A stretch of DNA of 64,000 nt, taken from contig CANFLL010000001.1 of the NCBI GenBank assembly GCA_947447825.1, positions 124,001-188,000 on the forward strand, read 5' to 3'. Source of the stretch: Chitinophagaceae bacterium. GTDB lineage: Bacteria; Bacteroidota; Bacteroidia; Chitinophagales; Chitinophagaceae. Positions 1-64,000 of the stretch are shown here, in pieces. The notes under the pieces are model-generated. The model did no database searches, was not told the origin of the DNA, and was given only the letters and a program-made list of their open reading frames with translations. The translations under genes and the position numbers were made by a program. How positions within the stretch are numbered: the stretch's first letter is position 1; the number at the start of each line of letters is the position of its first letter.

Positions 1-2569
1 TAAATCCTGCTAAAAAAACGTGGTTTTCTAGTTTATATAATTGAATCAAACTTTCTAACCTGTTTTTTTCTAAATCATCTGGTTTTCCAGCTATCAAATA
101 TTTTAAATTAGGGTATTTTCTAATCACCTTTGGCAAAACCGCAATTACCTTATCATATCCTTTATATTTTTCGGTATAAGAGAGTCTTGTTAAAGTGAGA
201 ATTATTTTATCGTTTTTATCTATTCGATACCTTTCTAATAAATAATCAGGCTTCCTAAATTGGTGAGGATAATTGAAAAAAGGATCAATAGTGTTATGAA
301 ATATTTCAATCTTGTTAGGGTTAACGTTATTAACTTCAATTAATTTTTGCTTAGTAAAATTACTAACTGCTAATATTTTATCACACTTATTTAAAATTTG
401 TTTTTTAAATCCAGTCAGCTCATCCCATACCTCAATGCCATGGGCAACCAAAAATACTTTGGTTGATGGATTTAAAAACTTTATTAATAAGCCGAACATT
501 GCCAAGTTAATATGTCCTAGCACAACTTGCTGGTATTTATCAGCACTTATTAATTCTTTCCAAACAAATGATACTTTATCTTTCTGATATAGTCTGTAGT
601 TACTAGGAACAAAGTAATCAGCATTTACTTCTTTATCGTACATTGATGCTGCATCTGCAATTATTAAAGCCTCTTTCTCTAATCCTGAAAAAGCATGCAG
701 AAATGCTCGATTAAACTTTTCAATTCCACCCAAAGTAGCAAAAGTACTAGTGGTATAAAAACAAATCCTATCAAATTTTTTTTGCAAGAAGATCAGTTTT
801 TTAGTGTCGCAGGTGGCTAAAACAAACGTCCAATACTTACTCCAATGGATGAATGATTGATTAAGTTGTTTATATTTTTTTTCGAATACTTCATTTCTAC
901 TTAAAGGAACTACATGATTTATCCAACGGGTAAACGGGAATGTAAATCCTTGTTTTTTTCTATTCCATATTGCAGTTGGAAGAATATCTTTAAACGCTTC
1001 TATTAATAGATATTTAGGTCTTTTGTTTAATGAGAACTTAATTTGAGGTGCAATTGTGTTACAAGCCTCAATTACTTTCTTATCTAAAAATGGAACCCGA
1101 ACTTCAATTCCATGCCACATACTCATATAGTCAGTATCTTTCAGTAATTGATTTTGCATGTATAAATGCTGTTCTAAATGAGCAGCTTCCTGAATTTCAG
1201 ATTTGCTGTTTAAAGAAGCCACAGTCACTTGCTTTAGAACCTCATTTACTTTTTGAGAACTAATACCTAATAAAAGTGAAATTTTTCTTGGGTTATATAT
1301 TCCTCTATAAAACAAATACTTATTTAAAAGCGTTTTGTTTTGGAGATATGAAATGCGTTTAATTTTATCGTTTGGCAAGTAGTTAGTTAACCCCAACATA
1401 AAGGACGGCAGAAGTGTCAATTTTTTAAGTAGTTGACTTCGCTTTGCAGAATCATATCCTCCCAAAAGCTCATCAGCACCTAACCCACTTAATACAGCAG
1501 TTAATCCATATTGTTTGGCAAACTTACAGATGAAGTAGGAATTTATGCCATCAATGGAAGGTTGATCCATTGCCTCCATAATTTGCTCAAATTCATCCCG
1601 AAACATTTGATTTGTTACTATGAAAGAGTGGTGTTCAACATTTGTTTGTTCAACTACCATCTTTTGATAAACCTCTTCTGAAAAATCTTGTTCTTCAAAA
1701 ACTATAGAAAGTGTTTTTATTTTTTTATCAGAAAATTTTGAAGCCAATATTGTAATAATGCTTGAATCTATTCCTCCACTTAAAAAAATACCAATTGGGG
1801 CATCCGAGATAAGGTGACGTTCTATAGCATTTTCAACATTGGTTCGAATCAAATCAATGGCAACCTTGCTAGAAGTTACTGAACTAGTGTAAGTTGATAC
1901 AAAAAACGGAGAAACTTCAATTGACAGATTCTTTAAACTTATTACTGCAAAGCAGCCTTTTGGAAGTAATTGTACGTCGTGTAAAGTAGTAAATGGTTCT
2001 GGCAAATGACCATAGGCTAAAAAAGGAATTCTCCAATCTTTGTTTTCTGGCCAATCAGTATCTAATGCGTTAAAGGCTCTAATTTCAGATGCAAAAACAA
2101 GTTTTTGGTTAGAGTGGTGATAGTAGAGAGGTTTAATGCCAGCGTGATCTCTAGCTAAAATTATCAATTTTTTTTTAACATCCCAAATGGCTAAAGCAAA
2201 CATCCCATTGAAACGTTCAAAACATTTAACGCCCCAATTAATATAAGCATAAATAATTACTTCAGTGTCAGTTTTGGTATTGAATATATATCCTGCACCT
2301 TCAAGTTCACTTCTTATTTCTATAAAATTATAAATCTCCCCGTTAAAAATAATAAACACCTCTCCATCAACTGAAACCATCGGTTGATGTCCAGCACTAG
2401 ATAAGTCCAATAAAGATAATCTTCTATGTCCTAGAGCTAATCCAATATTCTCATCTACAAATAACCCTGCATCATCTGGCCCCCCCCGATGCATTGCATT
2501 ACGCATACGAAGTATATCTTCGTTTAAGCTATTTGAAGAAGGATTAAATATGCCAGCAATCCTGCACAT
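1..2569 (-). CDS. Asparagine synthase-GT4 glycosyltransferase fusion, cut by the left window edge
   Basis: Reading from the ATG at 2569, all 856 codons to base 1 are open with no stop. Residues 1 to about 590 are a glutamine-hydrolysing asparagine synthase: the start MCRIAGIF supplies the glutaminase Cys2, HRGGPDD and FNGEIYN follow, the ATP-binding PP-loop SGGIDSS lies at 264-270, SGLGADELLGGY at about 361-372, and EVRVPFLD near 489-496. From about residue 597 the same frame continues as a GT4 glycosyltransferase (ICFYTTSTFATLGGIEKFNR, VAHGIEVWDEL, SNFTKQKL, NTIDPFF, LIAGKPD). The C-terminal catalytic glutamate motif lies beyond the edge. It sits 31 bp downstream of the Wzc-like gene, so an exopolysaccharide role is inferred: amidation of a uronic acid or precursor plus sugar transfer. 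No ATG falls at the domain junction; a TTG at about residue 595 is the only nearby alternative start. The fused reading is seen directly; the function is inferred from families. Confidence 0.85.
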   Translation of the reverse strand, partial: MCRIAGIFNPSSNSLNEDILRMRNAMHRGGPDDAGLFVDENIGLALGHRRLSLLDLSSAGHQPMVSVDGEVFIIFNGEIYNFIEIRSELEGAGYIFNTKTDTEVIIYAYINWGVKCFERFNGMFALAIWDVKKKLIILARDHAGIKPLYYHHSNQKLVFASEIRAFNALDTDWPENKDWRIPFLAYGHLPEPFTTLHDVQLLPKGCFAVISLKNLSIEVSPFFVSTYTSSVTSSKVAIDLIRTNVENAIERHLISDAPIGIFLSGGIDSSIITILASKFSDKKIKTLSIVFEEQDFSEEVYQKMVVEQTNVEHHSFIVTNQMFRDEFEQIMEAMDQPSIDGINSYFICKFAKQYGLTAVLSGLGADELLGGYDSAKRSQLLKKLTLLPSFMLGLTNYLPNDKIKRISYLQNKTLLNKYLFYRGIYNPRKISLLLGISSQKVNEVLKQVTVASLNSKSEIQEAAHLEQHLYMQNQLLKDTDYMSMWHGIEVRVPFLDKKVIEACNTIAPQIKFSLNKRPKYLLIEAFKDILPTAIWNRKKQGFTFPFTRWINHVVPLSRNEVFEKKYKQLNQSFIHWSKYWTFVLATCDTKKLIFLQKKFDRICFYTTSTFATLGGIEKFNRAFLHAFSGLEKEALIIADAASMYDKEVNADYFVPSNYRLYQKDKVSFVWKELISADKYQQVVLGHINLAMFGLLIKFLNPSTKVFLVAHGIEVWDELTGFKKQILNKCDKILAVSNFTKQKLIEVNNVNPNKIEIFHNTIDPFFNYPHQFRKPDYLLERYRIDKNDKIILTLTRLSYTEKYKGYDKVIAVLPKVIRKYPNLKYLIAGKPDDLEKNRLESLIQLYKLENHVFLAGF
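2480..2487. repeat. G8/C8 homopolymer inside the start of the asparagine synthase gene
   Basis: Eight consecutive C on the plus strand (G on the coding strand) encode part of HRGGPDD, close to residue 28 of the fusion protein. Such a long G/C run is conspicuous in this AT-rich sequence, and a one-base change would frameshift the whole gene. The usual family motif is HRGPDD, so the run also adds one glycine. Confidence 0.6.
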
Positions 2570-2600
2570 AATGAGGGATTAGTATTGAGTTTAAGTTAGT

Positions 2601-5018
2601 TTAAATCTTGAATAGAGACTTTATTTTTGTCCATACGGTTATTCTATCGCTACCATATCTATAGTTGTAGCTGTAATTGTAGCTATAACCATATCCGTAA
2701 CCATAACCATATCCATAATAAGAGTTAATTCCTCCTATTTTAACATCATTAACCAATATGCCAATATTAGGAAGCAAATTTTGGGTATACAATTCATTAA
2801 TAAATGGCAACTGTTTCTTTACTGTAAATCGTTGTCTAACTATGTAAATTGTTGCATCAGCTAATTGAGCAATAATTTTCGAGTCACTAACCAACCCTAC
2901 TGGAGCAGAGTCAATAATAATTAAGTCGAAAACAGATTTAAGGTAAGTTATAAATTCCCCCATTCTCGGATCCATTATCATTTCCGATGGATTAGGAGGA
3001 ATAATTCCTGCGGGTACTATATATAAATTTTCAGTGTTTGGAATTGGAATTGGAATTTCTTCAGCACTTACTTGACCTAACATAAAATGTGTAATACCCT
3101 TTTCATTAATTAAGCCTAGTGATTTGGCGATTTTCGGTTTCCGCAAATCAAGTTCAAGAATAACCGTCTTTTTCCCTGCGATGCCCCAAACTGCGGCTAA
3201 GTTCATAGAACAAAACGTTTTGCCCTCACCTGCAATACTAGATGACACCAACAAAACTGGTGATTTCAAATTCGGACCCAATAAAAATCCAATGTTTGTT
3301 CTTAAAATCCTGAATTGCTCAGCCAAAACACTTCTATCCTTATTACTCACCACGAGTACTCTGTTTTGACTGCTGTGGTGAGCAACTTCCCCAATTATTG
3401 GAGCGGTAGTAACCCTTGCTACATCATTTCGAACAATAATCTTATCATTCAATAAATCAAGTAAGTAAATGAAAACAATAGGAATTAAAAAGCCTATCAC
3501 AAACGCTGTTCGATAGATATTTCCAACATCAGGACTTACTCTTCCTCCACTAACCGCTGGATCTACAGGAACAGAGTTGCCAATTGTAGATGCTCGAGTA
3601 ATTTCTGACTCATCTCTTTTTTGAAGTAAAAACAAATATTCCTTTTCTTTAATTCCCTGTTGTCTAATTATTTCTAATCGCTGTCTTTCTCTTTCTGGAA
3701 TAGTACTTAAATTAGAATTAAACTTATTTTCTTGATTCTCGTAGGCCTTAACGGTGGATTGATAATTTTTTGTAAGGTTATTTAAGTTTTCAATAATATT
3801 GACTCTTAACTTTTCAATTTGATTTTCAATTGTTTTTAAATAAGGATGGTTATTAGAGCTTTTTTTAATCAAATCTTCCCTATTTAACTGCGCAGCATTA
3901 TATTGAGTTATTAGTCCAGACAATGTTGGATCGGTTATTTCAAAGGGAGTCACAATTCTATCATATTTCTTTTTGGGCGATGTAACGTATTCTTTTACAA
4001 AACTAACAACATCAATTTTAATATTTTGAGTTGCAATTTTATCTTGTAGTTCAGTAGTCTTCATAAATTCCATTGATGCCTGAGCTTCCAACGGAACAAC
4101 ACCATTTTGTTTTGCAAAGCTTTGTAAACCATCTTCAATTTTACCTAACTCAAGTGTAATAATTTCTAGCTGCCTGTCAATAAACTTAATTGTATTATCT
4201 ACAATCTTATTCTTATCTTCTACATTTACATCATTATAAACATTTACTAGGGTATTTAAGATATCTTCTCCTTTTTGGGGAATTTCCATATTAATAGCTA
4301 AGCTTAATATAGATGTTTCTTTACTTAGTTGTCTAATTTGTAGCCCTCTTCCAATAGTTCCCGCTACAGACTGAGTAGGTTGGTAATTAATTATATATTT
4401 ATTGTCTTTTAAGATTTCATTTGGGTCAAAAAAAAGTCGCATCTTTCCAAATGGATATTCCACAATGTCCCCACTAACTATTTTTTTATAACGATTAGGT
4501 CCATACTCAATATATATGTAGTCTTTTTTCCTAACAATAATCAAGTTTGCAGCTATAGCGCTATCTTTTAATTCTACCCAATTTGCATGAATTGAAGTAT
4601 TGCCATACAATTCTATTCTCTTAATGTTCCCTTCATTGTAATAAGACCAATTAAGATTAAGTATTCTAACAACCCTTCCAATCATACTTGTTGACTTAAT
4701 CAGTTCTATTTCATTGGAAAGATTTGTTCGCTTTTTGTAAGTAGTTAAATTTTCTAATATTAAATCTTCACCTCCACCTCTACTACTCCTGTCATCTTTT
4801 ATCAGTAAAGAAATTGATGAGCTATAAATAGGAACTTTATATCTAATGTTTATATATGCAACCGTCATTGCTATGCTTACAGATACAATAAACAACGGTA
4901 AGAACACGATATACTTATAAACTATCTCTTTTCCAGATAGCTTTGCCGGAGGTGCAACATCCTGCAATACATTCTTTTTTTGTTCTACAGACTGTAACCG
5001 TTCATTTGTGGAGGTCAT
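2601..5018 (-). CDS. Wzc-type polysaccharide co-polymerase with tyrosine autokinase domain
   Basis: This 805-aa inner-membrane protein is expected to control chain length and export of an exopolysaccharide. An N-terminal segment (about residues 30-55) is the first membrane helix of the Wzz domain; a long coiled-coil region with a GNVR-type segment spans about 270-480, and a second helix lies near 508-530. The cytoplasmic BY-kinase domain follows, with Walker A SSSIAGEGKTF near 590-600, a Walker A'-like ELDLRKP, and Walker B DLIIIDSAP. The C-terminal tail (about 766-793) is a GY/SY/NY-rich tyrosine cluster, the usual autophosphorylation site. The start ATG overlaps the stop of the upstream Wza-like gene by 4 bp (ATGA), indicating translational coupling. 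It matches the fused one-protein form common in Bacteroidota rather than split kinase/adaptor forms. Confidence 0.9.
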   Translation of the reverse strand: MTSTNERLQSVEQKKNVLQDVAPPAKLSGKEIVYKYIVFLPLFIVSVSIAMTVAYINIRYKVPIYSSSISLLIKDDRSSRGGGEDLILENLTTYKKRTNLSNEIELIKSTSMIGRVVRILNLNWSYYNEGNIKRIELYGNTSIHANWVELKDSAIAANLIIVRKKDYIYIEYGPNRYKKIVSGDIVEYPFGKMRLFFDPNEILKDNKYIINYQPTQSVAGTIGRGLQIRQLSKETSILSLAINMEIPQKGEDILNTLVNVYNDVNVEDKNKIVDNTIKFIDRQLEIITLELGKIEDGLQSFAKQNGVVPLEAQASMEFMKTTELQDKIATQNIKIDVVSFVKEYVTSPKKKYDRIVTPFEITDPTLSGLITQYNAAQLNREDLIKKSSNNHPYLKTIENQIEKLRVNIIENLNNLTKNYQSTVKAYENQENKFNSNLSTIPERERQRLEIIRQQGIKEKEYLFLLQKRDESEITRASTIGNSVPVDPAVSGGRVSPDVGNIYRTAFVIGFLIPIVFIYLLDLLNDKIIVRNDVARVTTAPIIGEVAHHSSQNRVLVVSNKDRSVLAEQFRILRTNIGFLLGPNLKSPVLLVSSSIAGEGKTFCSMNLAAVWGIAGKKTVILELDLRKPKIAKSLGLINEKGITHFMLGQVSAEEIPIPIPNTENLYIVPAGIIPPNPSEMIMDPRMGEFITYLKSVFDLIIIDSAPVGLVSDSKIIAQLADATIYIVRQRFTVKKQLPFINELYTQNLLPNIGILVNDVKIGGINSYYGYGYGYGYGYSYNYSYNYRYGSDRITVWTKIKSLFKI

Positions 5019-5776
5019 TTAACTATCTTTAAGTAGGTCATCAAGAAAAACAAAGAGGTTAATACACTGGTTACACTTGTTATTAAACCAATATTTGTTA
5101 AAAACAATTGATTTGATTGTTGCTTTACTTTCTGCATTGTTGGCTCAACATACACCATATCATTTTGCTTTAAGTAAAAGAAAGGAGACTTATAAATATT
5201 GTGTGATTGCAAATTTACATAAGTAAAATTTCGCTCTCCATTCTCTTCTCTTACAACAAGAACATTATCTTTTCTTCCTGTAAATGGTATATCTCCTGAA
5301 AGGGATATTGCATCAAAAATGGTAAGTTTTCCATCAGGTATAGGAATAGGGCCTGGATGCCCTACCTCTCCCATAACTAATACCTTCGCATTTGCAAACT
5401 GAATAGTTACTACTGGATCAGTTAAATATTTTGTTAATAGACCTAATAAATCACTCCTGATTTCAACAAGGGTTTTCCCTTCAACTTGAATTTTTCCTAG
5501 TTGTGGAAAAAGTATAGTACCATCCTTGTCTACTAAATAACCTAAGGAAGCTGTGGTAGGCAAATTGTATGGAAGTGCAACTTCGGGATATAACGAACCC
5601 ACAGTTATTAAAAGACGGTCATCCACCTTTACTGTTGGAGAATAACTCATCAGAACCCGATGAGAGCTATCTAGCGTATCATTGAGATATAACTGCTCGT
5701 GTAGTTTTTTTTGGTAGTTACAAGATGTAACAAGAACCATTGAAAACATTATACACACAAAAAATTTAAATTTCAT
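5015..5776 (-). CDS. Wza-type polysaccharide export outer-membrane lipoprotein
   Basis: The 253-aa protein begins with a lipoprotein signal peptide ending in VTSC, so the mature protein is a lipid-anchored envelope protein. A Poly_export domain (about residues 45-130, with LLITVGSLYPE and VVTIQFANAKV) is followed by one SLBB-type segment (VLVMGEVGHPGPIPIPDG, about 135-185). The C-terminus has a hydrophobic stretch (about 228-250) compatible with a membrane span. It is the first gene of a minus-strand operon, overlapping the Wzc-like gene by 4 bp. Together they should form the trans-envelope export channel for the polymer made by the genes beyond the left edge. The length is typical of the short Bacteroidota OPX proteins. 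Confidence 0.9.
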   Translation of the reverse strand: MKFKFFVCIMFSMVLVTSCNYQKKLHEQLYLNDTLDSSHRVLMSYSPTVKVDDRLLITVGSLYPEVALPYNLPTTASLGYLVDKDGTILFPQLGKIQVEGKTLVEIRSDLLGLLTKYLTDPVVTIQFANAKVLVMGEVGHPGPIPIPDGKLTIFDAISLSGDIPFTGRKDNVLVVREENGERNFTYVNLQSHNIYKSPFFYLKQNDMVYVEPTMQKVKQQSNQLFLTNIGLITSVTSVLTSLFFLMTYLKIVK

Positions 5777-5901
5777 TAATAGTATTTTGATGCGATAAAC
5801 TTTATTTTAGTCTAAAGTTTATATGGCTTCGCCATCTCACTCACATTTATTTATTGAAAATGGAATAAAAAATTAATAACTAACTCCTCATTAAAAAAAA
5901 C

Positions 5902-5987
5902 AAAACGGGTTTTAAGGCATAAATGAAACAACCATTTCATTTTAAAATGAAAAATGGCTACCTTAATTTATACTTAAAACCCGTTTT
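5902..5987 (-). terminator. Nested inverted repeat, probable terminator between obgE and the export operon
   Basis: Perfect 14-bp arms AAAACGGGTTTTAA (5902-5915) and TTAAAACCCGTTTT (5974-5987) enclose a second imperfect hairpin built on CCATTTCATTTT/AAAATGAAAAATGG. Read on the minus strand the outer stem is followed by a T-rich run (TTTTGTTTTTTTT), as in an intrinsic terminator. It would end the obgE transcript before the Wza-like gene. The rest of 5777-6215 holds no gene that I can support; the leader position also leaves room for a role in attenuation. Confidence 0.6.
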
Positions 5988-6215
5988 ACGCATATATCCA
6001 TTATACCTTTCCTATACCAATTCAACCGAGATAGGCAACAAATATAGTGAAAGGACATATTATTTGTTAATCGGCAAAAAATCAAAACGTTATAAATGAA
6101 GTTTAACATAAATAATCAAATGAAACTAGTTGGATTATACATTTTTAGTCAAAATCTGATTGTATTCAAAAGGGTTATACCAAAAATTGATTATTTGTAC
6201 GTAAATCAATTTTAA

Positions 6216-7217
6216 TTACCCTATCGGGTTGTTCAATGTGTTCCAAAGTGCATCTTTTAACTCTACCAACCCCGCATTGGTTAATGACGAAATAAAGTAA
6301 TGTGGGACATTCGAAGGCAACTCTTTAGATATAGCTTGCTTTAATTCTTCATCTAGCATATCGCTTTTACTGACAGCAATAATAAAGTCCTTTTGCAAAA
6401 GTTCGGGATTATATTCCTCTAATTCATTTACTAATACTTCATATTCCCTTCTATGATTACTACTATCAGCTGGAATTAGAAAAAGCAAACATGAATTACG
6501 TTCTATATGGCGTAGAAACCGATGACCTAAACCTTTTCCTTCCGCAGCACCTTCAATTATACCCGGTAAATCTGCAATACAGAAGCTTTTTCCATCTCGA
6601 TATTCAACAATTCCTAATTGAGGAACTAAAGTTGTAAAGGCATAATTAGCAATCTTTGGTTTTGCCGCTGTAACTACAGACAATAATGTTGATTTACCAG
6701 CATTCGGAAAACCCACCAGCCCAACATCAGCTAAAACTTTCAGTTCTAAGTTCTTCCAGCCCTCCGAACCTGATTCACCAGGTTGTGAGTGTTCAGGAAC
6801 TTGATTTGTAGAAGTAGCAAAATGTTGATTTCCCCAACCACCACGTCCACCCTTTATCCAAACAATTTCTTGACCATGGTCTAATACCTCTGCTTCAATC
6901 TCTCCCGTCTCTTCATCTCTGGCTATGGTTCCCAACGGTACTTCAAGTATTATATCATCTCCATCCTTGCCAGTACAATTTCCCTTGCTTCCATTAGTGC
7001 CATCTTCTGCCAATACATTTTTATGGTATCTAAGGTGCAGTAATGTCCACAAATTAGCATTTCCCTTAAGAATTATGTGCGCGCCTCTTCCTCCATCCCC
7101 TCCATCTGGCCCACCTTTGGCCGTTAATTTATTACGCATAAAGTGCGTTTGCCCAGCTCCGCCATGCCCACTGCGACAAAATATACGTATGTAATCTATA
7201 AAGTTTCTATCCGACAT
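6216..7217 (-). CDS. obgE: Obg-family GTPase
   Basis: This 333-aa protein is the conserved ribosome-associated GTPase Obg/CgtA, which binds the 50S subunit late in assembly and links growth to nucleotide state. Residues 1 to about 158 form the glycine-rich Obg fold ([19 protein letters not shown]). The G domain follows with G1 GFPNAGKS, the switch region [11 protein letters not shown]3 [16 protein letters not shown] and G4 SKSD. The length and order are those of the short Obg form without a C-terminal OCT domain. It lies downstream of fusA on the same strand, but a hairpin array and a terminator separate the two, so they are probably transcribed separately. Confidence 0.96.
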
Positions 7218-7259
7218 GGTACTAATTAAGTTGGGGGTAAAAATAAGAAGTAAATAGTT

Positions 7260-7318
7260 ACAGGTTACAGGTTTCTGGACACTAGAAACTTGAACCAGGT
7301 AACTAGCAACCTGTAACC
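7260..7318. repeat. Short 21-bp-period repeat with an 11-bp inverted repeat
   Basis: The words ACTAGAAACTTGAACC (7281) and ACTAGCAACCTGTAACC (7302) recur exactly 21 bp apart, and GGTTACAGGTT (7263-7273) is the perfect reverse complement of AACCTGTAACC (7308-7318). The vocabulary matches the large array at 32288-32885. It lies between obgE and fusA and could fold into a hairpin. Confidence 0.6.
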
Positions 7319-7322
7319 AAAA

Positions 7323-7353
7323 GAAAAGCCCCCGAAATTCTCGAGGGCTTTTC
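7323..7353 (-). terminator. Intrinsic terminator of fusA
   Basis: Nine-base arms GAAAAGCCC and GGGCTTTTC flank a loop, starting 22 bp after the fusA stop codon. Read on the minus strand the stem ends in CTTTTCTTTT. This is consistent with rho-independent termination; the T-run is short. Confidence 0.7.
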
Positions 7354-7375
7354 TTTATTGATATAGATTAAATTA

Positions 7376-9526
7376 TTATTCTTCAATCTTCACTTTTCCT
7401 TTACTCTTTGCAACTACTTCTTCAGCAATATTGTTTGGAGCATTGTTGTAATGAGAAAACTCCATTGTACTAGAAGCACGACCAGAAGACAATGAACGTA
7501 ATTGGGTTACATAACCAAACATTTCGCTCAATGGAACTTTAGCCTTGATAACTTGTAAGTTAGCTCTGCTATCCATACCTTCCAACATACCACGACGACG
7601 GTTAAGGTCACCTGTTACATCTCCCATATATTGGTCAGGAGTTAATACTTCTACCTTCATGATAGGCTCCAATAAAGTTGGTTTTGCTTTGCGTCCTGCT
7701 TCCCTGAATGCACTTTTAGCACACAGTTCAAAGCTCATCGCATCACTATCTACATCGTGGTAGCTACCATCAAATATTCTAACCTTCATGTTATTAACTG
7801 GGTAACCAGCTAATATACCTTGAGGCATAGATGTTTCGAAACCTTTTTGAATGGCTGCATGGAACTCCTTAGGAACAGAACCTCCATGAATATCATTCAC
7901 AAATTGGAAACTCTTACCTTCATTTTCCTTAATCCATTCTTCATCAGCAGGACCAAGATCAAATTGAATATCAGCGAACTTACCACGACCACCAGATTGT
8001 TTTTTCAAAATTTCACGGTGAGTAACAGTAATGCCAAAGCACTCTTTATAAGCCACCTGAGGCGCACCTTGGTTAACTTCTACCTTAAACTCACGACGTA
8101 AACGATCGATGATAATTTCAAGGTGCAATTCACCCATACCACGCAAAATGGTTTGGCCAGTATCTTCATCGGTATTTACACGCAATGTAGGATCTTCTTC
8201 TACCAATTTAGCAATAGCCATACCCATTTTCTCTACGTCTGCCTGAGTTTTAGGCTCAACAGCAATAGCGATTACTGGTTCTGGAATAAACATATTCTCT
8301 AGTGTGATAGGATATTTCTCATCACACAAAGTATCACCCGTCTTAATTTCCTTAAATCCTACCGCAGCGGCAATATCACCAGCTTCAATAAAATCTATTG
8401 GGTTTTGCTTATTAGCAAACATCTTCATAATACGGCTGATACGCTCTTTTTTACCACTTCTTACATTCAATACATAAGAACCAGCATCCAAGTGACCAGA
8501 GTAGCAACGGAAGAAAGCCAAACGACCTACGAAAGGATCGGTCATGATTTTGAAAGCCAATGCTGCGAATGGTTCTTTTGCATTTGGAGCTCTGGTAACC
8601 GTATCGCCAGTATCAGGATTTACACCTGTGATGTCTTCAACATCAACAGGAGAAGGCAAGTAACGACAAACCGCATCCAATGCAGTTTGTACACCCTTAT
8701 TCTTAAATGAAGAACCACACATCATTGGAACAATGCTCAAATCGATAGTAGCCTTACGGATAGCTTCGTGCATTTCAGTTTCGGTGATGCTATTAGGATC
8801 ATCAAAGAATTTCTCTAATAGTTTATCATCGTATTCAGCAACAGCTTCTACTAGTTTAGCTCTCCATTCGTTAGCTTCTTCAACCATGTCAGCAGGAACA
8901 GGAATTTCTTGGAAGGTCATACCTTCTGTTGCCATATCCCAAATAACACCCTTCATGGTAATCAAATCTACCACACCTTTAAAATCATCTTCTGCACCGA
9001 TAGGCAATTGCAAAGGCACCGCATTAGCACCCAACATTTCCTTTACCTGAGCAACAACCATTAAGAAGTCCGCACCAGAACGATCCATTTTATTAACGAA
9101 ACCGATACGTGGAACTTTGTAACGATTAGCTTGACGCCATACAGTTTCAGACTGAGGCTCAACACCATCAACCGCACTGAACAAAGCAATCAAACCATCC
9201 AATACACGCATAGAACGTTCTACCTCGATGGTAAAATCCACGTGACCTGGAGTATCGATAATATTAAAGTAGTAATCTTTAGTATTTGCATCGGCAACAC
9301 CCTTGTTTGTAGGGAATTTCCACTGGCAACTAACTGCCGCAGAAGTAATAGTGATACCTCTTTCTTTTTCTTGCTCCATCCAGTCGGTAGTAGCTGCACC
9401 ATCATGCACCTCACCAATCTTATGAATCATACCTGTGTAGCGTAGAATACGCTCGGTAGTGGTGGTTTTACCAGCATCAATGTGAGCTGCAATACCAAAG
9501 TTCCTTTGTAATTTTAAATCCGCCAT
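7376..9526 (-). CDS. fusA: Elongation factor G
   Basis: The 716-aa protein is the translocase GTPase EF-G, which moves tRNA and mRNA through the ribosome and helps recycling. G1 [15 protein letters not shown] lies at about residues 15-29, switch [13 protein letters not shown] at about 53-64, G3 DTPGHVDF near 92-99 and G4 NKMD near 146-149. Domain II, the III-V region and the final [14 protein letters not shown] motif are all present, so the gene is full length. An insertion after [11 protein letters not shown] ([12 protein letters not shown]) is as seen in Bacteroidota EF-G. It stands alone rather than in an str operon, with its own terminator. Confidence 0.97.
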
Positions 9527-10222
9527 AACGCTGAGTTATTATTGTTGTTTTATTTATTTAACGAGTAAGACCCGTTTTAAAGGCTGCAAAAGTAGGGGTT
9601 TACTTTATTTAATTAATCCTAATGTAAAATTCATTTTAACTACCGTGGCTTTCAACCAGCTTGATATTGGGAAATACACACTTACAGTTGGGTTAATGGC
9701 TTCAATGGTAGGTTTTAATACAAGTAATTCACAAATAGTTTGTGTATAATTCCTCTTGTCAAAGTGTGGCTGAATGCCGCTGGGTGGTTTCTTTATTTCT
9801 TCACAAAACCTATCCCAGTCACTCTATCATCGGCATTATGTACTTGAACACGATATGCACCCACAGGCAAACCATTGATAGAAAGCGTTGAATTAGTTTT
9901 GTCTTTAAAAGTTTTTGTTTTATGAAGCCTTCCTATATTGATTAAGTACCTGAATAGAAACAATATAATTTCCTTTAACCATATCTTACATATCCTTTGT
10001 TTTGATAAACCGTAATTGTAAACTGAAAGAATAGATAGGAACAAACTTGTTCTTATAAACTATTGTTTTCTAAGTGAATAGTACCTCGCTCACCGTTCTT
10101 ACAATAATAAAAAAAAATGATTACAAAACCTCTAATTTATAATCAGCTCTTTACTTGATACTTTTCACTTTTCCATTTCCACTGCCTATTATATCTTTAC
10201 CGCCTACTAATAACAGGGTTTT
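9527..10222. other. Gene-poor stretch between fusA and the MurC-like gene
   Basis: No intact gene is supported here. It contains a fragment resembling the end of a T9SS-sorted protein (9793-10044) and otherwise AT-rich sequence. A TATCTTTA word at about 10192-10199 resembles the Bacteroidota -7 element and may serve the MurC-like gene that starts at 10223. Confidence 0.5.
9793..10044 (-). pseudogene. Degenerate remnant resembling a T9SS C-terminal tail
   Basis: The last ~40 codons read NSTLSINGLPVGAYRVQV...VTGIGFVKK, which resembles the end of a type A T9SS sorting domain (LPxGxYxVxV...KxVKx). Upstream, a different frame reads VKGNYIVSIQVL, also sorting-domain-like, suggesting frameshifts. 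No signal peptide or catalytic domain can be assembled. I interpret this as the eroded 3' end of a secreted-protein gene rather than a working gene. Confidence 0.4.
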
Positions 10223-11602
10223 ATGCTTGCAATTACCTCTCTATCAGATACTCAGAAAATACATTTCATTGGCGTTGCCGGAACAGGAATGAGTGCCATC
10301 GCCCAATATCTTTCCGCCGCAGGAAAAACAATTACTGGTAGTGATCGCTACTTTCATCCCACAGAAAAAAATGATACACAGGAAAAGCTAATTGCTGAAG
10401 AAATCCAATGTTTTCTGCAAGATGGTAGTGGAATAGATGAACTAACACAGATTGTTGTGATTTCTACAGCCATTGAAGAAACAAATGTGGAAATACAAAA
10501 AGCTCGAAGTTTATCAATACCCATAATGAAAAGGGCTGAACTTCTTAGCCTAATTGTTAAAGAAAAACGCAGCATTGCTATTGGTGGAACAAGTGGAAAA
10601 AGCACCACTTCGGCCATGTTGTTCGATATTTTAGATTTTGCTGGTTTATCACCTAGTATCATTAGTGGTGCCGGTTTGGTGAGGTTGCAAGAACAAGGGA
10701 AGATTGGCAATGCACAAATGGGTAAAGGAGATTTATTGGTGATAGAAGCCGATGAAAGTGATGGATCGATTGTTAATTATCATCCTGGAATTGGGGTATT
10801 ATTAAACATTGATAAAGACCATAAAGAGATTAGTGAACTACAAGAAATATTTGAAACCTTTAAACGGAACAGCAACGTTTTTATAGTGAATGCTTCGCAA
10901 CGATTAACCAATGCGTTCTCCCAAAACATCATGCAAGACTTTAGCTCCACCGATGCACATGCCAAATACAAGGCTACTAGCTTTGTGCAAACGGGTTTGC
11001 AAATCAATTTCTTCATCAATCACATTCCTTTTTCGCTTGAGGCCATTGGGAAACACAACATGGAAAATGTGTTAGCAGCCGTGACTGTAGCCAATCAGTT
11101 AGGCGTTAGTTTGGAGGTGTGTAGTAGGGCTATATCGAAATATAAAGGAATCTATAGGCGCAATCAGGTGCTAGGAAAAAAGAATAATGTGTGGGTGATA
11201 GACGATTATGCGCACAATCCGGCTAAGGTTGCTGCGGCAATAGTAGGGGTGCAACCGCTTGCTAAAAAGGTGATTGCTTGGTTTCAGCCACATGGCTATG
11301 GACCTACTCGTTTTTTACGGAAAGATTTTGTGGAAGCCATCAGTGCAGCACTTCGCCCTCAGGATGAGATTTGGATGAGTGAAATATTTTATGCTGGTGG
11401 CACTGCTTTAAAAGATATTAGTGCTAATGATTTAATTTCTGATATAAGACTTCATACCCATAATGCCTATTTTGTGGAGGATAGAAGATTTCTTCTTGCT
11501 GCCCAACGTCCACATTTTACTGACGATTGTGTGCTGTTACTAATGGGTGCCAGAGACCCAAGCTTAGATGCTTTTGCCAAAGGGATGTTTGAAGCTTTGT
11601 AG
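10223..11602 (+). CDS. MurC-like Mur ligase
   Basis: The 459-aa protein has the three-domain Mur ligase layout: an N-terminal Rossmann-like domain (IHFIGVAGTGMSAIAQYL, about residues 13-30), a central ATPase with P-loop GGTSGKSTTSAML (about 119-131), and a C-terminal domain containing DDYAHNPAK. The order and the opening motif are MurC-type, the enzyme that joins L-alanine to UDP-MurNAc. The family P-loop is usually GTHGKTTT; here it is GTSGKSTT, so the His is replaced, although the phosphate-binding Lys is kept. The gene is not in a dcw cluster. It could therefore be a MurC paralogue or an Mpl-like recycling ligase rather than the essential MurC. The start is ATG 10223; the stop is followed by a long non-coding region. 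Confidence 0.8.
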   Translation: MLAITSLSDTQKIHFIGVAGTGMSAIAQYLSAAGKTITGSDRYFHPTEKNDTQEKLIAEEIQCFLQDGSGIDELTQIVVISTAIEETNVEIQKARSLSIPIMKRAELLSLIVKEKRSIAIGGTSGKSTTSAMLFDILDFAGLSPSIISGAGLVRLQEQGKIGNAQMGKGDLLVIEADESDGSIVNYHPGIGVLLNIDKDHKEISELQEIFETFKRNSNVFIVNASQRLTNAFSQNIMQDFSSTDAHAKYKATSFVQTGLQINFFINHIPFSLEAIGKHNMENVLAAVTVANQLGVSLEVCSRAISKYKGIYRRNQVLGKKNNVWVIDDYAHNPAKVAAAIVGVQPLAKKVIAWFQPHGYGPTRFLRKDFVEAISAALRPQDEIWMSEIFYAGGTALKDISANDLISDIRLHTHNAYFVEDRRFLLAAQRPHFTDDCVLLLMGARDPSLDAFAKGMFEAL

Positions 11603-12230
11603 ATTTTAAGGTGGGTTAAAAGTTACAAGGTGAAAGTAAAAAGTAAGAAAACCATTTTATTGAATTGAATATTGCTTTATTTTTTTGGGCTTGATTCCTT
11701 AGCAGACACCTAGCGTCTTAGTTGGCACACTAAACGGAAATGAATAGCAATTATTAGATTCGTGTTTCATATTGGGTAACCCAAATTCTAATTATCTCGG
11801 TAGAATACCCCTCAATTTGTGATGCAAATACACGCACTATCACCATTCTGCGAGTTTTTAATACCCATTAAGTTTCTTTTTGATTGAAATATGGAATCTC
11901 AATTATTACGCACACAGTTAATTCTACTTTGACACATTAGATTTCATACCTTTTGTGTGTAATATTTTGAAGTTAAGCATTCGTTTTTTATCAAAAACTT
12001 TAGGCCAACAGGTAAACCCATTTATTGTAAGAACAAAATATTGAGGTTGGTTACACTTGTGAAAATTGATTTGACCACAAGGAATGATAAATTCCGTTGA
12101 TTTCAAATGAAGGAAGTTTCTCTCATTTCTCAAACCAAATTCTGCTGAGTAAAATCTATAAAACCCTTAAAACCCTTTACTGTAAATGAATACACCATTT
12201 ACTTCAGCAATTTTAGCATCAAAAAGCGTC
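11603..12230. other. Non-coding stretch after the MurC-like gene
   Basis: No gene is supported. A 13-base palindrome TTGGGTAACCCAA occurs near 11774-11786. An open frame on the minus strand at 11924-12133 has no family resemblance, signal or context. Confidence 0.5.
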
Positions 12231-12440
12231 ATTTATTCACCTGAGTCAGTCCACGACTCACCTGAGTCGTGGACTGACTCAGGTGAGTCGTCGACTCGCT
12301 CAACTGAGTCCTTGTCTGACTCAAGTGAGTCGTCGACAGACTCAGGTGAATCTTTTCCTGACTCAGGTGAGTCGTGGACTGACTCAGGTGAACCTTTCGC
12401 TGACTCAAGTGAATATATGCGTGATTCAGTTGAATAAATG
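12231..12440. repeat. Tandem array A, ten 21-bp palindromic units
   Basis: Cores of the type GACTCAGGTGAGTC recur with centres at 12240, 12261, 12282, 12303, 12324, 12345, 12366, 12387, 12408 and 12429, an exact 21-bp spacing. Left-hand units carry a CC centre and right-hand ones GG or variants. Because 21 is a multiple of three the array is open in several frames and mimics a heptapeptide-repeat protein (DSGESWT type), but no gene is implied. Confidence 0.9.
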
Positions 12441-12708
12441 TAAGAAAGAGGACAAAAGAAAGTGCTCATTTTGATATTCTGCATGTTTGTGATAAGCTTC
12501 AAGTAAGTTTAGATTTTTCTAAGAGTTGGAACGGGGGCATAAAAATTTATCGCTTTTCCTTCTGAAATTAGCGGTAAGCTCATGAGGGATTACAGTCGTT
12601 TTAATCTGAGAAAGTAGAATTTAGTGGTAAAACGTTAGGAGCTATAATGCTTGTAATCTTTACATTGGTTTTAGTTTTTTGCTATGAAAATACCAATACC
12701 TAAATTGA

Positions 12709-12716
12709 TATATTTG
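12709..12716 (+). promoter_or_regulatory. Probable -7 element of pheT
   Basis: TATATTTG matches the Bacteroidota TAnnTTTG box and lies 21 bp before the pheT ATG. No well-spaced -33 TTTG is evident. Confidence 0.4.
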
Positions 12717-12736
12717 CAGCTCTTTAATTTTGACGA

Positions 12737-15157
12737 ATGACTATTAGCTACAATTGGTTACAAGAATACTTGCCTGAAGTAATAGAACCTGAAAAACTTT
12801 CTAAAATTCTTACTAGTATTGGGTTAGAAGTAGAAAGCATGGAACCTTATCAGAGTGTGAAAGGAGGACTTGCTGGGTTAGTTATTGGCGAAGTACTTAC
12901 CTGCTCTCAACATCCAAATGCGGATAAACTAAAAATTACTTCTGTCAATACGGGTGCTGCCGAACCACTAAAGATTGTTTGCGGTGCTGCTAATGTGGCT
13001 GCTGGGCAAAAAGTTGTGGTGGCAACGGTGGGCACTACCATCTATCCTTCATCGGGTGAGCCATTAACAATGCGTGTGGCGAAAATTAGGGGTGAAGAAA
13101 GCTTCGGGATGATTTGTGCAGAGGATGAAATAGGATTAGGAGCTAGCCATGCAGGTATCCTAGTTTTGCCTTCTGATGTGAAAGTGGGTATGCCAGCAGC
13201 AGAATATTTTAAACCATACAACGACATCATCTACGAAATAGGATTAACGCCTAACCGAATGGATGCCATGAGTCACCTTGGTGTGGCAAAGGATGTTTGT
13301 GCTTATTTGACGCATCATTTTTCGGGTGAAGCCAAGGTGAAAAGCCCGTTCAATAATTCATTTAAAGTAGAAAATAAAAACCTCATCATTCCAGTTTCTA
13401 TTGAGGATACTACTGCATGCCCTCGTTATGCTGGTGTTAGCATTAGTGGTATTGAGGTGAAGGAATCACCAGATTGGTTGAAAAATAAATTGAAAGCTAT
13501 TGGTCAAAGAAGCATTAATAACGTGGTGGACATTACCAATTTCATCCTGAATGAAACCGGACAACCATTGCACGCCTTTGATGTAGATAAAATTGAAGGC
13601 AAAAGTATTGTTGTAAAACAAGCAGCAGCCGAAACCTTGTTTACTACACTTGACGAAAAGGAAAGAAAGCTGTTTGCCGAAGACTTATTGATATGCAATG
13701 GCAATAAAGAACCTATGTGCATTGCAGGTGTATTCGGTGGATTGCATAGTGGCGTTTCTTCTGCAACTTCAAACATCTTTTTAGAGAGTGCCGTGTTTGC
13801 TTCTTCAGGTATAAGAAAAACATCTTTAAAGCATGGGCTTCGCACAGATGCTGCCACAAGATTCGAAAAAGGCGTTGACATATCTAATGCCATTAATGTG
13901 TTGAAACGAGCTGCCTTATTGATTAAGGAAGTGGCTGGTGGAACAATAAGTAGCGACATTGTTGATGTTTATCCTTCTCCAAAAGAGAAAACATTGGTGT
14001 CGTTAAAATATCAATATTTAAAGAAACTAAGTGGTAAAAACTATCATCCTGATACGGTTAAAAAGATTTTGGTAGCCTTAGGATTCGAGATTAACCGAGA
14101 AGGGATTGATGAAATATCGGTTACCGTTCCGTTTAGCAAACCAGACATTAGCCTTCCTGCCGACCTAGTGGAAGAGATTATTCGTATTGATGGACTGGAT
14201 AATATTGGCATCCCAACAACTATTACTATTTCGCCTTCCATCAATTCATTGGGCTTTAAAGAATCATTAAAAGAGAAGATTGCAAGCTATTTGGCAGGAC
14301 AAGGATTTAATGAAATTGTTACTAACTCTATCACCAATAGTAAATATTTTAATCAAGAAACACTTGCTGATACCGTGAAGATGATGAACAACCTGAGTGC
14401 CGATTTGGATGTGTTGCGTCCTTCTATGTTGGAAACAGGGTTGGAGTGTATTGCCTATAATAATAATAGAAAAAATAATAACCTACAGTTATTCGAATAT
14501 GGCAAAACTTATCATACCAAAGGTGTAGGTTCTTATCGTGAGGATGAGCATTTGGCTGTTTACATCACTGGCGATAATCATGAAGATACTTGGCAAGAAA
14601 AATCAAAGTCTTTCGATTTTTACAGGGCAAAAGGTGTGGCACAAGCCATCATAAATCTTTGTGGACTGGACAAAATAAAATTTACTAAGGAGGAAGGCAG
14701 CGATTTTATTTCTGTTTCTGTTTCTAAACAGCAAATAGCAACAATAACCATAGTGAATGCTGCAACCTTAAAGGCATTCAGCATTAAGCAAGCAGTTTAT
14801 TTTGTGGATGTTAATTTCACCAACTTACTTCAACTTGTAGAAAAAAATAAGATTGTTTATAAGGAAGTGTCTAAGTTCCCTGCCGTGCAAAGAGATTTGG
14901 CATTGGTAGTGGATAAAAACACCACATTCAACACACTCGAGACTGTGTTGAAGAAAGCTAATTTAACTAAATTGCAATCAATGCGCTTGTTTGATGTTTT
15001 TGAAAGTGATAAATTAGGTGTTGGAAAGAAATCGATGGCTGTGAACTTTACTTTCTTAGATGAAGAAAAAACACTTACAGATAAAGAAACGGATGCCATG
15101 ATGAGCAAGATTATTAGTTCATTTGAAAATGAATTGAAAGCAGAAATAAGAAAATAA
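12737..15157 (+). CDS. pheT: Phenylalanyl-tRNA synthetase beta subunit
   Basis: The 806-aa protein is the large subunit of the alpha2beta2 enzyme that charges tRNA-Phe. An N-terminal EMAP-like tRNA-binding domain spans about residues 43-150 (GEVLTCSQHPNADKLKI, IVCGAANV). The B3/B4 editing region follows (QRSINNVVDITNFILNETGQ, HAFDVDKI), then the B5 domain (about 400-475), the pseudo-catalytic core, and a C-terminal FDX-ACB domain (KFPAVQRDLALVVDK, about 713-806). pheS is not adjacent. The two downstream genes (coiled-coil, zapA) share the strand, a common Bacteroidota arrangement. Confidence 0.96.
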   Translation: MTISYNWLQEYLPEVIEPEKLSKILTSIGLEVESMEPYQSVKGGLAGLVIGEVLTCSQHPNADKLKITSVNTGAAEPLKIVCGAANVAAGQKVVVATVGTTIYPSSGEPLTMRVAKIRGEESFGMICAEDEIGLGASHAGILVLPSDVKVGMPAAEYFKPYNDIIYEIGLTPNRMDAMSHLGVAKDVCAYLTHHFSGEAKVKSPFNNSFKVENKNLIIPVSIEDTTACPRYAGVSISGIEVKESPDWLKNKLKAIGQRSINNVVDITNFILNETGQPLHAFDVDKIEGKSIVVKQAAAETLFTTLDEKERKLFAEDLLICNGNKEPMCIAGVFGGLHSGVSSATSNIFLESAVFASSGIRKTSLKHGLRTDAATRFEKGVDISNAINVLKRAALLIKEVAGGTISSDIVDVYPSPKEKTLVSLKYQYLKKLSGKNYHPDTVKKILVALGFEINREGIDEISVTVPFSKPDISLPADLVEEIIRIDGLDNIGIPTTITISPSINSLGFKESLKEKIASYLAGQGFNEIVTNSITNSKYFNQETLADTVKMMNNLSADLDVLRPSMLETGLECIAYNNNRKNNNLQLFEYGKTYHTKGVGSYREDEHLAVYITGDNHEDTWQEKSKSFDFYRAKGVAQAIINLCGLDKIKFTKEEGSDFISVSVSKQQIATITIVNAATLKAFSIKQAVYFVDVNFTNLLQLVEKNKIVYKEVSKFPAVQRDLALVVDKNTTFNTLETVLKKANLTKLQSMRLFDVFESDKLGVGKKSMAVNFTFLDEEKTLTDKETDAMMSKIISSFENELKAEIRK

Positions 15158-15165
15158 ATTAGCGA

Positions 15166-15253
15166 TTGGTATTTGATAGTTGAAAGTTTATAATTGATCA
15201 CTCACAATTATAAATTACCAATTTTTAGTTTTTTAATTACCAATTATCAAATA
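15166..15253. repeat. AT-rich inverted repeats between pheT and the coiled-coil gene
   Basis: Perfect 10-bp arms TTTATAATTG (15187-15196) and CAATTATAAA (15205-15214) form a hairpin. Outer words TTGGTATTTGATA and AATTACCAATTATCAAA are also approximately complementary. It lies in the leader of the downstream gene. Confidence 0.5.
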
Positions 15254-15258
15254 AAAAG

Positions 15259-15558
15259 ATGAATATATTAAGTGGTCAATTAGTACAATTTCAGCAGAAA
15301 CTGATGCGTGTTTTAAAGCAATACGATCAGTTGCAGAAAGAGAATGCTCGGCTGAAAAAGGAATTGGCAAAAAAAGATATTCATCTAAAAGCAAAAGAAG
15401 ATTTGCTGAAAGGATTACAGGAAAAGGTGGATGCGCTTCAATTTAGTAAGGGTGCATTTTCGGAAGATGAAAAAGAACAATTGAATGCACGAATAAATAC
15501 TTACATAAAGGAAATAGATAGATGCATGATGTTGTTGAATGGTATGCCTAAAGAATAA
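15259..15558 (+). CDS. Small coiled-coil protein upstream of zapA
   Basis: This 99-aa protein has no recognisable enzyme motif. Residues about 8-65 have a heptad pattern rich in Lys, Glu and Leu (QYDQLQKENARLKKELAKK), predicting one long coiled coil, and there is no signal peptide. Its position between pheT and zapA recurs in Bacteroidota as far as I know. By analogy with ZapA-ZapB a cell-division accessory role is possible, but this is inference from context and coiled-coil shape only. Confidence 0.75.
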   Translation: MNILSGQLVQFQQKLMRVLKQYDQLQKENARLKKELAKKDIHLKAKEDLLKGLQEKVDALQFSKGAFSEDEKEQLNARINTYIKEIDRCMMLLNGMPKE

Positions 15559-15689
15559 GGAAGTTGAAAGTAATAAATTGGAAGTAATAAGTAAAAAAGA
15601 CACTGCTTTGAACTAGAAGGTGCTTAATTTATTTTGATTATATTCCTTATCAGTCTTCAACTTAGTACAACAAAAGTTACAAATTCGGA

Positions 15690-15745
15690 CGCTAATCCTT
15701 TGTGTCCCTGGTTTATTCCTTGTGACCTTTTGTGGTTAAACTCCT
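15690..15745 (+). repeat. Partial relic of the dispersed MITE-like element
   Basis: Words such as ATCCTTTGTGTCCCTGG and CTTTTGTGGTTAAAC match, imperfectly, the right half of the elements at 36591-36757 and 59542-59707. The terminal inverted repeats are not preserved, so this is at most an eroded fragment or a product of the same repeat vocabulary. Confidence 0.35.
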
Positions 15746-15786
15746 TAGTTTTTCATCAGAAAACTTTTCACCCACAAATAAATATA

Positions 15787-16107
15787 ATGGAAGATAGTCA
15801 TTTAATTCCCGTCAATATTGCCATTGGTGATAGAACTTATCGCCTAAAAGTTGCTCCCGAAGACGAGGAGGTTTTGCGAAGTACCATCAAAATTATTAAC
15901 CAAAAAATTGTAGAATACAAAAGAGAGTTTGCGGGTAAAGACATGCAAGACTATATAAGTATGGTTTTGATATGGTTAGCCACAGAAGAAACCAAAACTG
16001 CTAGCCACATTGTTGAAATACAAAATGCCAAGACAAAATTAGAGATGTTTGAAAGGCATCTTGATAAAGTTTTAGTAGAAGAAGAGGAAAACAAAGAGAA
16101 AGAATAA
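15787..16107 (+). CDS. zapA: Cell division protein ZapA
   Basis: The 106-aa protein matches ZapA, which bundles FtsZ protofilaments at the division ring. It opens with LIPVNIAIGDRTYRLKVAPE, the typical N-terminal beta-hairpin, followed by EEVLRSTIKIINQKI and a C-terminal coiled coil ending in an acidic EEEENKEKE tail. I chose ATG 15787 because the family domain begins directly there; the frame is open further upstream but that part reads as repeat-like non-coding sequence. The preceding coiled-coil gene may encode its partner. Confidence 0.9.
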   Translation: MEDSHLIPVNIAIGDRTYRLKVAPEDEEVLRSTIKIINQKIVEYKREFAGKDMQDYISMVLIWLATEETKTASHIVEIQNAKTKLEMFERHLDKVLVEEEENKEKE

Positions 16108-16154
16108 ACGTAATAATAGAATAGTAAATTAATAACAAGTACAAATTATACAGT

Positions 16155-17366
16155 ATGCCAGGGTTTGAAATATTTGGAGAAGAAGAAAGAAAACACATAA
16201 ATGACGTTATGGAAACAGGCATTATTATGCGTTATGGGTTCGATGGGCCTCGAAAAGGTGTGTTTAAGTCTATTGAATTAGAAAAGAAAATAACCGAAAC
16301 CTTTGGTTGCGAATATGCTCAGCTGGCAAGCAGTGGCACGGCTGCTCTGACCACTGCAATGGCTGCTTTAGGTATTGGATATGGCGACGAAATCATTATG
16401 CCTGCGTTCACGTTTGTGGCTAGCTTCGAGGCTGTTTTGAGTGTAGGAGCCATCCCAATTATGGTTGATATTGACGAAACCCTTACCCTTAATCCTGCCT
16501 CTGTAAGGGCTGCCATTACCTCGAAAACTAAATGCGTAATGCCTGTACACATGTGTGGAAGCATGGCCGATTTGGATGCGTTGAAAGCCATTTGCAATGA
16601 GCATAACCTGATTTTGCTTGAAGATGCTTGCCAAGCTATTGGCGGAACTTATAATGGCAAAGCTTTGGGTACAATTGGTGATGCTGGTACATTTAGCTTC
16701 GATTTTGTGAAAACAATTACTTGTGGCGAAGGTGGCGTTGTGATGACAAACAATAAGGACGTATATGTAAAATGTGATGGATATACCGATCATGGGCATG
16801 ACCATCTTGGTGTGGACAGGGGGGCAGATCTTCATCCTTTTATTGGTTACAACTATCGAATTAGTGAACTTCATGCGGCACTTGGTTTGGCACAAATAGG
16901 TAAACTAGACAAGATTTTATCTATTCAAAAGAAAAATAATCTAATTCTTAAAAGCTATTTAGAGCAGATTCCTGAAGTGACTTTTAGGGTTGTTCCAGAT
17001 GTTGAAGGCGACAGCTATAGTTTTATTAGTTGGTTTTTACCTTCTGAAACTTTGATGCAAGCATTAATTGAAGAACTAAAAAAACAAGGCATTTTGGCTG
17101 GCAACTTCTATTGGTTCAATAACAACTGGCATTACATTAAAAAGTGGCAACACCTTAAACATGTTCATACGCTAAACAACATTAGTGAGCAACAAAAAAC
17201 TGCATTGCAAAAATTGCAAACACAAGATTTTAGTGCAAGCGATGCAATTATGAGTCGTTGTGTTTCTACTGCAATTAGTTTGTCCTGGACTGAGGAACAA
17301 ATTCATGATAAAGGCGCAAAACTTGCCGCAGCCATCAAGAAAGCAATTGTAGAAGTTAATGGTTAG
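16155..17366 (+). CDS. DegT/DnrJ/EryC1/StrS-family PLP aminotransferase
   Basis: The 403-aa protein belongs to the sugar aminotransferase family that transfers an amino group from glutamate or glutamine to a keto-sugar. Seen motifs are the cofactor loop SSGTAALTTAM (about residues 55-65), PAFTFVAS, LLEDACQAIGG and the internal-aldimine lysine in FDFVKTITCGEGG (about residue 190). The opening MPGFEIFGEEER...MRYGFD resembles KdnA, the transaminase that makes 8-amino-Kdo, but I cannot confirm this by comparison. The gene follows zapA by 47 bp and ends before a terminator. A role in an amino sugar of LPS or surface glycan is inferred. Confidence 0.88.
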   Translation: MPGFEIFGEEERKHINDVMETGIIMRYGFDGPRKGVFKSIELEKKITETFGCEYAQLASSGTAALTTAMAALGIGYGDEIIMPAFTFVASFEAVLSVGAIPIMVDIDETLTLNPASVRAAITSKTKCVMPVHMCGSMADLDALKAICNEHNLILLEDACQAIGGTYNGKALGTIGDAGTFSFDFVKTITCGEGGVVMTNNKDVYVKCDGYTDHGHDHLGVDRGADLHPFIGYNYRISELHAALGLAQIGKLDKILSIQKKNNLILKSYLEQIPEVTFRVVPDVEGDSYSFISWFLPSETLMQALIEELKKQGILAGNFYWFNNNWHYIKKWQHLKHVHTLNNISEQQKTALQKLQTQDFSASDAIMSRCVSTAISLSWTEEQIHDKGAKLAAAIKKAIVEVNG

Positions 17367-17411
17367 TTATTAGTTGAATACAATGTTCAATCTAAACATT
17401 AAAGGAACATT

Positions 17412-17444
17412 AAGGAGGCTTCTCTTTTTGCGAGGCCTTCTTTT
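17412..17444 (+). terminator. Intrinsic terminator after the aminotransferase
   Basis: AAGGAGGC (17412-17419) pairs with GCCTTCTT (17435-17442) with one G-U pair, and the stem runs into CTTCTTTTG. It starts 46 bp after the stop codon. Confidence 0.6.
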
Positions 17445-17529
17445 GTAAATATCACTCTGGTAACTAAATAATTACTTAAAAATAAGAATCAAATTTCTAA
17501 ATAGTTAGATTAAAATTTGAAGAATGGCA

Positions 17530-18474
17530 CTATTGTGGCAACTTGCCTATCTTGACCAATAGTTCTTTCGTAAACTCCTCTGACCCTTCTTTATTCAAGT
17601 GAAAAATATCTGCAAATTTTTCAAAATGATCATTGTAGTTCGGGCTACTGCTAAAATCTAGAAAAGTAACTGCTGGGAACTCTTTAGTGATTGATAATAA
17701 CTTGTCCTTCCTTTCATTGGGTGTTTCGGGAACAATTGTGGGAGAAATTACAACATAAGTGGCAATGTGCGCATCAACACATTTTTGAAGAAACTGTCTA
17801 TATAAACTATAAGACAAGCTATCAATTTTTGGCTGTTTCTTCTCGTTATCAATCTTAGCTTGTGCAATAATCTTTTTAGTATATGTGATGCCAGCCTGAT
17901 TCATTTTTCTGATTATCGGGTCATAACCCTTATCATCCGAAGGGATTTTGTTTTCAAATATTTTATTATTAGCGGCAATAAAAAGCGATGAATTATAGGG
18001 GTAAATAGCACTTAACAACTTGTATCTTTCAAAAGGATTATCTAATTCTACATATTTAACTAATTCGGGATGCTTGTGGCAATAGGGTAACAAAATAGAC
18101 AGTTTTTCGTAGCGAGAAGGGTTTATGCTAAATTCCCAAGTGTTAATGTCTAAAATAACCATGGATGGTTTCTTTCTGCCAAAAATAACGTCTTGCACTG
18201 CCACATAATAAGGAATCTGCTGACCATCCCTTCCTACGTTATAGCAGGATTTGCCATAAGTATTCGATAAAATTGAGGTGGAATAATGGCGAACAGCTCT
18301 AGAACTACCAAAAATTAGTATGTCTTGGTTAGCACTGTCAATAGCATAAGTTGTTTGTGCAAATTGACCTTTATGCTGACTGAAATATAGTTGGCGTAAG
18401 CAAAAGCCGATAATTTGGTCAGTAACAATAAGTACCAATATGAAAAGCAAAAATCTTTTTAAAAACTGAGACAT
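17530..18474 (-). CDS. SGNH-hydrolase-like membrane-anchored protein, MBOAT partner
   Basis: The 314-aa protein has one N-terminal membrane helix (about residues 8-26) and then an SGNH-type domain exposed outside the cytoplasm: block I FGSSRAVRH (Ser near 57-58), block II VGRDGQQ, and the late DIFHLNKEG carrying the Asp-x-x-His pair. It lies 14 bp after the MBOAT gene on the same strand. MBOAT plus SGNH pairs (AlgI/AlgJ, PatA/PatB type) O-acetylate extracellular polysaccharides: the MBOAT brings the acetyl group across the membrane and the SGNH protein transfers it. The acceptor polymer is unknown; it could be cell wall glycan or the exopolysaccharide. Confidence 0.72.
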   Translation of the reverse strand: MSQFLKRFLLFILVLIVTDQIIGFCLRQLYFSQHKGQFAQTTYAIDSANQDILIFGSSRAVRHYSTSILSNTYGKSCYNVGRDGQQIPYYVAVQDVIFGRKKPSMVILDINTWEFSINPSRYEKLSILLPYCHKHPELVKYVELDNPFERYKLLSAIYPYNSSLFIAANNKIFENKIPSDDKGYDPIIRKMNQAGITYTKKIIAQAKIDNEKKQPKIDSLSYSLYRQFLQKCVDAHIATYVVISPTIVPETPNERKDKLLSITKEFPAVTFLDFSSSPNYNDHFEKFADIFHLNKEGSEEFTKELLVKIGKLPQ

Positions 18475-18488
18475 AAGGGTTGGATTGA

Positions 18489-19919
18489 TTAGAATTGAAA
18501 ATAAATAAATTGACCACCATTAAATACACCAAAAATTAAGATGGCTGCGATCATTGAAATGATAGAGCCCCATCTGATGAAAATGTTTGGATGCTGGAAA
18601 AAATTGAATTTCTCTGACAAGTATTCTTTTTTATATTCTATAAGGAATAACAATACAATTGCCAGAACACAATGCCCGAAGTTGCTAATGCTCTCCCCTA
18701 AAAATGGATGTTCCCCAATAGTTTTTAAATTTTTAATGATTGTAAAGGCATTTTCCATGGAAGTAGCACGGAAAAATATCCAAGCAAAAGTGACCAACAC
18801 AATTATGAAAAGCTGACGAACGATGTCGGTAATTTTTTTATTTACATGCAATTTTAGGTGCATATCCTTTGTAATAGGGGTAACCATTACGCCTATGATA
18901 TTAAAAACTGCATGCAACGCGCCCCAAACAATAAAGGTGTAATTAGCACCGTGCCAAATGCCGCTTACTAGAAATACGATGAATATATTTCTATAAAGTT
19001 TAAATTTGGATACACGGTTTCCACCCATCGGGATGTATAGATAATCGCGAAACCAGGTGGAAAGTGATATGTGCCATCTGCTCCAGAACTCATTGATAGA
19101 TTTTGCAAAATATGGCCGTCTAAAGTTGGTCATTAAATCGAAACCCATTGTTTTAGCACTACCAATTGCAATGTCTGAATAGCCCGAAAAGTCGCAATAA
19201 ATCTGTACCGAAAAAAACAAACAAGCAATGGCAATGGAGCTACCATTGTGCACTTCGGCATGGTCAAAAATGGAACTAACATAAATAGATAACCTATCTG
19301 CTACCACCAGTTTTTTAAAGAAGCCCCAAAGCATTTGTTTCAATCCATCCACCATATTGCCATAATCGAATGGATGATTTTCGTGCATTTGATGCAGAAT
19401 ATTCTGAGGACGTTCAATGGGGCCTGCAACTAATTGGGGATAAAACATTACATAAAGACTATAAATGCCAAAGTGCTTTTCTGCTTTTTGATTGCCTCTA
19501 TATACTTCTATTGTGTAGCTCATTGCTTGAAAAGTGTGAAAGGACAACCCAATAGGCAACAAAATGGTGAGGAAGGGGAGGGGGGTTTGGGCGTTGAAAT
19601 TGTTAAAAAGAATAGAAAGATTGGTATTTAGGAAATTGTAGTATTTAAAAAAAACTAACACCCCAATGTTGGCAGCCAAACTACAAAGAAGTAGTTGTTT
19701 TCGCTTTTTGGCATCAAGCGTCTTTTCCAAATAGATGCCAGCGTAATAATCTATCACGATTGTGAAGCCAAGAATAAGGATGTAAACCGGCACAAAAGCC
19801 ATGTAGAAATAGCAACTTGCAGCCAGCAAAAGCATCCAACGGTATTTGTGGTTGAGTATAAAATAGAGTGCAGTAACAACAATGTAGAAAATTGCAAAAA
19901 CTACAGAATTAAAAATCAT
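18489..19919 (-). CDS. MBOAT family O-acyltransferase (AlgI/PatA type)
   Basis: The 476-aa polytopic membrane protein has about ten hydrophobic segments and the MBOAT signatures: FWSRWHISLSTWFRDYLYIP, MGGNR and SGIWHGANYTFIVWGALHA. The invariant His is in GIWHG near residue 322. The length fits AlgI/DltB-like acyltransferases. It is the first gene of a two-gene minus-strand operon with the SGNH protein. Known members move acyl groups through the membrane for polysaccharide or teichoic acid modification; the substrate here is unknown. Confidence 0.9.
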   Translation of the reverse strand: MIFNSVVFAIFYIVVTALYFILNHKYRWMLLLAASCYFYMAFVPVYILILGFTIVIDYYAGIYLEKTLDAKKRKQLLLCSLAANIGVLVFFKYYNFLNTNLSILFNNFNAQTPLPFLTILLPIGLSFHTFQAMSYTIEVYRGNQKAEKHFGIYSLYVMFYPQLVAGPIERPQNILHQMHENHPFDYGNMVDGLKQMLWGFFKKLVVADRLSIYVSSIFDHAEVHNGSSIAIACLFFSVQIYCDFSGYSDIAIGSAKTMGFDLMTNFRRPYFAKSINEFWSRWHISLSTWFRDYLYIPMGGNRVSKFKLYRNIFIVFLVSGIWHGANYTFIVWGALHAVFNIIGVMVTPITKDMHLKLHVNKKITDIVRQLFIIVLVTFAWIFFRATSMENAFTIIKNLKTIGEHPFLGESISNFGHCVLAIVLLFLIEYKKEYLSEKFNFFQHPNIFIRWGSIISMIAAILIFGVFNGGQFIYFQF

Positions 19920-20370
19920 AGTATCTTAATTAATTAAATATTGAATCTACCGAAAGAACGCAAAATCAATTTGGGAATAAAAACCCATGGCTTGCTAGTG
20001 CAATGGGTTGAATTTCTGTTAGTACATTCACATTTAATGTCATGTAAAGGGTTATAAATCATCCGCACTTTAATGAAAGGGTCAATGTAAACTACTTATA
20101 AAGGGTCAAATATAAGGTACGAGAGTTATACTTTTTCACACAAAAAATGTGATATTATAACAAGACATTGAAAAAATGATACACGTTTACAACAATAACA
20201 ATTGTTTGAATGAGGCTGCACAAAAGTAAATTGACATAAAATAACAAATTGTATTTCTTAGTGTTTATGTTTCTTGCACTTGTTTTGTTTAGTAGGTTTA
20301 ATAAAACTTTTTCTTCTTCGTAAGTATTCGGAATATTTTCCTTTTATCTTTAGCAAAAATATTTGGGCAA
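19920..20370. other. Divergent intergenic region between the MBOAT operon and apaG
   Basis: No gene is supported in this AT-rich stretch. The words GAAAGGGTCAATG and TAAAGGGTCAAAT occur 24 bp apart (about 20075 and 20099). TATCTTTA at 20345-20352 is a candidate -7 element for apaG. Confidence 0.5.
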
Positions 20371-20757
20371 ATGGTTACTAAAATTTCATCAGGTGTATCA
20401 GTTACTGTGGAAGTCTTTTATCAGTCTGAATACAGTAATCCTTTGGGTAGTGAGTACATGTTTGCTTATCGAATCACGATTGAAAATCATAACACCTTTG
20501 CCATTAAACTACTAACTCGTCACTGGTATATATTTGATAGCACTGGCGAAAACCGTGAGGTACAAGGTGATGGAGTTGTTGGTTTGCAGCCTTACATTGA
20601 AGCTGGTGAACAGTTTCAGTATTCTAGTGGATGCAACTTGCGCACAGAAATGGGTAAGATGTACGGAACTTACACCATGGAAAACCAAAACAATAAAATG
20701 AAATTTAAAGTGCAGATACCAGCTTTTGAAATGATTGCTCCTTCGAAATATAACTAG
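20371..20757 (+). CDS. apaG: ApaG domain protein
   Basis: The 128-aa protein is a full-length ApaG (DUF525) single-domain beta-sandwich. Seen motifs are the opening SGVSVTVEVFYQSEYSNP, FAYRITIENHN, LLTRHWYIFDSTG, the glycine-rich VQGDGVVGLQP and the closing MKFKVQIPAFEM. ApaG proteins have an Fn3-like fold; loss causes cobalt/magnesium phenotypes in Proteobacteria, but the molecular activity is not settled. The gene is monocistronic and converges on gldB with 11 bp between stop codons. Confidence 0.93.
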   Translation: MVTKISSGVSVTVEVFYQSEYSNPLGSEYMFAYRITIENHNTFAIKLLTRHWYIFDSTGENREVQGDGVVGLQPYIEAGEQFQYSSGCNLRTEMGKMYGTYTMENQNNKMKFKVQIPAFEMIAPSKYN

Positions 20758-20768
20758 ATAATGATTAC

Positions 20769-21788
20769 TTAGTGTGGCTTATACCTTGCTTCCTCAAAAA
20801 TTTGTTTAGCAGGAGTAGCTATCAATTGCTGTAGTGTATTTTTTTCATTTTTTTCCATATACTTTTTCACTATCTGCCATCCTACAAAAAGCCCGATGTT
20901 TCCTGGCGATCCTTCTCCTAGTTCACTTGTTTTGGGGCCATCATTTACGTAAGGGTTAATTAGTGTAGGATCATTTTGATATAGTAAATCGCTTTCAAGA
21001 AAATATCCCCATATTGTTTTTTCGGAAATTAGGCAGTTATTTAGTTGTTCTTTTGTGTAACCTAACTTTAAAGTGTCGGGCGTATTTGGCAAAAAGGCAT
21101 CAAGCACATACTGCTTTTTTCCTTCATCAATCATCTTCTCAATCAATTGTGTACTTGTTTTTTTAGGTTGAAAACTAGCAAATAAATCATCAACAATGTT
21201 TTTCATACAGTTCACGTGAATGTATGCAGGCTCAAACTTTCTAGAAACATAAGCCGGATAAAGGTTTAGTATTTCATCGGATTGATAAACTGGAAAGTTT
21301 TTGCCCATATATAATTGTATTCCTATTGCAATGCCATTATCGGGCGTGATGATGCCAGCATAACTATTAAGTGGGCCAATAAAGGTGATAAGTCTATTAG
21401 GCAAAGGGTATTGAGGAAAATAATAATGAACAAACTTCAAACCTTCTTTCACCTTATCTTCAATGGGCTGGAAATCTGAAAAAGGTTTAGTCGAGGCATC
21501 ATAAATGCTTTTATATGAAGCTATAAAAAGCATTGCATCATGAAGCACACTATCAGGATGTTGTGGAATTCCTAGTATGTTAAAAAAGAAGTCCTTCGAG
21601 AAATTACCTTGTTTTGAGTAAAGGGTTTGTAGTCCTGCGCCCATATTGTTAGTATCGATAGAGAATAAATCTTTTTCGAACCTTATGGTTTTTAATTCAA
21701 TATTTATTTTAGAAACATCAGGGGTCTTTTTTTTAGATGAACAACTCGTAAGGGCAACCACTATCAATAATGGGATAAATCTTTTCAT
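20769..21788 (-). CDS. gldB: Gliding motility lipoprotein GldB
   Basis: I start at ATG 21788 (MKRFIPLLIVVALTSC), which gives a clean lipoprotein signal with lipobox LTSC; a start 9 codons earlier would precede the signal. The mature protein carries GldB features: LKTIRFEKDLF, HYYFPQYPLP, FIGPLNSYAG, LGYTKEQLNNC and the end block GEGSPGNIGLFVGWQIVKKYM. GldB is an envelope lipoprotein required for gliding in Flavobacterium, although homologues occur in non-gliding Bacteroidota. It agrees with the T9SS substrates elsewhere in the window. Confidence 0.88.
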   Translation of the reverse strand: MKRFIPLLIVVALTSCSSKKKTPDVSKINIELKTIRFEKDLFSIDTNNMGAGLQTLYSKQGNFSKDFFFNILGIPQHPDSVLHDAMLFIASYKSIYDASTKPFSDFQPIEDKVKEGLKFVHYYFPQYPLPNRLITFIGPLNSYAGIITPDNGIAIGIQLYMGKNFPVYQSDEILNLYPAYVSRKFEPAYIHVNCMKNIVDDLFASFQPKKTSTQLIEKMIDEGKKQYVLDAFLPNTPDTLKLGYTKEQLNNCLISEKTIWGYFLESDLLYQNDPTLINPYVNDGPKTSELGEGSPGNIGLFVGWQIVKKYMEKNEKNTLQQLIATPAKQIFEEARYKPH

Positions 21789-21815
21789 GCCACGAATTAA
21801 ATTAAAAGCTACCAA

Positions 21816-22195
21816 AGTTTGAATTAAGAATTTTAATTAGGAACAATTTTAACTATTTGAGGGAGGGTACTTTTGTAGTAATACTAATGATTTTTTAGTT
21901 AATATACTAGTTCAGTACAATAAATTTATAATTTTATACGTTTTATATAAGATGGTTGTAAAAGCACTTATCTCAGGGGGTGCGTAAAGGATTTTTCATT
22001 GCATTAATATTGAAGTTGAGCTAATTATTTAAGAATTGCTTAATAATTAATTGGAGAGATGTTTAAATTAAAAAGCTACGAAAAACATATAAGTATTTTT
22101 TAAAGAAGTGAGGTAATAATATGTTTTATTACGTTAATGAAAGTCCATCCATTATTGTTGTTTTGAATCCAGTTAAGAAATATTAAAATAATAAA
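21816..22195. other. Divergent intergenic region upstream of gldB and the signalling pair
   Basis: AT-rich DNA without a supportable gene; it must hold the promoters of gldB (leftward) and the REC-PAS gene (rightward). I could not pick a confident promoter. Confidence 0.4.
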
Positions 22196-23605
22196 ATGTC
22201 GATCCCTAAAATAGAGAATCTACTTATAATCGAGGATAATTTGGGGGATGCTTTTTTATTAAAAGAGTATCTTATCGATATTTTGGGCAACATAACCATA
22301 AAGACAGCTATCACATTTACGGAGGCAAGGGATATTTTAATTAATGAGCAAAACTTTGATGCAATTTTTTTGGATCTTTCATTGCCAGATAATAGTGGAA
22401 AAGAATTGGTGAATGATATTATGGCTTTTGTTAATTTTATTCCTGTAATTGTTTTGACTGGCTATGCTGATGAAAAGTTTGGCGTTGAAACACTATCTCT
22501 TGGTGTGTCTGATTATTTGATAAAAGACGACCTTTCGATAGCGCAACTACGAAAAAGTATTACTTACAGCATTGAACGAAAAAGGATTGAACGTAAACTT
22601 ATTCACAGTAATGAACGTTATGAAATATTAGCAAAGGCAACAAGTGATACTATTTGGGATTGGAACATTGCAAAGAAAAGAGTCGTTTCAAATCAGGGAA
22701 TCCAAAGAGTTTTTGGATATGGTGAAAATGAAGTACAAAATACAGAAGCTTGGTGGCGTGACAAAGTGCATCCAGATGATTATGGCAATTTGATAAAAAC
22801 ACTCACGACAAATTTTAAAAATAGAATCCCTGTTTTTCAATTAGAATATAGATTTAGATGTGCAAATGGAACTTATAAATATGTGTTGGATAGAGGTTAT
22901 TTATTGCTAGATATAAATAATAAACCAGTACGGATGATTGGGGCAATGCAAGATATTACTAAAAAGAAAGCGGAAGAAGCAAAATTGCGCTTGCTAGAAT
23001 CGGTTATTTCTAATGCTACCGATGCTATTTTAGTTGCTGATGCACATGTAGGAATTAATGGAGACAATGAAATTATTTATGCAAATGAAGCGTTCATAAA
23101 GATGACAGGTTATGCAATGAATGAGGTAATTGGTGCAAATCCAAAGAAGTTTTTGGGTTCTGAGCTTGATGATGAGGAATTGCATAAACTTGACGATTCA
23201 TTAAGGAATTGGCAAAGTTGTAATCTTGTATTATCCAACTTTAAAAAAGATGGAAGAAAGTATTGGGCAAATATTTCTGTTTCGCCTGTGTCTGATGCAA
23301 AAGGTGGTTTTACACATTGGATATATATCCAATGCGATGTTAGCGATAGAAAAAGTTATTTGCAGTCAATTGAAGAACAAAATAAGCGTTTAAGAGAAAT
23401 TGCTTGGATGCAATCACATGTAGTCCGTGCCCCTTTAGCTCGCATTTTGGGATTGGCGAATTTACTTTTGGAACTTGGAATGGTAAGCGAAGTTGATAGT
23501 GTTTCTCTGATTGAAAATATTTCATCTTCTGCTGTAGAACTGGATAAAATTATTAGACAAATCGTAGAAAAGACCGAAAACGTACAAAACCAAATTGAAG
23601 AATGA
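22196..23605 (+). CDS. REC-PAS-PAS protein with a HisKA-like dimerisation end, no ATPase domain
   Basis: The 469-aa protein starts with a receiver domain (about residues 8-125) with acceptor Asp60 in FLDLSLPD and the conserved Thr (VLTGYA) and Lys. Two PAS domains follow (about 140-260 and 265-390; IWDWNIAKKR, PDDYGNL and YANEAFIKMTGYAMNEVIG). The C-terminus resembles a HisKA helix pair with His near 408 in SHVVRAPLARILGL and then stops; the HATPase_c domain of a kinase is missing. Its stop overlaps the start of a stand-alone receiver gene by 4 bp, so the two are coupled. It may be a phosphotransfer or scaffold protein rather than an active kinase. Confidence 0.85.
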   Translation: MSIPKIENLLIIEDNLGDAFLLKEYLIDILGNITIKTAITFTEARDILINEQNFDAIFLDLSLPDNSGKELVNDIMAFVNFIPVIVLTGYADEKFGVETLSLGVSDYLIKDDLSIAQLRKSITYSIERKRIERKLIHSNERYEILAKATSDTIWDWNIAKKRVVSNQGIQRVFGYGENEVQNTEAWWRDKVHPDDYGNLIKTLTTNFKNRIPVFQLEYRFRCANGTYKYVLDRGYLLLDINNKPVRMIGAMQDITKKKAEEAKLRLLESVISNATDAILVADAHVGINGDNEIIYANEAFIKMTGYAMNEVIGANPKKFLGSELDDEELHKLDDSLRNWQSCNLVLSNFKKDGRKYWANISVSPVSDAKGGFTHWIYIQCDVSDRKSYLQSIEEQNKRLREIAWMQSHVVRAPLARILGLANLLLELGMVSEVDSVSLIENISSSAVELDKIIRQIVEKTENVQNQIEE

Positions 23606-24003
23606 GCTTAAATGTATTAATAGTAGACGATGACAAAATGATTACACTATTGCACAGGGTGATAGCTGTAAGAAGCAATCTGTGCGAGAATCCTTTAACA
23701 TTTAGCAATGGAAAGGATGCTTTTGAATTTTTAGAAAATGATTTCACTGAAGACAAACATTATCTTATATTATTGGATATAAATATGCCAGTTATGAATG
23801 GTTGGGAGTTTTTGGATGCTATTCAACCAATGCCTTTCGCTCATAATGTTTCGGTAGTGATGCTTACTTCGTCTGTCGATACAGGAGATAAAAATAGGGC
23901 TGCTCAATATCCTCAAATCATAACTTTTATGGAAAAACCATTAAAAACAGATGGTTGTATTTACTTGAAATCTCTTCCAATAGTTAATTCTTATTTTTAT
24001 TAA
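23602..24003 (+). CDS. Single-domain response regulator (receiver only)
   Basis: The 133-aa protein is one receiver domain: acidic pocket VDDD at 8-11, phospho-acceptor Asp59 in LLDINMPVMNGWEFL, switch residue in MLTSS, and Lys in FMEKPLK. There is no output domain, as in Spo0F/CheY-type relay proteins. It overlaps the upstream REC-PAS-PAS gene by ATGA and probably exchanges phosphate or binds with it. The last ~15 residues do not look like a usual receiver helix. Confidence 0.9.
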   Translation: MSLNVLIVDDDKMITLLHRVIAVRSNLCENPLTFSNGKDAFEFLENDFTEDKHYLILLDINMPVMNGWEFLDAIQPMPFAHNVSVVMLTSSVDTGDKNRAAQYPQIITFMEKPLKTDGCIYLKSLPIVNSYFY

Positions 24004-24066
24004 AATATTTTTCAATGAAAATCTAAAAATGCCAATAATTTTCGGGCAACATTATTCATAATCCCC

Positions 24067-24074
24067 TACTTTTG
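24067..24074 (+). promoter_or_regulatory. Probable -7 element of rpmH
   Basis: TACTTTTG matches TAnnTTTG and is followed by CCGTCC, as in many Bacteroidota housekeeping promoters. It lies about 80 bp before the rpmH start; no convincing -33 box is visible. Confidence 0.5.
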
Positions 24075-24152
24075 CCGTCCTTTCGCAAATAGTGGTGATG
24101 GTGACTACTATTAAGTTGAATATTATTATTGGGTTATTAAAATTTTTAAAAC

Positions 24153-24308
24153 ATGAAACAAACATTTCAACCACATAAAAAGCGTCGTAAAACGGTTCAT
24201 GGTTTCCGTAAGCGTATGCAATCAGCTAATGGGCGTAAAGTACTGGCAAGCCGTAGAGCAAAAGGCCGTAAATATCTTACTGTTTCCAGCGAAAAGGGTT
24301 TAAAATAA
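24153..24308 (+). CDS. rpmH: 50S ribosomal protein L34
   Basis: ATG 24153 opens a 51-codon frame reading [20 protein letters not shown] and on through [20 protein letters not shown], the classic highly basic L34. The first three quarters align with all bacterial L34 proteins; the C-terminal SSEKGLK extension is short. It is followed by an intrinsic terminator and then rnpA and yidD, the usual neighbours. Confidence 0.97.
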
Positions 24309-24337
24309 TTACAGATAGATTATTATCAATTCATTAT

Positions 24338-24374
24338 AAAGACTGTTTCCTTTTTTGGAAGCGGTCTTTTTTTG
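24338..24374 (+). terminator. Intrinsic terminator after rpmH
   Basis: AAAGACTGTTTCC pairs with GGAAGCGGTCTTT across a T-rich loop (G-U pairs allowed) and is followed by a run of T. It would separate rpmH from rnpA or attenuate readthrough. Confidence 0.8.
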
Positions 24375-24399
24375 TTTTATCAACTCAATCAAGATTTAA

Positions 24400-24813
24400 T
24401 TGGAAGAATCTCCATCATACAATCTCTCTCGAAATGAAATGCTCAAAAGCAGAAAGCTAATTGAAAAGCTTTTTACAACTGGAGGCACTTTCTTGGTTTT
24501 TCCTATAAAAGTGGTTTATATGTTTGTGGATGAACCTATGGATTTTCCACTTAAAATTGGTGTTAGTGCTAGCAGCAAAAAATTCAAAAAAGCTGTTGAC
24601 AGAAACCGAATTAAAAGATTAGTGAAAGAATACTATCGAATGAATAAACATCCTTTGCACAATTTTTTAAATGTAGATGGTAAGCAGTTAGTGGTCTTTT
24701 TTATGTATATAGATAAGGGATTACCAGAACATGCTTTGCTGAAAAGAAAGATGCCACTTATTATTGACAAACTAATCACCACATTAAGTGAGGCTACTAA
24801 CCAAAATATTTAA
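24400..24813 (+). CDS. rnpA: Ribonuclease P protein component
   Basis: The 137-aa basic protein is the protein subunit of RNase P, which matures tRNA 5' ends. Visible are [19 protein letters not shown], the central [20 protein letters not shown] and the RNR signature [14 protein letters not shown]. The frame opens with TTG at 24400, and the conserved YNLSRNE segment requires a start upstream of the first internal ATG (24436), so the TTG start is preferred. It overlaps yidD by 26 bp. Confidence 0.93.
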
Positions 24814-25018
24814 TTTTCCATTCATCCTATTGATAAGGTTTTATCAATATGTAATTTCTCCAATCCTGGGTCCAAAATGTAGATACACGCCAACCTGTTC
24901 GCACTATGCTGTTGAAGCCTTGCAAAAGTATGGCCCTTTAAAAGGACTCTGGTTGGCAATTAAACGCATAATTAGTTGCCATCCTTGGGGAGGCCATGGC
25001 CACGACCCTGTTCCTTGA
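24788..25018 (+). CDS. yidD: Membrane protein insertion efficiency factor YidD
   Basis: The 76-aa protein has the YidD pattern: an amphipathic N-terminal helix ([20 protein letters not shown]), the [15 protein letters not shown] cysteine motif and the end [13 protein letters not shown]. YidD helps YidC-dependent insertion of inner-membrane proteins. The start is GTG 24788, inside the rnpA 3' end, a common translational coupling. Confidence 0.93.
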
Positions 25019-25126
25019 TAATTAATTATTGAACTGATTTTTCGTTTTAGTTAAAAAAATGCAGAAACAGCTTATCCAAAACAGAATAACAGTATTTTAA
25101 ACAATATAAATAGCCATAGCTATCTA

Positions 25127-26158
25127 TTAAATCACTTCCTTCACCCATTTGCTTACAGCCGAAACCCACAATGGGTCTGTATTAAGGCATGGAATCATTT
25201 CGTAACTTTCGCCACCGGCTTCCATGAAGTCTTCCTTACCACGAATGGCAATTTCTTCTAGCGTTTCTAAACAATCACTAACAAATGCAGGACATATAAT
25301 AAGTAACTTCTTAATCCCTTCCTTGGGCATATCCTTCAATCTGAAATCAGTATAAGGTTTAAGCCAAGGGTCTCTCCCTAATCTTGATTGAAAAGAGTAA
25401 CTATATTTCTCCTTAGGCAGTTGTAGTGCTTCTGCAGTTAGCCTTGTAGTGGTTAAACATTGATGACGATAGCAGGTTTCGTGGGCCACAGAATCAACGT
25501 TGCAACAATCATTAATCTTTAAGCAGTGTTGTTGTGTAGGATCCGATTTTTGAAGATGTCTTTCAGGTATTCCATGATAGCTAAACAAAATATGATCATA
25601 ATCCTTTGCTAAAAAAGGGCGGATGTGTTCTGCAAAAGCATGAATGTAATCTGGGTTATTATAGTATGGTTTAATGGTAGTTAAGCTAAACTTATATCCT
25701 TGTTTGGCATGCACTTCTTTCATATAGTCCACTGCCGTCTCGTAGCTACTCATGGCAAAATGAGGATATAAAGGCATTAAAACAACCTCTTCAATTGACG
25801 GATTTTCTTTTAAAAGTTTATCATAAGCATACTTAGGCGTAGGGTTTCCATAGCGCATAGCTATTTCAACTGGCTCATCCATTGTGTGTTGAACAGCAGT
25901 TTGTAATTGTTTTGTAAGCTGAATTAGTGGAGACCCTTCCTTCCACCAGATAGTGCGGTAAGCTTCGGCACTTTTGGGGGCTCTGAAAGGAACAATAATG
26001 CCACGCACTAAAAGTAAACGAACCAAATAAGGAATGTCTATCACTTTTCCATCCATTAAGAATTCTGCTAAATATTTGCGTACATCTTTTGTAGCTGTTG
26101 AATCTGGCGAGCCTAGGTTCATTAAGATGACACCTCTTTTTATGTTCTTTCCTTCCAT
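25127..26158 (-). CDS. hemH: Ferrochelatase
   Basis: The 343-aa protein inserts ferrous iron into a porphyrin in the last steps of haem synthesis. It shows MNLGSPDSTATKDVRKYLAEF at the N-terminus, the catalytic histidine in FSYHGIPERH (near residue 195), a family-typical insert with several cysteines (CLKINDCC and CYRHQC), SFQSRLGRDPW, and CPAFVSDCLETLEEI. The cysteines might ligate an iron-sulfur cluster, which is speculative. It is convergent with yidD and about 350 bp downstream of korA, with a terminator between. Confidence 0.95.
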   Translation of the reverse strand: MEGKNIKRGVILMNLGSPDSTATKDVRKYLAEFLMDGKVIDIPYLVRLLLVRGIIVPFRAPKSAEAYRTIWWKEGSPLIQLTKQLQTAVQHTMDEPVEIAMRYGNPTPKYAYDKLLKENPSIEEVVLMPLYPHFAMSSYETAVDYMKEVHAKQGYKFSLTTIKPYYNNPDYIHAFAEHIRPFLAKDYDHILFSYHGIPERHLQKSDPTQQHCLKINDCCNVDSVAHETCYRHQCLTTTRLTAEALQLPKEKYSYSFQSRLGRDPWLKPYTDFRLKDMPKEGIKKLLIICPAFVSDCLETLEEIAIRGKEDFMEAGGESYEMIPCLNTDPLWVSAVSKWVKEVI

Positions 26159-26387
26159 TATCTTATTTTAAGAATTACAAATGTATAGTTCTAATGATTC
26201 CAAAGCCAATACTCCCAATTTATTTCACTAAAGAAATAACTCAGAATAAGCATAGTTATAGTTATTATGGGGTATTACATCCAAATGCTAAACATGCTAA
26301 TAGCTTGTATTGTTTAGTTGGGTTTCTTTATGTTTTCCGATCTGAAATTATGTTAGAATAATAATTATTTACACTAATTGTTCGCAT

Positions 26388-26425
26388 AAAAAAGGCAATA
26401 AGAAAGAGTTCTTACTGCCTTTTTG
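26388..26425 (-). terminator. Bidirectional-looking terminator after korA
   Basis: AAAAAGGCAATAAGAA pairs with TTCTTACTGCCTTTTT with one mismatch; both strands end in T-runs. It lies about 80 bp after the korA stop and before hemH. Confidence 0.8.
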
Positions 26426-26505
26426 CTTTATTTTATTTGTTTTTCGATAAATTAATTTTCCATAAGATAGTTTTATATATTCCTTATCGCACAATCGAAA
26501 TTAAT

Positions 26506-28353
26506 TTATAACATCTTTTCAATAGTATCTATCAATTCTTGCTTAGTGATAGGAATACCCATTATCTTGTTGTAAGGTTGTGCATCCACAAAATAAACAT
26601 CTCTAATAATTTTCACCAATTGGCCATTATTAATCTCAGGAATCAAAACCTTATCGAAATTTTTGATGATGTCTCCCAAGTTTTTAGGGAAAGGACGCAA
26701 ATAACGAATATGCGCATGGCTAACTGCATGACCTTGTGCTTGCAATTCAATCACAGCACTCTTTATTGCACCATAAGTACTACCCCAACCTAGCACCAAT
26801 ACCTTACCTTTTTCAGGGCCGCTATCTATAGTTTGCAGAGGAATATAGTTTGCAATCAAATCAACCTTAGCTTGCCTAGTCTTCACCATGTGTTGGTGAT
26901 TGTCGGAATCGTAACTGATATTACCCGTAATATCTTGTTTTTCCAAACCTCCCAATCTATGCTCCAACCCCTTAGTTCCTGGAATAGCCCAAGGCCTAAC
27001 TAGCTTTTCATCCCTTCTGTAAGGCATAAATTTCTCTTCACCTTCTTCGGGGCTTCCTTTAAATTTAACTTCAATGGTAGGAAGGTCTGCACTTGTAGGA
27101 AATTTCCAAGGCTCTGCCCCATTTGCAATGTATCCATCGCTCAAAAGTATCACAGGCGTCATGTGTTGCACCGAAATACGACAAGCTTCAAAAGCCACAT
27201 CAAAACAATCGCTTGGCGTAGAAGAAGCTATTACAGGCATTGGGCATTCTCCATTTCTACCATAGTAAGCTTGCAACAAATCACTTTGTTCCGTTTTGGT
27301 AGGCAAACCAGTAGATGGCCCACCACGCTGAATATTTACTATTACCAACGGAATCTCAAGCATCACCGCTAGTCCCATGGCTTCTGTTTTCAATGCCATA
27401 CCAGGCCCACTAGTAGTAGTGATACCCAGTTGACCGCCATAACTAGCTCCGATGGCAGAAGTGATGGCAGCAATTTCGTCTTCGGCTTGAAACGTGCGAA
27501 TACCGAATGTTTTATATTTACTAAGTTCGTGCAAAATGTCGGAAGCAGGTGTAATAGGATAAGTTCCTAAAAAGAGAGGCAATCCACTCTTTTCACCCGC
27601 AGCAATTAAACCATAAGCCAAAGATTGATTGCCCATTATGCTCCTGTAAAGTCCTGGAGCCATCTTGGCTTTTTCTACGGTGTAGCGAGTGCTAAAGGTT
27701 TCGGTAGTGTCACCATAGTTATATCCCGCTTGTAGAACCTTGATATTACTTTGAAGGATATTTTCTTTTTTACCAAATTTCTCTTCCAAGAAATCAATGG
27801 TACTAACCAAATCACGGTTATACATCCAATAAATAAAACCAAGTACAAACATGTTTTTTGCACGGTCTCTTTCCTTGGTGCCTAGTTCAGTAAACTCTTT
27901 TACAGCTTCACGAGTAAGCTTTGTAACATCTACTTTTATCAATTCATAACCTTCTAAGCTACCATCTTCCAACGGGTTTACACCATCGGGATAGTTTGCC
28001 AAACGAAGATTTTTACTATCAAAACCATCAATGTTTGCAATAATTTTTCCTGCCTTCTTCAAGCCCTTTAGGTTCACCTTCAGTGCAGCAGCATTCATTG
28101 CCACAAGCACATCGCAAGAGTCTCCAGGGGTATAAACTTTGTTTGAAGAAAAGTGAACCTGAAATCCACTCACACCGGGCACAGTACCTATTGGGGCACG
28201 TATTTCGGCAGGAAAATCTGGAAAAGTTGCTAAATCTATACCTAGCAAAGCAGTATTATTGGTAAACTGTTGCCCAGTAAGCTGCATACCATCACCACTA
28301 TCACCTGCAAATTTTATTACTACGTCTTGTAAAACCTGTTCTTGCTTATTCAT
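26506..28353 (-). CDS. korA: 2-oxoglutarate:ferredoxin oxidoreductase alpha subunit (gamma-alpha fusion)
   Basis: The 615-aa protein joins a gamma domain (about residues 8-195; FAGDSGDGMQLTGQQF, IRAPIGTVPGVSGFQVHF) to the pyrimidine-binding alpha domain (from about 230; GTYPITPASDILHEL, FQAEDEIAAI, TTTSGPGMALK, QRGGPSTGLPTKTEQSDLL). This is the KorA layout that with KorB oxidatively decarboxylates 2-oxoglutarate to succinyl-CoA using ferredoxin. The TPP-binding KorB gene usually follows directly; here the next gene on this strand is hemH after a terminator, so korB must be elsewhere or lost. The neighbour on the other side is a restriction-modification unit. Confidence 0.92.
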   Translation of the reverse strand: MNKQEQVLQDVVIKFAGDSGDGMQLTGQQFTNNTALLGIDLATFPDFPAEIRAPIGTVPGVSGFQVHFSSNKVYTPGDSCDVLVAMNAAALKVNLKGLKKAGKIIANIDGFDSKNLRLANYPDGVNPLEDGSLEGYELIKVDVTKLTREAVKEFTELGTKERDRAKNMFVLGFIYWMYNRDLVSTIDFLEEKFGKKENILQSNIKVLQAGYNYGDTTETFSTRYTVEKAKMAPGLYRSIMGNQSLAYGLIAAGEKSGLPLFLGTYPITPASDILHELSKYKTFGIRTFQAEDEIAAITSAIGASYGGQLGITTTSGPGMALKTEAMGLAVMLEIPLVIVNIQRGGPSTGLPTKTEQSDLLQAYYGRNGECPMPVIASSTPSDCFDVAFEACRISVQHMTPVILLSDGYIANGAEPWKFPTSADLPTIEVKFKGSPEEGEEKFMPYRRDEKLVRPWAIPGTKGLEHRLGGLEKQDITGNISYDSDNHQHMVKTRQAKVDLIANYIPLQTIDSGPEKGKVLVLGWGSTYGAIKSAVIELQAQGHAVSHAHIRYLRPFPKNLGDIIKNFDKVLIPEINNGQLVKIIRDVYFVDAQPYNKIMGIPITKQELIDTIEKML

Positions 28354-28793
28354 TATAGAGGAACAAAAAGTATGAAACTATTGTTGCGTATTGCTTTACC
28401 TAAAAGCAGTATTCAACCTAAAAAAGGAGCGCAAAGTTAGTAATTTATAATGGATATTTTACAAGTGATAAAACGCAATTACCACACTAGTAAATTATAT
28501 GGAGTAGAAAATCACCTCAAATGAGTCATAATCTCAGATAATGCCGCATTAATCTATAGCCGATTATTTTAAATTTTAGCTTATTTCTACTTATATATAC
28601 TCGCATTCTTTAAAAGCAAAAGACTCTTTTGCTTCAGAATCACCCACTTTTCCGTTGCCATCTTTTACCATACCTAAAAAACAATATAAGGTTCAAGATT
28701 AAAGCCGCCCTTTCGTTTTTTTTCACAAGATTTAAACCAATTGGTGATTGATTTTTTTTAAATAATTTAGCTAGATTAATGAATTAAAAGAGT
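28354..28793. other. Intergenic region between the restriction gene and korA
   Basis: About 440 bp of AT-rich sequence with no supportable gene, RNA or repeat. It contains the korA promoter region. Confidence 0.4.
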
Positions 28794-29918
28794 TTACTCC
28801 TCTTCATCTTCTTCAAGGCTTACATAATTAAACTCTACTTTACTTTGAATTAATATTTCATCAAGAATATTTGTGAGATGTCCCAATTTAATTGCGGAAA
28901 CAAAATGACTTTTCAGTATTGGAATGTTTATTATTTCCTCGATACATCCCATGTATTTTTCAATTATTGAATCAATCGAATAAGATTTGGCTGCATTATC
29001 CCTGATTTTCTTTTTTAAATCATCAATTCCTTCGTCAGATTTTACAACAAATGTTATTGGGTATTTCTGAATTTTATCAATATCTAAGAAGTATTTTTTG
29101 AAGTCTAAAGTTTCAGTTACTTGAAAGAACCTTCCAAGTGGCTTCATTACAAAATCTATTCCGCCATCATTTGCATTAGTTCTTCCAGTTTTATACAGCC
29201 TTAGTTTCTCAACATTGAGCTTATCAATTTCATACCCCCAGATAATCATCTGATTATCATAATAATACTTCAGTATTGCATAACTTACTATCTCAAACAA
29301 TCGTGCATCGACTTTAAACTCAAGCAGCCCAAATACAAAACTTTCAACACTTTCAGGAGAAGTCTTGCCAATTACTTGAAGCTCTTCGCAACTCTTTACA
29401 AAACGTTGAAAAGAATCTTGTTTTGTTTTAGAATATTCATCAATAATCTCAATTATAGCTTCTGCAAGGTTGAACTCCTCGTTCTCAACTTTTACTTTGA
29501 GCAAATTTTCATTTATCCAATAACGATTAGTTTCCAGATTTCGGAGTATTGGAATAAAATCAGTACTAGGAAAATACTTTTGAAACTCGGCATTCATCCT
29601 GTTATTCAAAGCATGGTTTTGTAGCTTTCTTCCAAATGGCAATTTCTTAAATCTTTTTGAAAGTTTATTAAACAATGAACCTTCATATTTAGGATAACCA
29701 TCAGTTTTATTAAACCCATTTGCCAAATAATCTTCTATTATCACATATATTGCATACAAATTTGCAAAACTAGACCTTGATTTTGACCCTTTATTGGCAG
29801 AGCGGGTCTTTTCATTTATGTATTGAATTAATTGGCTTTTCTCAAATATTGTTACACTAGTATCCCCAAAATTCTTAAGGAGAATACTTCTAATATTGTT
29901 TGTGAATGTATTCTCCAT
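28794..29918 (-). CDS. Putative type II restriction endonuclease paired with the methylase
   Basis: The 374-aa protein is not recognised as a family member by itself. It follows the DNA methylase by 13 bp, the usual order of a type II restriction-modification operon. A candidate nuclease core lies at about residues 258-275: TNANDGGIDFVM followed by RFFQVTE, giving Asp-x10-Gln-x-Thr, an imperfect form of the PD-(D/E)xK pattern. The N-terminal half is basic and helical (SANKGSKSRSSFANLYAIY). If it shares the methylase site it would cut ATGCAT. The acidic tail ends in EEDEEE. Alternatives: a nicking or modification-dependent nuclease, or a decayed partner. Confidence 0.6.
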   Translation of the reverse strand: MENTFTNNIRSILLKNFGDTSVTIFEKSQLIQYINEKTRSANKGSKSRSSFANLYAIYVIIEDYLANGFNKTDGYPKYEGSLFNKLSKRFKKLPFGRKLQNHALNNRMNAEFQKYFPSTDFIPILRNLETNRYWINENLLKVKVENEEFNLAEAIIEIIDEYSKTKQDSFQRFVKSCEELQVIGKTSPESVESFVFGLLEFKVDARLFEIVSYAILKYYYDNQMIIWGYEIDKLNVEKLRLYKTGRTNANDGGIDFVMKPLGRFFQVTETLDFKKYFLDIDKIQKYPITFVVKSDEGIDDLKKKIRDNAAKSYSIDSIIEKYMGCIEEIINIPILKSHFVSAIKLGHLTNILDEILIQSKVEFNYVSLEEDEEE

Positions 29919-29931
29919 TTTGTTTATTAAG

Positions 29932-30789
29932 CTACAGTGAGTTCATTGTTATGGCTAACTTTTCAGTTTCAAAAGTTCTTATTTCTTTCTCTAATTTTTC
30001 TCCTTTAAACTCCGTTGCTAATTGCAACCTCCTCAAACCAATTTTAACGTATTCGTCCTGCAATTCTATTCCAATACACCTTCTATCAAGTTCTTTTGCT
30101 ACAAAGCAAGTTGTGAAAGTTCCAGAAAAAGGATCCATTACCAGATCGCCTACATTTGAACTCGCTTTTATTATCCTATCTAATAAGGCAATGGGCTTTT
30201 GCGTGGGATGATTTTCATATTCATCCATCCTGTAACGCACCCTCGCAAATTCCCAAACATTGCCTGGCACTTTTTCGGCATTATAAACCGTAGGAACAGC
30301 TTTTCTATAATCAATTAATTTCCTTTTTGCACCAGTTTTTGCCTCAACTAATATATCATTAGTATTAAAGGTGTAGTTGTTTTTATCTTTAACACAATAC
30401 AGGATTGGCTCATACATTGAACCATAATATTTTTTGGCCTGAACGCCCGAACTATCGTAATACCAAACCAACCGTGATAAAATTGTTAGTTTATTTCTAA
30501 GATAAATATCAAAATATGGCATAAACTGGGTGGCAGTCATTACATAAAAACTACCATTAGGCTTTAATTTTTTAATACATAAATCCAACCATTGATAACA
30601 CCAATTCAAATAAGCCTCCTCAGAAGACCATTTATCTAAGTGTCCACTAAAATTTTTACCTATATTATAGGGAGGGTCAGCAAAAATTAAATCTACGGAT
30701 TCGTCTTCCACAAAATTCAACATCTCCAAGGCATCTCCTTGCATTATTTTATGTTTCTCATTACCAAAAGTCCCCATACTCTTTACCAT
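29932..30789 (-). CDS. YhdJ-like DNA adenine methyltransferase
   Basis: The 285-aa protein has beta-class order: the catalytic motif IV DPPYNIGKNF (near residues 39-48) precedes the AdoMet motif I DPFSGTFTT near 240. Stretches such as YDSSGVQAKKYYGSMYEPIL, NYTF, ILVEAKTG, KVPGNVW and DEYENHPTQKP match my memory of E. coli YhdJ, an N6-adenine methylase for ATGCAT. Specificity here is inferred from that resemblance. It is the first gene of a two-gene unit with a putative nuclease, so it probably protects host sites. The frame starts at ATG 30789; a second ATG four codons on is also possible. Confidence 0.9.
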   Translation of the reverse strand: MVKSMGTFGNEKHKIMQGDALEMLNFVEDESVDLIFADPPYNIGKNFSGHLDKWSSEEAYLNWCYQWLDLCIKKLKPNGSFYVMTATQFMPYFDIYLRNKLTILSRLVWYYDSSGVQAKKYYGSMYEPILYCVKDKNNYTFNTNDILVEAKTGAKRKLIDYRKAVPTVYNAEKVPGNVWEFARVRYRMDEYENHPTQKPIALLDRIIKASSNVGDLVMDPFSGTFTTCFVAKELDRRCIGIELQDEYVKIGLRRLQLATEFKGEKLEKEIRTFETEKLAITMNSL

Positions 30790-31206
30790 TACCTTACAAT
30801 ACTACTTCTTTTAAAGGATTTGTACATCATTAAGATGTATAGACTGTTTGAAAGTTTTTTATTTAGAAGAAATAAATTATACCCTAACTTCAAATTATAT
30901 CGAATATAGTCAGGTATAGATCTTTTAAAAATCCATCATCCGCAACTATGTGTATAACCTTATTTGATGATTATAACGATTTATAGTTCGCTACCCCCTA
31001 ATTTTAATATAGATAACAAAAACGGTGTTTAGCTGTGTAAGTCGGCAAGCATTACAAGTATAATTATCCTCATGGTTTATGGTTGTTTGAAATATCAGGA
31101 CAACTAGACACATCGAATTTCAAGAGATTGCTTTAGGAAACATCATAAAGCTTTTCTCATCGTTCAAAACCTTCTTCTGAACGAATATTACCACAAAAAG
31201 GGCTTC
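30790..31206. other. Non-coding stretch before array B
   Basis: No gene is supported between the methylase start and the repeat array. The region contains the methylase promoter; no box could be assigned with confidence. Confidence 0.4.
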
Positions 31207-31395
31207 CCTAGAAGTTTTGGAACAATCCCTAGAAGTTTTGGAACAATCCCCAGAAGTTCTGGAACAATCCCCAGAAGATCTGGAACATCCCCCGAAGGTT
31301 CTGGAACATCCCCCAGAAGATCTGGAACATCCCCTATAAGTTTTGGAACAATCCCTAGAAGTTCTGGAACAATCCCTAGGAGTTCTGGAACATCT
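31207..31395. repeat. Tandem array B, nine 21-bp palindromic units
   Basis: Nine contiguous 21-bp units carry the core CCAGAAGTTCTGG or variants CCAGAAGATCTGG and CTAGAAGTTTTGG, followed by AACAATC or AACATCC. The core is a 13-base palindrome. The array ends 69 bp before the start of the 217-aa unknown gene. Open frames across it (cysteine-rich heptads on the minus strand) are artefacts of the repeat. Confidence 0.92.
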
Positions 31396-31464
31396 TGCAA
31401 GGACGGAATTGTTACCCATTTTTATTTTTTAAACAATTTATTTTACTTTCTAAATTATTATTTT

Positions 31465-32118
31465 ATGTCAAAGAATCATGATTGGATACCGCATCCAATG
31501 GGAGATTTTAAAGTTTTTGCTGACAATTTTTGTTCGGAAGCCCACACAAATCAAGTATTGTGGCTACTGATTCTTTTGGAGGTAACTACCCTGCTGGCAA
31601 AGCTTGGAATTTTTAATGGTTATTATGCCATTTCGTCCATCCCCAAAGCGCATACGCAGATAGATATTGATAACACCAATAAGGCACGGGCTGTGCTGGA
31701 ACCTTTGATAAGAACCATGGGAATAGATAGGATGAAGGGAAATGCATTGATGACTGATGGTGACAGAACACGCTGTGGTGTGGTAAATGATAGCGGCACA
31801 CGCACATCGGCACCCCAAGCTGGTAGTGGGCCAGTAGTAGTGGAAACAAAGGTGGGCAGATTGGTTATTCATCTTGCATATACTACAGCCCCAGATGGTC
31901 AGAATGGTGTTATAACTAGGTTTGGGTTTTATGCTGAAGGTGCAACCCCTCCAGAGGAAATAGATTGTACGCAAACGGTAGTTCTTAATAATTTAGGTGG
32001 CAATGTTGCTTTCCCAGAAACCAGATATGGTAAACACTTTGTAGGCTATTCACGCTACATCAATACCCGCAAGGAGGAAGGAAATGCTGCTACCGTATTT
32101 TATGGTATCGTAAACTAG
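31465..32118 (+). CDS. Unknown protein with N-terminal DWIP motif, flanked by 21-bp arrays
   Basis: The 217-aa protein has no signal peptide. It starts MSKNHDWIPHPMGDFKVF, has a helical region to about residue 95, then TTSA-like linker sequence (GTRTSAPQAGSGPVVV) and a C-terminal beta-rich half ending GKHFVGYSRYINTRKEEGNA, reminiscent of an Fn3-like W-N-x-x-G-x-x-G pattern. I recall uncharacterised Bacteroidota proteins with the same DWIP start and similar tail, but no function. Array B lies 69 bp upstream and array C begins about 170 bp downstream, with an intrinsic terminator between. Whether the protein acts on the arrays is unknown. Confidence 0.8.
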   Translation: MSKNHDWIPHPMGDFKVFADNFCSEAHTNQVLWLLILLEVTTLLAKLGIFNGYYAISSIPKAHTQIDIDNTNKARAVLEPLIRTMGIDRMKGNALMTDGDRTRCGVVNDSGTRTSAPQAGSGPVVVETKVGRLVIHLAYTTAPDGQNGVITRFGFYAEGATPPEEIDCTQTVVLNNLGGNVAFPETRYGKHFVGYSRYINTRKEEGNAATVFYGIVN

Positions 32119-32197
32119 TAGAGGGTTTACGTTGTACGTTTTAAGTTATACGTTTTCCGTTTATTAAGTAGGGATATTTGTTTTTGATTGATAAGAA

Positions 32198-32236
32198 AAG
32201 GGACTGTTTCATTACATTGAGACAGTCCCTTTATCC
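32198..32236 (+). terminator. Intrinsic terminator after the DWIP gene
   Basis: AAGGGACTGTTTC pairs with GAGACAGTCCCTT (one mismatch) around an 8-base loop, followed by TATCCTTTATAT. It starts 80 bp after the stop. Confidence 0.7.
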
Positions 32237-32287
32237 TTTATATCCTTTTGGATAGACTATGTGCGTGGGGGCAATAAGAAAAGAATG

Positions 32288-32885
32288 GTTGCTGGTTGCA
32301 AGATACAGGTTACTAGTTGCTGGATACAAGTTACTAGTTGCAGGATACAAGTTACTAGTTTCAGGTTTCTGGTTGCTAGTTGCTGATTACAAGTACTAGT
32401 TTCAATTAATTTGTAACACAAATCCAGTAACCTGAAACCAGTATCCAGAAACCTGAAACCAGCATCTATTATCCTAAAACCAGTATCCAGTAACCTGAAA
32501 CCAGTATCTAGTATCCTGAAACCAGTATCCAGAAACCTGAAACCAGCTTCCAGTAACCTGAAACCAGTATCTAGTATCCTGAAACCAGTATCCAGAAACC
32601 AGAAACCAGTATCTAGTAACCTGAAACCAGTATCTAGTAACCTGAAACTAGTATCTAGTAACCTGAAACCAGTATCTAGTATCCTGAAACCAGTATCTAG
32701 TAACCTGAAACTAGTATCTAGTAACCTGAAACCAGTATCTAGTATCCTGAAACCAGTATCTAGTATCCTGAAACCAGTATCTAGTAACCTGAAACCTGCA
32801 TCTAGTATCCTGAAACCAGCTTCCAGTAACCTGAAACCTGCATCTAGTATCCTGAAACTAGTATCTAGTAACCTGAAACCAGTAT
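32288..32885. repeat. Tandem array C, about 27 units of 21 bp in two orientations
   Basis: Five units of type GTTACTAGTTGCAGG... (32288-32392) plus a partial unit are followed after a 16-bp gap by 22 contiguous units of type CTAGTAACCTGAAACCAG (32424-32885). The left group resembles the reverse complement of the right group (shared GTTACTAG), so the whole is an imperfect large inverted repeat. Units differ mainly by C/T and A/T changes. The last unit ends 4 bp before the stop codon of the LacI gene. Confidence 0.93.
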
Positions 32886-32889
32886 CGAA

Positions 32890-33918
32890 TTACTTCGAAG
32901 TATTAATCATTTTAGTAGAAGACTCTCTTATTATCAGTTTAGGGCGAAGTACTATTTCTTCATTAGTCATATCCTTATCGCTGTTCATCATTTCGATAAA
33001 CATTTTAGCAGCAGTTTTTCCCAACTCGAATGCGGGCATCTCAACCGAAGAAATAGTTGGGGTAACAAGCCTAGTGGTGGGGTCATTATTCATGCCCACT
33101 AGGCCAATATCGTTTGGCATTGTTAGTTTCTTTTCCTTAATGGCCAGCATGGCACCAATAGCCATCTTATCGGCTATGGCAAAAATGGCATCGGGGCGAC
33201 TGCGCATTACCAAAAGTTCTTTTGTGGCAAAATAGGCATAGTCCTGATTAAAGTCGCAATAAATAATCAGGTTCTTATCCACCTTCATTCCATGCTCTTT
33301 CAATGCTTTTAGGTAGCCTTCTTTTCTGTTATTACTAAGCTCTAGGCTTTCAGGTCCACAAAGGATGGCAATTTTTTTATACCCTTGTTCTATTAAATGT
33401 TTGGTGGCCAAATAGCCAGCTTCTTCGTTATCAATCCGCACTTTTGGCGCTTTCATTCCCGAAGCAATCCGATCAAAAAGAACCATGGGCTTCTTCTTTT
33501 CTTGTAGCTTCTTAAAATGATCGATCATATTAGTTTCCCCCGATTGAGAAATGATAAAACCATCCACCAAGCTATCCATTAATCTTTTAGTGTTCACAAT
33601 TTCTCTACCATAACTCTCATTACTTTGGCAAACCATAACGGTATATCCTGCTTCCAGAGCCATTTCGTCGATGCCTTTCACCATTGTGGAAACCACATAA
33701 TCGAGATTTGGGATGATAACCCCAATGGTGTGCGTCTGTTTCTTTAATAAATGTAGTGCAAGCTGATTAGGTTGGTAATTGAGCTGTTCGGCAAGTTCCA
33801 TTACAGCTTTTCGTGTTTCAATTTTTACATCATGTGTGTTTCTTAGTGCCCTAGAAACGGTGGAAGTTGAAATGTTAAGTGTGCGTGCTATATCTTTTAT
33901 TGTAGCTTGTCTTTCCAT
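32890..33918 (-). CDS. LacI-family transcriptional regulator
   Basis: The 342-aa protein has the LacI helix-turn-helix at residues 5-27 (TIKDIARTLNISTSTVSRAL) with hinge YQPNQLALHL, and a periplasmic-binding-like sensor domain from about 62 (IGVIIPNLDYVVSTMVKGI) to 335. It is divergent from the KdgF-like cupin/sulfatase genes and separated by about 540 bp, so local control of the carbohydrate locus is likely. The inducer is unknown; a uronate or its breakdown product would fit. Its stop codon is only 4 bp from repeat array C. Confidence 0.93.
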   Translation of the reverse strand: MERQATIKDIARTLNISTSTVSRALRNTHDVKIETRKAVMELAEQLNYQPNQLALHLLKKQTHTIGVIIPNLDYVVSTMVKGIDEMALEAGYTVMVCQSNESYGREIVNTKRLMDSLVDGFIISQSGETNMIDHFKKLQEKKKPMVLFDRIASGMKAPKVRIDNEEAGYLATKHLIEQGYKKIAILCGPESLELSNNRKEGYLKALKEHGMKVDKNLIIYCDFNQDYAYFATKELLVMRSRPDAIFAIADKMAIGAMLAIKEKKLTMPNDIGLVGMNNDPTTRLVTPTISSVEMPAFELGKTAAKMFIEMMNSDKDMTNEEIVLRPKLIIRESSTKMINTSK

Positions 33919-34455
33919 GTTAGCAATCTTATTTTAACTAATAATTTGATAAAAGTAATTGCTTTTTTTGATTATCAAAACTAATATGCCGGCAACGATT
34001 CCGGGAACGGTATCACGTGTTGGTTTTAAAAAATATTTAATCAATTGGCTTTATGATTGAATATTATTCAATAAAATGTAATAATATTTAGATAATATAA
34101 TTGATATTTGGCGTAAACGACCTGATTTTAACCTGTTATTTTTACAATGTTTATTATTAAAAACAGTTTTTTTGTAAAAAATGAATTTTTTTATGGCAAA
34201 AACTACGCTACTTAATAATAAAGCACTGATAAAACGTTAATGCTTGTTGTTATTGAAGCCTTCTGCGCCGTAAGTAAGAAAAAAATTATCCAGCAGTTCA
34301 CAGTTAAGAAACAATTTTAGCAGGTCTGTTTTTTTGTTTTATTCGGGTGGGGTTACTTTTCATTTGAATGAACAAGAATTTCCGAAGATTGCAAATTGAA
34401 TTCTGGAAGTAATAACTGGAAAACAACAAACACATTATACAATAAAACAAAGTGT
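33919..34455. other. Divergent control region of the carbohydrate locus
   Basis: No gene is supported. The stretch is very AT-rich except for a short GC-rich patch near 33989-34020 that includes a possible operator. Promoters for the LacI gene and the cupin gene must lie here. Confidence 0.5.
33995..34011. promoter_or_regulatory. Candidate LacI-type operator
   Basis: ACGATTCC-G-GGAACGGT is an imperfect dyad (6 of 8 positions) in an otherwise AT-rich region, 77 bp upstream of the regulator gene. LacI-family operators are similar short dyads. The call rests on position and partial symmetry only. Confidence 0.25.
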
Positions 34456-34821
34456 ATGGATACGAACTTAAAAGTAACAAACGAAAACCCCGCAGCTTTT
34501 GTGGAAGACAAAAGCTTGGAATGGGAAGTGGTGGCACCAGGGGTGAAAAGGAAAATAATGACTTACGATAAAAGAATAATGTTGGTGAAAGTGTATTTTG
34601 AAACTGGGGGAATTGGTACAGTTCACAATCATTATCACACACAACTCACTTATATTTCGAAAGGAATTTTTGAAGTGGAGATAGATGGTAAAAAACAGGT
34701 ATTGAAACAAGGTGATGTTTTTCATGCAGCACCCAATCTTTTTCATGGGGTAGTATGCTTGGAAGAAGGCGAATTAGTGGATGTGTTTAGCCCAATGAGA
34801 GAGGACTTTATTGCTTCTTAG
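34456..34821 (+). CDS. kdgF: KdgF-like cupin (unsaturated uronate linearisation)
   Basis: The 121-aa single-domain cupin has metal ligands in VHNHYHTQLTYISKG (His57, His59, Gln63) and NLFHGVV (His97), the spacing of KdgF. It also shares LEWEVVAPGVKRKIMTYD, the LKQGDVFHA block and the closing LVDVFSPMREDF. KdgF converts 4,5-unsaturated uronates released by lyases into open-chain forms that feed KDG pathways. ATG 34456 is chosen because it starts just before the conserved region; the frame extends upstream only through a TTG with non-conserved sequence. It is the first gene of the locus and divergent from the LacI regulator. Confidence 0.8.
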   Translation: MDTNLKVTNENPAAFVEDKSLEWEVVAPGVKRKIMTYDKRIMLVKVYFETGGIGTVHNHYHTQLTYISKGIFEVEIDGKKQVLKQGDVFHAAPNLFHGVVCLEEGELVDVFSPMREDFIAS

Positions 34822-34917
34822 ACTTTTTAGGTTATAAACAGTCATTTTAATGATGATGATATAAGCTGTTATTTGCTTACTAATATTTTTTGATAATAGG
34901 TTTTTTATTAATTTAAA

Positions 34918-36543
34918 ATGAAAAAAATGAAGAAATGGCTTTGCTTTCCAGCAATGGTTTTTTTGATTCCATGCGTAAAATCTTTTGCACAGCAAGAGAA
35001 AAAACCGAACATCCTGTTTATTGCAGTAGATGATTTGAAACCAATATTGGGTTGCTTTGGCGACAAATTGGTGAAAACGCCCAACATTGACCGATTGGCT
35101 AAAATGGGAACTGTTTTTCAGAGCAACTATGTTCAGCAAGCAGTTTGTGGACCAACAAGGGCTAGTTTGATGACGGGTAAAAGACCTGATTACACCAAAG
35201 TTTGGGATTTAAAAACCCAAATGAGAGACATGAACCCCGACATCGTTACGCTTCCTCAGTATCTTATTACCCAAGGATACCAAACAATTGGTATTGGTAA
35301 GATTTTTCACCCAAGTGATGCCTTGCAAAAGATTGATCCGGTGTCTTGGAGTCTGCCTTATATGTTTACAAAGGACGAAGATTTTGCGAATGGATTAGGC
35401 AAGCCTGCTAATGAACAATATCAGTTGGCTTCTACCAAAGAATATTTTGCAACGCATGAAAAAGTAAAGAAAGGGGATGAACCTAAAAAGAAAAAAGGGC
35501 AGGATGATAACGATGAAGGTTCTGGTAGCAGAAAAGGTCCATCAACTGAATGTATAGATGTACCCGATGGTGCTTATGAAGATGGTGCAAATGCATTGCT
35601 GGCTAAAGCAAAATTGGACGAATTGGTTGCTTCTAAAAAACCATTCTTCTTTGCAGTAGGCTATCATAAACCACACCTTCCGTTTGTGGCGCCAAAAAAA
35701 TATTGGGATATGTACGACAGAGACAAAATGCCTTTGGCTGAGTTTCAAGAACACTCTAAGGATGGTCCTTTAGTGGCTTATACCTCTGCTGGTGAGTTAA
35801 GAAACTACACTGATATTCCTCCTTTTGTAACGATGGAAGCAGAATTGAACAGAATTGGTTTGAAACCAGAAAAACAAAAAGAATTGATTCAGGGCTATTA
35901 TGCTGCCGTATCTTACTTAGACCATAATGTGGGTGTATTGTTGGATGAATTAGAAAAACTAGGTCAATTAAACAATACCATCATTGTTTTCTGGGGCGAT
36001 CATGGTTGGCATTTGGGCGATCATGACCTTTGGTGCAAACACACTAACTTCGAAAACGCTACAAGAGCACCATTGATTATTGCGGCTCCTGGTTTGAAAG
36101 GTGGTGCTACTAAATCATTAACAGAACACATTGATATTTTCCCTACAGTTTGCGATTTAGCCGGCGTTCCTGTTCCTACTTATTTGGATGGAAAGAGTTT
36201 GGTGCCAATAATGAAGGATAAGAAAGCAAAAGTTCAGGAATATTCTATCAGCCAATACCCTCGTGGTGTGAAGAAAGAAGAAATGGAGCGTTTGGGTTAT
36301 GAATCTAAAAAATTGATGGGCTATAGTTTACGAACTGATAAATATAGATTCACAATTTGGATGAATGATTTTACCAGCAAATCTCCTTTTGATGCTAAAA
36401 AAGTTTATGCCAAAGAAATGTACGACTACGTAAAAGATCCATTAGAAAAAGTAAACGTGGCTGATGCAAAAGAATATGCTAGTGTTTATAAAGACATGTA
36501 TGGCAAAATGCTTGAGTTCTTTGCTTCTCAAGTAAATAAATAA
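34918..36543 (+). CDS. Secreted S1-type sulfatase 1 (iduronate-2-sulfatase-like)
   Basis: The 541-aa protein has a signal peptide ending at SFAQ and then the sulfatase opening KPNILFIAVDDLKPILGCFG. The formylglycine cysteine is Cys77 in QAVCGPTRASLMTGKRPD, fitting C-x-P-x-R. GIGKIFHP, KPHLPFVAPKKYWDMYDR, FWGDHGWHLGDHDLWCKH and ATRAPLII are as in the iduronate-2-sulfatase branch (S1_7-like). A Lys/Asp-rich insert (about residues 183-210, DEPKKKKGQDDNDEG) is unusual. It removes sulfate esters from a polysaccharide in the periplasm or outside. A maturase gene is not in the window. A strong terminator follows. Confidence 0.93.
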   Translation: MKKMKKWLCFPAMVFLIPCVKSFAQQEKKPNILFIAVDDLKPILGCFGDKLVKTPNIDRLAKMGTVFQSNYVQQAVCGPTRASLMTGKRPDYTKVWDLKTQMRDMNPDIVTLPQYLITQGYQTIGIGKIFHPSDALQKIDPVSWSLPYMFTKDEDFANGLGKPANEQYQLASTKEYFATHEKVKKGDEPKKKKGQDDNDEGSGSRKGPSTECIDVPDGAYEDGANALLAKAKLDELVASKKPFFFAVGYHKPHLPFVAPKKYWDMYDRDKMPLAEFQEHSKDGPLVAYTSAGELRNYTDIPPFVTMEAELNRIGLKPEKQKELIQGYYAAVSYLDHNVGVLLDELEKLGQLNNTIIVFWGDHGWHLGDHDLWCKHTNFENATRAPLIIAAPGLKGGATKSLTEHIDIFPTVCDLAGVPVPTYLDGKSLVPIMKDKKAKVQEYSISQYPRGVKKEEMERLGYESKKLMGYSLRTDKYRFTIWMNDFTSKSPFDAKKVYAKEMYDYVKDPLEKVNVADAKEYASVYKDMYGKMLEFFASQVNK

Positions 36544-36552
36544 TTTGTTTAG

Positions 36553-36590
36553 AATGACTAACCCGCTTCACTTGGGTTAGTCATTTTTTT
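36553..36590 (+). terminator. Strong intrinsic terminator after sulfatase 1
   Basis: A perfect 12-bp stem AATGACTAACCC/GGGTTAGTCATT with a 9-base loop runs into seven T. It starts 10 bp after the sulfatase stop, dividing the locus into at least two transcription units. Confidence 0.92.
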
Positions 36591-36757
36591 GTAACTCTTC
36601 AAGTGGTATTTACCACGAAGTACACAAGGAAAATACTAAGGACACTAAGATTTAGAGTCAACCAATGGTAGTTCTGTAAAAATAATACAACACAACCTTT
36701 GTGTTCTTGGTGAAAGCCTTAGTGACCCTTGTGGTTAAATACGCCCTGAACAGTTAC
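36591..36757. mobile_element. MITE-like element, copy 1
   Basis: Ends GTAACTCTTCAAGTGGTATT and the reverse complement of the right end, GTAACTGTTCAGGGCGTATT, form terminal inverted repeats of about 26 bp. The 167-bp element has no coding capacity and is roughly 85% identical by eye to 59542-59707. T7 runs abut both ends and could be a target duplication, although one coincides with the terminator tail. It lies between sulfatase 1 and the esterase gene. Confidence 0.75.
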
Positions 36758-36786
36758 TTTTTTTATGTTTAATTATAATATTACCA

Positions 36787-37617
36787 ATGAAAAAATATAC
36801 TCCACTTTTAGTTATCCTTATTTTTCTGTGTTTTAATGCAAAAGCGCAGGAGTATATTACCGAAAAAAACATTAACTATTATCCAGATTCCATCAATAAC
36901 AAAGACGAATACACAAAAAGTCAGTGTACGCTAGACTTTTATTATCCTAAAGACTTAAAGAATTTTCCAACAATTGTCTGGATTCATGGTGGCGGAATGA
37001 CGCATGGCGAAAAGCAATTGCCCAAATCATTAATGAATAAAGGATATGCCATAGTTGGTGTAGAATATCGTTTGTCGCCAAAGGTTAATGCCCCTGCTTA
37101 CATAGAAGATGCGGCAGCGGCAGTGGCATGGGTGTATAAAAACATTGAGAAATATGGGGGAAGTACTAAACTTATTTTCCTTTCAGGTCATTCGGCAGGA
37201 GGGTATCTAGATTTAATGGTAACGCTTGATAAAAGTTATCTAGCAAAGTATAACATTGATGCCAACACCATTGCAGCGTGCATTCCTTTTAGTGGGGAAG
37301 CAATAACACATTACACCGTTCGAAAAGAAAGAGGCATTAAAAACACCCAACCCATCATTGATAAGTATGCGCCGCTCTATTTTGTACGAGCAGATGCACC
37401 TCCATTAATATTGATATCGGGCGATAGAGAAAAAGAATTATTGGGCAGATACGAAGAAACGGCCTACTTGTGGCGAATGATGAAACTGGTAGGACACACC
37501 CGTACTACCATTACAGAATTAACAGGGTTTGATCATGGCGGCATGGCAAAACCTGCATACCCTTTGCTGTTAAAAGCAGTAGCAGACATTACTAAAGAAA
37601 TAATGGAAAAGAAATGA
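36787..37617 (+). CDS. Secreted alpha/beta-hydrolase esterase
   Basis: The 276-aa protein has a signal peptide (to about residue 20, NAKAQ) and an alpha/beta-hydrolase fold: oxyanion HGGG (67-70), nucleophile Ser136 in SGHSAGGY, acid Asp213 in ISGDREKE and His250 in GFDHGGM. The layout is like BD-FAE and related carbohydrate esterases that remove acetyl or other acyl groups from polysaccharides. Its stop overlaps the start of the next gene by ATGA, so it is coupled to the lyase-like proteins. The substrate is inferred from context only. Confidence 0.87.
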   Translation: MKKYTPLLVILIFLCFNAKAQEYITEKNINYYPDSINNKDEYTKSQCTLDFYYPKDLKNFPTIVWIHGGGMTHGEKQLPKSLMNKGYAIVGVEYRLSPKVNAPAYIEDAAAAVAWVYKNIEKYGGSTKLIFLSGHSAGGYLDLMVTLDKSYLAKYNIDANTIAACIPFSGEAITHYTVRKERGIKNTQPIIDKYAPLYFVRADAPPLILISGDREKELLGRYEETAYLWRMMKLVGHTRTTITELTGFDHGGMAKPAYPLLLKAVADITKEIMEKK

Positions 37618-39875
37618 TAAAAAAAACGCTCTCCTTTACATTGGGTCTAATTCTATTGCTAACAAGTAACTGCTCTTTTGCCCAAACTTCTACACTCGTC
37701 TCGTTAGATTCCACTGGAAAGTTGGCTTATAAAGCTGATGCAAAAGGTAATACTGTTCCAGACTTTAGTGGGGTAGGTTATAAAAATGGAGAGGTCGCCA
37801 TCCCCACTGTTGCAGTGGTAAAAACTGTTTATCCTGTTGCTGGAGATAATTTAGCCACTATCCAAAATGCAATCAACGAAGTAGCTAAACTTCCAATTGG
37901 TGCGGATGGTTTTAGAGGAGCAATTCTTTTTAAAAAAGGATTCTATCCTGTTTCTGATACCATAAAAATCAGTGCAAGTGGTATCGTTTTGCGAGGAGAG
38001 GGTACAGACACTACCAAAGGAACTCGTTTTCATGCTACTTCGCTTAAACAATATGCGCTTTTTAGTTTTGCAGGAACAGGTGGTATTAGTCAATCAGGTT
38101 CAAAAAAATATACTACAGACGCTTACATTCCTTATGGATGTAATCAGTTGACGGTTTCTAGTAACAACAATAATTTTAAAATAGGCGATTCTATTTTAAT
38201 CCAAAGAATCCCAGATTCTAACTGGATAAATATGTTAACAATGGCGCAATGGGGTTGGGTATATACTGGTTACGGTGTTTCGTACCAAAGAAAGGTAACT
38301 GCTGTAAATGGAAATACCCTCACTTTCGATGCGCCAATGGTAGACATTATTGATACTGCCTACGCTAAATGTTTGGTGGGAAAATATAAGTCTGCCCGAA
38401 TGCAACAATGTGGTTTGGAGAATATGTGCCTAACCTCAGCCTATACTTCCGACACTGCCGAAAACCATGCTTGGGATGCGGTAGATATAGACAATGCCCA
38501 AAACTGTTGGGTGCGTAATGTGGATGCCTACTATTTTGGTTATTCGAACGTGATGATGTATGCCGGAGCTAGCTGGATTACGGTAGATAGTTGCAAAATG
38601 ATTGACCCAAAATCACAAATTACTGGCGAGAGACGTTACTCATTCAACATTAGTGGACAGCGTTGTTTGGTTAAAAATTGCTTTACCAGAAATGGCCGTC
38701 ATGATTTTGTAACAGGCAGTAGAAATCCTGGCCCCAATGTTTTTTATAATAGTAAGGCCACCAAACAGCAAGCCGATATTGGCCCACATCAACGGTGGGC
38801 CACAGGTACTTTGTACGATAATATTGTGAGTAATGGAAGTCAGAATATTCAAAACAGAGAAAGCTATGGTTCTGGTCATGGTTGGGCTGGCGCACAAATT
38901 ATGTTCTGGAATTGTACAGCAAAAGACATGATTTTACAAGATCCAGAAGGCGATGCTACAAATTGGGCTATTGGTTGCACGGCAAACATTACAAATGTGG
39001 GAGGCTTGGCAACGGAACCTTATGGCATTGTAGAATCCAAAAACAAGCCCATCGTTTCTATTCCAAGTTTGTATATGAAGCAGTTAAATCAGCGGCTAAA
39101 TATTGGCAACAAAAAAGCACAGAACATCTCTTTCGATACCCTCGCCACTAAGGCATTGGGAGATTCTGATTTTACCCCTACTTGTGCAGCTAGTTCTGCT
39201 TTGCCCATCACTTTTACCAGCATGAATCCATCGGTTGCTACTATTGTTAATGGGCAAATTCATTTTGTGGGTGTTGGTACTGCCATCATTAATGCTTCAC
39301 AAAAAGGAGATACTACTTTTACTGCTGCGCCCGTTTATGGGCAGTTGCTTACTGTGGTGAAATCTTTACCTATTCAATTAAAAAATATCAGTGCTACCCT
39401 AAAATCGAATAGCACACTAATTAATTGGGAAATGGCGAATGAAGTTGGCATTATTAGCTATAAGATAGAGAAAAGTTCTAATGGCAAAAGCTTTTCGGTG
39501 ATAGGTTCTTTACCTTCCATCAAAATAAATCTTTATTCTTTTTCGGATGCTTCTCCAAGCAATTTTTCCTATTATAGAGTGAAAGTTTTATTGGCTGATG
39601 GAACTTTTTTCTATAGCAAAATAGTTTTCGTCACTACAAATAATCATTCAGTTAAAATCTATCCTAATCCAGTTTCTAATGAATTGAAGGTAGAAGGCTT
39701 GAGTGGGAAATCTACTTTGCGCATCATAAATCTGTTAGGAAAAACTTTATTGGTTAAAACGGTATCATCAAATAACTACACATTTGATATTTCTAACTTG
39801 AAAGCGGGTAGTTATACCTTGCAAGTTTCAAATGAAGTAGCGGGCATCTCTTCCATAAAAATTACTAAGAATTAA
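37614..39875 (+). CDS. T9SS-secreted right-handed beta-helix protein 1 (lyase-like)
   Basis: The 753-aa protein has a signal peptide (to about residue 23), then the block DFSGVGYKNGEVAIPTVAVV with GDNLATIQNAI and RGAILFKKGFY...GIVLRGEG, typical of the Pectate_lyase_3 / beta-helix superfamily. A repeat-rich region follows, then an MBG/Ig-like segment (about 505-585, ISFDTLATKALGDSDF) and a type A T9SS sorting domain (about 680-753, IYPNPVSNELKVEGLSGK ... LKAGSYTLQVSN). Polysaccharide lyase or hydrolase activity is inferred from fold and neighbours. The next gene is a tandem paralogue starting at the very next base. Confidence 0.85.
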   Translation: MIKKTLSFTLGLILLLTSNCSFAQTSTLVSLDSTGKLAYKADAKGNTVPDFSGVGYKNGEVAIPTVAVVKTVYPVAGDNLATIQNAINEVAKLPIGADGFRGAILFKKGFYPVSDTIKISASGIVLRGEGTDTTKGTRFHATSLKQYALFSFAGTGGISQSGSKKYTTDAYIPYGCNQLTVSSNNNNFKIGDSILIQRIPDSNWINMLTMAQWGWVYTGYGVSYQRKVTAVNGNTLTFDAPMVDIIDTAYAKCLVGKYKSARMQQCGLENMCLTSAYTSDTAENHAWDAVDIDNAQNCWVRNVDAYYFGYSNVMMYAGASWITVDSCKMIDPKSQITGERRYSFNISGQRCLVKNCFTRNGRHDFVTGSRNPGPNVFYNSKATKQQADIGPHQRWATGTLYDNIVSNGSQNIQNRESYGSGHGWAGAQIMFWNCTAKDMILQDPEGDATNWAIGCTANITNVGGLATEPYGIVESKNKPIVSIPSLYMKQLNQRLNIGNKKAQNISFDTLATKALGDSDFTPTCAASSALPITFTSMNPSVATIVNGQIHFVGVGTAIINASQKGDTTFTAAPVYGQLLTVVKSLPIQLKNISATLKSNSTLINWEMANEVGIISYKIEKSSNGKSFSVIGSLPSIKINLYSFSDASPSNFSYYRVKVLLADGTFFYSKIVFVTTNNHSVKIYPNPVSNELKVEGLSGKSTLRIINLLGKTLLVKTVSSNNYTFDISNLKAGSYTLQVSNEVAGISSIKITKN

Positions 39876-42161
39876 ATGAAACATATTTTAAAACTTTCGC
39901 TTCTATTGGCTTTCTTCACTTTGGCCAGCATGTCCTTTTCTCAAACTACACCGTTGGTTTCTATTGATACTACCACAGGGAAGTTGACTTATACTCCTGA
40001 TGCTAAAGGCAACACCCTCCCAGATTTTAGTGGTGTGGGCTACATGAATAGCGAAGTAGCTATTCCTACTGTTGCAGTGGTGAAAACGGTTTATCCCGTG
40101 GCAGGAGATAATTTGGCAAACATTCAAAACGCCATCAATCAAGTGGCTGCCATGCCTTTGGGTGCAGATGGTTTTAGGGGGGCCATTCTTTTTAAAGCAG
40201 GTCTATACAACATCAGTGATTCTATAAAAATTAATACTAGCGGAATTGTACTAAGGGGCGAAGGAAAAGATACCATAACCGGAACTCGTTTCAATGCCTC
40301 TTCGCTTACTCAATATTCCCTTATCAATTTTAATGGAGCCGGTACAACCTCACCGGTAAAATCTACGTTGGTAAATATCACAGATACTTATGTGCCTATT
40401 GGGAGTAAAAAACTTACGTTGGCTACCAATAATTTTAAGGTGGGAGATTCCATCTTAATCACCCGCACACCCAATACTGCATGGATTAATTTAATAAAAA
40501 TGGATCTTTGGGGATGGACAAGCAAAGTGGGCATTGTGAGTTATATTAATAAAGTAACTGCCGTAAATGGAAACTCTATCACACTCGATGCACCGATGGT
40601 TGACGTGATAGATACTACTTATGCTACAGGAACAGTTTCGCGCTATAAAGCCAAATGGGCATCACAATGTGGTGTAGAAAATATGTGTATCACTTCAAAT
40701 TATATAAACGATACTGCAGAAAACCATGGATGGGATGCGGTAGAATTTGATAATTTTAAGAATGGTTGGGTACGAAATGTAGATGTATATTATTTTGCTT
40801 ATTCTGCTGTACAAATCAATTCAACTTCTGCTTGGATTACCGTAGATAGTTGCAAAATGATTGATGCAAAGTGTACACGTCTTTCTGGTTTTTCTTTCCA
40901 CTATGAAGGTCAAAGATGCCTTACCAAAAACTGTTGGACTCGCAATGGCAACCATGATTATGTAATTGGCAGCCGCGATTGTGGGCCAAATGTGTTTGTA
41001 AATAGCGTTGCCACCAAACAACAAATGGTTATTGGACCGCACCTGAAGTGGGGTACTGGCTGTTTGTTCGATAACATTACGAGTGATGACACCCAAGAAG
41101 TAATTAACCGATCTAATTCGGGTAGTGGCACAGTAGGGCAAGGATGGGGAGGAGCGCAAATTTGTTATTACAATTGTACTGCTCCTTCCATTGCAGTTCA
41201 AGATATTCCTGGCGATGAGCGCAATTGGGCAATAGGTTGTGTAGCTTTTCCTAAGGGTGGCGATGGCATTACAAACAAAGGAAATAAAAATGCTATTGAA
41301 TCTATTGGAGATACCAGTTCTTGCAATCGCCACATTACCCTTATTCCTAGTTTGTTCAACGCTCAACTGGCTGACAGAATTGGGATTTATAAAAAAACAC
41401 CACAACTTATTTCTTTCGATACCCTCGCCACTAAGGCATTGGGTGACAACGATTTTACCCCTACTTGTGCAGCTAGTTCTGCTTTGCCCATCACTTTTAC
41501 CAGCATGAATCCGTCGGTTGCCACTATTGTTAATGGGCAAATTCATGTTGTGGGTGTTGGTACTGCCATTATTAATGCTTCTCAAAAAGGAGATACCGCT
41601 TTTACTGCTGCGCCCGTTTATGGGCAGTTGCTTACGGTAGTAAAATCTTTGCCTATTCAATTAAAAAATATCAGTGCTACCCTAAAATCGAATGCTGTTT
41701 TAGTAGATTGGACTGTTTCAAATTCGTCAAGCATTAAGCAATTCATCATCGAGCGTAGCAATACAGGCAATGGCTTTTCGGCTATTGGCAGTGTTTCTTC
41801 AATCAATAAATATTCTTTTTCTTTTGCTGATTTATTGCCTATTAATATGGCTTATTATCGGATAAAGATGGTTGGCATTGATGGAAGCATCACTTACAGC
41901 AATAGTTTATTGGTAGAAAAAGAAACAAATAAAGGCATCAGTATCTATCCAAATCCTATTAATAGTCATTTGAGTATTGCAGGATTGGGCGGTAAATCAA
42001 ATCTTAAAATTATAAATGCAGAAGGGAAGAAAGTGTTTGAGCAAAGCACAACTGCCAATAATTTAACCATCAGTTTGAGCGGTTTAAAAGCGGGGGTTTA
42101 TTTTCTTTCTGTTGAAGATGAGTTGGGTAGAATTAAGATTAAAAGATTTATTAAAGAATAA
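39876..42161 (+). CDS. T9SS-secreted right-handed beta-helix protein 2 (paralogue)
   Basis: The 761-aa protein has the same plan as its upstream neighbour: signal peptide, DFSGVGYMNSEVAIPTVAVV block, beta-helix, MBG/Ig-like segment and a type A sorting domain (IYPNPINSHLSIAGLGGK ... LKAGVYFLSVED). The ATG directly follows the stop of copy 1. Most of the protein differs clearly from copy 1, but about 282 bp encoding the Ig-like segment are about 94% identical, indicating exchange between the copies. The two proteins may act on different parts of the same polymer. Confidence 0.85.
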   Translation: MKHILKLSLLLAFFTLASMSFSQTTPLVSIDTTTGKLTYTPDAKGNTLPDFSGVGYMNSEVAIPTVAVVKTVYPVAGDNLANIQNAINQVAAMPLGADGFRGAILFKAGLYNISDSIKINTSGIVLRGEGKDTITGTRFNASSLTQYSLINFNGAGTTSPVKSTLVNITDTYVPIGSKKLTLATNNFKVGDSILITRTPNTAWINLIKMDLWGWTSKVGIVSYINKVTAVNGNSITLDAPMVDVIDTTYATGTVSRYKAKWASQCGVENMCITSNYINDTAENHGWDAVEFDNFKNGWVRNVDVYYFAYSAVQINSTSAWITVDSCKMIDAKCTRLSGFSFHYEGQRCLTKNCWTRNGNHDYVIGSRDCGPNVFVNSVATKQQMVIGPHLKWGTGCLFDNITSDDTQEVINRSNSGSGTVGQGWGGAQICYYNCTAPSIAVQDIPGDERNWAIGCVAFPKGGDGITNKGNKNAIESIGDTSSCNRHITLIPSLFNAQLADRIGIYKKTPQLISFDTLATKALGDNDFTPTCAASSALPITFTSMNPSVATIVNGQIHVVGVGTAIINASQKGDTAFTAAPVYGQLLTVVKSLPIQLKNISATLKSNAVLVDWTVSNSSSIKQFIIERSNTGNGFSAIGSVSSINKYSFSFADLLPINMAYYRIKMVGIDGSITYSNSLLVEKETNKGISIYPNPINSHLSIAGLGGKSNLKIINAEGKKVFEQSTTANNLTISLSGLKAGVYFLSVEDELGRIKIKRFIKE

Positions 42162-42193
42162 TAGGCTGGATTTGGTAGAAAAATGTCTATATC

Positions 42194-42352
42194 CGAGACC
42201 TCGGATACGATAAACGAGACCTCGGATGCGACAACCGAGACCTCGGATACGACAACCGAGACCTCGGATGCGACAACCGAGACCTCGGATACGACAAAAG
42301 AGACCTCGGATACGATAAAAGAGACCTCAAATATGACATCCGAAACCTAGGT
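42194..42352. repeat. Tandem array D, eight 21-bp palindromic units
   Basis: Units of CGAGACCTCGGATACGACAA type repeat every 21 bp; the palindrome ATCCGAGACCTCGGAT sits at each unit junction. The last two units are degenerate (AGAGACCTCAAATATG, CGAAACCTAGG). It lies within the carbohydrate locus, 31 bp before sulfatase 2, and may influence transcription or message structure there. Confidence 0.92.
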
Positions 42353-42383
42353 AGCAAGATTTTAAAAGTAAAATATAGAAAAA

Positions 42384-43997
42384 ATGAAGATGAAACGGTT
42401 ATTGGTTATTGCAATGGGTATGGTTGTTTCGGTAAATACTATTGCGCAGGAACAAAAAAAGCCCAATGTGCTGTTCATTGCCATCGATGATTTGAAACCT
42501 ATTTTGGGTTGCTATGGCGATAAAATAATTAAGACCCCAAACATTGACCGATTGGCAAAGATGGGGACTGTTTTTATGAGCAATTATTGTCAGCAAGCTG
42601 TTTGTGGCCCCACTCGTGCTAGTTTGATGACGGGCAAAAGGCCAGATTATACCAAGGTTTGGGATTTACAAACGCCTATGCGCAACGTTAATCCAGATAT
42701 TTTGAGCTTGCCGCAATACCTAATTACCCAAGGATATTCTACGCAGGGAATAGGAAAAATTTATGATTCGAGAGACGTAGATAAGGATTTGGATAAGCCA
42801 TCTTGGAGCATTCCTTACTATAAAAATGCCGATGAGTATTACGATAAAGCAACAGGATTGCCAGTAAATGTGGAATATCAATCAGCAGAATCTAAAAAAC
42901 AAGCGGCTAAGTTTACGGCGGAAGCTGAAGCAAAAGGGCTGAAAGGAAAGGAGCTAAAACAATATATTAATGAACGTGTGCGCCCCACAACTGAATGTTT
43001 GGATGTGCCAGATAATGCCTACGAAGATGGCGCAAACGCTTTGAAGGCAAAGGATGTGCTGATTAATTTGAGCAAAACACCTATGCAACCTTTCTTTTTT
43101 GCAGTAGGTTTTCATAAGCCGCATCTTCCGTTTGTATCTCCTAAAAAATATTGGGATTTGTACAATAGGGAAGAAATGCCGGTGGCAAAGTTTCAGGAAA
43201 AATCGAAGAACGGGGTAGATATTGCCTATCATAGTGCTTCGGAAATGAGGTTATACACCGACATTCCTGAATTACTTTCTTTCACCGATCAAAAGCCTTT
43301 TGGCATTTCTTTGCCGTTGGCGAAACAAAAAGAATTGATTCATGGCTATTATGCCGCTGTTTCGTACACTGATGCACAAGTGGGAATCTTATTGAATACA
43401 TTAGATTCTTTGGGACTGACAAAAAACACAGTTATAGTTCTTTGGGGCGATCATGGATGGCATTTGGGCGACCATAATTTGTGGTGCAAACACACCAACT
43501 TTGAGCAAGCAACGCATTCACCTTTAATATTTGCTGCACCAGACTATAAAGCAGGAAGTTCCTTTTCGATGACGGAACATGTTGATATTTTCCCTACCGT
43601 TTGCGAATTGGCAGGCGTGAAAATACCTGAAGTGGTGGATGGAAAAAGCCTAGTGCCGATTATGAAAAATAAGAAAGCGAAGGTTATAGAATATGCGGTA
43701 AGCCAATATCCGAGAAGTGGACCACAAATAGAAAAGGGCAGATTGGGTTATGATAAGGCGGAATATATGGGTTATTCGATACGGGATAACCGTTACCGAT
43801 TTACAATTTGGATGGATAAAGGCTTTAGGAGCACGCAACCTTTTAAGAAGGAATTGGTAATTGGGACAGAATTGTATGACTATAAAGTAGATCCTCTAGA
43901 AACGACAAATGTTTACAAGGATGCAAAATATGCGGCCATCTCGAAAGAATTGGAAGGCAAAATGATTAATTATTTTAAAGCACACGAAACAAAATAG
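42384..43997 (+). CDS. Secreted S1-type sulfatase 2
   Basis: The 537-aa protein is a paralogue of sulfatase 1 and shares most motifs: KPNVLFIAIDDLKPILGCYG, formylglycine Cys74 in QAVCGPTRASLMTGKRPD, KPHLPFVSPKKYWDLY and LWGDHGWHLGDHNLWCKH. The signal peptide ends near residue 21 (TIAQ). It lacks the Lys/Asp-rich insert of copy 1, with a different Lys/Glu-rich segment (AEAEAKGLKGKELKQ) nearby. Two related sulfatases may remove sulfate at different positions. Only 3 bp separate it from the DUF1961 gene, so the two are co-transcribed. Confidence 0.93.
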   Translation: MKMKRLLVIAMGMVVSVNTIAQEQKKPNVLFIAIDDLKPILGCYGDKIIKTPNIDRLAKMGTVFMSNYCQQAVCGPTRASLMTGKRPDYTKVWDLQTPMRNVNPDILSLPQYLITQGYSTQGIGKIYDSRDVDKDLDKPSWSIPYYKNADEYYDKATGLPVNVEYQSAESKKQAAKFTAEAEAKGLKGKELKQYINERVRPTTECLDVPDNAYEDGANALKAKDVLINLSKTPMQPFFFAVGFHKPHLPFVSPKKYWDLYNREEMPVAKFQEKSKNGVDIAYHSASEMRLYTDIPELLSFTDQKPFGISLPLAKQKELIHGYYAAVSYTDAQVGILLNTLDSLGLTKNTVIVLWGDHGWHLGDHNLWCKHTNFEQATHSPLIFAAPDYKAGSSFSMTEHVDIFPTVCELAGVKIPEVVDGKSLVPIMKNKKAKVIEYAVSQYPRSGPQIEKGRLGYDKAEYMGYSIRDNRYRFTIWMDKGFRSTQPFKKELVIGTELYDYKVDPLETTNVYKDAKYAAISKELEGKMINYFKAHETK

Positions 43998-44000
43998 AAG

Positions 44001-44714
44001 ATGAAAAGAATACTTATTTGGGCGGCATTGTTATTTACTACCTCGGCATTTGCACAGGATATAGCCAAAGGAAAATTGGTGTACTCGAACAAAATGTCGA
44101 GCGAAAAAGACCTGAAAGGCTGGGCACTAGAAGGAAAAGCCAATGTGGAATTTAAGGATGGATGGATGCACATGTACTCTCCAAACGAAGAAAGTCATCA
44201 TGTTTATTGGTGTCCGAAAGATTTTCCTGCCAATTTTATTGCTGAATGGGATGCACAGAATTATAAAATAGATGCGGGCTTGTGTATCATTTTCTTTTGT
44301 GCCAAGGGATTGCATGGAGAAGACATTTTTGATTCTTCGATGCCCAAAAGAACCACAGGCGATTTTGAAGATTACATACGTGGTGCCATGAATTGTTACC
44401 ATGTTTCCTATTATGCCAACGGTAGGGATAAGCCGGGAAGATTGATTGCCAACTTGCGGAAGAATGCAGGTTTTCATTTGATAGAATCAAGCGAACCGGG
44501 TATTCCGATTAGCTACACGGGTGTAAATCATTTAAAAATAATTAAGAATGGTGCATCAGTAAAGATGTTTGTGGATGGAAGAAAAATAATTGATTGGGTG
44601 GATGATGGCAAAAAATACGGACCAATACTAGGCGAAGGAAAAATTGGTTTCAGGCAGATGCAATGGACACACTTTGCCTACAGAAACTTTAAGGTTTGGG
44701 AAATAGCTAAGTAA
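44001..44714 (+). CDS. Secreted DUF1961-family protein
   Basis: The 237-aa protein has a signal peptide (to about FAQD, residue 20) and one DUF1961 domain with ConA-like fold features: HHVYWCPKDFPANFIAEWD, LCIIFFCAKGLHGEDIFD, MNCYHVSYYANGRDKPG, NLRKNAGFHL. The family occurs next to polysaccharide-degrading genes; binding or lyase/hydrolase roles have been suggested but I cannot assign one. It is tightly linked to sulfatase 2. Confidence 0.85.
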   Translation: MKRILIWAALLFTTSAFAQDIAKGKLVYSNKMSSEKDLKGWALEGKANVEFKDGWMHMYSPNEESHHVYWCPKDFPANFIAEWDAQNYKIDAGLCIIFFCAKGLHGEDIFDSSMPKRTTGDFEDYIRGAMNCYHVSYYANGRDKPGRLIANLRKNAGFHLIESSEPGIPISYTGVNHLKIIKNGASVKMFVDGRKIIDWVDDGKKYGPILGEGKIGFRQMQWTHFAYRNFKVWEIAK

Positions 44715-44787
44715 GTTGAAAGTCGTAAGTGAAAAGTTGAAAGTCGTAAGTCGTAAGTCGAAAGACGTAAGTCAGAAGTTAGAAAGG
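44715..44787. repeat. Short tandem array G, three 21-bp units
   Basis: GTTGAAAGTCGTAAGT begins at 44715 and again at 44736, and a variant GTCGAAAGACGTAAGT at 44757; a degenerate fourth unit begins at 44778. The spacing is exactly 21 bp. It lies between the DUF1961 gene and the RidA-like gene. Confidence 0.8.
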
Positions 44788-44833
44788 CATTATATTTTTG
44801 ACGCTTGACTTTAAACTTCTTATAAAAAAATAT

Positions 44834-45283
44834 ATGAAAGGGAAAAATTGTTTACTGGGAGTCATGGTTTTGCTTTTATCGGCTTGCTGTAGCCATAAAA
44901 TGAAAGGTGGCTTCACGAAGGAGTTCATTCATCCTGGCAAAGGATACACCAAGGCAATTGTGGTTACTGTTCATCATTCTAAAACTATTTATCTATCAGG
45001 ATTAACGGGAGAGGGGACAGATTTGGCTTCTCAAACAAGATCTACTTATAACCATATAAAAGAAGAACTAGACTCGGCAGGTGCTTCAATGAAGGATATT
45101 GTGAAAATGAATACCTATATCGTAAACATGAATGCCGACAAAGTGGCAATATTTAGAGGAATAAGAAAAGAGGTATTGGGAGAACAAACTATGCCCGCAA
45201 GCACACTACTAGGTGTTCAATCATTGGCTGATAGTGATAAACTGATAGAGATAGAAGCGGTTGCAGTGGTTAGAAAAAAGTAA
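44834..45283 (+). CDS. RidA-family lipoprotein lacking the key arginine
   Basis: I start at ATG 44834 (MKGKNCLLGVMVLLLSACC), which gives a lipoprotein signal with lipobox LSAC; an upstream TTG would bury it. The 149-aa protein then carries the RidA fold (IYLSGLTGEGTDLASQTRST, LDSAGASMKDIVKMNTYIV, TMPASTLLGVQSL, LIEIEAVAVV). In active RidA the motif is PAR; here it is PAS, so the catalytic arginine that binds the imine substrate is missing. Together with export to the envelope this suggests a function other than cytosolic enamine deamination. Confidence 0.82.
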   Translation: MKGKNCLLGVMVLLLSACCSHKMKGGFTKEFIHPGKGYTKAIVVTVHHSKTIYLSGLTGEGTDLASQTRSTYNHIKEELDSAGASMKDIVKMNTYIVNMNADKVAIFRGIRKEVLGEQTMPASTLLGVQSLADSDKLIEIEAVAVVRKK

Positions 45284-45489
45284 GTTAGAAAGTATAAAAT
45301 CTTTTCATTGCAACTTAGTTGTGTTACAAAAAAGTGCAATAGAATAAAACAAAGTAAACTAACGATTAAAGTGCCAATTGTTAATTCCAAACAGATGATA
45401 ATCCACATTCTTTCCTATTGTACTTATTGGTGAAAATCCCCTTGATAAGTACTAAAAATTTTCATAAACAAAAATTAATCTCGCTACCT

Positions 45490-45497
45490 TACCTTCG
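45490..45497 (+). promoter_or_regulatory. Probable -7 element of rpsA
   Basis: TACCTTCG differs from TAnnTTTG by one base and is followed by CAGCCC, a common start-site context in the phylum. It lies 33 bp before the rpsA start. Confidence 0.45.
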
Positions 45498-45530
45498 CAG
45501 CCCGAAATAAAAAAAGTCGGGTTATTTATC

Positions 45531-47567
45531 ATGAATTTATTTGTTAAACAACTAAATGCAGATGCTCAGGAAAACGAATCAGCACAATCAGTGTCTGAAG
45601 AAGTTACCACTGCAACAACAAACGCACCTGAGGAAACAGCAACTGTTGAAGTTGCAGAAGAAACACCAGCACCAGTTGCTGAAGAAACTCCTGTTATTGC
45701 AGACGAACCTGTAGTAGAAGTAGTTGCGGAAGTTGCTCCTGTTAAAGTAGTAGCTTACCAACCAGTTGAAGAAGTTATTGCTACACCGCATGATGATTTT
45801 GACTGGAGCGTAGACAAACGTAATGTTAGTCTTTACGCTAAGGCTGAAAAAGAAAAGTACGACAAAGTGTATGAAGGCACTTTTGTACAGATTGAAGATG
45901 GCGAAATCATGAATGGCTTGGTTGTGGGTGTTACTAAAACAGACGTTGTAGTAAACATTGGCTTTAAAAGCGATGGATTGATTTCTTTGAACGAATTCCG
46001 TGATGTTCAAGGTCTACAAGTAGGTGATACCGTTGAGGTAATGGTTGTAGAAAAAGAAGACAAAAACGGTAACCTTACATTGAGCCGTAAAAGTGCTAAA
46101 AACTTCCGTGCTTGGCAACGTATTGTTGAGCTTAACAAAACGGGTGAAGTGGTTAGTGGTTATGTTACTAGCAAAACTAAGGGCGGTTTGATTGTTGACA
46201 TCTTTGGTATGGAAACATTCTTGCCAGGTTCTCAAATTGATGTTAAGCCTGTTGCAGATTACGATCAGTTTGTTGGTAAAACAATGGAATTTAAGGTTGT
46301 TAAGATTAACGAAACAATTAAGAATGCCGTTGTATCTCACAAAGCATTGATAGAAAGCGACATTGAAGCTCAACGTGTAAACATCATGAGCAAACTTGAA
46401 AAAGGCCAAGTATTGGAAGGTGTTGTTAAAAACCTTACAGACTTTGGTGCGTTCATGGACTTGGGCGGATTGGATGGTTTGTTATATATCACCGATATTT
46501 CATGGGGTAGAATCTCTCATCCTAGCGATGTATTGAAGATTGACCAAAAAGTAAATGTGGTTGTATTAGACTTTGATGATGATAAAAAACGTATCAGCTT
46601 AGGTTTAAAACAATTAACTCCGCATCCTTGGGATGTATTGCCAGAAGGACTTATCGAAGGATCTGTTGTTCGTGGTAAAGTAGTTAACATTGAAGATTAT
46701 GGTGCTTTCTTAGAAGTTCAACCAGGTGTTGAAGGATTGGTTCACGTAAGTGAAATCACTTGGGCAAATACACCAGTAAATGCTAAAGAATTCTTTAAAC
46801 TAGGTGACGAACATGATTCTAGAGTTGTTACTTTAGATAAGGATACTCGTAAGATGAGCTTATCTATCAAACAAATGACTAGCGATCCTTGGGATACTAT
46901 CGAAAACAAATATGCTGTAGAAAGCAAACATCAAGGTTTGGTGAAAAATATCACTCCTTATGGTGTATTTGTTGAATTGGAACCAGGCATTGGTGGCATG
47001 ATTCACATCAGTGACCTTAGCTGGTTGAAGCGTTTAAATCACCCTAGCGATTACGTTAAGGTTGGTCAAAACATTGACATCATGATTATGGGTATCGATA
47101 AGGATAACCGTAAACTTCAATTAGGTCACAAACAATTGGAAGAAGATCCTTGGGGTACTTTGGAAGATACTTTCGGAGTAGGTACTACACATGAAGGTAC
47201 TGTTACTCGTAGAGACGACAAGGGTGCTTTGGTTCAATTGCAATATGGTATGGAAGGATTTGCTCCTTCACGTCATTTGACAAAAGAAGATGGTAAAGCA
47301 GTTGTTGCTGAAGAAACTTTACAATTCGTTGTAATTGAATTCGACAGAAACGACAAACGCATTTTGTTGAGTCATAGCCGTGTTTGGGAACAAGCTCAAG
47401 CTGAAGTAAAAGAGTCTGCTAAGAAAGAAGCTCGTACAGAAGCTGAAAAAACTCAAAAAGAAGTGAAAGCAATTCAAGCTAAAGTAGAAAAAACTACACT
47501 TGGCGATTTGAGTGCTTTGGCCGACATTAGAGCTAAACTAGAAGAAGGAGAAGGAAAAGCTAAGTAA
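45531..47567 (+). CDS. rpsA: 30S ribosomal protein S1
   Basis: The 678-aa protein binds mRNA at the 30S subunit. After an acidic, low-complexity Glu/Val/Ala extension (about residues 1-95) come six S1 OB-fold repeats (about 115-185, 200-270, 288-358, 375-445, 462-532, 547-617), seen in motifs such as KNLTDFGAFMDLGGLDGLLY, VEDYGAFLEVQPGVEGLVHV-like and TPYGVFVELEPGIGGMIHIS. A Lys/Glu-rich tail ends the protein. The long acidic N-terminus is usual in Bacteroidota. An intrinsic terminator follows 24 bp after the stop. Confidence 0.96.
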   Translation: MNLFVKQLNADAQENESAQSVSEEVTTATTNAPEETATVEVAEETPAPVAEETPVIADEPVVEVVAEVAPVKVVAYQPVEEVIATPHDDFDWSVDKRNVSLYAKAEKEKYDKVYEGTFVQIEDGEIMNGLVVGVTKTDVVVNIGFKSDGLISLNEFRDVQGLQVGDTVEVMVVEKEDKNGNLTLSRKSAKNFRAWQRIVELNKTGEVVSGYVTSKTKGGLIVDIFGMETFLPGSQIDVKPVADYDQFVGKTMEFKVVKINETIKNAVVSHKALIESDIEAQRVNIMSKLEKGQVLEGVVKNLTDFGAFMDLGGLDGLLYITDISWGRISHPSDVLKIDQKVNVVVLDFDDDKKRISLGLKQLTPHPWDVLPEGLIEGSVVRGKVVNIEDYGAFLEVQPGVEGLVHVSEITWANTPVNAKEFFKLGDEHDSRVVTLDKDTRKMSLSIKQMTSDPWDTIENKYAVESKHQGLVKNITPYGVFVELEPGIGGMIHISDLSWLKRLNHPSDYVKVGQNIDIMIMGIDKDNRKLQLGHKQLEEDPWGTLEDTFGVGTTHEGTVTRRDDKGALVQLQYGMEGFAPSRHLTKEDGKAVVAEETLQFVVIEFDRNDKRILLSHSRVWEQAQAEVKESAKKEARTEAEKTQKEVKAIQAKVEKTTLGDLSALADIRAKLEEGEGKAK

Positions 47568-47591
47568 TTAGCCTTTGCTCTTGATTTTATA

Positions 47592-47627
47592 AAAAAGGTC
47601 ATCCTGTTTCAGGATGGCCTTTTTGCT
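47592..47627 (+). terminator. Intrinsic terminator of rpsA
   Basis: AAAAAGGTCATCCTG pairs with CAGGATGGCCTTTTT (one G-U) with a tight TTT loop and is followed by GCTTTT. Confidence 0.92.
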
Positions 47628-47874
47628 TTTAGGATGGAACAAACCTAATAAGGTGAAAAGACACAACAGTGAATATTGCTCATTTTTTTGCTAGATTTCT
47701 ATGAGTGATAGTTTCAAGAATAATAGATATCCTTGTGGTTTTGTTTTTCTCAAAGTACCCTTTGCGGTAAAGCTTTTGAATAGTAACATTATTTTTAATT
47801 GAATGATAATTTAATCTTTACTTTGGAGATTCAATTTTGTTAACCTGATGTCATTCTATTTTATCTATAAGAAA

Positions 47875-50800
47875 ATGAAAAAACTATTTATTTCTGTTTT
47901 GCTCTTGATGCTAATCACAACTACAAATATTTCAGCACAAGTAAGAACCAATATTAAAGAACTTGAGCGGGCTGCTGTCGCCTCTTTTGCCAAACATGAT
48001 TCAAACATTAAAAAGGCATTTACTTTAGCCAGATTGTACCATTGGGATACTGTTATGACCAATAAGGGGCATGGCATTTCTAGACTTGTAGGTGTTGATG
48101 AATTGAATCATCCTATTTATTACACCACTTTCGATAATCTAATTGCCGCTGCTACCACAGGTGCTAGTGAGCTTTGGCCAAATGGAAGTAATGGTTTTTC
48201 GTTGTCTGGATCATCAAACTATCTAAAAGATAAATTAGGTATTTGGGATGGTGGTGGTGTGCTTTCGACCCATAAGGAATTGAAAGGAAGAATTGAGCAA
48301 AAACAAGGATGGGCAAGCAATACAGATGAAGGTTCAATTCATGCTACACACGTAACAGGTACCATGATGGCAACTGGCATTAACCCCTCTGCTAAGGGAA
48401 TGTGCTACAAATTGCCCAACATTCAGGCTTATCTTTTTAATGATGACGTAACCACTATAACATCCGCAGCACAAAATCTTTTACTCTCCAACCATTCTTA
48501 TGGAGCTGTTTGTGGATGGTATATGGATGGAAATGGGAATTGGTTTTACGAAGGAAGTGAAGGTGAAACATCCGATTTTAAATTCGGATATTATAATGAT
48601 GCTTCAGCTTCTTATGATAACATTGCCTTTAATGCGCCCTATTATTTAATAGTTAAAGCCTCTGGCAATAACAGAACAAGTAATGGCCCTTCATTAGGTG
48701 GATCTTATTATTATTATGATACCTATGGAAATAGAAAGCAAACCATAAGGGTTTCAGGTATTTCAGATAATGATAGTTATAAATCTATTGGAACAACTGG
48801 AAATGCTAAAAATATTCTTACTGTTGGAGCCGTTAATGGCATTGCCAATGGTTATAAATCGGCAAATGATGTGGTAATGACATCCTTTAGTAGTTGGGGG
48901 CCAACAGATGATGGGCGAATTAAACCAGATTTAGTGGCGGATGGTGTTAATGTCCTTTCTTGTAGTGCTGCTAATGATAGTGCTTACGCTTCTCTGAGTG
49001 GAACATCGATGGCTACCCCAAATGTTACTGGTTCTTTAATGCTGTTGCAAGAATTTTATGCTAGGTTGATGAATGGGACTTTTATGCGTGCAGCAACACT
49101 GAAAGGTTTGGCCATTCATACGGCAAAGGAAGCAGGAACAGATGCAGGGCCAGATTATAGATTTGGTTGGGGACTACTAAACGTGGCAAAAGGAGCAGAG
49201 GTAATTAAAGCCGCTGTGACAAGTGGAAATGCGCAAACAAGCCCTCATTTACTTTTTGAAAATGTGCTTAATAATGGACATTCATATTCAGTAAATGTTA
49301 TTGCTTCTGGAAAAACTCCACTTACGGCAACCATTTGTTGGACTGACCCAGCAGGAAGTGTAGTAACAACTAATATATTAAACAATACAAACATTGAGTT
49401 AGTTAATGATTTGGATATTAGAATTACCAAAAATGGGGTCACTTATTTTCCTTGGATTTTGAATCCAAAATTTCCTGATGCAGCTGCCACAAAAGGGGAT
49501 AATTATCGAGACAATGTTGAAAAGATTGAAATTGATAGTGTTGTTCCTGGGCAGGTTTACACCATAACCGTATCTCATAAAGGAACATTAAAGGATAGCA
49601 CGCAAGCCTATTCATTAATTATTAGTGGTGTAGGCGGCAAAGCTTATTGTACCATGCCTTCTTCAACTTCTGTTGGTGCATCAATAGATTCAGTTGCTTT
49701 TGGTGAAATTAAAAACATAAAAACTTCTGGTTGTGGCTCATATAATGACTTCACTGCTAATGTTGCCACCATTAAACCCAATAAAGCTATGCCTATTTCA
49801 ATAAAATTAAGTAGTTGTGATGGGCTTGCACACTACAAAAGCATTAATGTTTATATTGATTACAACGGAAACGGAAGCTTCACTGATAGTGGGGAACTTG
49901 TGGCAAAGGGCTTTGTAGCAGGTGTTACTAATACTTTTACGGCTACCATTCTGCCTCCGAATAATTTAACAGTTGGCACGAATACATTACTAAGAATCAT
50001 TGCTGCCGAAACAACACATACTGATACCCTTTCTCCTTGTGGTTCTCAAATTAATGGAGAAACACAGGATTATTTGATAAACATTCTGCAACCAGATTAT
50101 GACATTTCAGTTAATGGAATCATTTCGCCTGTTAATGGCGATAATCCAGATAGCAAAAAACTGTTGGTAATTCAATTGGCAAATAATGGAACTTATAGTC
50201 AGGAAAATATAAAGCTAACGGCTACTATAAAAAAAGGAAACACGGTTGTTGGCTCTCTTTCTGGGATTTATCCATCGTCAATTAGTAATGGTGCTACTGT
50301 TACCTATACTTTTCAGCAACCGATTGAACTTTTGCCTACTTCCGAATATTCAATTACAGTGAATGCTCAAGCCCCAAAAGATGAACTTCCTTCAAATAAT
50401 ATTTTTTCAGAACAAATTACTATCGCAACACCGTTTTATGCGAAAGCAAACATTTGTAATGGCATCACAAATATGGATGTTATTAATCCAGTTTCCACTA
50501 CAAACTATTCATGGTTTGATAAAGTGGCTAATGCTCCTTCAATTGCCACTGGCAGTTCGGCTAGTTTTGGCACGGCCATAACTGATTCTATTGTTTATGT
50601 GGGTTCGGGCATGGTAGGCAATGTTGGTCCTTCTTCTAAGGGTACCTATTCTGGAGGTTATCAGCCAATAGGGAATAATTATTTAAACTATACTTCCACA
50701 GTTCCAGTTATACTTCAAAGTGCAAAATTGTACACAAAATATCCTGGAAAAGTAACCATTACAGCAGCCGATATATCTAATGCCACCAGTTCTGGTTCTT

Positions 50801-51627
50801 ACTATTATTCTGCTTTAAGATCTAAAACAATTGATGTTTACGCTACTAATCCTTCCCCTGTTTCGGGTGCTTATGAAGGTAATGATGCCTCAGATACTGG
50901 TAGGGTGTTTTACATTAATATGGAATTGCCAGCAGGAAAACATTCCATAATCGTATCAGCTTCTAATGCCACATTGTTTAGAACAAGGGATTTGCCTATT
51001 TCAAACTATCCTTTTACGTTTAGTAATATTTTTTCTATTACTGGAAATAGTGCTAGCAACTCATATCCTTCTGATACTAACTTTTATAAATCTTTTTACT
51101 ATTATCTGTATGATATGAAGCTATCAACGGAAGATTGTGTGGGGGATAGAATTCCAGTAAGTGTTTACACATCACCCAAACCTATTGTTAGTTTTTTGAA
51201 TGATAGTTTGAGAAGTAGTATTGCCACAGGAAATCAATGGTACATGGATGGTGTGGCTATTGCTGGTGCAACTGGCAGTACTTATAAACCCCAAAACTCA
51301 GCTAGTAACTTTTATACAATCGTAACGGACAGTTATGGATGCCAAAGGAAATCGAATTATTTTTCGCTCCAAAGCATTATTCCAATTGTTTCTTCCAATC
51401 CAAATAGGGGAGCTTTCAACTTAAATTTCTATGTTAATTTTGCCACTAATCTTACCGTTTCATTAGTTAATAGTGCGGGTAATAAAGTTTTTATGAAGAC
51501 TTATCCTTCTTATCAGGGCTATTTTTCTGAGTTATATAATGGACAGAACCTTGCTTCTGGTATTTATATCCTTCAAATTCAACATGGAAACGAAATTGAG
51601 CATAAAAAGATTGTAATTGTTCATTAG
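47875..51627 (+). CDS. Secreted subtilisin-like (S8) protease with GEVED and T9SS domains
   Basis: I start at ATG 47875 (MKKLFISVLLLMLITTTNIS, signal peptide to ISAQ) rather than 9 codons upstream. The 1250-aa protein has the S8 triad: Asp in LGIWDGGGVLSTH (near 124), His in SIHATHVTGTMMATG (near 160) and Ser in SGTSMATPNVTG (near 376). A GEVED-type domain follows (YIDYNGNGSFTDSGELV, GETQDYLINIL), then further beta domains and a type A T9SS sorting tail (SNPNRGAFNLNFYV ... LASGIYILQIQHG). It should be exported to the cell surface or medium for protein degradation. Divergent neighbours do not indicate an operon. Confidence 0.93.
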   Translation: MKKLFISVLLLMLITTTNISAQVRTNIKELERAAVASFAKHDSNIKKAFTLARLYHWDTVMTNKGHGISRLVGVDELNHPIYYTTFDNLIAAATTGASELWPNGSNGFSLSGSSNYLKDKLGIWDGGGVLSTHKELKGRIEQKQGWASNTDEGSIHATHVTGTMMATGINPSAKGMCYKLPNIQAYLFNDDVTTITSAAQNLLLSNHSYGAVCGWYMDGNGNWFYEGSEGETSDFKFGYYNDASASYDNIAFNAPYYLIVKASGNNRTSNGPSLGGSYYYYDTYGNRKQTIRVSGISDNDSYKSIGTTGNAKNILTVGAVNGIANGYKSANDVVMTSFSSWGPTDDGRIKPDLVADGVNVLSCSAANDSAYASLSGTSMATPNVTGSLMLLQEFYARLMNGTFMRAATLKGLAIHTAKEAGTDAGPDYRFGWGLLNVAKGAEVIKAAVTSGNAQTSPHLLFENVLNNGHSYSVNVIASGKTPLTATICWTDPAGSVVTTNILNNTNIELVNDLDIRITKNGVTYFPWILNPKFPDAAATKGDNYRDNVEKIEIDSVVPGQVYTITVSHKGTLKDSTQAYSLIISGVGGKAYCTMPSSTSVGASIDSVAFGEIKNIKTSGCGSYNDFTANVATIKPNKAMPISIKLSSCDGLAHYKSINVYIDYNGNGSFTDSGELVAKGFVAGVTNTFTATILPPNNLTVGTNTLLRIIAAETTHTDTLSPCGSQINGETQDYLINILQPDYDISVNGIISPVNGDNPDSKKLLVIQLANNGTYSQENIKLTATIKKGNTVVGSLSGIYPSSISNGATVTYTFQQPIELLPTSEYSITVNAQAPKDELPSNNIFSEQITIATPFYAKANICNGITNMDVINPVSTTNYSWFDKVANAPSIATGSSASFGTAITDSIVYVGSGMVGNVGPSSKGTYSGGYQPIGNNYLNYTSTVPVILQSAKLYTKYPGKVTITAADISNATSSGSYYYSALRSKTIDVYATNPSPVSGAYEGNDASDTGRVFYINMELPAGKHSIIVSASNATLFRTRDLPISNYPFTFSNIFSITGNSASNSYPSDTNFYKSFYYYLYDMKLSTEDCVGDRIPVSVYTSPKPIVSFLNDSLRSSIATGNQWYMDGVAIAGATGSTYKPQNSASNFYTIVTDSYGCQRKSNYFSLQSIIPIVSSNPNRGAFNLNFYVNFATNLTVSLVNSAGNKVFMKTYPSYQGYFSELYNGQNLASGIYILQIQHGNEIEHKKIVIVH

Positions 51628-52028
51628 TAATCTCCTGTTTTGTTTTCTGCTTTCAAAACAGACACTTAGTGATAATTCTAAAATCCAGCATGAATTGGAC
51701 TCGTTTCATCCTAGAATTTGGAAATCTAGTATGAATCGGGGTCAGTTCACCCTAGAATTCGGAAATCTAGCATGAATCGGAATCGGTTCACTCTAGAATT
51801 CGGAAATCTAGCATGAATCGGAACCATTTCACTCTAGCATTCGGAAATCTGGAATGAATTAGAGTCGATTCATCTCAGATTTCGAAAATCTGGGGTGCTA
51901 CACATAAGCGGCAAAGAAATCAATTGATTAGTTGTGCTGTAAGAAATAGAACTTGTTTAAAACAAAACAGCGATTGAAGTATTAAAACTCCAACCGCCAT
52001 TAAGCATCACTACGTGGGGTGTGAATGA
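51628..52028. other. Intergenic region between two converging genes, containing array E
   Basis: After the protease stop, CTGTTTTG (51635) and CAAAACAG (51654) form a short hairpin without a T-run, a weak terminator candidate. Array E fills 51685-51896. Nothing further is supported before the AraC stop. Confidence 0.45.
51685..51896. repeat. Tandem array E, five units of 41 bp with two palindromes each
   Basis: Units beginning CTAGCATGAATCGG recur at 51685, 51726, 51767, 51808 and 51849, exactly 41 bp apart, then fade. Each unit has two dyads: TGAAT...TTCA around a variable centre, and CTAGA...TCTAG around ATTCGGAAA. Two dyads per 41 bp gives a mean spacing close to that of the 21-bp arrays. 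Confidence 0.9.
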
Positions 52029-52949
52029 TTATTTGAGTAACTCACAAGGTTTTAATCCTGTGTGTTTTTTGAATGCTGCTGAAAAGTGAGAGATAGAAGA
52101 ATAACCTAATGCCTCTGATACATCTGTTACGCTTAACCCTTTTTCGTATAAAAGATATTTTCCGTGTTCCATTCTTTGTTGTTGGAAAAAATCGAAGATG
52201 GTTGTGCCAAACAATTCTCTGAATCCTTGTTTCACATAACATTCATTCATGGCAACTTTTCTACTCAATTCTTTAATGGTTATTGGGTTGCCTATATGTT
52301 GTAACAATATTTCTCTTGCCTTGTAAATACCTTCTCTACTGCGATCGTCATTTAAAAACTTACAAGCAAAACCTTCTTGTTTTTCTTCTATTAAACAATC
52401 AAGGCTAAACAACAATAATTCTTGAATTTTAGCATTGATAAAAATATTTTCCAATGCACCAGTATAACTATGGTTTAATAAAGCATCCAACACATTGCGT
52501 TTTTTGCCGCAAATAGGGAACAATTTAGTGAATGGTTGTGGATATTTAAAAGCTAATACTTCATCTTTCTTATTTTTCAGCTTAGTATTATTAGTAAACT
52601 GACTTAAGAAGGTAGAAGAAAAATAGAAATTGAATACATCGATGGTTGTTTGTTTACCGTTACATTCTGTAGGTAGGTCTTTGCAGCCTGCACAACTTTT
52701 GTCATAGCAATATTTATTGCCAGTAACGCAGAAACGTAATTCTATATAATTATTCTTTGGATTGATATCGTCGAAATGATACAACAACATGCCCGATTCA
52801 TCAGAAACCCATTCGTGGTGTGCAAAATATCTATTGATATTGTAGTTTATAGAACCAGGAATCTGCTGTTCCTTATGATAGATTGCATCCATTGTAGGTT
52901 CAATTCCTGCTCTGTGTGCTATTTTTAGAATATCATATACTTGTGTCAT
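52029..52949 (-). CDS. AraC-family transcriptional regulator
   Basis: The 306-aa protein has a C-terminal AraC DNA-binding domain (about residues 205-306) with two helix-turn-helix motifs: ITIKELSRKVAMNECYVKQG and LSVTDVSEALGYSSISHFSA, ending FKKHTGLKPCELL. The N-terminal sensor half contains four or more cysteines close together (YCYDKSCAGCKDLPTEC, about 82-98), which could bind a metal or respond to redox state. No target operon is adjacent; it converges on the protease gene. Confidence 0.9.
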   Translation of the reverse strand: MTQVYDILKIAHRAGIEPTMDAIYHKEQQIPGSINYNINRYFAHHEWVSDESGMLLYHFDDINPKNNYIELRFCVTGNKYCYDKSCAGCKDLPTECNGKQTTIDVFNFYFSSTFLSQFTNNTKLKNKKDEVLAFKYPQPFTKLFPICGKKRNVLDALLNHSYTGALENIFINAKIQELLLFSLDCLIEEKQEGFACKFLNDDRSREGIYKAREILLQHIGNPITIKELSRKVAMNECYVKQGFRELFGTTIFDFFQQQRMEHGKYLLYEKGLSVTDVSEALGYSSISHFSAAFKKHTGLKPCELLK

Positions 52950-53152
52950 GTTGTTAAATTATGTTTGTATATGCAAATATAATAGTCTGAATTGTACAAA
53001 AGGTTTTTAGCCAATAGTATTAGTAAAAAATTACAACTACATGACAAAGAAAATACGAAAGGGTTGAATTAGTTTGGCTAAAACCATTTTATCGGTGAAT
53101 TGCTATTTCAATTCTTAATTAAAGATTGGGATAAAAGTTACCTTGCCTGCTT

Positions 53153-53710
53153 ATGAAAAATTTTATTGTATTTATCGTTGTTTGCTTTGTGATGGATGCT
53201 TCCGCTCAAGGAGATTTCTTGCTTCTTCGTAAAAATGATCAGGTGATTCAATCTTACGTGAAAGGGAGTTATTTTTTCTGCCAGCTTTCCACAAAGCAAT
53301 GGATAGAAGGACGGATTAAAACCATTAAAGATGATTCTGTATTTATGGAACAAATGAATGTTCAGCAAGTTGCTAACTTTTGGGGAATGCCAACATTGGA
53401 TACACTGAAATATGGTGTCATCAAAATTGCAATCCATGACATTTATGCGCTCCCAAAAAAGCAACACGGAATAAGTGTTGTTAACGATGGTTCGCTTTTT
53501 ACCATTGGGGCAGGTGGATATATGGTCTTGAACCTTGTGAATAATATTGGACAGAATGAATCTATCACTACCACTAAAAATTTGACCAATCTAAGCATAG
53601 CTGCTGCGGTGTTTATGTTTGGCGAACTCTTACATTTAACGCATCGCACCTACATTGTGCTAGGGAAAAAATATCAATTATACTCCACAGCCACTCCTCC
53701 AACAAAATAG
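53153..53710 (+). CDS. Secreted or membrane protein of unknown function
   Basis: The 185-aa protein has a signal peptide (MKNFIVFIVVCFVMDASAQ) and then a compact region with RKNDQVIQSYVKGSYFFCQL and WIEGRIKTIKDDSVFME, resembling a small barrel seen in hypothetical Bacteroidota proteins. Two hydrophobic segments (about 115-128 and 148-164) suggest membrane association. The final HRTYIVLGKKYQL is typical of such proteins in my memory, but no function is known. Confidence 0.8.
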   Translation: MKNFIVFIVVCFVMDASAQGDFLLLRKNDQVIQSYVKGSYFFCQLSTKQWIEGRIKTIKDDSVFMEQMNVQQVANFWGMPTLDTLKYGVIKIAIHDIYALPKKQHGISVVNDGSLFTIGAGGYMVLNLVNNIGQNESITTTKNLTNLSIAAAVFMFGELLHLTHRTYIVLGKKYQLYSTATPPTK

Positions 53711-53736
53711 TGGGATAAATAAAAACTACAACTTTT

Positions 53737-56700
53737 CTATCTAATCAATACTACTGTTCCTTTTCGTAATGGTAATGTTTCGCCAGTATCACAGACTGCT
53801 TCTATCGAATAAACATACGTGCCATTGGGTGCTTGAATGCCATAAATAGTACCATTCCAACCAGCTCCTTTATCATTAATATTAAAATTATTCTTTTCAA
53901 AAATCTTATTTCCTAGTCTATCAAACACAACAAAATGCGTTACCACCTTAACACCACGTCCTAATGGATAGAACACATTATTGATGTTTGCAGATGGCGT
54001 AAATGCAGATGGCATAAACAGTGTATTAGAGCACAATAAAGATATTTTTAGGTTGGTGGTAGCTGTACAGCCATACTTATTAGCAGTAACTACTGTGTAA
54101 GTAATATCAGACCGTGGCGTACAAACAGGTGTAGCACAATCGGTACAACTTAGATAGTCTGAAGGTGACCATTGATAAGAAACTACATCAGGCGATACAA
54201 TGGATTGCAACTGAACCACAGAGCCAGTGAGCAGTGTAAAGGTGTCGCGAGTGGAGACGGTTGGATAATTTTCTACATTAACTTTTATTTTAGGTGTATC
54301 AACGAAGCACTCATTTTTTCTTTCTACTGCATAAATGGTCGGAGAAACAATGGGTGTAACAGTAGGACTTGAACTTGTTAAATCACCAGCTTTAATGGTA
54401 TTTATATCTGACAACCACCTATAAGAATCTGCACCAAAAACTGGAAGCTGAATAGACTTCCCTTTGCAAACAAATGTGTCATAAAGGGGAATGACAGGTA
54501 AATGCTTCACCACTTTTATGGTGCTAGAATCTTTACTGGAGCAATTGTACTCGTTAGTAACGGTTACAAAATAGGTAGTGGTATCTGTTGGCTGAACAGA
54601 CATGGTGGAATCATTGATTAATTTTTCTTTCGGAGTCCAATCAAATTTATTTCCATCATGAGCTACGAGTCTGTCTTTTAGTCCAATACAAATTTTGTTG
54701 GTATCAATTTTCAATTCTATAAATGGTTTAGGATAAACTATCAAAGGTGCTTTTGTAGTATCATAACAGTTGTTTAGTTGCGTAATTAAAAGCACCGTAT
54801 CATACAAAATAGAATCTTTTCCTGTGGTGAAATAGACAGCATTAGGATTTTGCAGAGTTGAAACTGCTCCATTACCAAACTTCCAAAGCCAAACAACACT
54901 ATCTGTTTTGTTTTCCACTGTTCCAGAAAATGTTGCAGGAAGGCTGCCACAAATTGTATTTGGGCCACTAATAGCACCTCTTGCAGAGCGAACTACGGAA
55001 ATGGTATCTGTAAAACTTGCAACACAACCGGCAAAGGAAGTAACTGTTTGCGTAACTGGGTATTTACCAATTCTATAGAAAAAACTTGGTGTAGCCGAGT
55101 TTGATGTGTCTTTTGCTTCGCCTGTTCCTAAATCCCAATGATACGCCAAAGTTGCTTGAAGGGAGTCTACCGATAAGCACTTTGTTTTGGGAACAAAAGA
55201 AACAATGCCCGAGTCGCAAATAGGGGTAATGTTTGGTGCAAACGAAGTATTTAACGTGTCAATAAGTATTCTGTATGGAAAAGGAAAATAACTTGTACAT
55301 CCATTTATGTCAACAAGTGTAACATGAGGTGTATACAGATTTGGAATTTTGTATAGATGCGATTTAAAAGTATCTTTTGAAAGTGTATCAACAGCTCCAT
55401 CTCCAAAATCCCACGTGTAAGAAAGTGAATTTGATTCGGTGATAGTAAAGTCAACTTTAGTAGGCACACATCCTTTTAAAACATTTGAACTCAATTTTGC
55501 AAAAGCACCTTTAATAATCAATGTATCTGAGATTGAGTCTAATAGTTGACTGCTTTTGTAAGCGTATAAAGTAATAATGTAGCTTCCTGCAAGGTTATAA
55601 TAATGTGTTGCTACTTTGTTTGCAGTAATGCCACTGCCAGAAGTTCCGTCTCCAAAGCTCCACTGAATACTATCTGCATTCACAGACTGACTAGTGAAAG
55701 TTGCACGAAGTGGAGGACAATTATTGTTTTTGCCATTAAGGTATTCGGTAGTGTAATTAAACATTGCAAAGACCTTTTTTATCGGAACTACTTTAACAAC
55801 TTTGTCAGTACATGTTTTGTCATTAGCATCGGTTGCAATTAGCGTTACGGTATCGGTTATTGCGGATGGATAAAATATGTTAATATCAGATATTTTGGAA
55901 GTAGAATAGCCGCCATTACTGGTAAATGACCAACTATAATTAACATTGGTTGCCTCATAAGTATTTGTGTTGTTTATAAAGTTTGCAGATGTATTCACTA
56001 CCACAAATTTTGGATTCCAATTAAAGTCTGCTTTGGGACCTTTTGGAAAAGCACTATCCACACCAGTTTTCTCTGCATAACAACCTGCGGAGTCAATTAC
56101 TTTTAATGAAGTTGGATAAGGACCAGGATTGTTATAAATATGATTAACACTTGCATTTGTAGAGGAGGTATCGAAAACAGCATCTCCAAAACCCCAAATC
56201 CATTTCACAATTGGAATACCAAAAGTGGGTTTGGATAAATCATTAAAAGTGATGGGTAGTTTAAAACAGTTTTTAGTATCCTGAATGGAGTAATTAGCTA
56301 CTGGACCCTTTACTGTTACATGAATAAAATTTGAAGTATCCAAACATCCATAGTTCGAAGATTGAAGAATTACCCTAAAGCTATCTTTCCCTAACTTCAT
56401 TCCACTTAAATAACCAAAATAATCACTAATAAACCAATCAGGTTGAGGTAGAAACATTCCTTTAAAAGTACTTGTATCATCGGTTTGCCATCTGTAGATG
56501 TTATAATTATCCTGAATGCCATATCTTGAAGGATTGGCTTGCAAAGAATTATTGGCAATAGTTACTTTAACAGAGTCATTAACACAAACAACTGAATCGC
56601 TAGTGCTAATTTGAGGATTTTGTTTAGTTAGTATGGAAACAAACAACGTATCTGTCACCTTACATTGACCATAAGTTGAGGTTAGTTTAGTTAGATAAAC

Positions 56701-58719
56701 CCCTGTTTTGGGATATACATGTGGCACAGAACGGATGGTAGAATTTAATGGAAGAATTGCAGAGCTATCCCCGAAATCCATAAATGCAGTTTCAACAAAA
56801 CGGTAACCAAACTTAAATTTTAATGTATTTCTTACTCCATCACAAGAATAAAAAGCGGTGTCATTTGCAAAAGGAGGTAATATGTAAACATATTTATGGT
56901 ATGTTACTGAGTCAAAGCAAGTGCCATTATAGGCAATTAGTTTTACATCAAAATAGCCAGTGTCTTTAAAATTATGATAAGGATTTTTTTCATGGCTAAT
57001 TCTGCCGCTATCACTAAAACTCCAAGTCCAGTAATCAACAGGGGAAGGTGTTAGGTCATTAAAAAAAACTCTTCCTCCACAGTGAATTGTGTCTTTAGTT
57101 GTAAAACGAGGAACTGGTTTGGAGAAAGTCTGAATGTAACGAAGCCAAACAGTATCATTACACCCATCAGTTGTTTCATAAGAAAGTTTAACGGGGAATT
57201 TTCCAATCGTATTATACGTATGAGATGGGAATGTGTCGGTAGAAGTGTTTCCATCACCTAAATCCCAATTAAAACTTTTTATTCCAACCGAAGGGTTTGA
57301 TGAAAAGTCTACCTTAAGACCTGCACAACCAGATGTATTACTCAGACTGTCATTAGATTTAGTTTCAATTTTTATTAGTGTACTTGGAAGTGTAATTGTT
57401 TTACTAACCGTGGCAGTGCATCCATTAGTTTGTTTGCTGTATAGATTAATTGTATAGGTTTTGTCGCTTTGTAATGAAAATGAAGCAGGATTTTTTGTTA
57501 GGGTATCTTTAACACCTCCGCTAATAATCCAAGTCCAAGTGCTTCCAATGGAAGTATCTTTTGCAATTAGCAGGGTTTTTCCTCCACAGCCTGGCGTAAT
57601 GGTGCTTTCAAAGCCAGCAAGTTGTAAAGTAGGTAATACTGTAATTGTCTTATTTGATGATGAATTGCATGAGCCATAATAGTTTGTAAGCATTACCTGA
57701 TAGCTACCAACTGCATCAAAAAGATTGGTTGCAGTTAAGCCGCTGATCGTGTTTGGGTTATTACTAAATTTCCATACGGATGAATCAGGTGTAGGAGAGC
57801 TAGTATTTGTAAACAAAACATTTGCCTTTGTACATAATCCTGAATAAGTAAAATTTGTTTGAAATTGACCAACAAAAAGCGGCGTTGGCAAGCTAGCAGT
57901 GTCTGTGCAGCCGTTTGCATTCTGAACAATCAATGAATCATGAAAACTACCAACTGAATTGTAGGTATGCGTTGGATTATCGATAGTTGAACTAGATTTA
58001 TCTCCAAACTTCCATACATATTTTGCAAGGTCAGTATCTTTTGAGGTACTAGTAAAAGTGATAGAATCTCCTGTTTTACATAAATAAGATTTACTTCTAG
58101 TGTAGTTTGCTTTAGGTGTTAATTGTGCATTAATAAAGTCTGTTTTGCCCAAGCTCGATACATCACACCCAGTAGTTGATTGAACAATAAGCTTGACAGT
58201 ATATTTTCCACTCACACTATAAAAATGGGAAACTGTTTTTTTTGTGCTATCTCCGTTATCGGTTGTTCCATCACCAAAATCCCAAAAGAATGAATTGAGC
58301 AAGCCACTTCCTGCGATTGAGGTACTTGTAAAAATTACCTTTAATGGAGTGCAACCCACACTATCGCTTACAATAAAGTTGGCAGTTGGATTTGAATACA
58401 CTACAATTGTTTGAGTTTTTATATCGGTTACACTTCCATCGGTAACTGTTAACGTCGCCGTATAAGTTTGTGGATTATTGTAAATAGCAGCTATTGGTGC
58501 ATTGGGATCTGTAGTAGAAATTGAATTGGTATTCCCAAAACTCCAATTGTAAATTGCAGATGCCGATGCCCCAACAGTTGTGTTTGTAAATGACACTTTA
58601 AGCCCACTGCAACCCGAACTTTTGTCTACAGTAAAATCAGCTTTTAGTTGTGCATGTGCTGAATGCGAAATGAGTGTAAGCGTGAATATTAGCAGCAACG
58701 TTAGAATGAAGTTTCGCAT
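53737..58719 (-). CDS. Giant PKD-repeat surface protein with type B T9SS domain
   Basis: I start at ATG 58719 (MRNFILTLLLIFTLTLISHS, signal peptide to AHAQ), 16 codons inside the longest frame. The roughly 1660-aa protein is a chain of about 14 PKD-like domains, each marked by a variant of W-x-F-G-D-G (FFWDFGDGTTD, YVWKFGDKSS, IQWSFGDGTSG, YTWDFGDGAVD, WLWKFGNGAV), then Ig-like repeats, and a C-terminal gliding-motility/CHU_C domain (LFMPSAFTPSANINNVFYPL ... FDRLGNKIF ... NGTYVYSIEAVC). The tail is a type B T9SS signal. An adhesin or surface structural role is inferred; no catalytic domain is visible. Confidence 0.93.
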   Translation of the reverse strand: MRNFILTLLLIFTLTLISHSAHAQLKADFTVDKSSGCSGLKVSFTNTTVGASASAIYNWSFGNTNSISTTDPNAPIAAIYNNPQTYTATLTVTDGSVTDIKTQTIVVYSNPTANFIVSDSVGCTPLKVIFTSTSIAGSGLLNSFFWDFGDGTTDNGDSTKKTVSHFYSVSGKYTVKLIVQSTTGCDVSSLGKTDFINAQLTPKANYTRSKSYLCKTGDSITFTSTSKDTDLAKYVWKFGDKSSSTIDNPTHTYNSVGSFHDSLIVQNANGCTDTASLPTPLFVGQFQTNFTYSGLCTKANVLFTNTSSPTPDSSVWKFSNNPNTISGLTATNLFDAVGSYQVMLTNYYGSCNSSSNKTITVLPTLQLAGFESTITPGCGGKTLLIAKDTSIGSTWTWIISGGVKDTLTKNPASFSLQSDKTYTINLYSKQTNGCTATVSKTITLPSTLIKIETKSNDSLSNTSGCAGLKVDFSSNPSVGIKSFNWDLGDGNTSTDTFPSHTYNTIGKFPVKLSYETTDGCNDTVWLRYIQTFSKPVPRFTTKDTIHCGGRVFFNDLTPSPVDYWTWSFSDSGRISHEKNPYHNFKDTGYFDVKLIAYNGTCFDSVTYHKYVYILPPFANDTAFYSCDGVRNTLKFKFGYRFVETAFMDFGDSSAILPLNSTIRSVPHVYPKTGVYLTKLTSTYGQCKVTDTLFVSILTKQNPQISTSDSVVCVNDSVKVTIANNSLQANPSRYGIQDNYNIYRWQTDDTSTFKGMFLPQPDWFISDYFGYLSGMKLGKDSFRVILQSSNYGCLDTSNFIHVTVKGPVANYSIQDTKNCFKLPITFNDLSKPTFGIPIVKWIWGFGDAVFDTSSTNASVNHIYNNPGPYPTSLKVIDSAGCYAEKTGVDSAFPKGPKADFNWNPKFVVVNTSANFINNTNTYEATNVNYSWSFTSNGGYSTSKISDINIFYPSAITDTVTLIATDANDKTCTDKVVKVVPIKKVFAMFNYTTEYLNGKNNNCPPLRATFTSQSVNADSIQWSFGDGTSGSGITANKVATHYYNLAGSYIITLYAYKSSQLLDSISDTLIIKGAFAKLSSNVLKGCVPTKVDFTITESNSLSYTWDFGDGAVDTLSKDTFKSHLYKIPNLYTPHVTLVDINGCTSYFPFPYRILIDTLNTSFAPNITPICDSGIVSFVPKTKCLSVDSLQATLAYHWDLGTGEAKDTSNSATPSFFYRIGKYPVTQTVTSFAGCVASFTDTISVVRSARGAISGPNTICGSLPATFSGTVENKTDSVVWLWKFGNGAVSTLQNPNAVYFTTGKDSILYDTVLLITQLNNCYDTTKAPLIVYPKPFIELKIDTNKICIGLKDRLVAHDGNKFDWTPKEKLINDSTMSVQPTDTTTYFVTVTNEYNCSSKDSSTIKVVKHLPVIPLYDTFVCKGKSIQLPVFGADSYRWLSDINTIKAGDLTSSSPTVTPIVSPTIYAVERKNECFVDTPKIKVNVENYPTVSTRDTFTLLTGSVVQLQSIVSPDVVSYQWSPSDYLSCTDCATPVCTPRSDITYTVVTANKYGCTATTNLKISLLCSNTLFMPSAFTPSANINNVFYPLGRGVKVVTHFVVFDRLGNKIFEKNNFNINDKGAGWNGTIYGIQAPNGTYVYSIEAVCDTGETLPLRKGTVVLIR

Positions 58720-59042
58720 AATTTTAATAATTAATTGCATTTCGATAAGTATTAAAAAACATGCCAATTAGTTGTAAATTATAGTGTTGCAATCACACTT
58801 ATCAATAACCTACTAAGGTTGATTTTTAAAGCAAATATTACTTTGTTATTCCCTTTAATCAGTATAGTTTATATCAAACATCTTTTTCAAATTTTCAAGG
58901 ATTCAAAATCTAAACTCATCATCCTAAGTGTGTATTTGAAATACGTAATCAACCAGTTTTTACATTTTAGGTTGTGTGTCAATGTCGTTTTGAAAAGCGA
59001 TCCTTTGAACAAAAAGTAAGTCGGGACAAAGTGAAGCCTGCT
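58720..59042. other. Intergenic region upstream of the PKD protein
   Basis: About 320 bp of AT-rich sequence with no supportable gene. It holds the promoter of the PKD gene on the minus strand. Confidence 0.4.
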
Positions 59043-59306
59043 TTAATTTTTGCAAGCAATCGTACATCCCTTTGCATTGATATCATCCATTTTTTCTTCT
59101 GTATATCCATTGTCTACAACTATCCAGAAAATATTTAGCGTGTAGTAATGATACATTTTAAGTTGATTCTTTTTACAACAAATGAAGTCTTTATCTGGGA
59201 GGTAGTTCTTGCCAAACATACTAGTAAATGGAGCCGTAATAGTTGAGATGGCAACTATTCCACAAAAAAACGCAGACGTAATAATAGTTTTATAATGCAA
59301 TGACAT
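59043..59306 (-). CDS. Small cysteine-containing protein of unknown function
   Basis: The 87-aa frame has a hydrophobic N-terminal segment (TIITSAFFCGIVAISTITAP) that could be a signal or membrane anchor, and a tail with FICCKKNQLKMYHYYTLNIF, VVDNGYTEEKMDDINAKGC and IACKN. Small Bacteroidota proteins with a similar HYY...GYTEE...GC pattern come to mind, but no function does. A purine-poor but A-rich region precedes the ATG. Coding status is likely but not proven. Confidence 0.5.
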   Translation of the reverse strand: MSLHYKTIITSAFFCGIVAISTITAPFTSMFGKNYLPDKDFICCKKNQLKMYHYYTLNIFWIVVDNGYTEEKMDDINAKGCTIACKN

Positions 59307-59541
59307 AAGTGGGGGGTTAGCGTTAAAAAATATTCAGACAAATCTATGTATACAAATAGGCGTGTTTGTAGTAGAATGTTGAAATTTCCTATATCCAACT
59401 TCACTTTAATTATTTAGCTTTTTTGTTTTCATATTCAGCTAATTTTCTTATAAATCTTTCTCCTTAGGGATCTAACAAAAAATAATTTGAATTTTTATAC
59501 TTCATTGATGTGTCTTTTTAGATTTATTACTTTCAACTTTT

Positions 59542-59707
59542 GTAACAGTTCAGGGGGTATTTACCACGAAGTACACAAGTAAAAAACAAGGACACTAAAG
59601 TTTAGAGTCCCCCAATAGTAGTTCTGAAGAGATAATACAACACAATCCTTGTGTTCTTGGTGAAAGCCTTAGTGACAGTTGTGGTTAAATACCCCCTGAA
59701 TAGTTAC
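59542..59707. mobile_element. MITE-like element, copy 2, with an 8-bp target duplication
   Basis: The ends GTAACAGTTCAGGGGGTATT and (reverse complement of the right end) GTAACTATTCAGGGGGTATT are inverted repeats extending about 26 bp to ACCAC. The direct repeat CAACTTTT flanks the element precisely at 59534-59541 and 59708-59715. The 166-bp body has no coding capacity and is about 85% identical by eye to copy 1 in the same orientation. A transposase acting in trans would be needed; none is in the window. Confidence 0.85.
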
Positions 59708-59970
59708 CAACTTTTTAAGTTTGTAACGAGCCTATAAAGGTGTTTGAAAATAAAATAGTGGGGGGATGTTTCCATAGTAAATAATCGCCAGTTTAGACAC
59801 TAAACCTTGATATCCTTTGTTTTTTTGTGAACCTTGTAATAAATATCCTGAGTAGTAAGTGTAAGTAAAATAGCAATGAAGTAGTAAGATGTTTAATAGG
59901 AGGGAACTATTCAGCAAATTTTTTTACTAAAAGTAAAGGGGATTGATGGTTCACTTAATGAAAGTTAAAA

Positions 59971-60008
59971 GAAACTAGGTAGAACCATTGAATGTTCTAC
60001 CTAGTTTC
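59971..60008 (-). terminator. Perfect 15-bp hairpin downstream of the PfkB gene
   Basis: GAAACTAGGTAGAAC and GTTCTACCTAGTTTC are perfect complements with an 8-base loop. On the minus strand the stem is followed by TTTTAACTTT. It lies about 175 bp after the PfkB stop and may end that transcript. Confidence 0.55.
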
Positions 60009-60092
60009 TTCAGATTTTGGCAAAAACCTCCAGAGGTTCTTTTCAGAAGCTCAATATTTGATAGAAAAGAAGATGAATGATTGTTTCTGTAA

Positions 60093-60168
60093 CACGAAAA
60101 GGTGTCTACTTAACGCTGATTTTGGACAAAAAAGTCAATCTAATTTAGGAGACTTCAGCCTTTTCGTG
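60093..60168. repeat. Spaced inverted repeat immediately after the PfkB gene
   Basis: CACGAAAAGG (60093-60102) and CCTTTTCGTG (60159-60168) are perfect complements separated by 56 bp. The distal arm ends 14 bp after the PfkB stop codon (minus strand). Confidence 0.5.
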
Positions 60169-60182
60169 CTACTAAAAACCAA

Positions 60183-61103
60183 TTATACTAGCTTGATGTC
60201 AAAAGAAGAAAGTTCCACAAATTGATGAATTCTTTGGTGTATTTCTTCTTGGCTAAGAGTTCTTAAACGTTCTGTACCAAATTTCTCAACTGCAAAACTT
60301 GCCATTGCACTTCCCACAATGATGGCCGTTTTCATGTTGTCGAAACTAATATCTTTTGTTTTTGCTAAATGAGCAATGAAGCCACCCGCAAACGTATCTC
60401 CCGCTCCTGTTGGGTCAAATACTTCTTCCAGTGGTAAGGCTGGTGCAGAGAACACTTGGTCGTTATGGAACAATAATGCTCCATGTTCTCCTTTTTTAAT
60501 GATGATAAACTTTGGCCCCATTGCTGAAATTTTTTGAGCAGCACGAACCAAAGAATAGTCGCCGCTCAATTGGCGTGCTTCGCTATCATTTACCATCAAC
60601 ACATCAACAAGGCTAAGGGTATGTTTCAAGTCGTCTAGTGCAATGTCCATCCAAAAATTCATGGTATCCATTACAATCAGTTTTGGTTTCTTTTTCAACT
60701 GCTCAATCACGCTGCTTTGTACAGAAGGAGCAAGATTGCCCAGCATCAAAAACTCACAATCTTGGTAACTTTCAGGCACTACAGGTTTAAAATCTCCTAA
60801 CACATTTAGTTCAGTTACCAAAGTGTCGCGGGTATTCATATCCATGTGATAGCGTCCACTCCAGAAGAAAGTTTTCTCATCTTTCTTAATCTGAACACCT
60901 TCTAAAGCCACACCACGTGCAGTTAAAATATCCAATTCAGATTGGGGGAAATCACCACCAACCACAGAGATTTGTTTAACACCAGCAAAATTGCTAGCAC
61001 ACCAAGCGATGAAAGTTCCTGCACCGCCAATAATTTTATCTGTTTTTCCAAATGGCGTTTCAATTTGGTCGAAAGCCATAGACCCTACAACTACTAAAGA
61101 CAT
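60183..61103 (-). CDS. PfkB-family carbohydrate/nucleoside kinase
   Basis: The 306-aa protein is a ribokinase-fold kinase: glycine-rich N-terminal IIGGAGTFIAWCASNF, VVGGDFPQ, LMLGNLAPSVQ, NDSEARQLSG, and the C-terminal signature DPTGAGDTFAGGFIAHL with the catalytic Asp (about 235-250). The substrate cannot be told; members phosphorylate adenosine, fructose, KDG or other sugars. KDG kinase would suit the uronate theme, but sequence features do not single it out. It is followed by hairpins and preceded by array F and the PL17 lyase gene on the same strand. Confidence 0.9.
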   Translation of the reverse strand: MSLVVVGSMAFDQIETPFGKTDKIIGGAGTFIAWCASNFAGVKQISVVGGDFPQSELDILTARGVALEGVQIKKDEKTFFWSGRYHMDMNTRDTLVTELNVLGDFKPVVPESYQDCEFLMLGNLAPSVQSSVIEQLKKKPKLIVMDTMNFWMDIALDDLKHTLSLVDVLMVNDSEARQLSGDYSLVRAAQKISAMGPKFIIIKKGEHGALLFHNDQVFSAPALPLEEVFDPTGAGDTFAGGFIAHLAKTKDISFDNMKTAIIVGSAMASFAVEKFGTERLRTLSQEEIHQRIHQFVELSSFDIKLV

Positions 61104-61299
61104 GTTTATTTTTTTATTAATTAAGCGGCGAAACTAAAGGAAATTGCTTCAATGATAAAATCATTTGAAGTCCTATTGTTTGGTAGGTTGAGTCTGAAGG
61201 GAAGATGGTTGTTTGCATAGTCAACAAATTAACCCTATTCCACTTTCCTCTTCTATTTTATTACTAGGTTCAGTTTTTCTTGAAATCTTTATTTTGGTT

Positions 61300-61510
61300 G
61301 ATTTATTCAGGTGAGTCCTTCAGTCCTTCACCTGAATCACCGAAGGACTCACCTGAATAAATGGGTAAAAAGCTTTTACAAGTTTTTTATTCAGATTTTT
61401 TACTGACATATTCACCTGAGTGACCGATACATTCAACTGAATATGTCAGTCACTCAGGTGAATCATTCGGTCACTCAGGTGAATCAATGCTAGAACCAAG
61501 TGAATATATT
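61300..61510. repeat. Tandem array F, ten 21-bp units with the same core as array A
   Basis: Cores of the TTCAGGTGAA/TTCACCTGAA type have centres at 61310, 61331, 61352, (61373 and 61394 degenerate), 61415, 61436, 61457, 61478 and 61499, all in one 21-bp register. The core matches array A (ACTCAGGTGAATC) although the two lie 49 kb apart. Decayed units keep the register. Confidence 0.88.
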
Positions 61511-61589
61511 TACTGTTTTATTTAAGTAAACTTTTTCTTGCTTAATCTATACTGCTTTTACTACTAACTAGGCCTCAGTGTTTAAAAGC

Positions 61590-63791
61590 CTACAACTCTT
61601 TGCCATCATACAATACAACGAAAGGGCCTGCAAATTGAAGTGCTTTGTTATTAATGATTATGTTGTGCTTTTCAGCAGATTTATAATTGCTATTACATTG
61701 AATAAGCAATAAAGGCTTCTCGCCAATCATAACTTCTGCAACGGAATATTCGGGATCATTTCTTAAAAGAGTAATCTTTTTAACAGATGAATAAGCATTT
61801 GTAGAGGTTTCAGTTACTGAATTATAGCCGCCATGAATTTCTAATACGTTGATAAATGTTTGATTATTCCCTTTCTTCCTAATCAAGTAGGCAGGCTCTC
61901 TTCGTAGGTTAAAGTTGGGGTCATTGGCGCCAATCCTTGTAAAGTAGAACTGTGTACTATCATCCGATAGGGATGAAATACTATAGTATGTTTTATCATT
62001 TAAAAAAGTAAACTGAGCTAATGGATTGTTGTACTTACCTTCTGCCTCTTTCCATAGGTGTTGATAGCCAAACTTTTTACCCATTGTTGTTTGGTTAGTG
62101 CCAAATGTTTTGTAGGGAAAAGAGGTACTCATCAATGTTCCTGAGTACTGAAAAGGCAAATCGAATTGGTGTTGTGTGGCAGAAACTGCCCTAAAAATAT
62201 CTACGGTCAAAGGTTTTGGGTTATTGGGTAATTGTAGCATGTAGATAGTTCTATGCAGTTTTATATCCTGATAAGCATTTGTGTCTAATGCACTAACTAC
62301 TTGAACATTGCCACCGATGCTGCTAAATAGTTTGTTGGAATGATGCGCTTGGCTTGCATCTTCAACGGCATTGAAATGACTTTTTTCGTCAGCCACAATC
62401 GTGTTGTGGGCGATGGTTTGAGAGGAGTATGTTTTAGTTTCGGGTAAATACCTGCCGCCATATTTCTGCTCAATGTTAACAAATCTCACTGCGCCATAGT
62501 CTGTTATTATCTCATTGCCTTCATCAAATAGGTTGATGTTTAGTTTGTCAAAATGCCCATGCGATAAACCATGTCCTGTGTATTTAAATATTAAAGAAGT
62601 AAGTTTTTCGTTTGCTCCAGATCGAAGAATACTCACACCACCTTCATCACCATTGGCGCCATCAGTAAACTCAATTGATTGATAAGGATAATAACGAGGG
62701 ATGTTTTTATTGCGTGAGATTTCTTCTGCAAGGCTAATTCCACCCCTGCTTAGAGTTACTCTTTTTTGCTGAACAACCACAGGAAGTAAATTTTTGTCTT
62801 CGCCAAAAACTTCTCTAGCAATGTCAACGGCTTCTACAATTTCGTTAGTGATAAATGTTTTGTCTTTCAACGCATCATTATAGCAAAAAAAACTGCCGTC
62901 CAAGTTTGTTTGTTGTAGTGCATTGTATAGTGATTTTCGAAGAACATTGTTTTTTCTGTTAAATATCTTGAGTTCAGGTTTATAATGTTGCAATGAATTA
63001 GCAAACAGGAAAAAAGGCAAAAGAGAATAACGAGTGTAATAAGGACCTTCGGTATAGAATCCTTCTGGAGAAAACAAACCATCGATATTTGCGACAAAAC
63101 CAGACTTCCTATCCTTATTTCCACCATATAAAGCTTTGTCAACCCAATCATCATTATCAGTTGCTATGCCCGCTATGCCTACGCCGGCACAAGCCCAAAC
63201 TGCATGGTTGTGAATTAGGGCAAACCAATCTTTCAGCTCGCCAGTAAAGAAATCAACTTCTGGTTTTAATGCTCCATCCGCAATTTTTTTTCTTTCAGAT
63301 GCTGTTAAATAGTTGTATATGCCATCAAAAGCTAAACCAGCATACACCAACCAGTTTGCATCATTTAGTGCTTGATGAAAGATGTGACCTGGATATTTAC
63401 TCTTGGCTTCAGGATGATTCTTTAGTGTGGGATTTAGGGCTGCATATTTAATAAATAACTTCTTTACTAAGTCTGCATATTTTTCTTCACCAGTTAACTG
63501 ATAAAGCATAGAGCTATTAAACATGAGGGTGTAGTTGTCTTTGTGCTTTTCATGCGTATATCCGCCAGCAGGGTCTTTAGGAAAAGGAACATCCACGTCT
63601 TTATCAATCCAGAAATCTACACTAGCTTTTATGTCACTATATGATTTCTTTATTAATTCATTATCGTTCAATTTGCTCTTGATGAAAATAATATCACTCT
63701 TTGTGCAATAAACTATGGGATGTTTTTGTGCAGAAGCACATAAAAAAATAAACAAAGTGATAAGTGTAAGACAATTCTTTAGCAATTGCAT
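61590..63791 (-). CDS. PL17-type oligo-alginate lyase (heparinase II/III superfamily)
   Basis: The 733-aa protein has a signal peptide (to SAQ, about residue 22), an alpha-toroid alginate-lyase domain and a heparinase II/III-like beta-sandwich (TGHGLSHGHFDKLNINLF, ITDYGAVRFVN, GGRYLPETKTY, QTIAHNTIVADEKSHF). Candidate catalytic residues are Asn195 and His196 in LIHNHAVWA, Tyr251 in EGPYYTRY and Tyr445 in QKYGGRYL; their spacing matches Asn/His/Tyr/Tyr as I recall for Alg17C of PL17. It would cut uronate oligomers exolytically, giving unsaturated monouronates, the substrate type of KdgF. The gene is 486 bp upstream of PfkB on the same strand, with array F between. Confidence 0.87.
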   Translation of the reverse strand: MQLLKNCLTLITLFIFLCASAQKHPIVYCTKSDIIFIKSKLNDNELIKKSYSDIKASVDFWIDKDVDVPFPKDPAGGYTHEKHKDNYTLMFNSSMLYQLTGEEKYADLVKKLFIKYAALNPTLKNHPEAKSKYPGHIFHQALNDANWLVYAGLAFDGIYNYLTASERKKIADGALKPEVDFFTGELKDWFALIHNHAVWACAGVGIAGIATDNDDWVDKALYGGNKDRKSGFVANIDGLFSPEGFYTEGPYYTRYSLLPFFLFANSLQHYKPELKIFNRKNNVLRKSLYNALQQTNLDGSFFCYNDALKDKTFITNEIVEAVDIAREVFGEDKNLLPVVVQQKRVTLSRGGISLAEEISRNKNIPRYYPYQSIEFTDGANGDEGGVSILRSGANEKLTSLIFKYTGHGLSHGHFDKLNINLFDEGNEIITDYGAVRFVNIEQKYGGRYLPETKTYSSQTIAHNTIVADEKSHFNAVEDASQAHHSNKLFSSIGGNVQVVSALDTNAYQDIKLHRTIYMLQLPNNPKPLTVDIFRAVSATQHQFDLPFQYSGTLMSTSFPYKTFGTNQTTMGKKFGYQHLWKEAEGKYNNPLAQFTFLNDKTYYSISSLSDDSTQFYFTRIGANDPNFNLRREPAYLIRKKGNNQTFINVLEIHGGYNSVTETSTNAYSSVKKITLLRNDPEYSVAEVMIGEKPLLLIQCNSNYKSAEKHNIIINNKALQFAGPFVVLYDGKEL

Positions 63792-64000
63792 CGTTAGTGT
63801 AAGATTAAATGAATGATGATAAACAATTCTAGTTACCTAAACTGTTTCATTGAAGGGTGTAAAAATAGCAGCAATTTTCAGGCTTTAACAAATATGACAA
63901 CTGAAACCTTTCCAAAATAAAGAGGCTTTTTTTTGAAAAAGTTTAATCAACAAATTTATTTGTTAGATAATTTAAAATCCTACTAAAAAATAGGCTACCG
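63792..64000. other. Upstream region of the PL17 gene to the window edge
   Basis: AT-rich sequence without a supportable gene; it must hold the PL17 promoter on the minus strand. Confidence 0.4.

Follow-up and report, generated by a model that had tools for sequence, protein, structure and literature searches.

The DWIP gene, which encodes a protein of 217 amino acids, lies in a 64,000-nucleotide stretch of the genome of a Chitinophagaceae bacterium from a little-known freshwater group (hereafter the window, whose coordinates are used throughout), on a 226-kb contig and beside genes of chromosomal type. Two tandem arrays of 21-bp units, B and C, bracket the gene, and the initial annotation had suggested that the protein might bind, make or be controlled by both. 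The features of the locus are:

28554–32166, unstranded: segment without counterpart in the close relative G155 (blastn with L242; right end approximate)
28794–29918, minus strand: type II restriction enzyme, inside the G155-absent segment (PADLOC REase_II, E 7.6e-148)
29932–30789, minus strand: type II DNA methyltransferase, inside the G155-absent segment (PADLOC MTase_II, E 2.9e-138; Pfam N6_N4_Mtase, E 2.1e-59)
30950–31179, plus strand: conserved 5' element (nhmmer profile of 11 DWIP loci including the window, E 1.2e-23)
31079–31107, plus strand: helix 1 of the 5' element, ends approximate (both-sided changes, 14 sequences; placed by motif)
31130–31151, plus strand: helix 2 of the 5' element (91.2% of cells paired; placed by motif)
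31205–31392, unstranded: array B, nine 21-bp units (TRF 21 bp × 9.0, 86% match)
31465–32118, plus strand: DWIP gene, 217 aa (ORF; helical N-terminal half and fibronectin-III-like C-terminal half in the predicted model)
32197–32232, plus strand: terminator-like hairpin 3' of the DWIP gene (folding z-score −5.8)
32287–32401, unstranded: left block of array C, heptamer class (TRF 21 × 5.5; lag-7 match 0.62)
32422–32886, unstranded: right block of array C, inverted relative to the left (TRF 21 × 22.1; minus-strand matches to the left block)
32890–33918, minus strand: gene for a LacI-family regulator, long-standing neighbour of array C (Pfam LacI, Peripla_BP_3; same place in G155)

The reading frame and the TRF arrays agree with the placement of gene and arrays in the initial annotation, with 72 bases between the end of array B and the ATG and 168 between the stop codon and the start of array C. 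No further ORF of at least 100 amino acids was found between the arrays by a simple gene caller, leaving the DWIP gene alone there as described, and the two blocks of array C are indeed related in inverted orientation. Arrays B and C also have the top TRF scores among period-21 arrays in the window (248 and 699), but they are not its most regular arrays, as had been claimed, since TRF gives a 92% match for an array at 42194–42328. In a simple scan of 30800–33000, the hairpin at 32197–32232 was the sole terminator-like site, where shuffled sequences averaged 1.7.

The predicted model of DWIP (mean pLDDT 88.4) suggests a protein of about 220 amino acids made of an N-terminal helical bundle and a fibronectin-III (FN3)-like domain. 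In a structure comparison of this model, the C-terminal half (residues 114–217) resembled FN3 with a Z of 10.4 and an rmsd of 2.2 over 94 residues, and Foldseek matched the model to FN3-type domains at E-values of 1.2e-4 to 1e-3. By sequence, DWIP has no Pfam FN3 match, and scans of 11 members against Pfam, NCBIfam, PHROGs and PADLOC gave no family above noise and no known DNA-binding domain; nor does DWIP match any transposase family in Pfam. The DWIP profile found up to 24 matches in one genome, fragments included.

The two arrays proved to be of different kinds. Array B matches itself at a lag of 21 bases (0.87), with a lag-7 match of 0.14; array C has a lag-7 match of 0.62 in both blocks, against 0.24–0.28 at lags 6 and 8, and is therefore built on heptamers. 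A lag-7 match of at least 0.6 occurred in four of 37 period-21 arrays (score at least 100) of the window's own genome, both blocks of array C included. In G155, the intergenic stretch before lacI has short matches to array C units in both orientations (blastn), LacI there is 97% identical, and the site is without a DWIP gene. Because this short related stretch exists there without the gene, array C belongs to the 3' end of lacI, and it is longer in the window's genome than in G155. The short form in G155 and the position of array C beyond the terminator-like hairpin led us to discard it as part of the DWIP system: the proposed tie between array C and the DWIP gene is explained instead by the neighbouring lacI, beside which array C is an older, separate heptamer array. 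Intergenic direct repeats of a heptamer (TAACTGA), with a 7-bp period, have been reported in groups including Bacteroidetes (PMC4679880). Array C resembles the repeats described there in being intergenic, direct and of 7-bp period, and differs from them in its other heptamers, its 21-bp higher order and its two inverted blocks.

Tandem arrays are a general feature of the window's genome, where TRF found 73 with scores of at least 100 in 862 kb, the intergenic ones mostly of period 21 (36) or 42 (8). Ten locally shuffled stretches of the same genome contained none at this score; the arrays are not a product of chance. Two arrays lying side by side are less striking given that such arrays occur genome-wide. 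Two further genomes of the genus had four arrays in 110 kb and seven in 200 kb (score at least 100), and G152, which has one DWIP fragment, had two 21n arrays in a small sample of 80 kb. Among genomes with no DWIP match, no array scored at least 100 in three family genomes (100 kb each) or at least 90 in two genus genomes (39 and 26 kb), all of these being small samples. G152 also contains long arrays of 9-bp units, one with 46 copies, and arrays of 47-bp units (L222 3398–4243; L225 13960–15060). Sequence was held in common with at least one other array by 51 of the 67 arrays compared, a set that includes four added gene-linked arrays, heptamer arrays and both blocks of array C. The units of the array at 12242–12414 of the window resemble arrays at five other places in the own-genome sample, and also gene-linked arrays at loci L136 and L140 of other genomes.

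This abundance raises the possibility that the arrays beside DWIP genes are bystanders, formed by slippage or template switching in long, weakly constrained intergenic regions in which recently acquired genes sit. We regard this as possible, if somewhat unlikely. It would fit the occurrence of arrays genome-wide, in 18–27% of gaps of at least 200 bp regardless of the orientation of the flanking genes, and the differences in arrays between close relatives. It would not by itself lead one to expect an excess of arrays at one gene family over genes with long upstream gaps, and such an excess was found. Scanning GTDB genomes yielded 21 DWIP loci, every one in a metagenome-assembled genome labelled Chitinophagaceae; the scan loci together with the window and its paralogue, minus L056 and L058 (truncated genes at a contig start), gave the 21 DWIP genes that were judged. 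A 21n array with a score of at least 50 lay within 200 bp upstream of 13 of these 21 genes, compared with six of 239 other genes drawn from 20 loci (all but L002; Fisher 1.6e-12), and of 12 of the 20 that remain without the window's own gene. At a score of 100 the counts were 11/21 and 5/239 (Fisher 1.7e-10). Enrichment of arrays near homologues, which the initial annotation had put forward as the check on its idea, is thus clear on the upstream side and weak downstream (3/21 against 5/234, p 0.02), on the understanding that loci within the family are related and the p-values overstate independence.

Within 500 bp upstream, arrays of score 100 were present at 56 of 814 background genes and at 46 of the 304 with a long upstream gap, a background that itself includes members of array-linked families. 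Against those 46/304, the 11/21 DWIP genes with arrays (within 200 bp; score at least 100 for both) remain in excess (p 1.7e-4), which weakens the candidate explanation of the arrays as mere background. The link also recurs in other genera, a second point against bystander arrays. An alignment search found matches in six of 147 family genomes, including four DWIP homologues in three other genera, and all four have a 21n array within 500 bp (scores 87 to 184). Across the superfamily members outside the DWIP core, these four included, arrays were present at 11 of 17 loci at a score of 45 and at 6 of 17 at a score of 100. The 17 were taken from 22 such loci by leaving out L264 (truncated at a contig start), L267 and L269 (MSD members, see below) and L270 and L272 (short fragments); two of them, L263 and L265, are MSD loci as well. 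The array thus accompanies the DWIP family more often than it does other genes.

Similar arrangements were found in two further families, MSD and MRI. Both were seeded from genes found beside arrays and searched in 13 genomes of the genus, giving 54 and 48 matches respectively, with loci retrieved for 30 each; L137 was left out of the first 30 (it overlaps L132), and genes with less than 250 bp upstream were dropped from the counts (2/29 for MSD, 3/30 for MRI). An array lay within 500 bp upstream of 24 of 27 MSD genes (17/27 at a score of 100) and 20 of 27 MRI genes (15/27), counts in which some loci are close orthologues. With the seeds removed, the proportions at a score of 100 were 16/26 and 14/26, compared with 56/814 in the background. 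Another MRI gene (L103/L148) was likewise already known to lie next to an array, of score 97. Profile comparison showed MSD to be a homologue of DWIP along its whole length (98.3%) and detected no homology of MRI to either DWIP or MSD; the predicted layout of MRI resembles that of DWIP, with helices followed by an FN3-like domain. DUF6261 (PF19775) is, like DWIP, a Bacteroidota gene family of unknown function with an upstream array in part of its members: arrays of 41 or 42 bp precede four of seven genes in three genomes (two of two in the window's own genome and two of five in two others), in one case some 600 bp ahead of the profile match. A 41/82-bp array between convergent genes at 51674–51891 of the window is similar to an array upstream of a DUF6261 gene (L021 6135–6244).

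Most array-bearing DWIP genes have the same order of parts, namely a 5' element with a covarying hairpin, then the array, then the gene. The nhmmer profile of the 5' element hit only loci that carry a DWIP gene or a fragment of one, and no solo array sampled from the own genome. Across 14 elements, the two helices had 92.1% of their cells paired, and seven pairs had changed on both sides, six in helix 1 and one in helix 2. The covariation score was 0.376; shuffles gave 0.186 (0 of 500) and sliding no more than 0.137, for helices derived from the very alignment in which they were counted. The number of further pair types was not unusual (51/500 shuffles). The DWIP 5' element may be an RNA or may once have been coding and have decayed. 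Codon comparison did not support a coding sequence within it, the best synonymous fraction being 0.23, with 0.13–0.18 in the other frames; no known RNA family reached gathering level over the element in 16 sources, and the 26 hits of a lax RNA-family scan of 30800–33000 were all under the family cut-offs. The sole gathering-level hit, to Flavo-1 RNA, was at L039 8676–8754 (minus strand), away from the 5' element.

The 5' element of MSD contains a coding micro-ORF of 32–37 amino acids, which lies upstream of the array and ends in QL(Q/N)(K/L)DG at 11 hand-picked loci (L114–L117, L119, L120, L125–L127, L133 and L142). Five of these sequences in frame gave 66 synonymous and 68 non-synonymous codon pairs; in a shifted-frame control on the same five, the ratio was 72:68 in frame, compared with 12:123 and 17:117 out of frame. 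Over 500 bp, the micro-ORF pattern occurred at 8 of 71 gene-linked loci and at 1 of 818 background genes.

A second DWIP clade of seven loci (L040, L045, L047, L048, L050, L053 and L054) is without the 5' element, and five of its genes have no 21n array in the upstream-side 1.2 kb around the gene; the exceptions are L047, with a weak array (score 65) at 147 bp, and L048, with an array of score 101 at 397 bp. L041, whose protein is close to those of clade 1, has neither element nor array. The DWIP protein thus does not need the array, as the five second-clade genes have none in the examined flank. This distribution also speaks against bystander arrays, in that the array of clade 1 lies between a conserved element and the gene, and genes without the element are mostly without arrays. 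We consider the link of the array with the gene family, and the organisation of element, array and gene as a module, to be well supported. In the second-clade loci L040, L045, L053 and L054, an upstream motif like GGTTCTAATCCA takes the place of the 5' element.

What is kept in the DWIP-linked arrays is their period (21, 42 or 63) and their position, not their sequence. Averaged over the sequence ahead of 11 DWIP genes, self-match was 0.49, 0.49 and 0.44 at lags of 21, 42 and 63, compared with 0.23–0.25 at lags of 10, 11, 31 and 32 in the same regions. The genes at L038 and L057 are 90% identical and their 5' elements 91% identical, and their arrays are unrelated, an observation that counts against the downstream protein binding the array simply through its sequence; L144 and L145 have an array unit in common. 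Together with the clade that lacks arrays, such unrelated arrays next to near-identical genes are the weightiest observations against the cassette's own protein being the one that binds.

Excess dyad symmetry is a feature of the arrays as a class. The mean best stem was 6.0 in each of the DWIP, MSD and MRI families and 4.0–4.3 in shuffled units (p 0.005, 3e-5 and 3e-4 for the three families), with the 12 DWIP loci of this set chosen as clade 1 and hence not usable as a rate. By the whole-unit dyad score, four of 37 arrays were singly below p 0.05, and the mean was 12.54 compared with 10.72 in shuffled units; the dyad of array B alone was not significant (p 0.43 for the best stem, 0.91 for the whole-unit score). 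Stem mismatches read on the gene strand were 67 G-T and 60 A-C (p 0.59), and this lack of a G-T over A-C excess gives no indication of a dyad maintained in an RNA; an RNA-level role for the array stems, which we had considered, is thus unsupported. Solo arrays from the own-genome sample matched four of seven gene-linked arrays of the same genome and eight of 41 from other genomes, one of the eight being from the very close G155, in a comparison from which a lag-7 filter had taken out three of 51 gene-linked arrays of score at least 60.

These results bear on the layout of type III toxin–antitoxin systems, in which the array would be transcribed to a repeat RNA that restrains the downstream protein. 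As in ToxIN and its relatives, short tandem repeats lie directly upstream of a single protein gene and unit length is kept while repeat sequences vary between systems (PMC5086642); the 5' element with its covarying hairpin would suit such a layout too. The repeat unit of ToxIN is 34–36 nt in that account, unlike the 21 bp of DWIP-linked arrays, and closely related type III toxins are described there as keeping their repeats (PMC5086642), unlike L038 and L057 with unrelated repeats beside 90% identical genes, although L144 and L145 do share one unit. The stems carry no sign of being maintained as RNA, no terminator-like site lies between array B and the gene in the window, solo arrays occur elsewhere in the genome, and the protein, which has no Pfam match, is predicted to be helical and FN3-like. 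Two features that define type III systems are thus absent, the terminator (scanned in the window only) and the conservation of repeats among close relatives, and we judge a type III system to be very unlikely.

Comparison with relatives suggests that the DWIP cassette moves. Homology between the window and G155 ends at 28553, is weak at 32167–32198 (32 bases, 81%) and is clear again from 32867. In G155 the lacI gene adjoins a gene that we take to be korA, both encoding proteins 97% identical to those of the window; between the two, the window has about 3.6 kb extra, comprising the restriction–modification pair, the 5' element, array B and the DWIP gene. The restriction–modification pair (28794–30789) thus also lies inside the stretch absent from G155, adjoining the cassette. 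No DWIP gene was found beside lacI in eight stretches from other genomes of the genus, two of them about 3 kb long. Insertion in the lineage of the window, rather than loss in G155, is the simpler reading. In the pairs L114/L115, L144/L145 and L038/L057, the DNA match starts at the 5' element and gives out near the stop codon. Longer flanks are common to L041/L057, L042/L044 and L040/L045, as would be expected of orthologous places. In G047 and G153 the cassettes are at opposite ends of one common block. DWIP had no match in phages or plasmids, and the 45 pattern matches in viral contigs included no relative. Beside two DWIP cassettes lies an ORF with the string GSFYHIYNRG (L029 12185–12826, plus strand; L044 8640–9281, minus strand; 99% identical), a string that occurs in REP-associated transposases; the L029 copy had no Pfam match.

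Such movement could alternatively belong to the array itself, as a selfish, REP-like element spread by an enzyme encoded elsewhere, with the gene as cargo or helper. REP sequences are paired with RAYT proteins, their cognate Y1-type transposases. Like them, the arrays are made of short intergenic repeats that are dispersed, with excess dyad symmetry as a class and some with the sequence of gene-adjacent repeats; the sequence common to solo and gene-linked arrays of the same genome would be expected of such an element, and the ORF beside two cassettes would offer an enzyme. Unlike REP sequences, they are tandem, with a 21-bp period and many unrelated sequences, and the linked protein matches no transposase family. 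The candidate ORF, lacking a Pfam match, is present at two loci only, the 5' element is absent at the sampled solo arrays, and the arrays have neither fixed ends nor a fixed sequence, making a REP-like origin unlikely in our view. Plasmid iterons are repeats bound by a replication initiator on the replicon; in comparison, DWIP has no Pfam or plasmid match, and its copy in the window's genome lies beside chromosomal-type genes.

We tentatively favour, at a probability of roughly 40%, the reading that the window contains a single copy of a Chitinophagaceae cassette that is apparently mobile and present in many copies, and that the array acts through a set of sites in double-stranded DNA. The cassette would consist of the conserved 5' element, the 21-bp tandem array and the gene for a protein of about 220 amino acids with predicted helical and FN3-like parts. 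As double-stranded DNA, the array would present equivalent sites along one face of the helix, spaced by two turns. From binding onward, we infer a mechanism in which a dimeric DNA-binding protein, either the cassette's own product or a host factor, would occupy these sites and control the cassette. Arrays of similar unit that stand alone elsewhere in the genome would be further sites in trans, or remnants, and array units may be replaced quickly by exchange between repeats. We recognised no description of this gene–array arrangement in the open-licence PMC literature. A bolder reading, which we hold as rather doubtful, is that of a new Bacteroidota repeat–protein system with mobile cassettes, hypervariable 21-bp dyad arrays, a 5' leader that in one family is the conserved micro-ORF of 32–37 amino acids, a helical-FN3 protein and dispersed arrays of similar unit as sites in trans, possibly engaged in conflict or defence.

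The DWIP family marks where intergenic tandem arrays belong in these genomes, and points to a family of apparently mobile genes, 11 of which were scanned without a hit above noise in Pfam, NCBIfam, PHROGs and PADLOC. Conservation of geometry only (period, position and, as a class, dyad symmetry), with the letters left free, offers a testable entry into array function. Should the reading as a new repeat–protein system be true, the specificity of a conflict or defence system may be written in the array.
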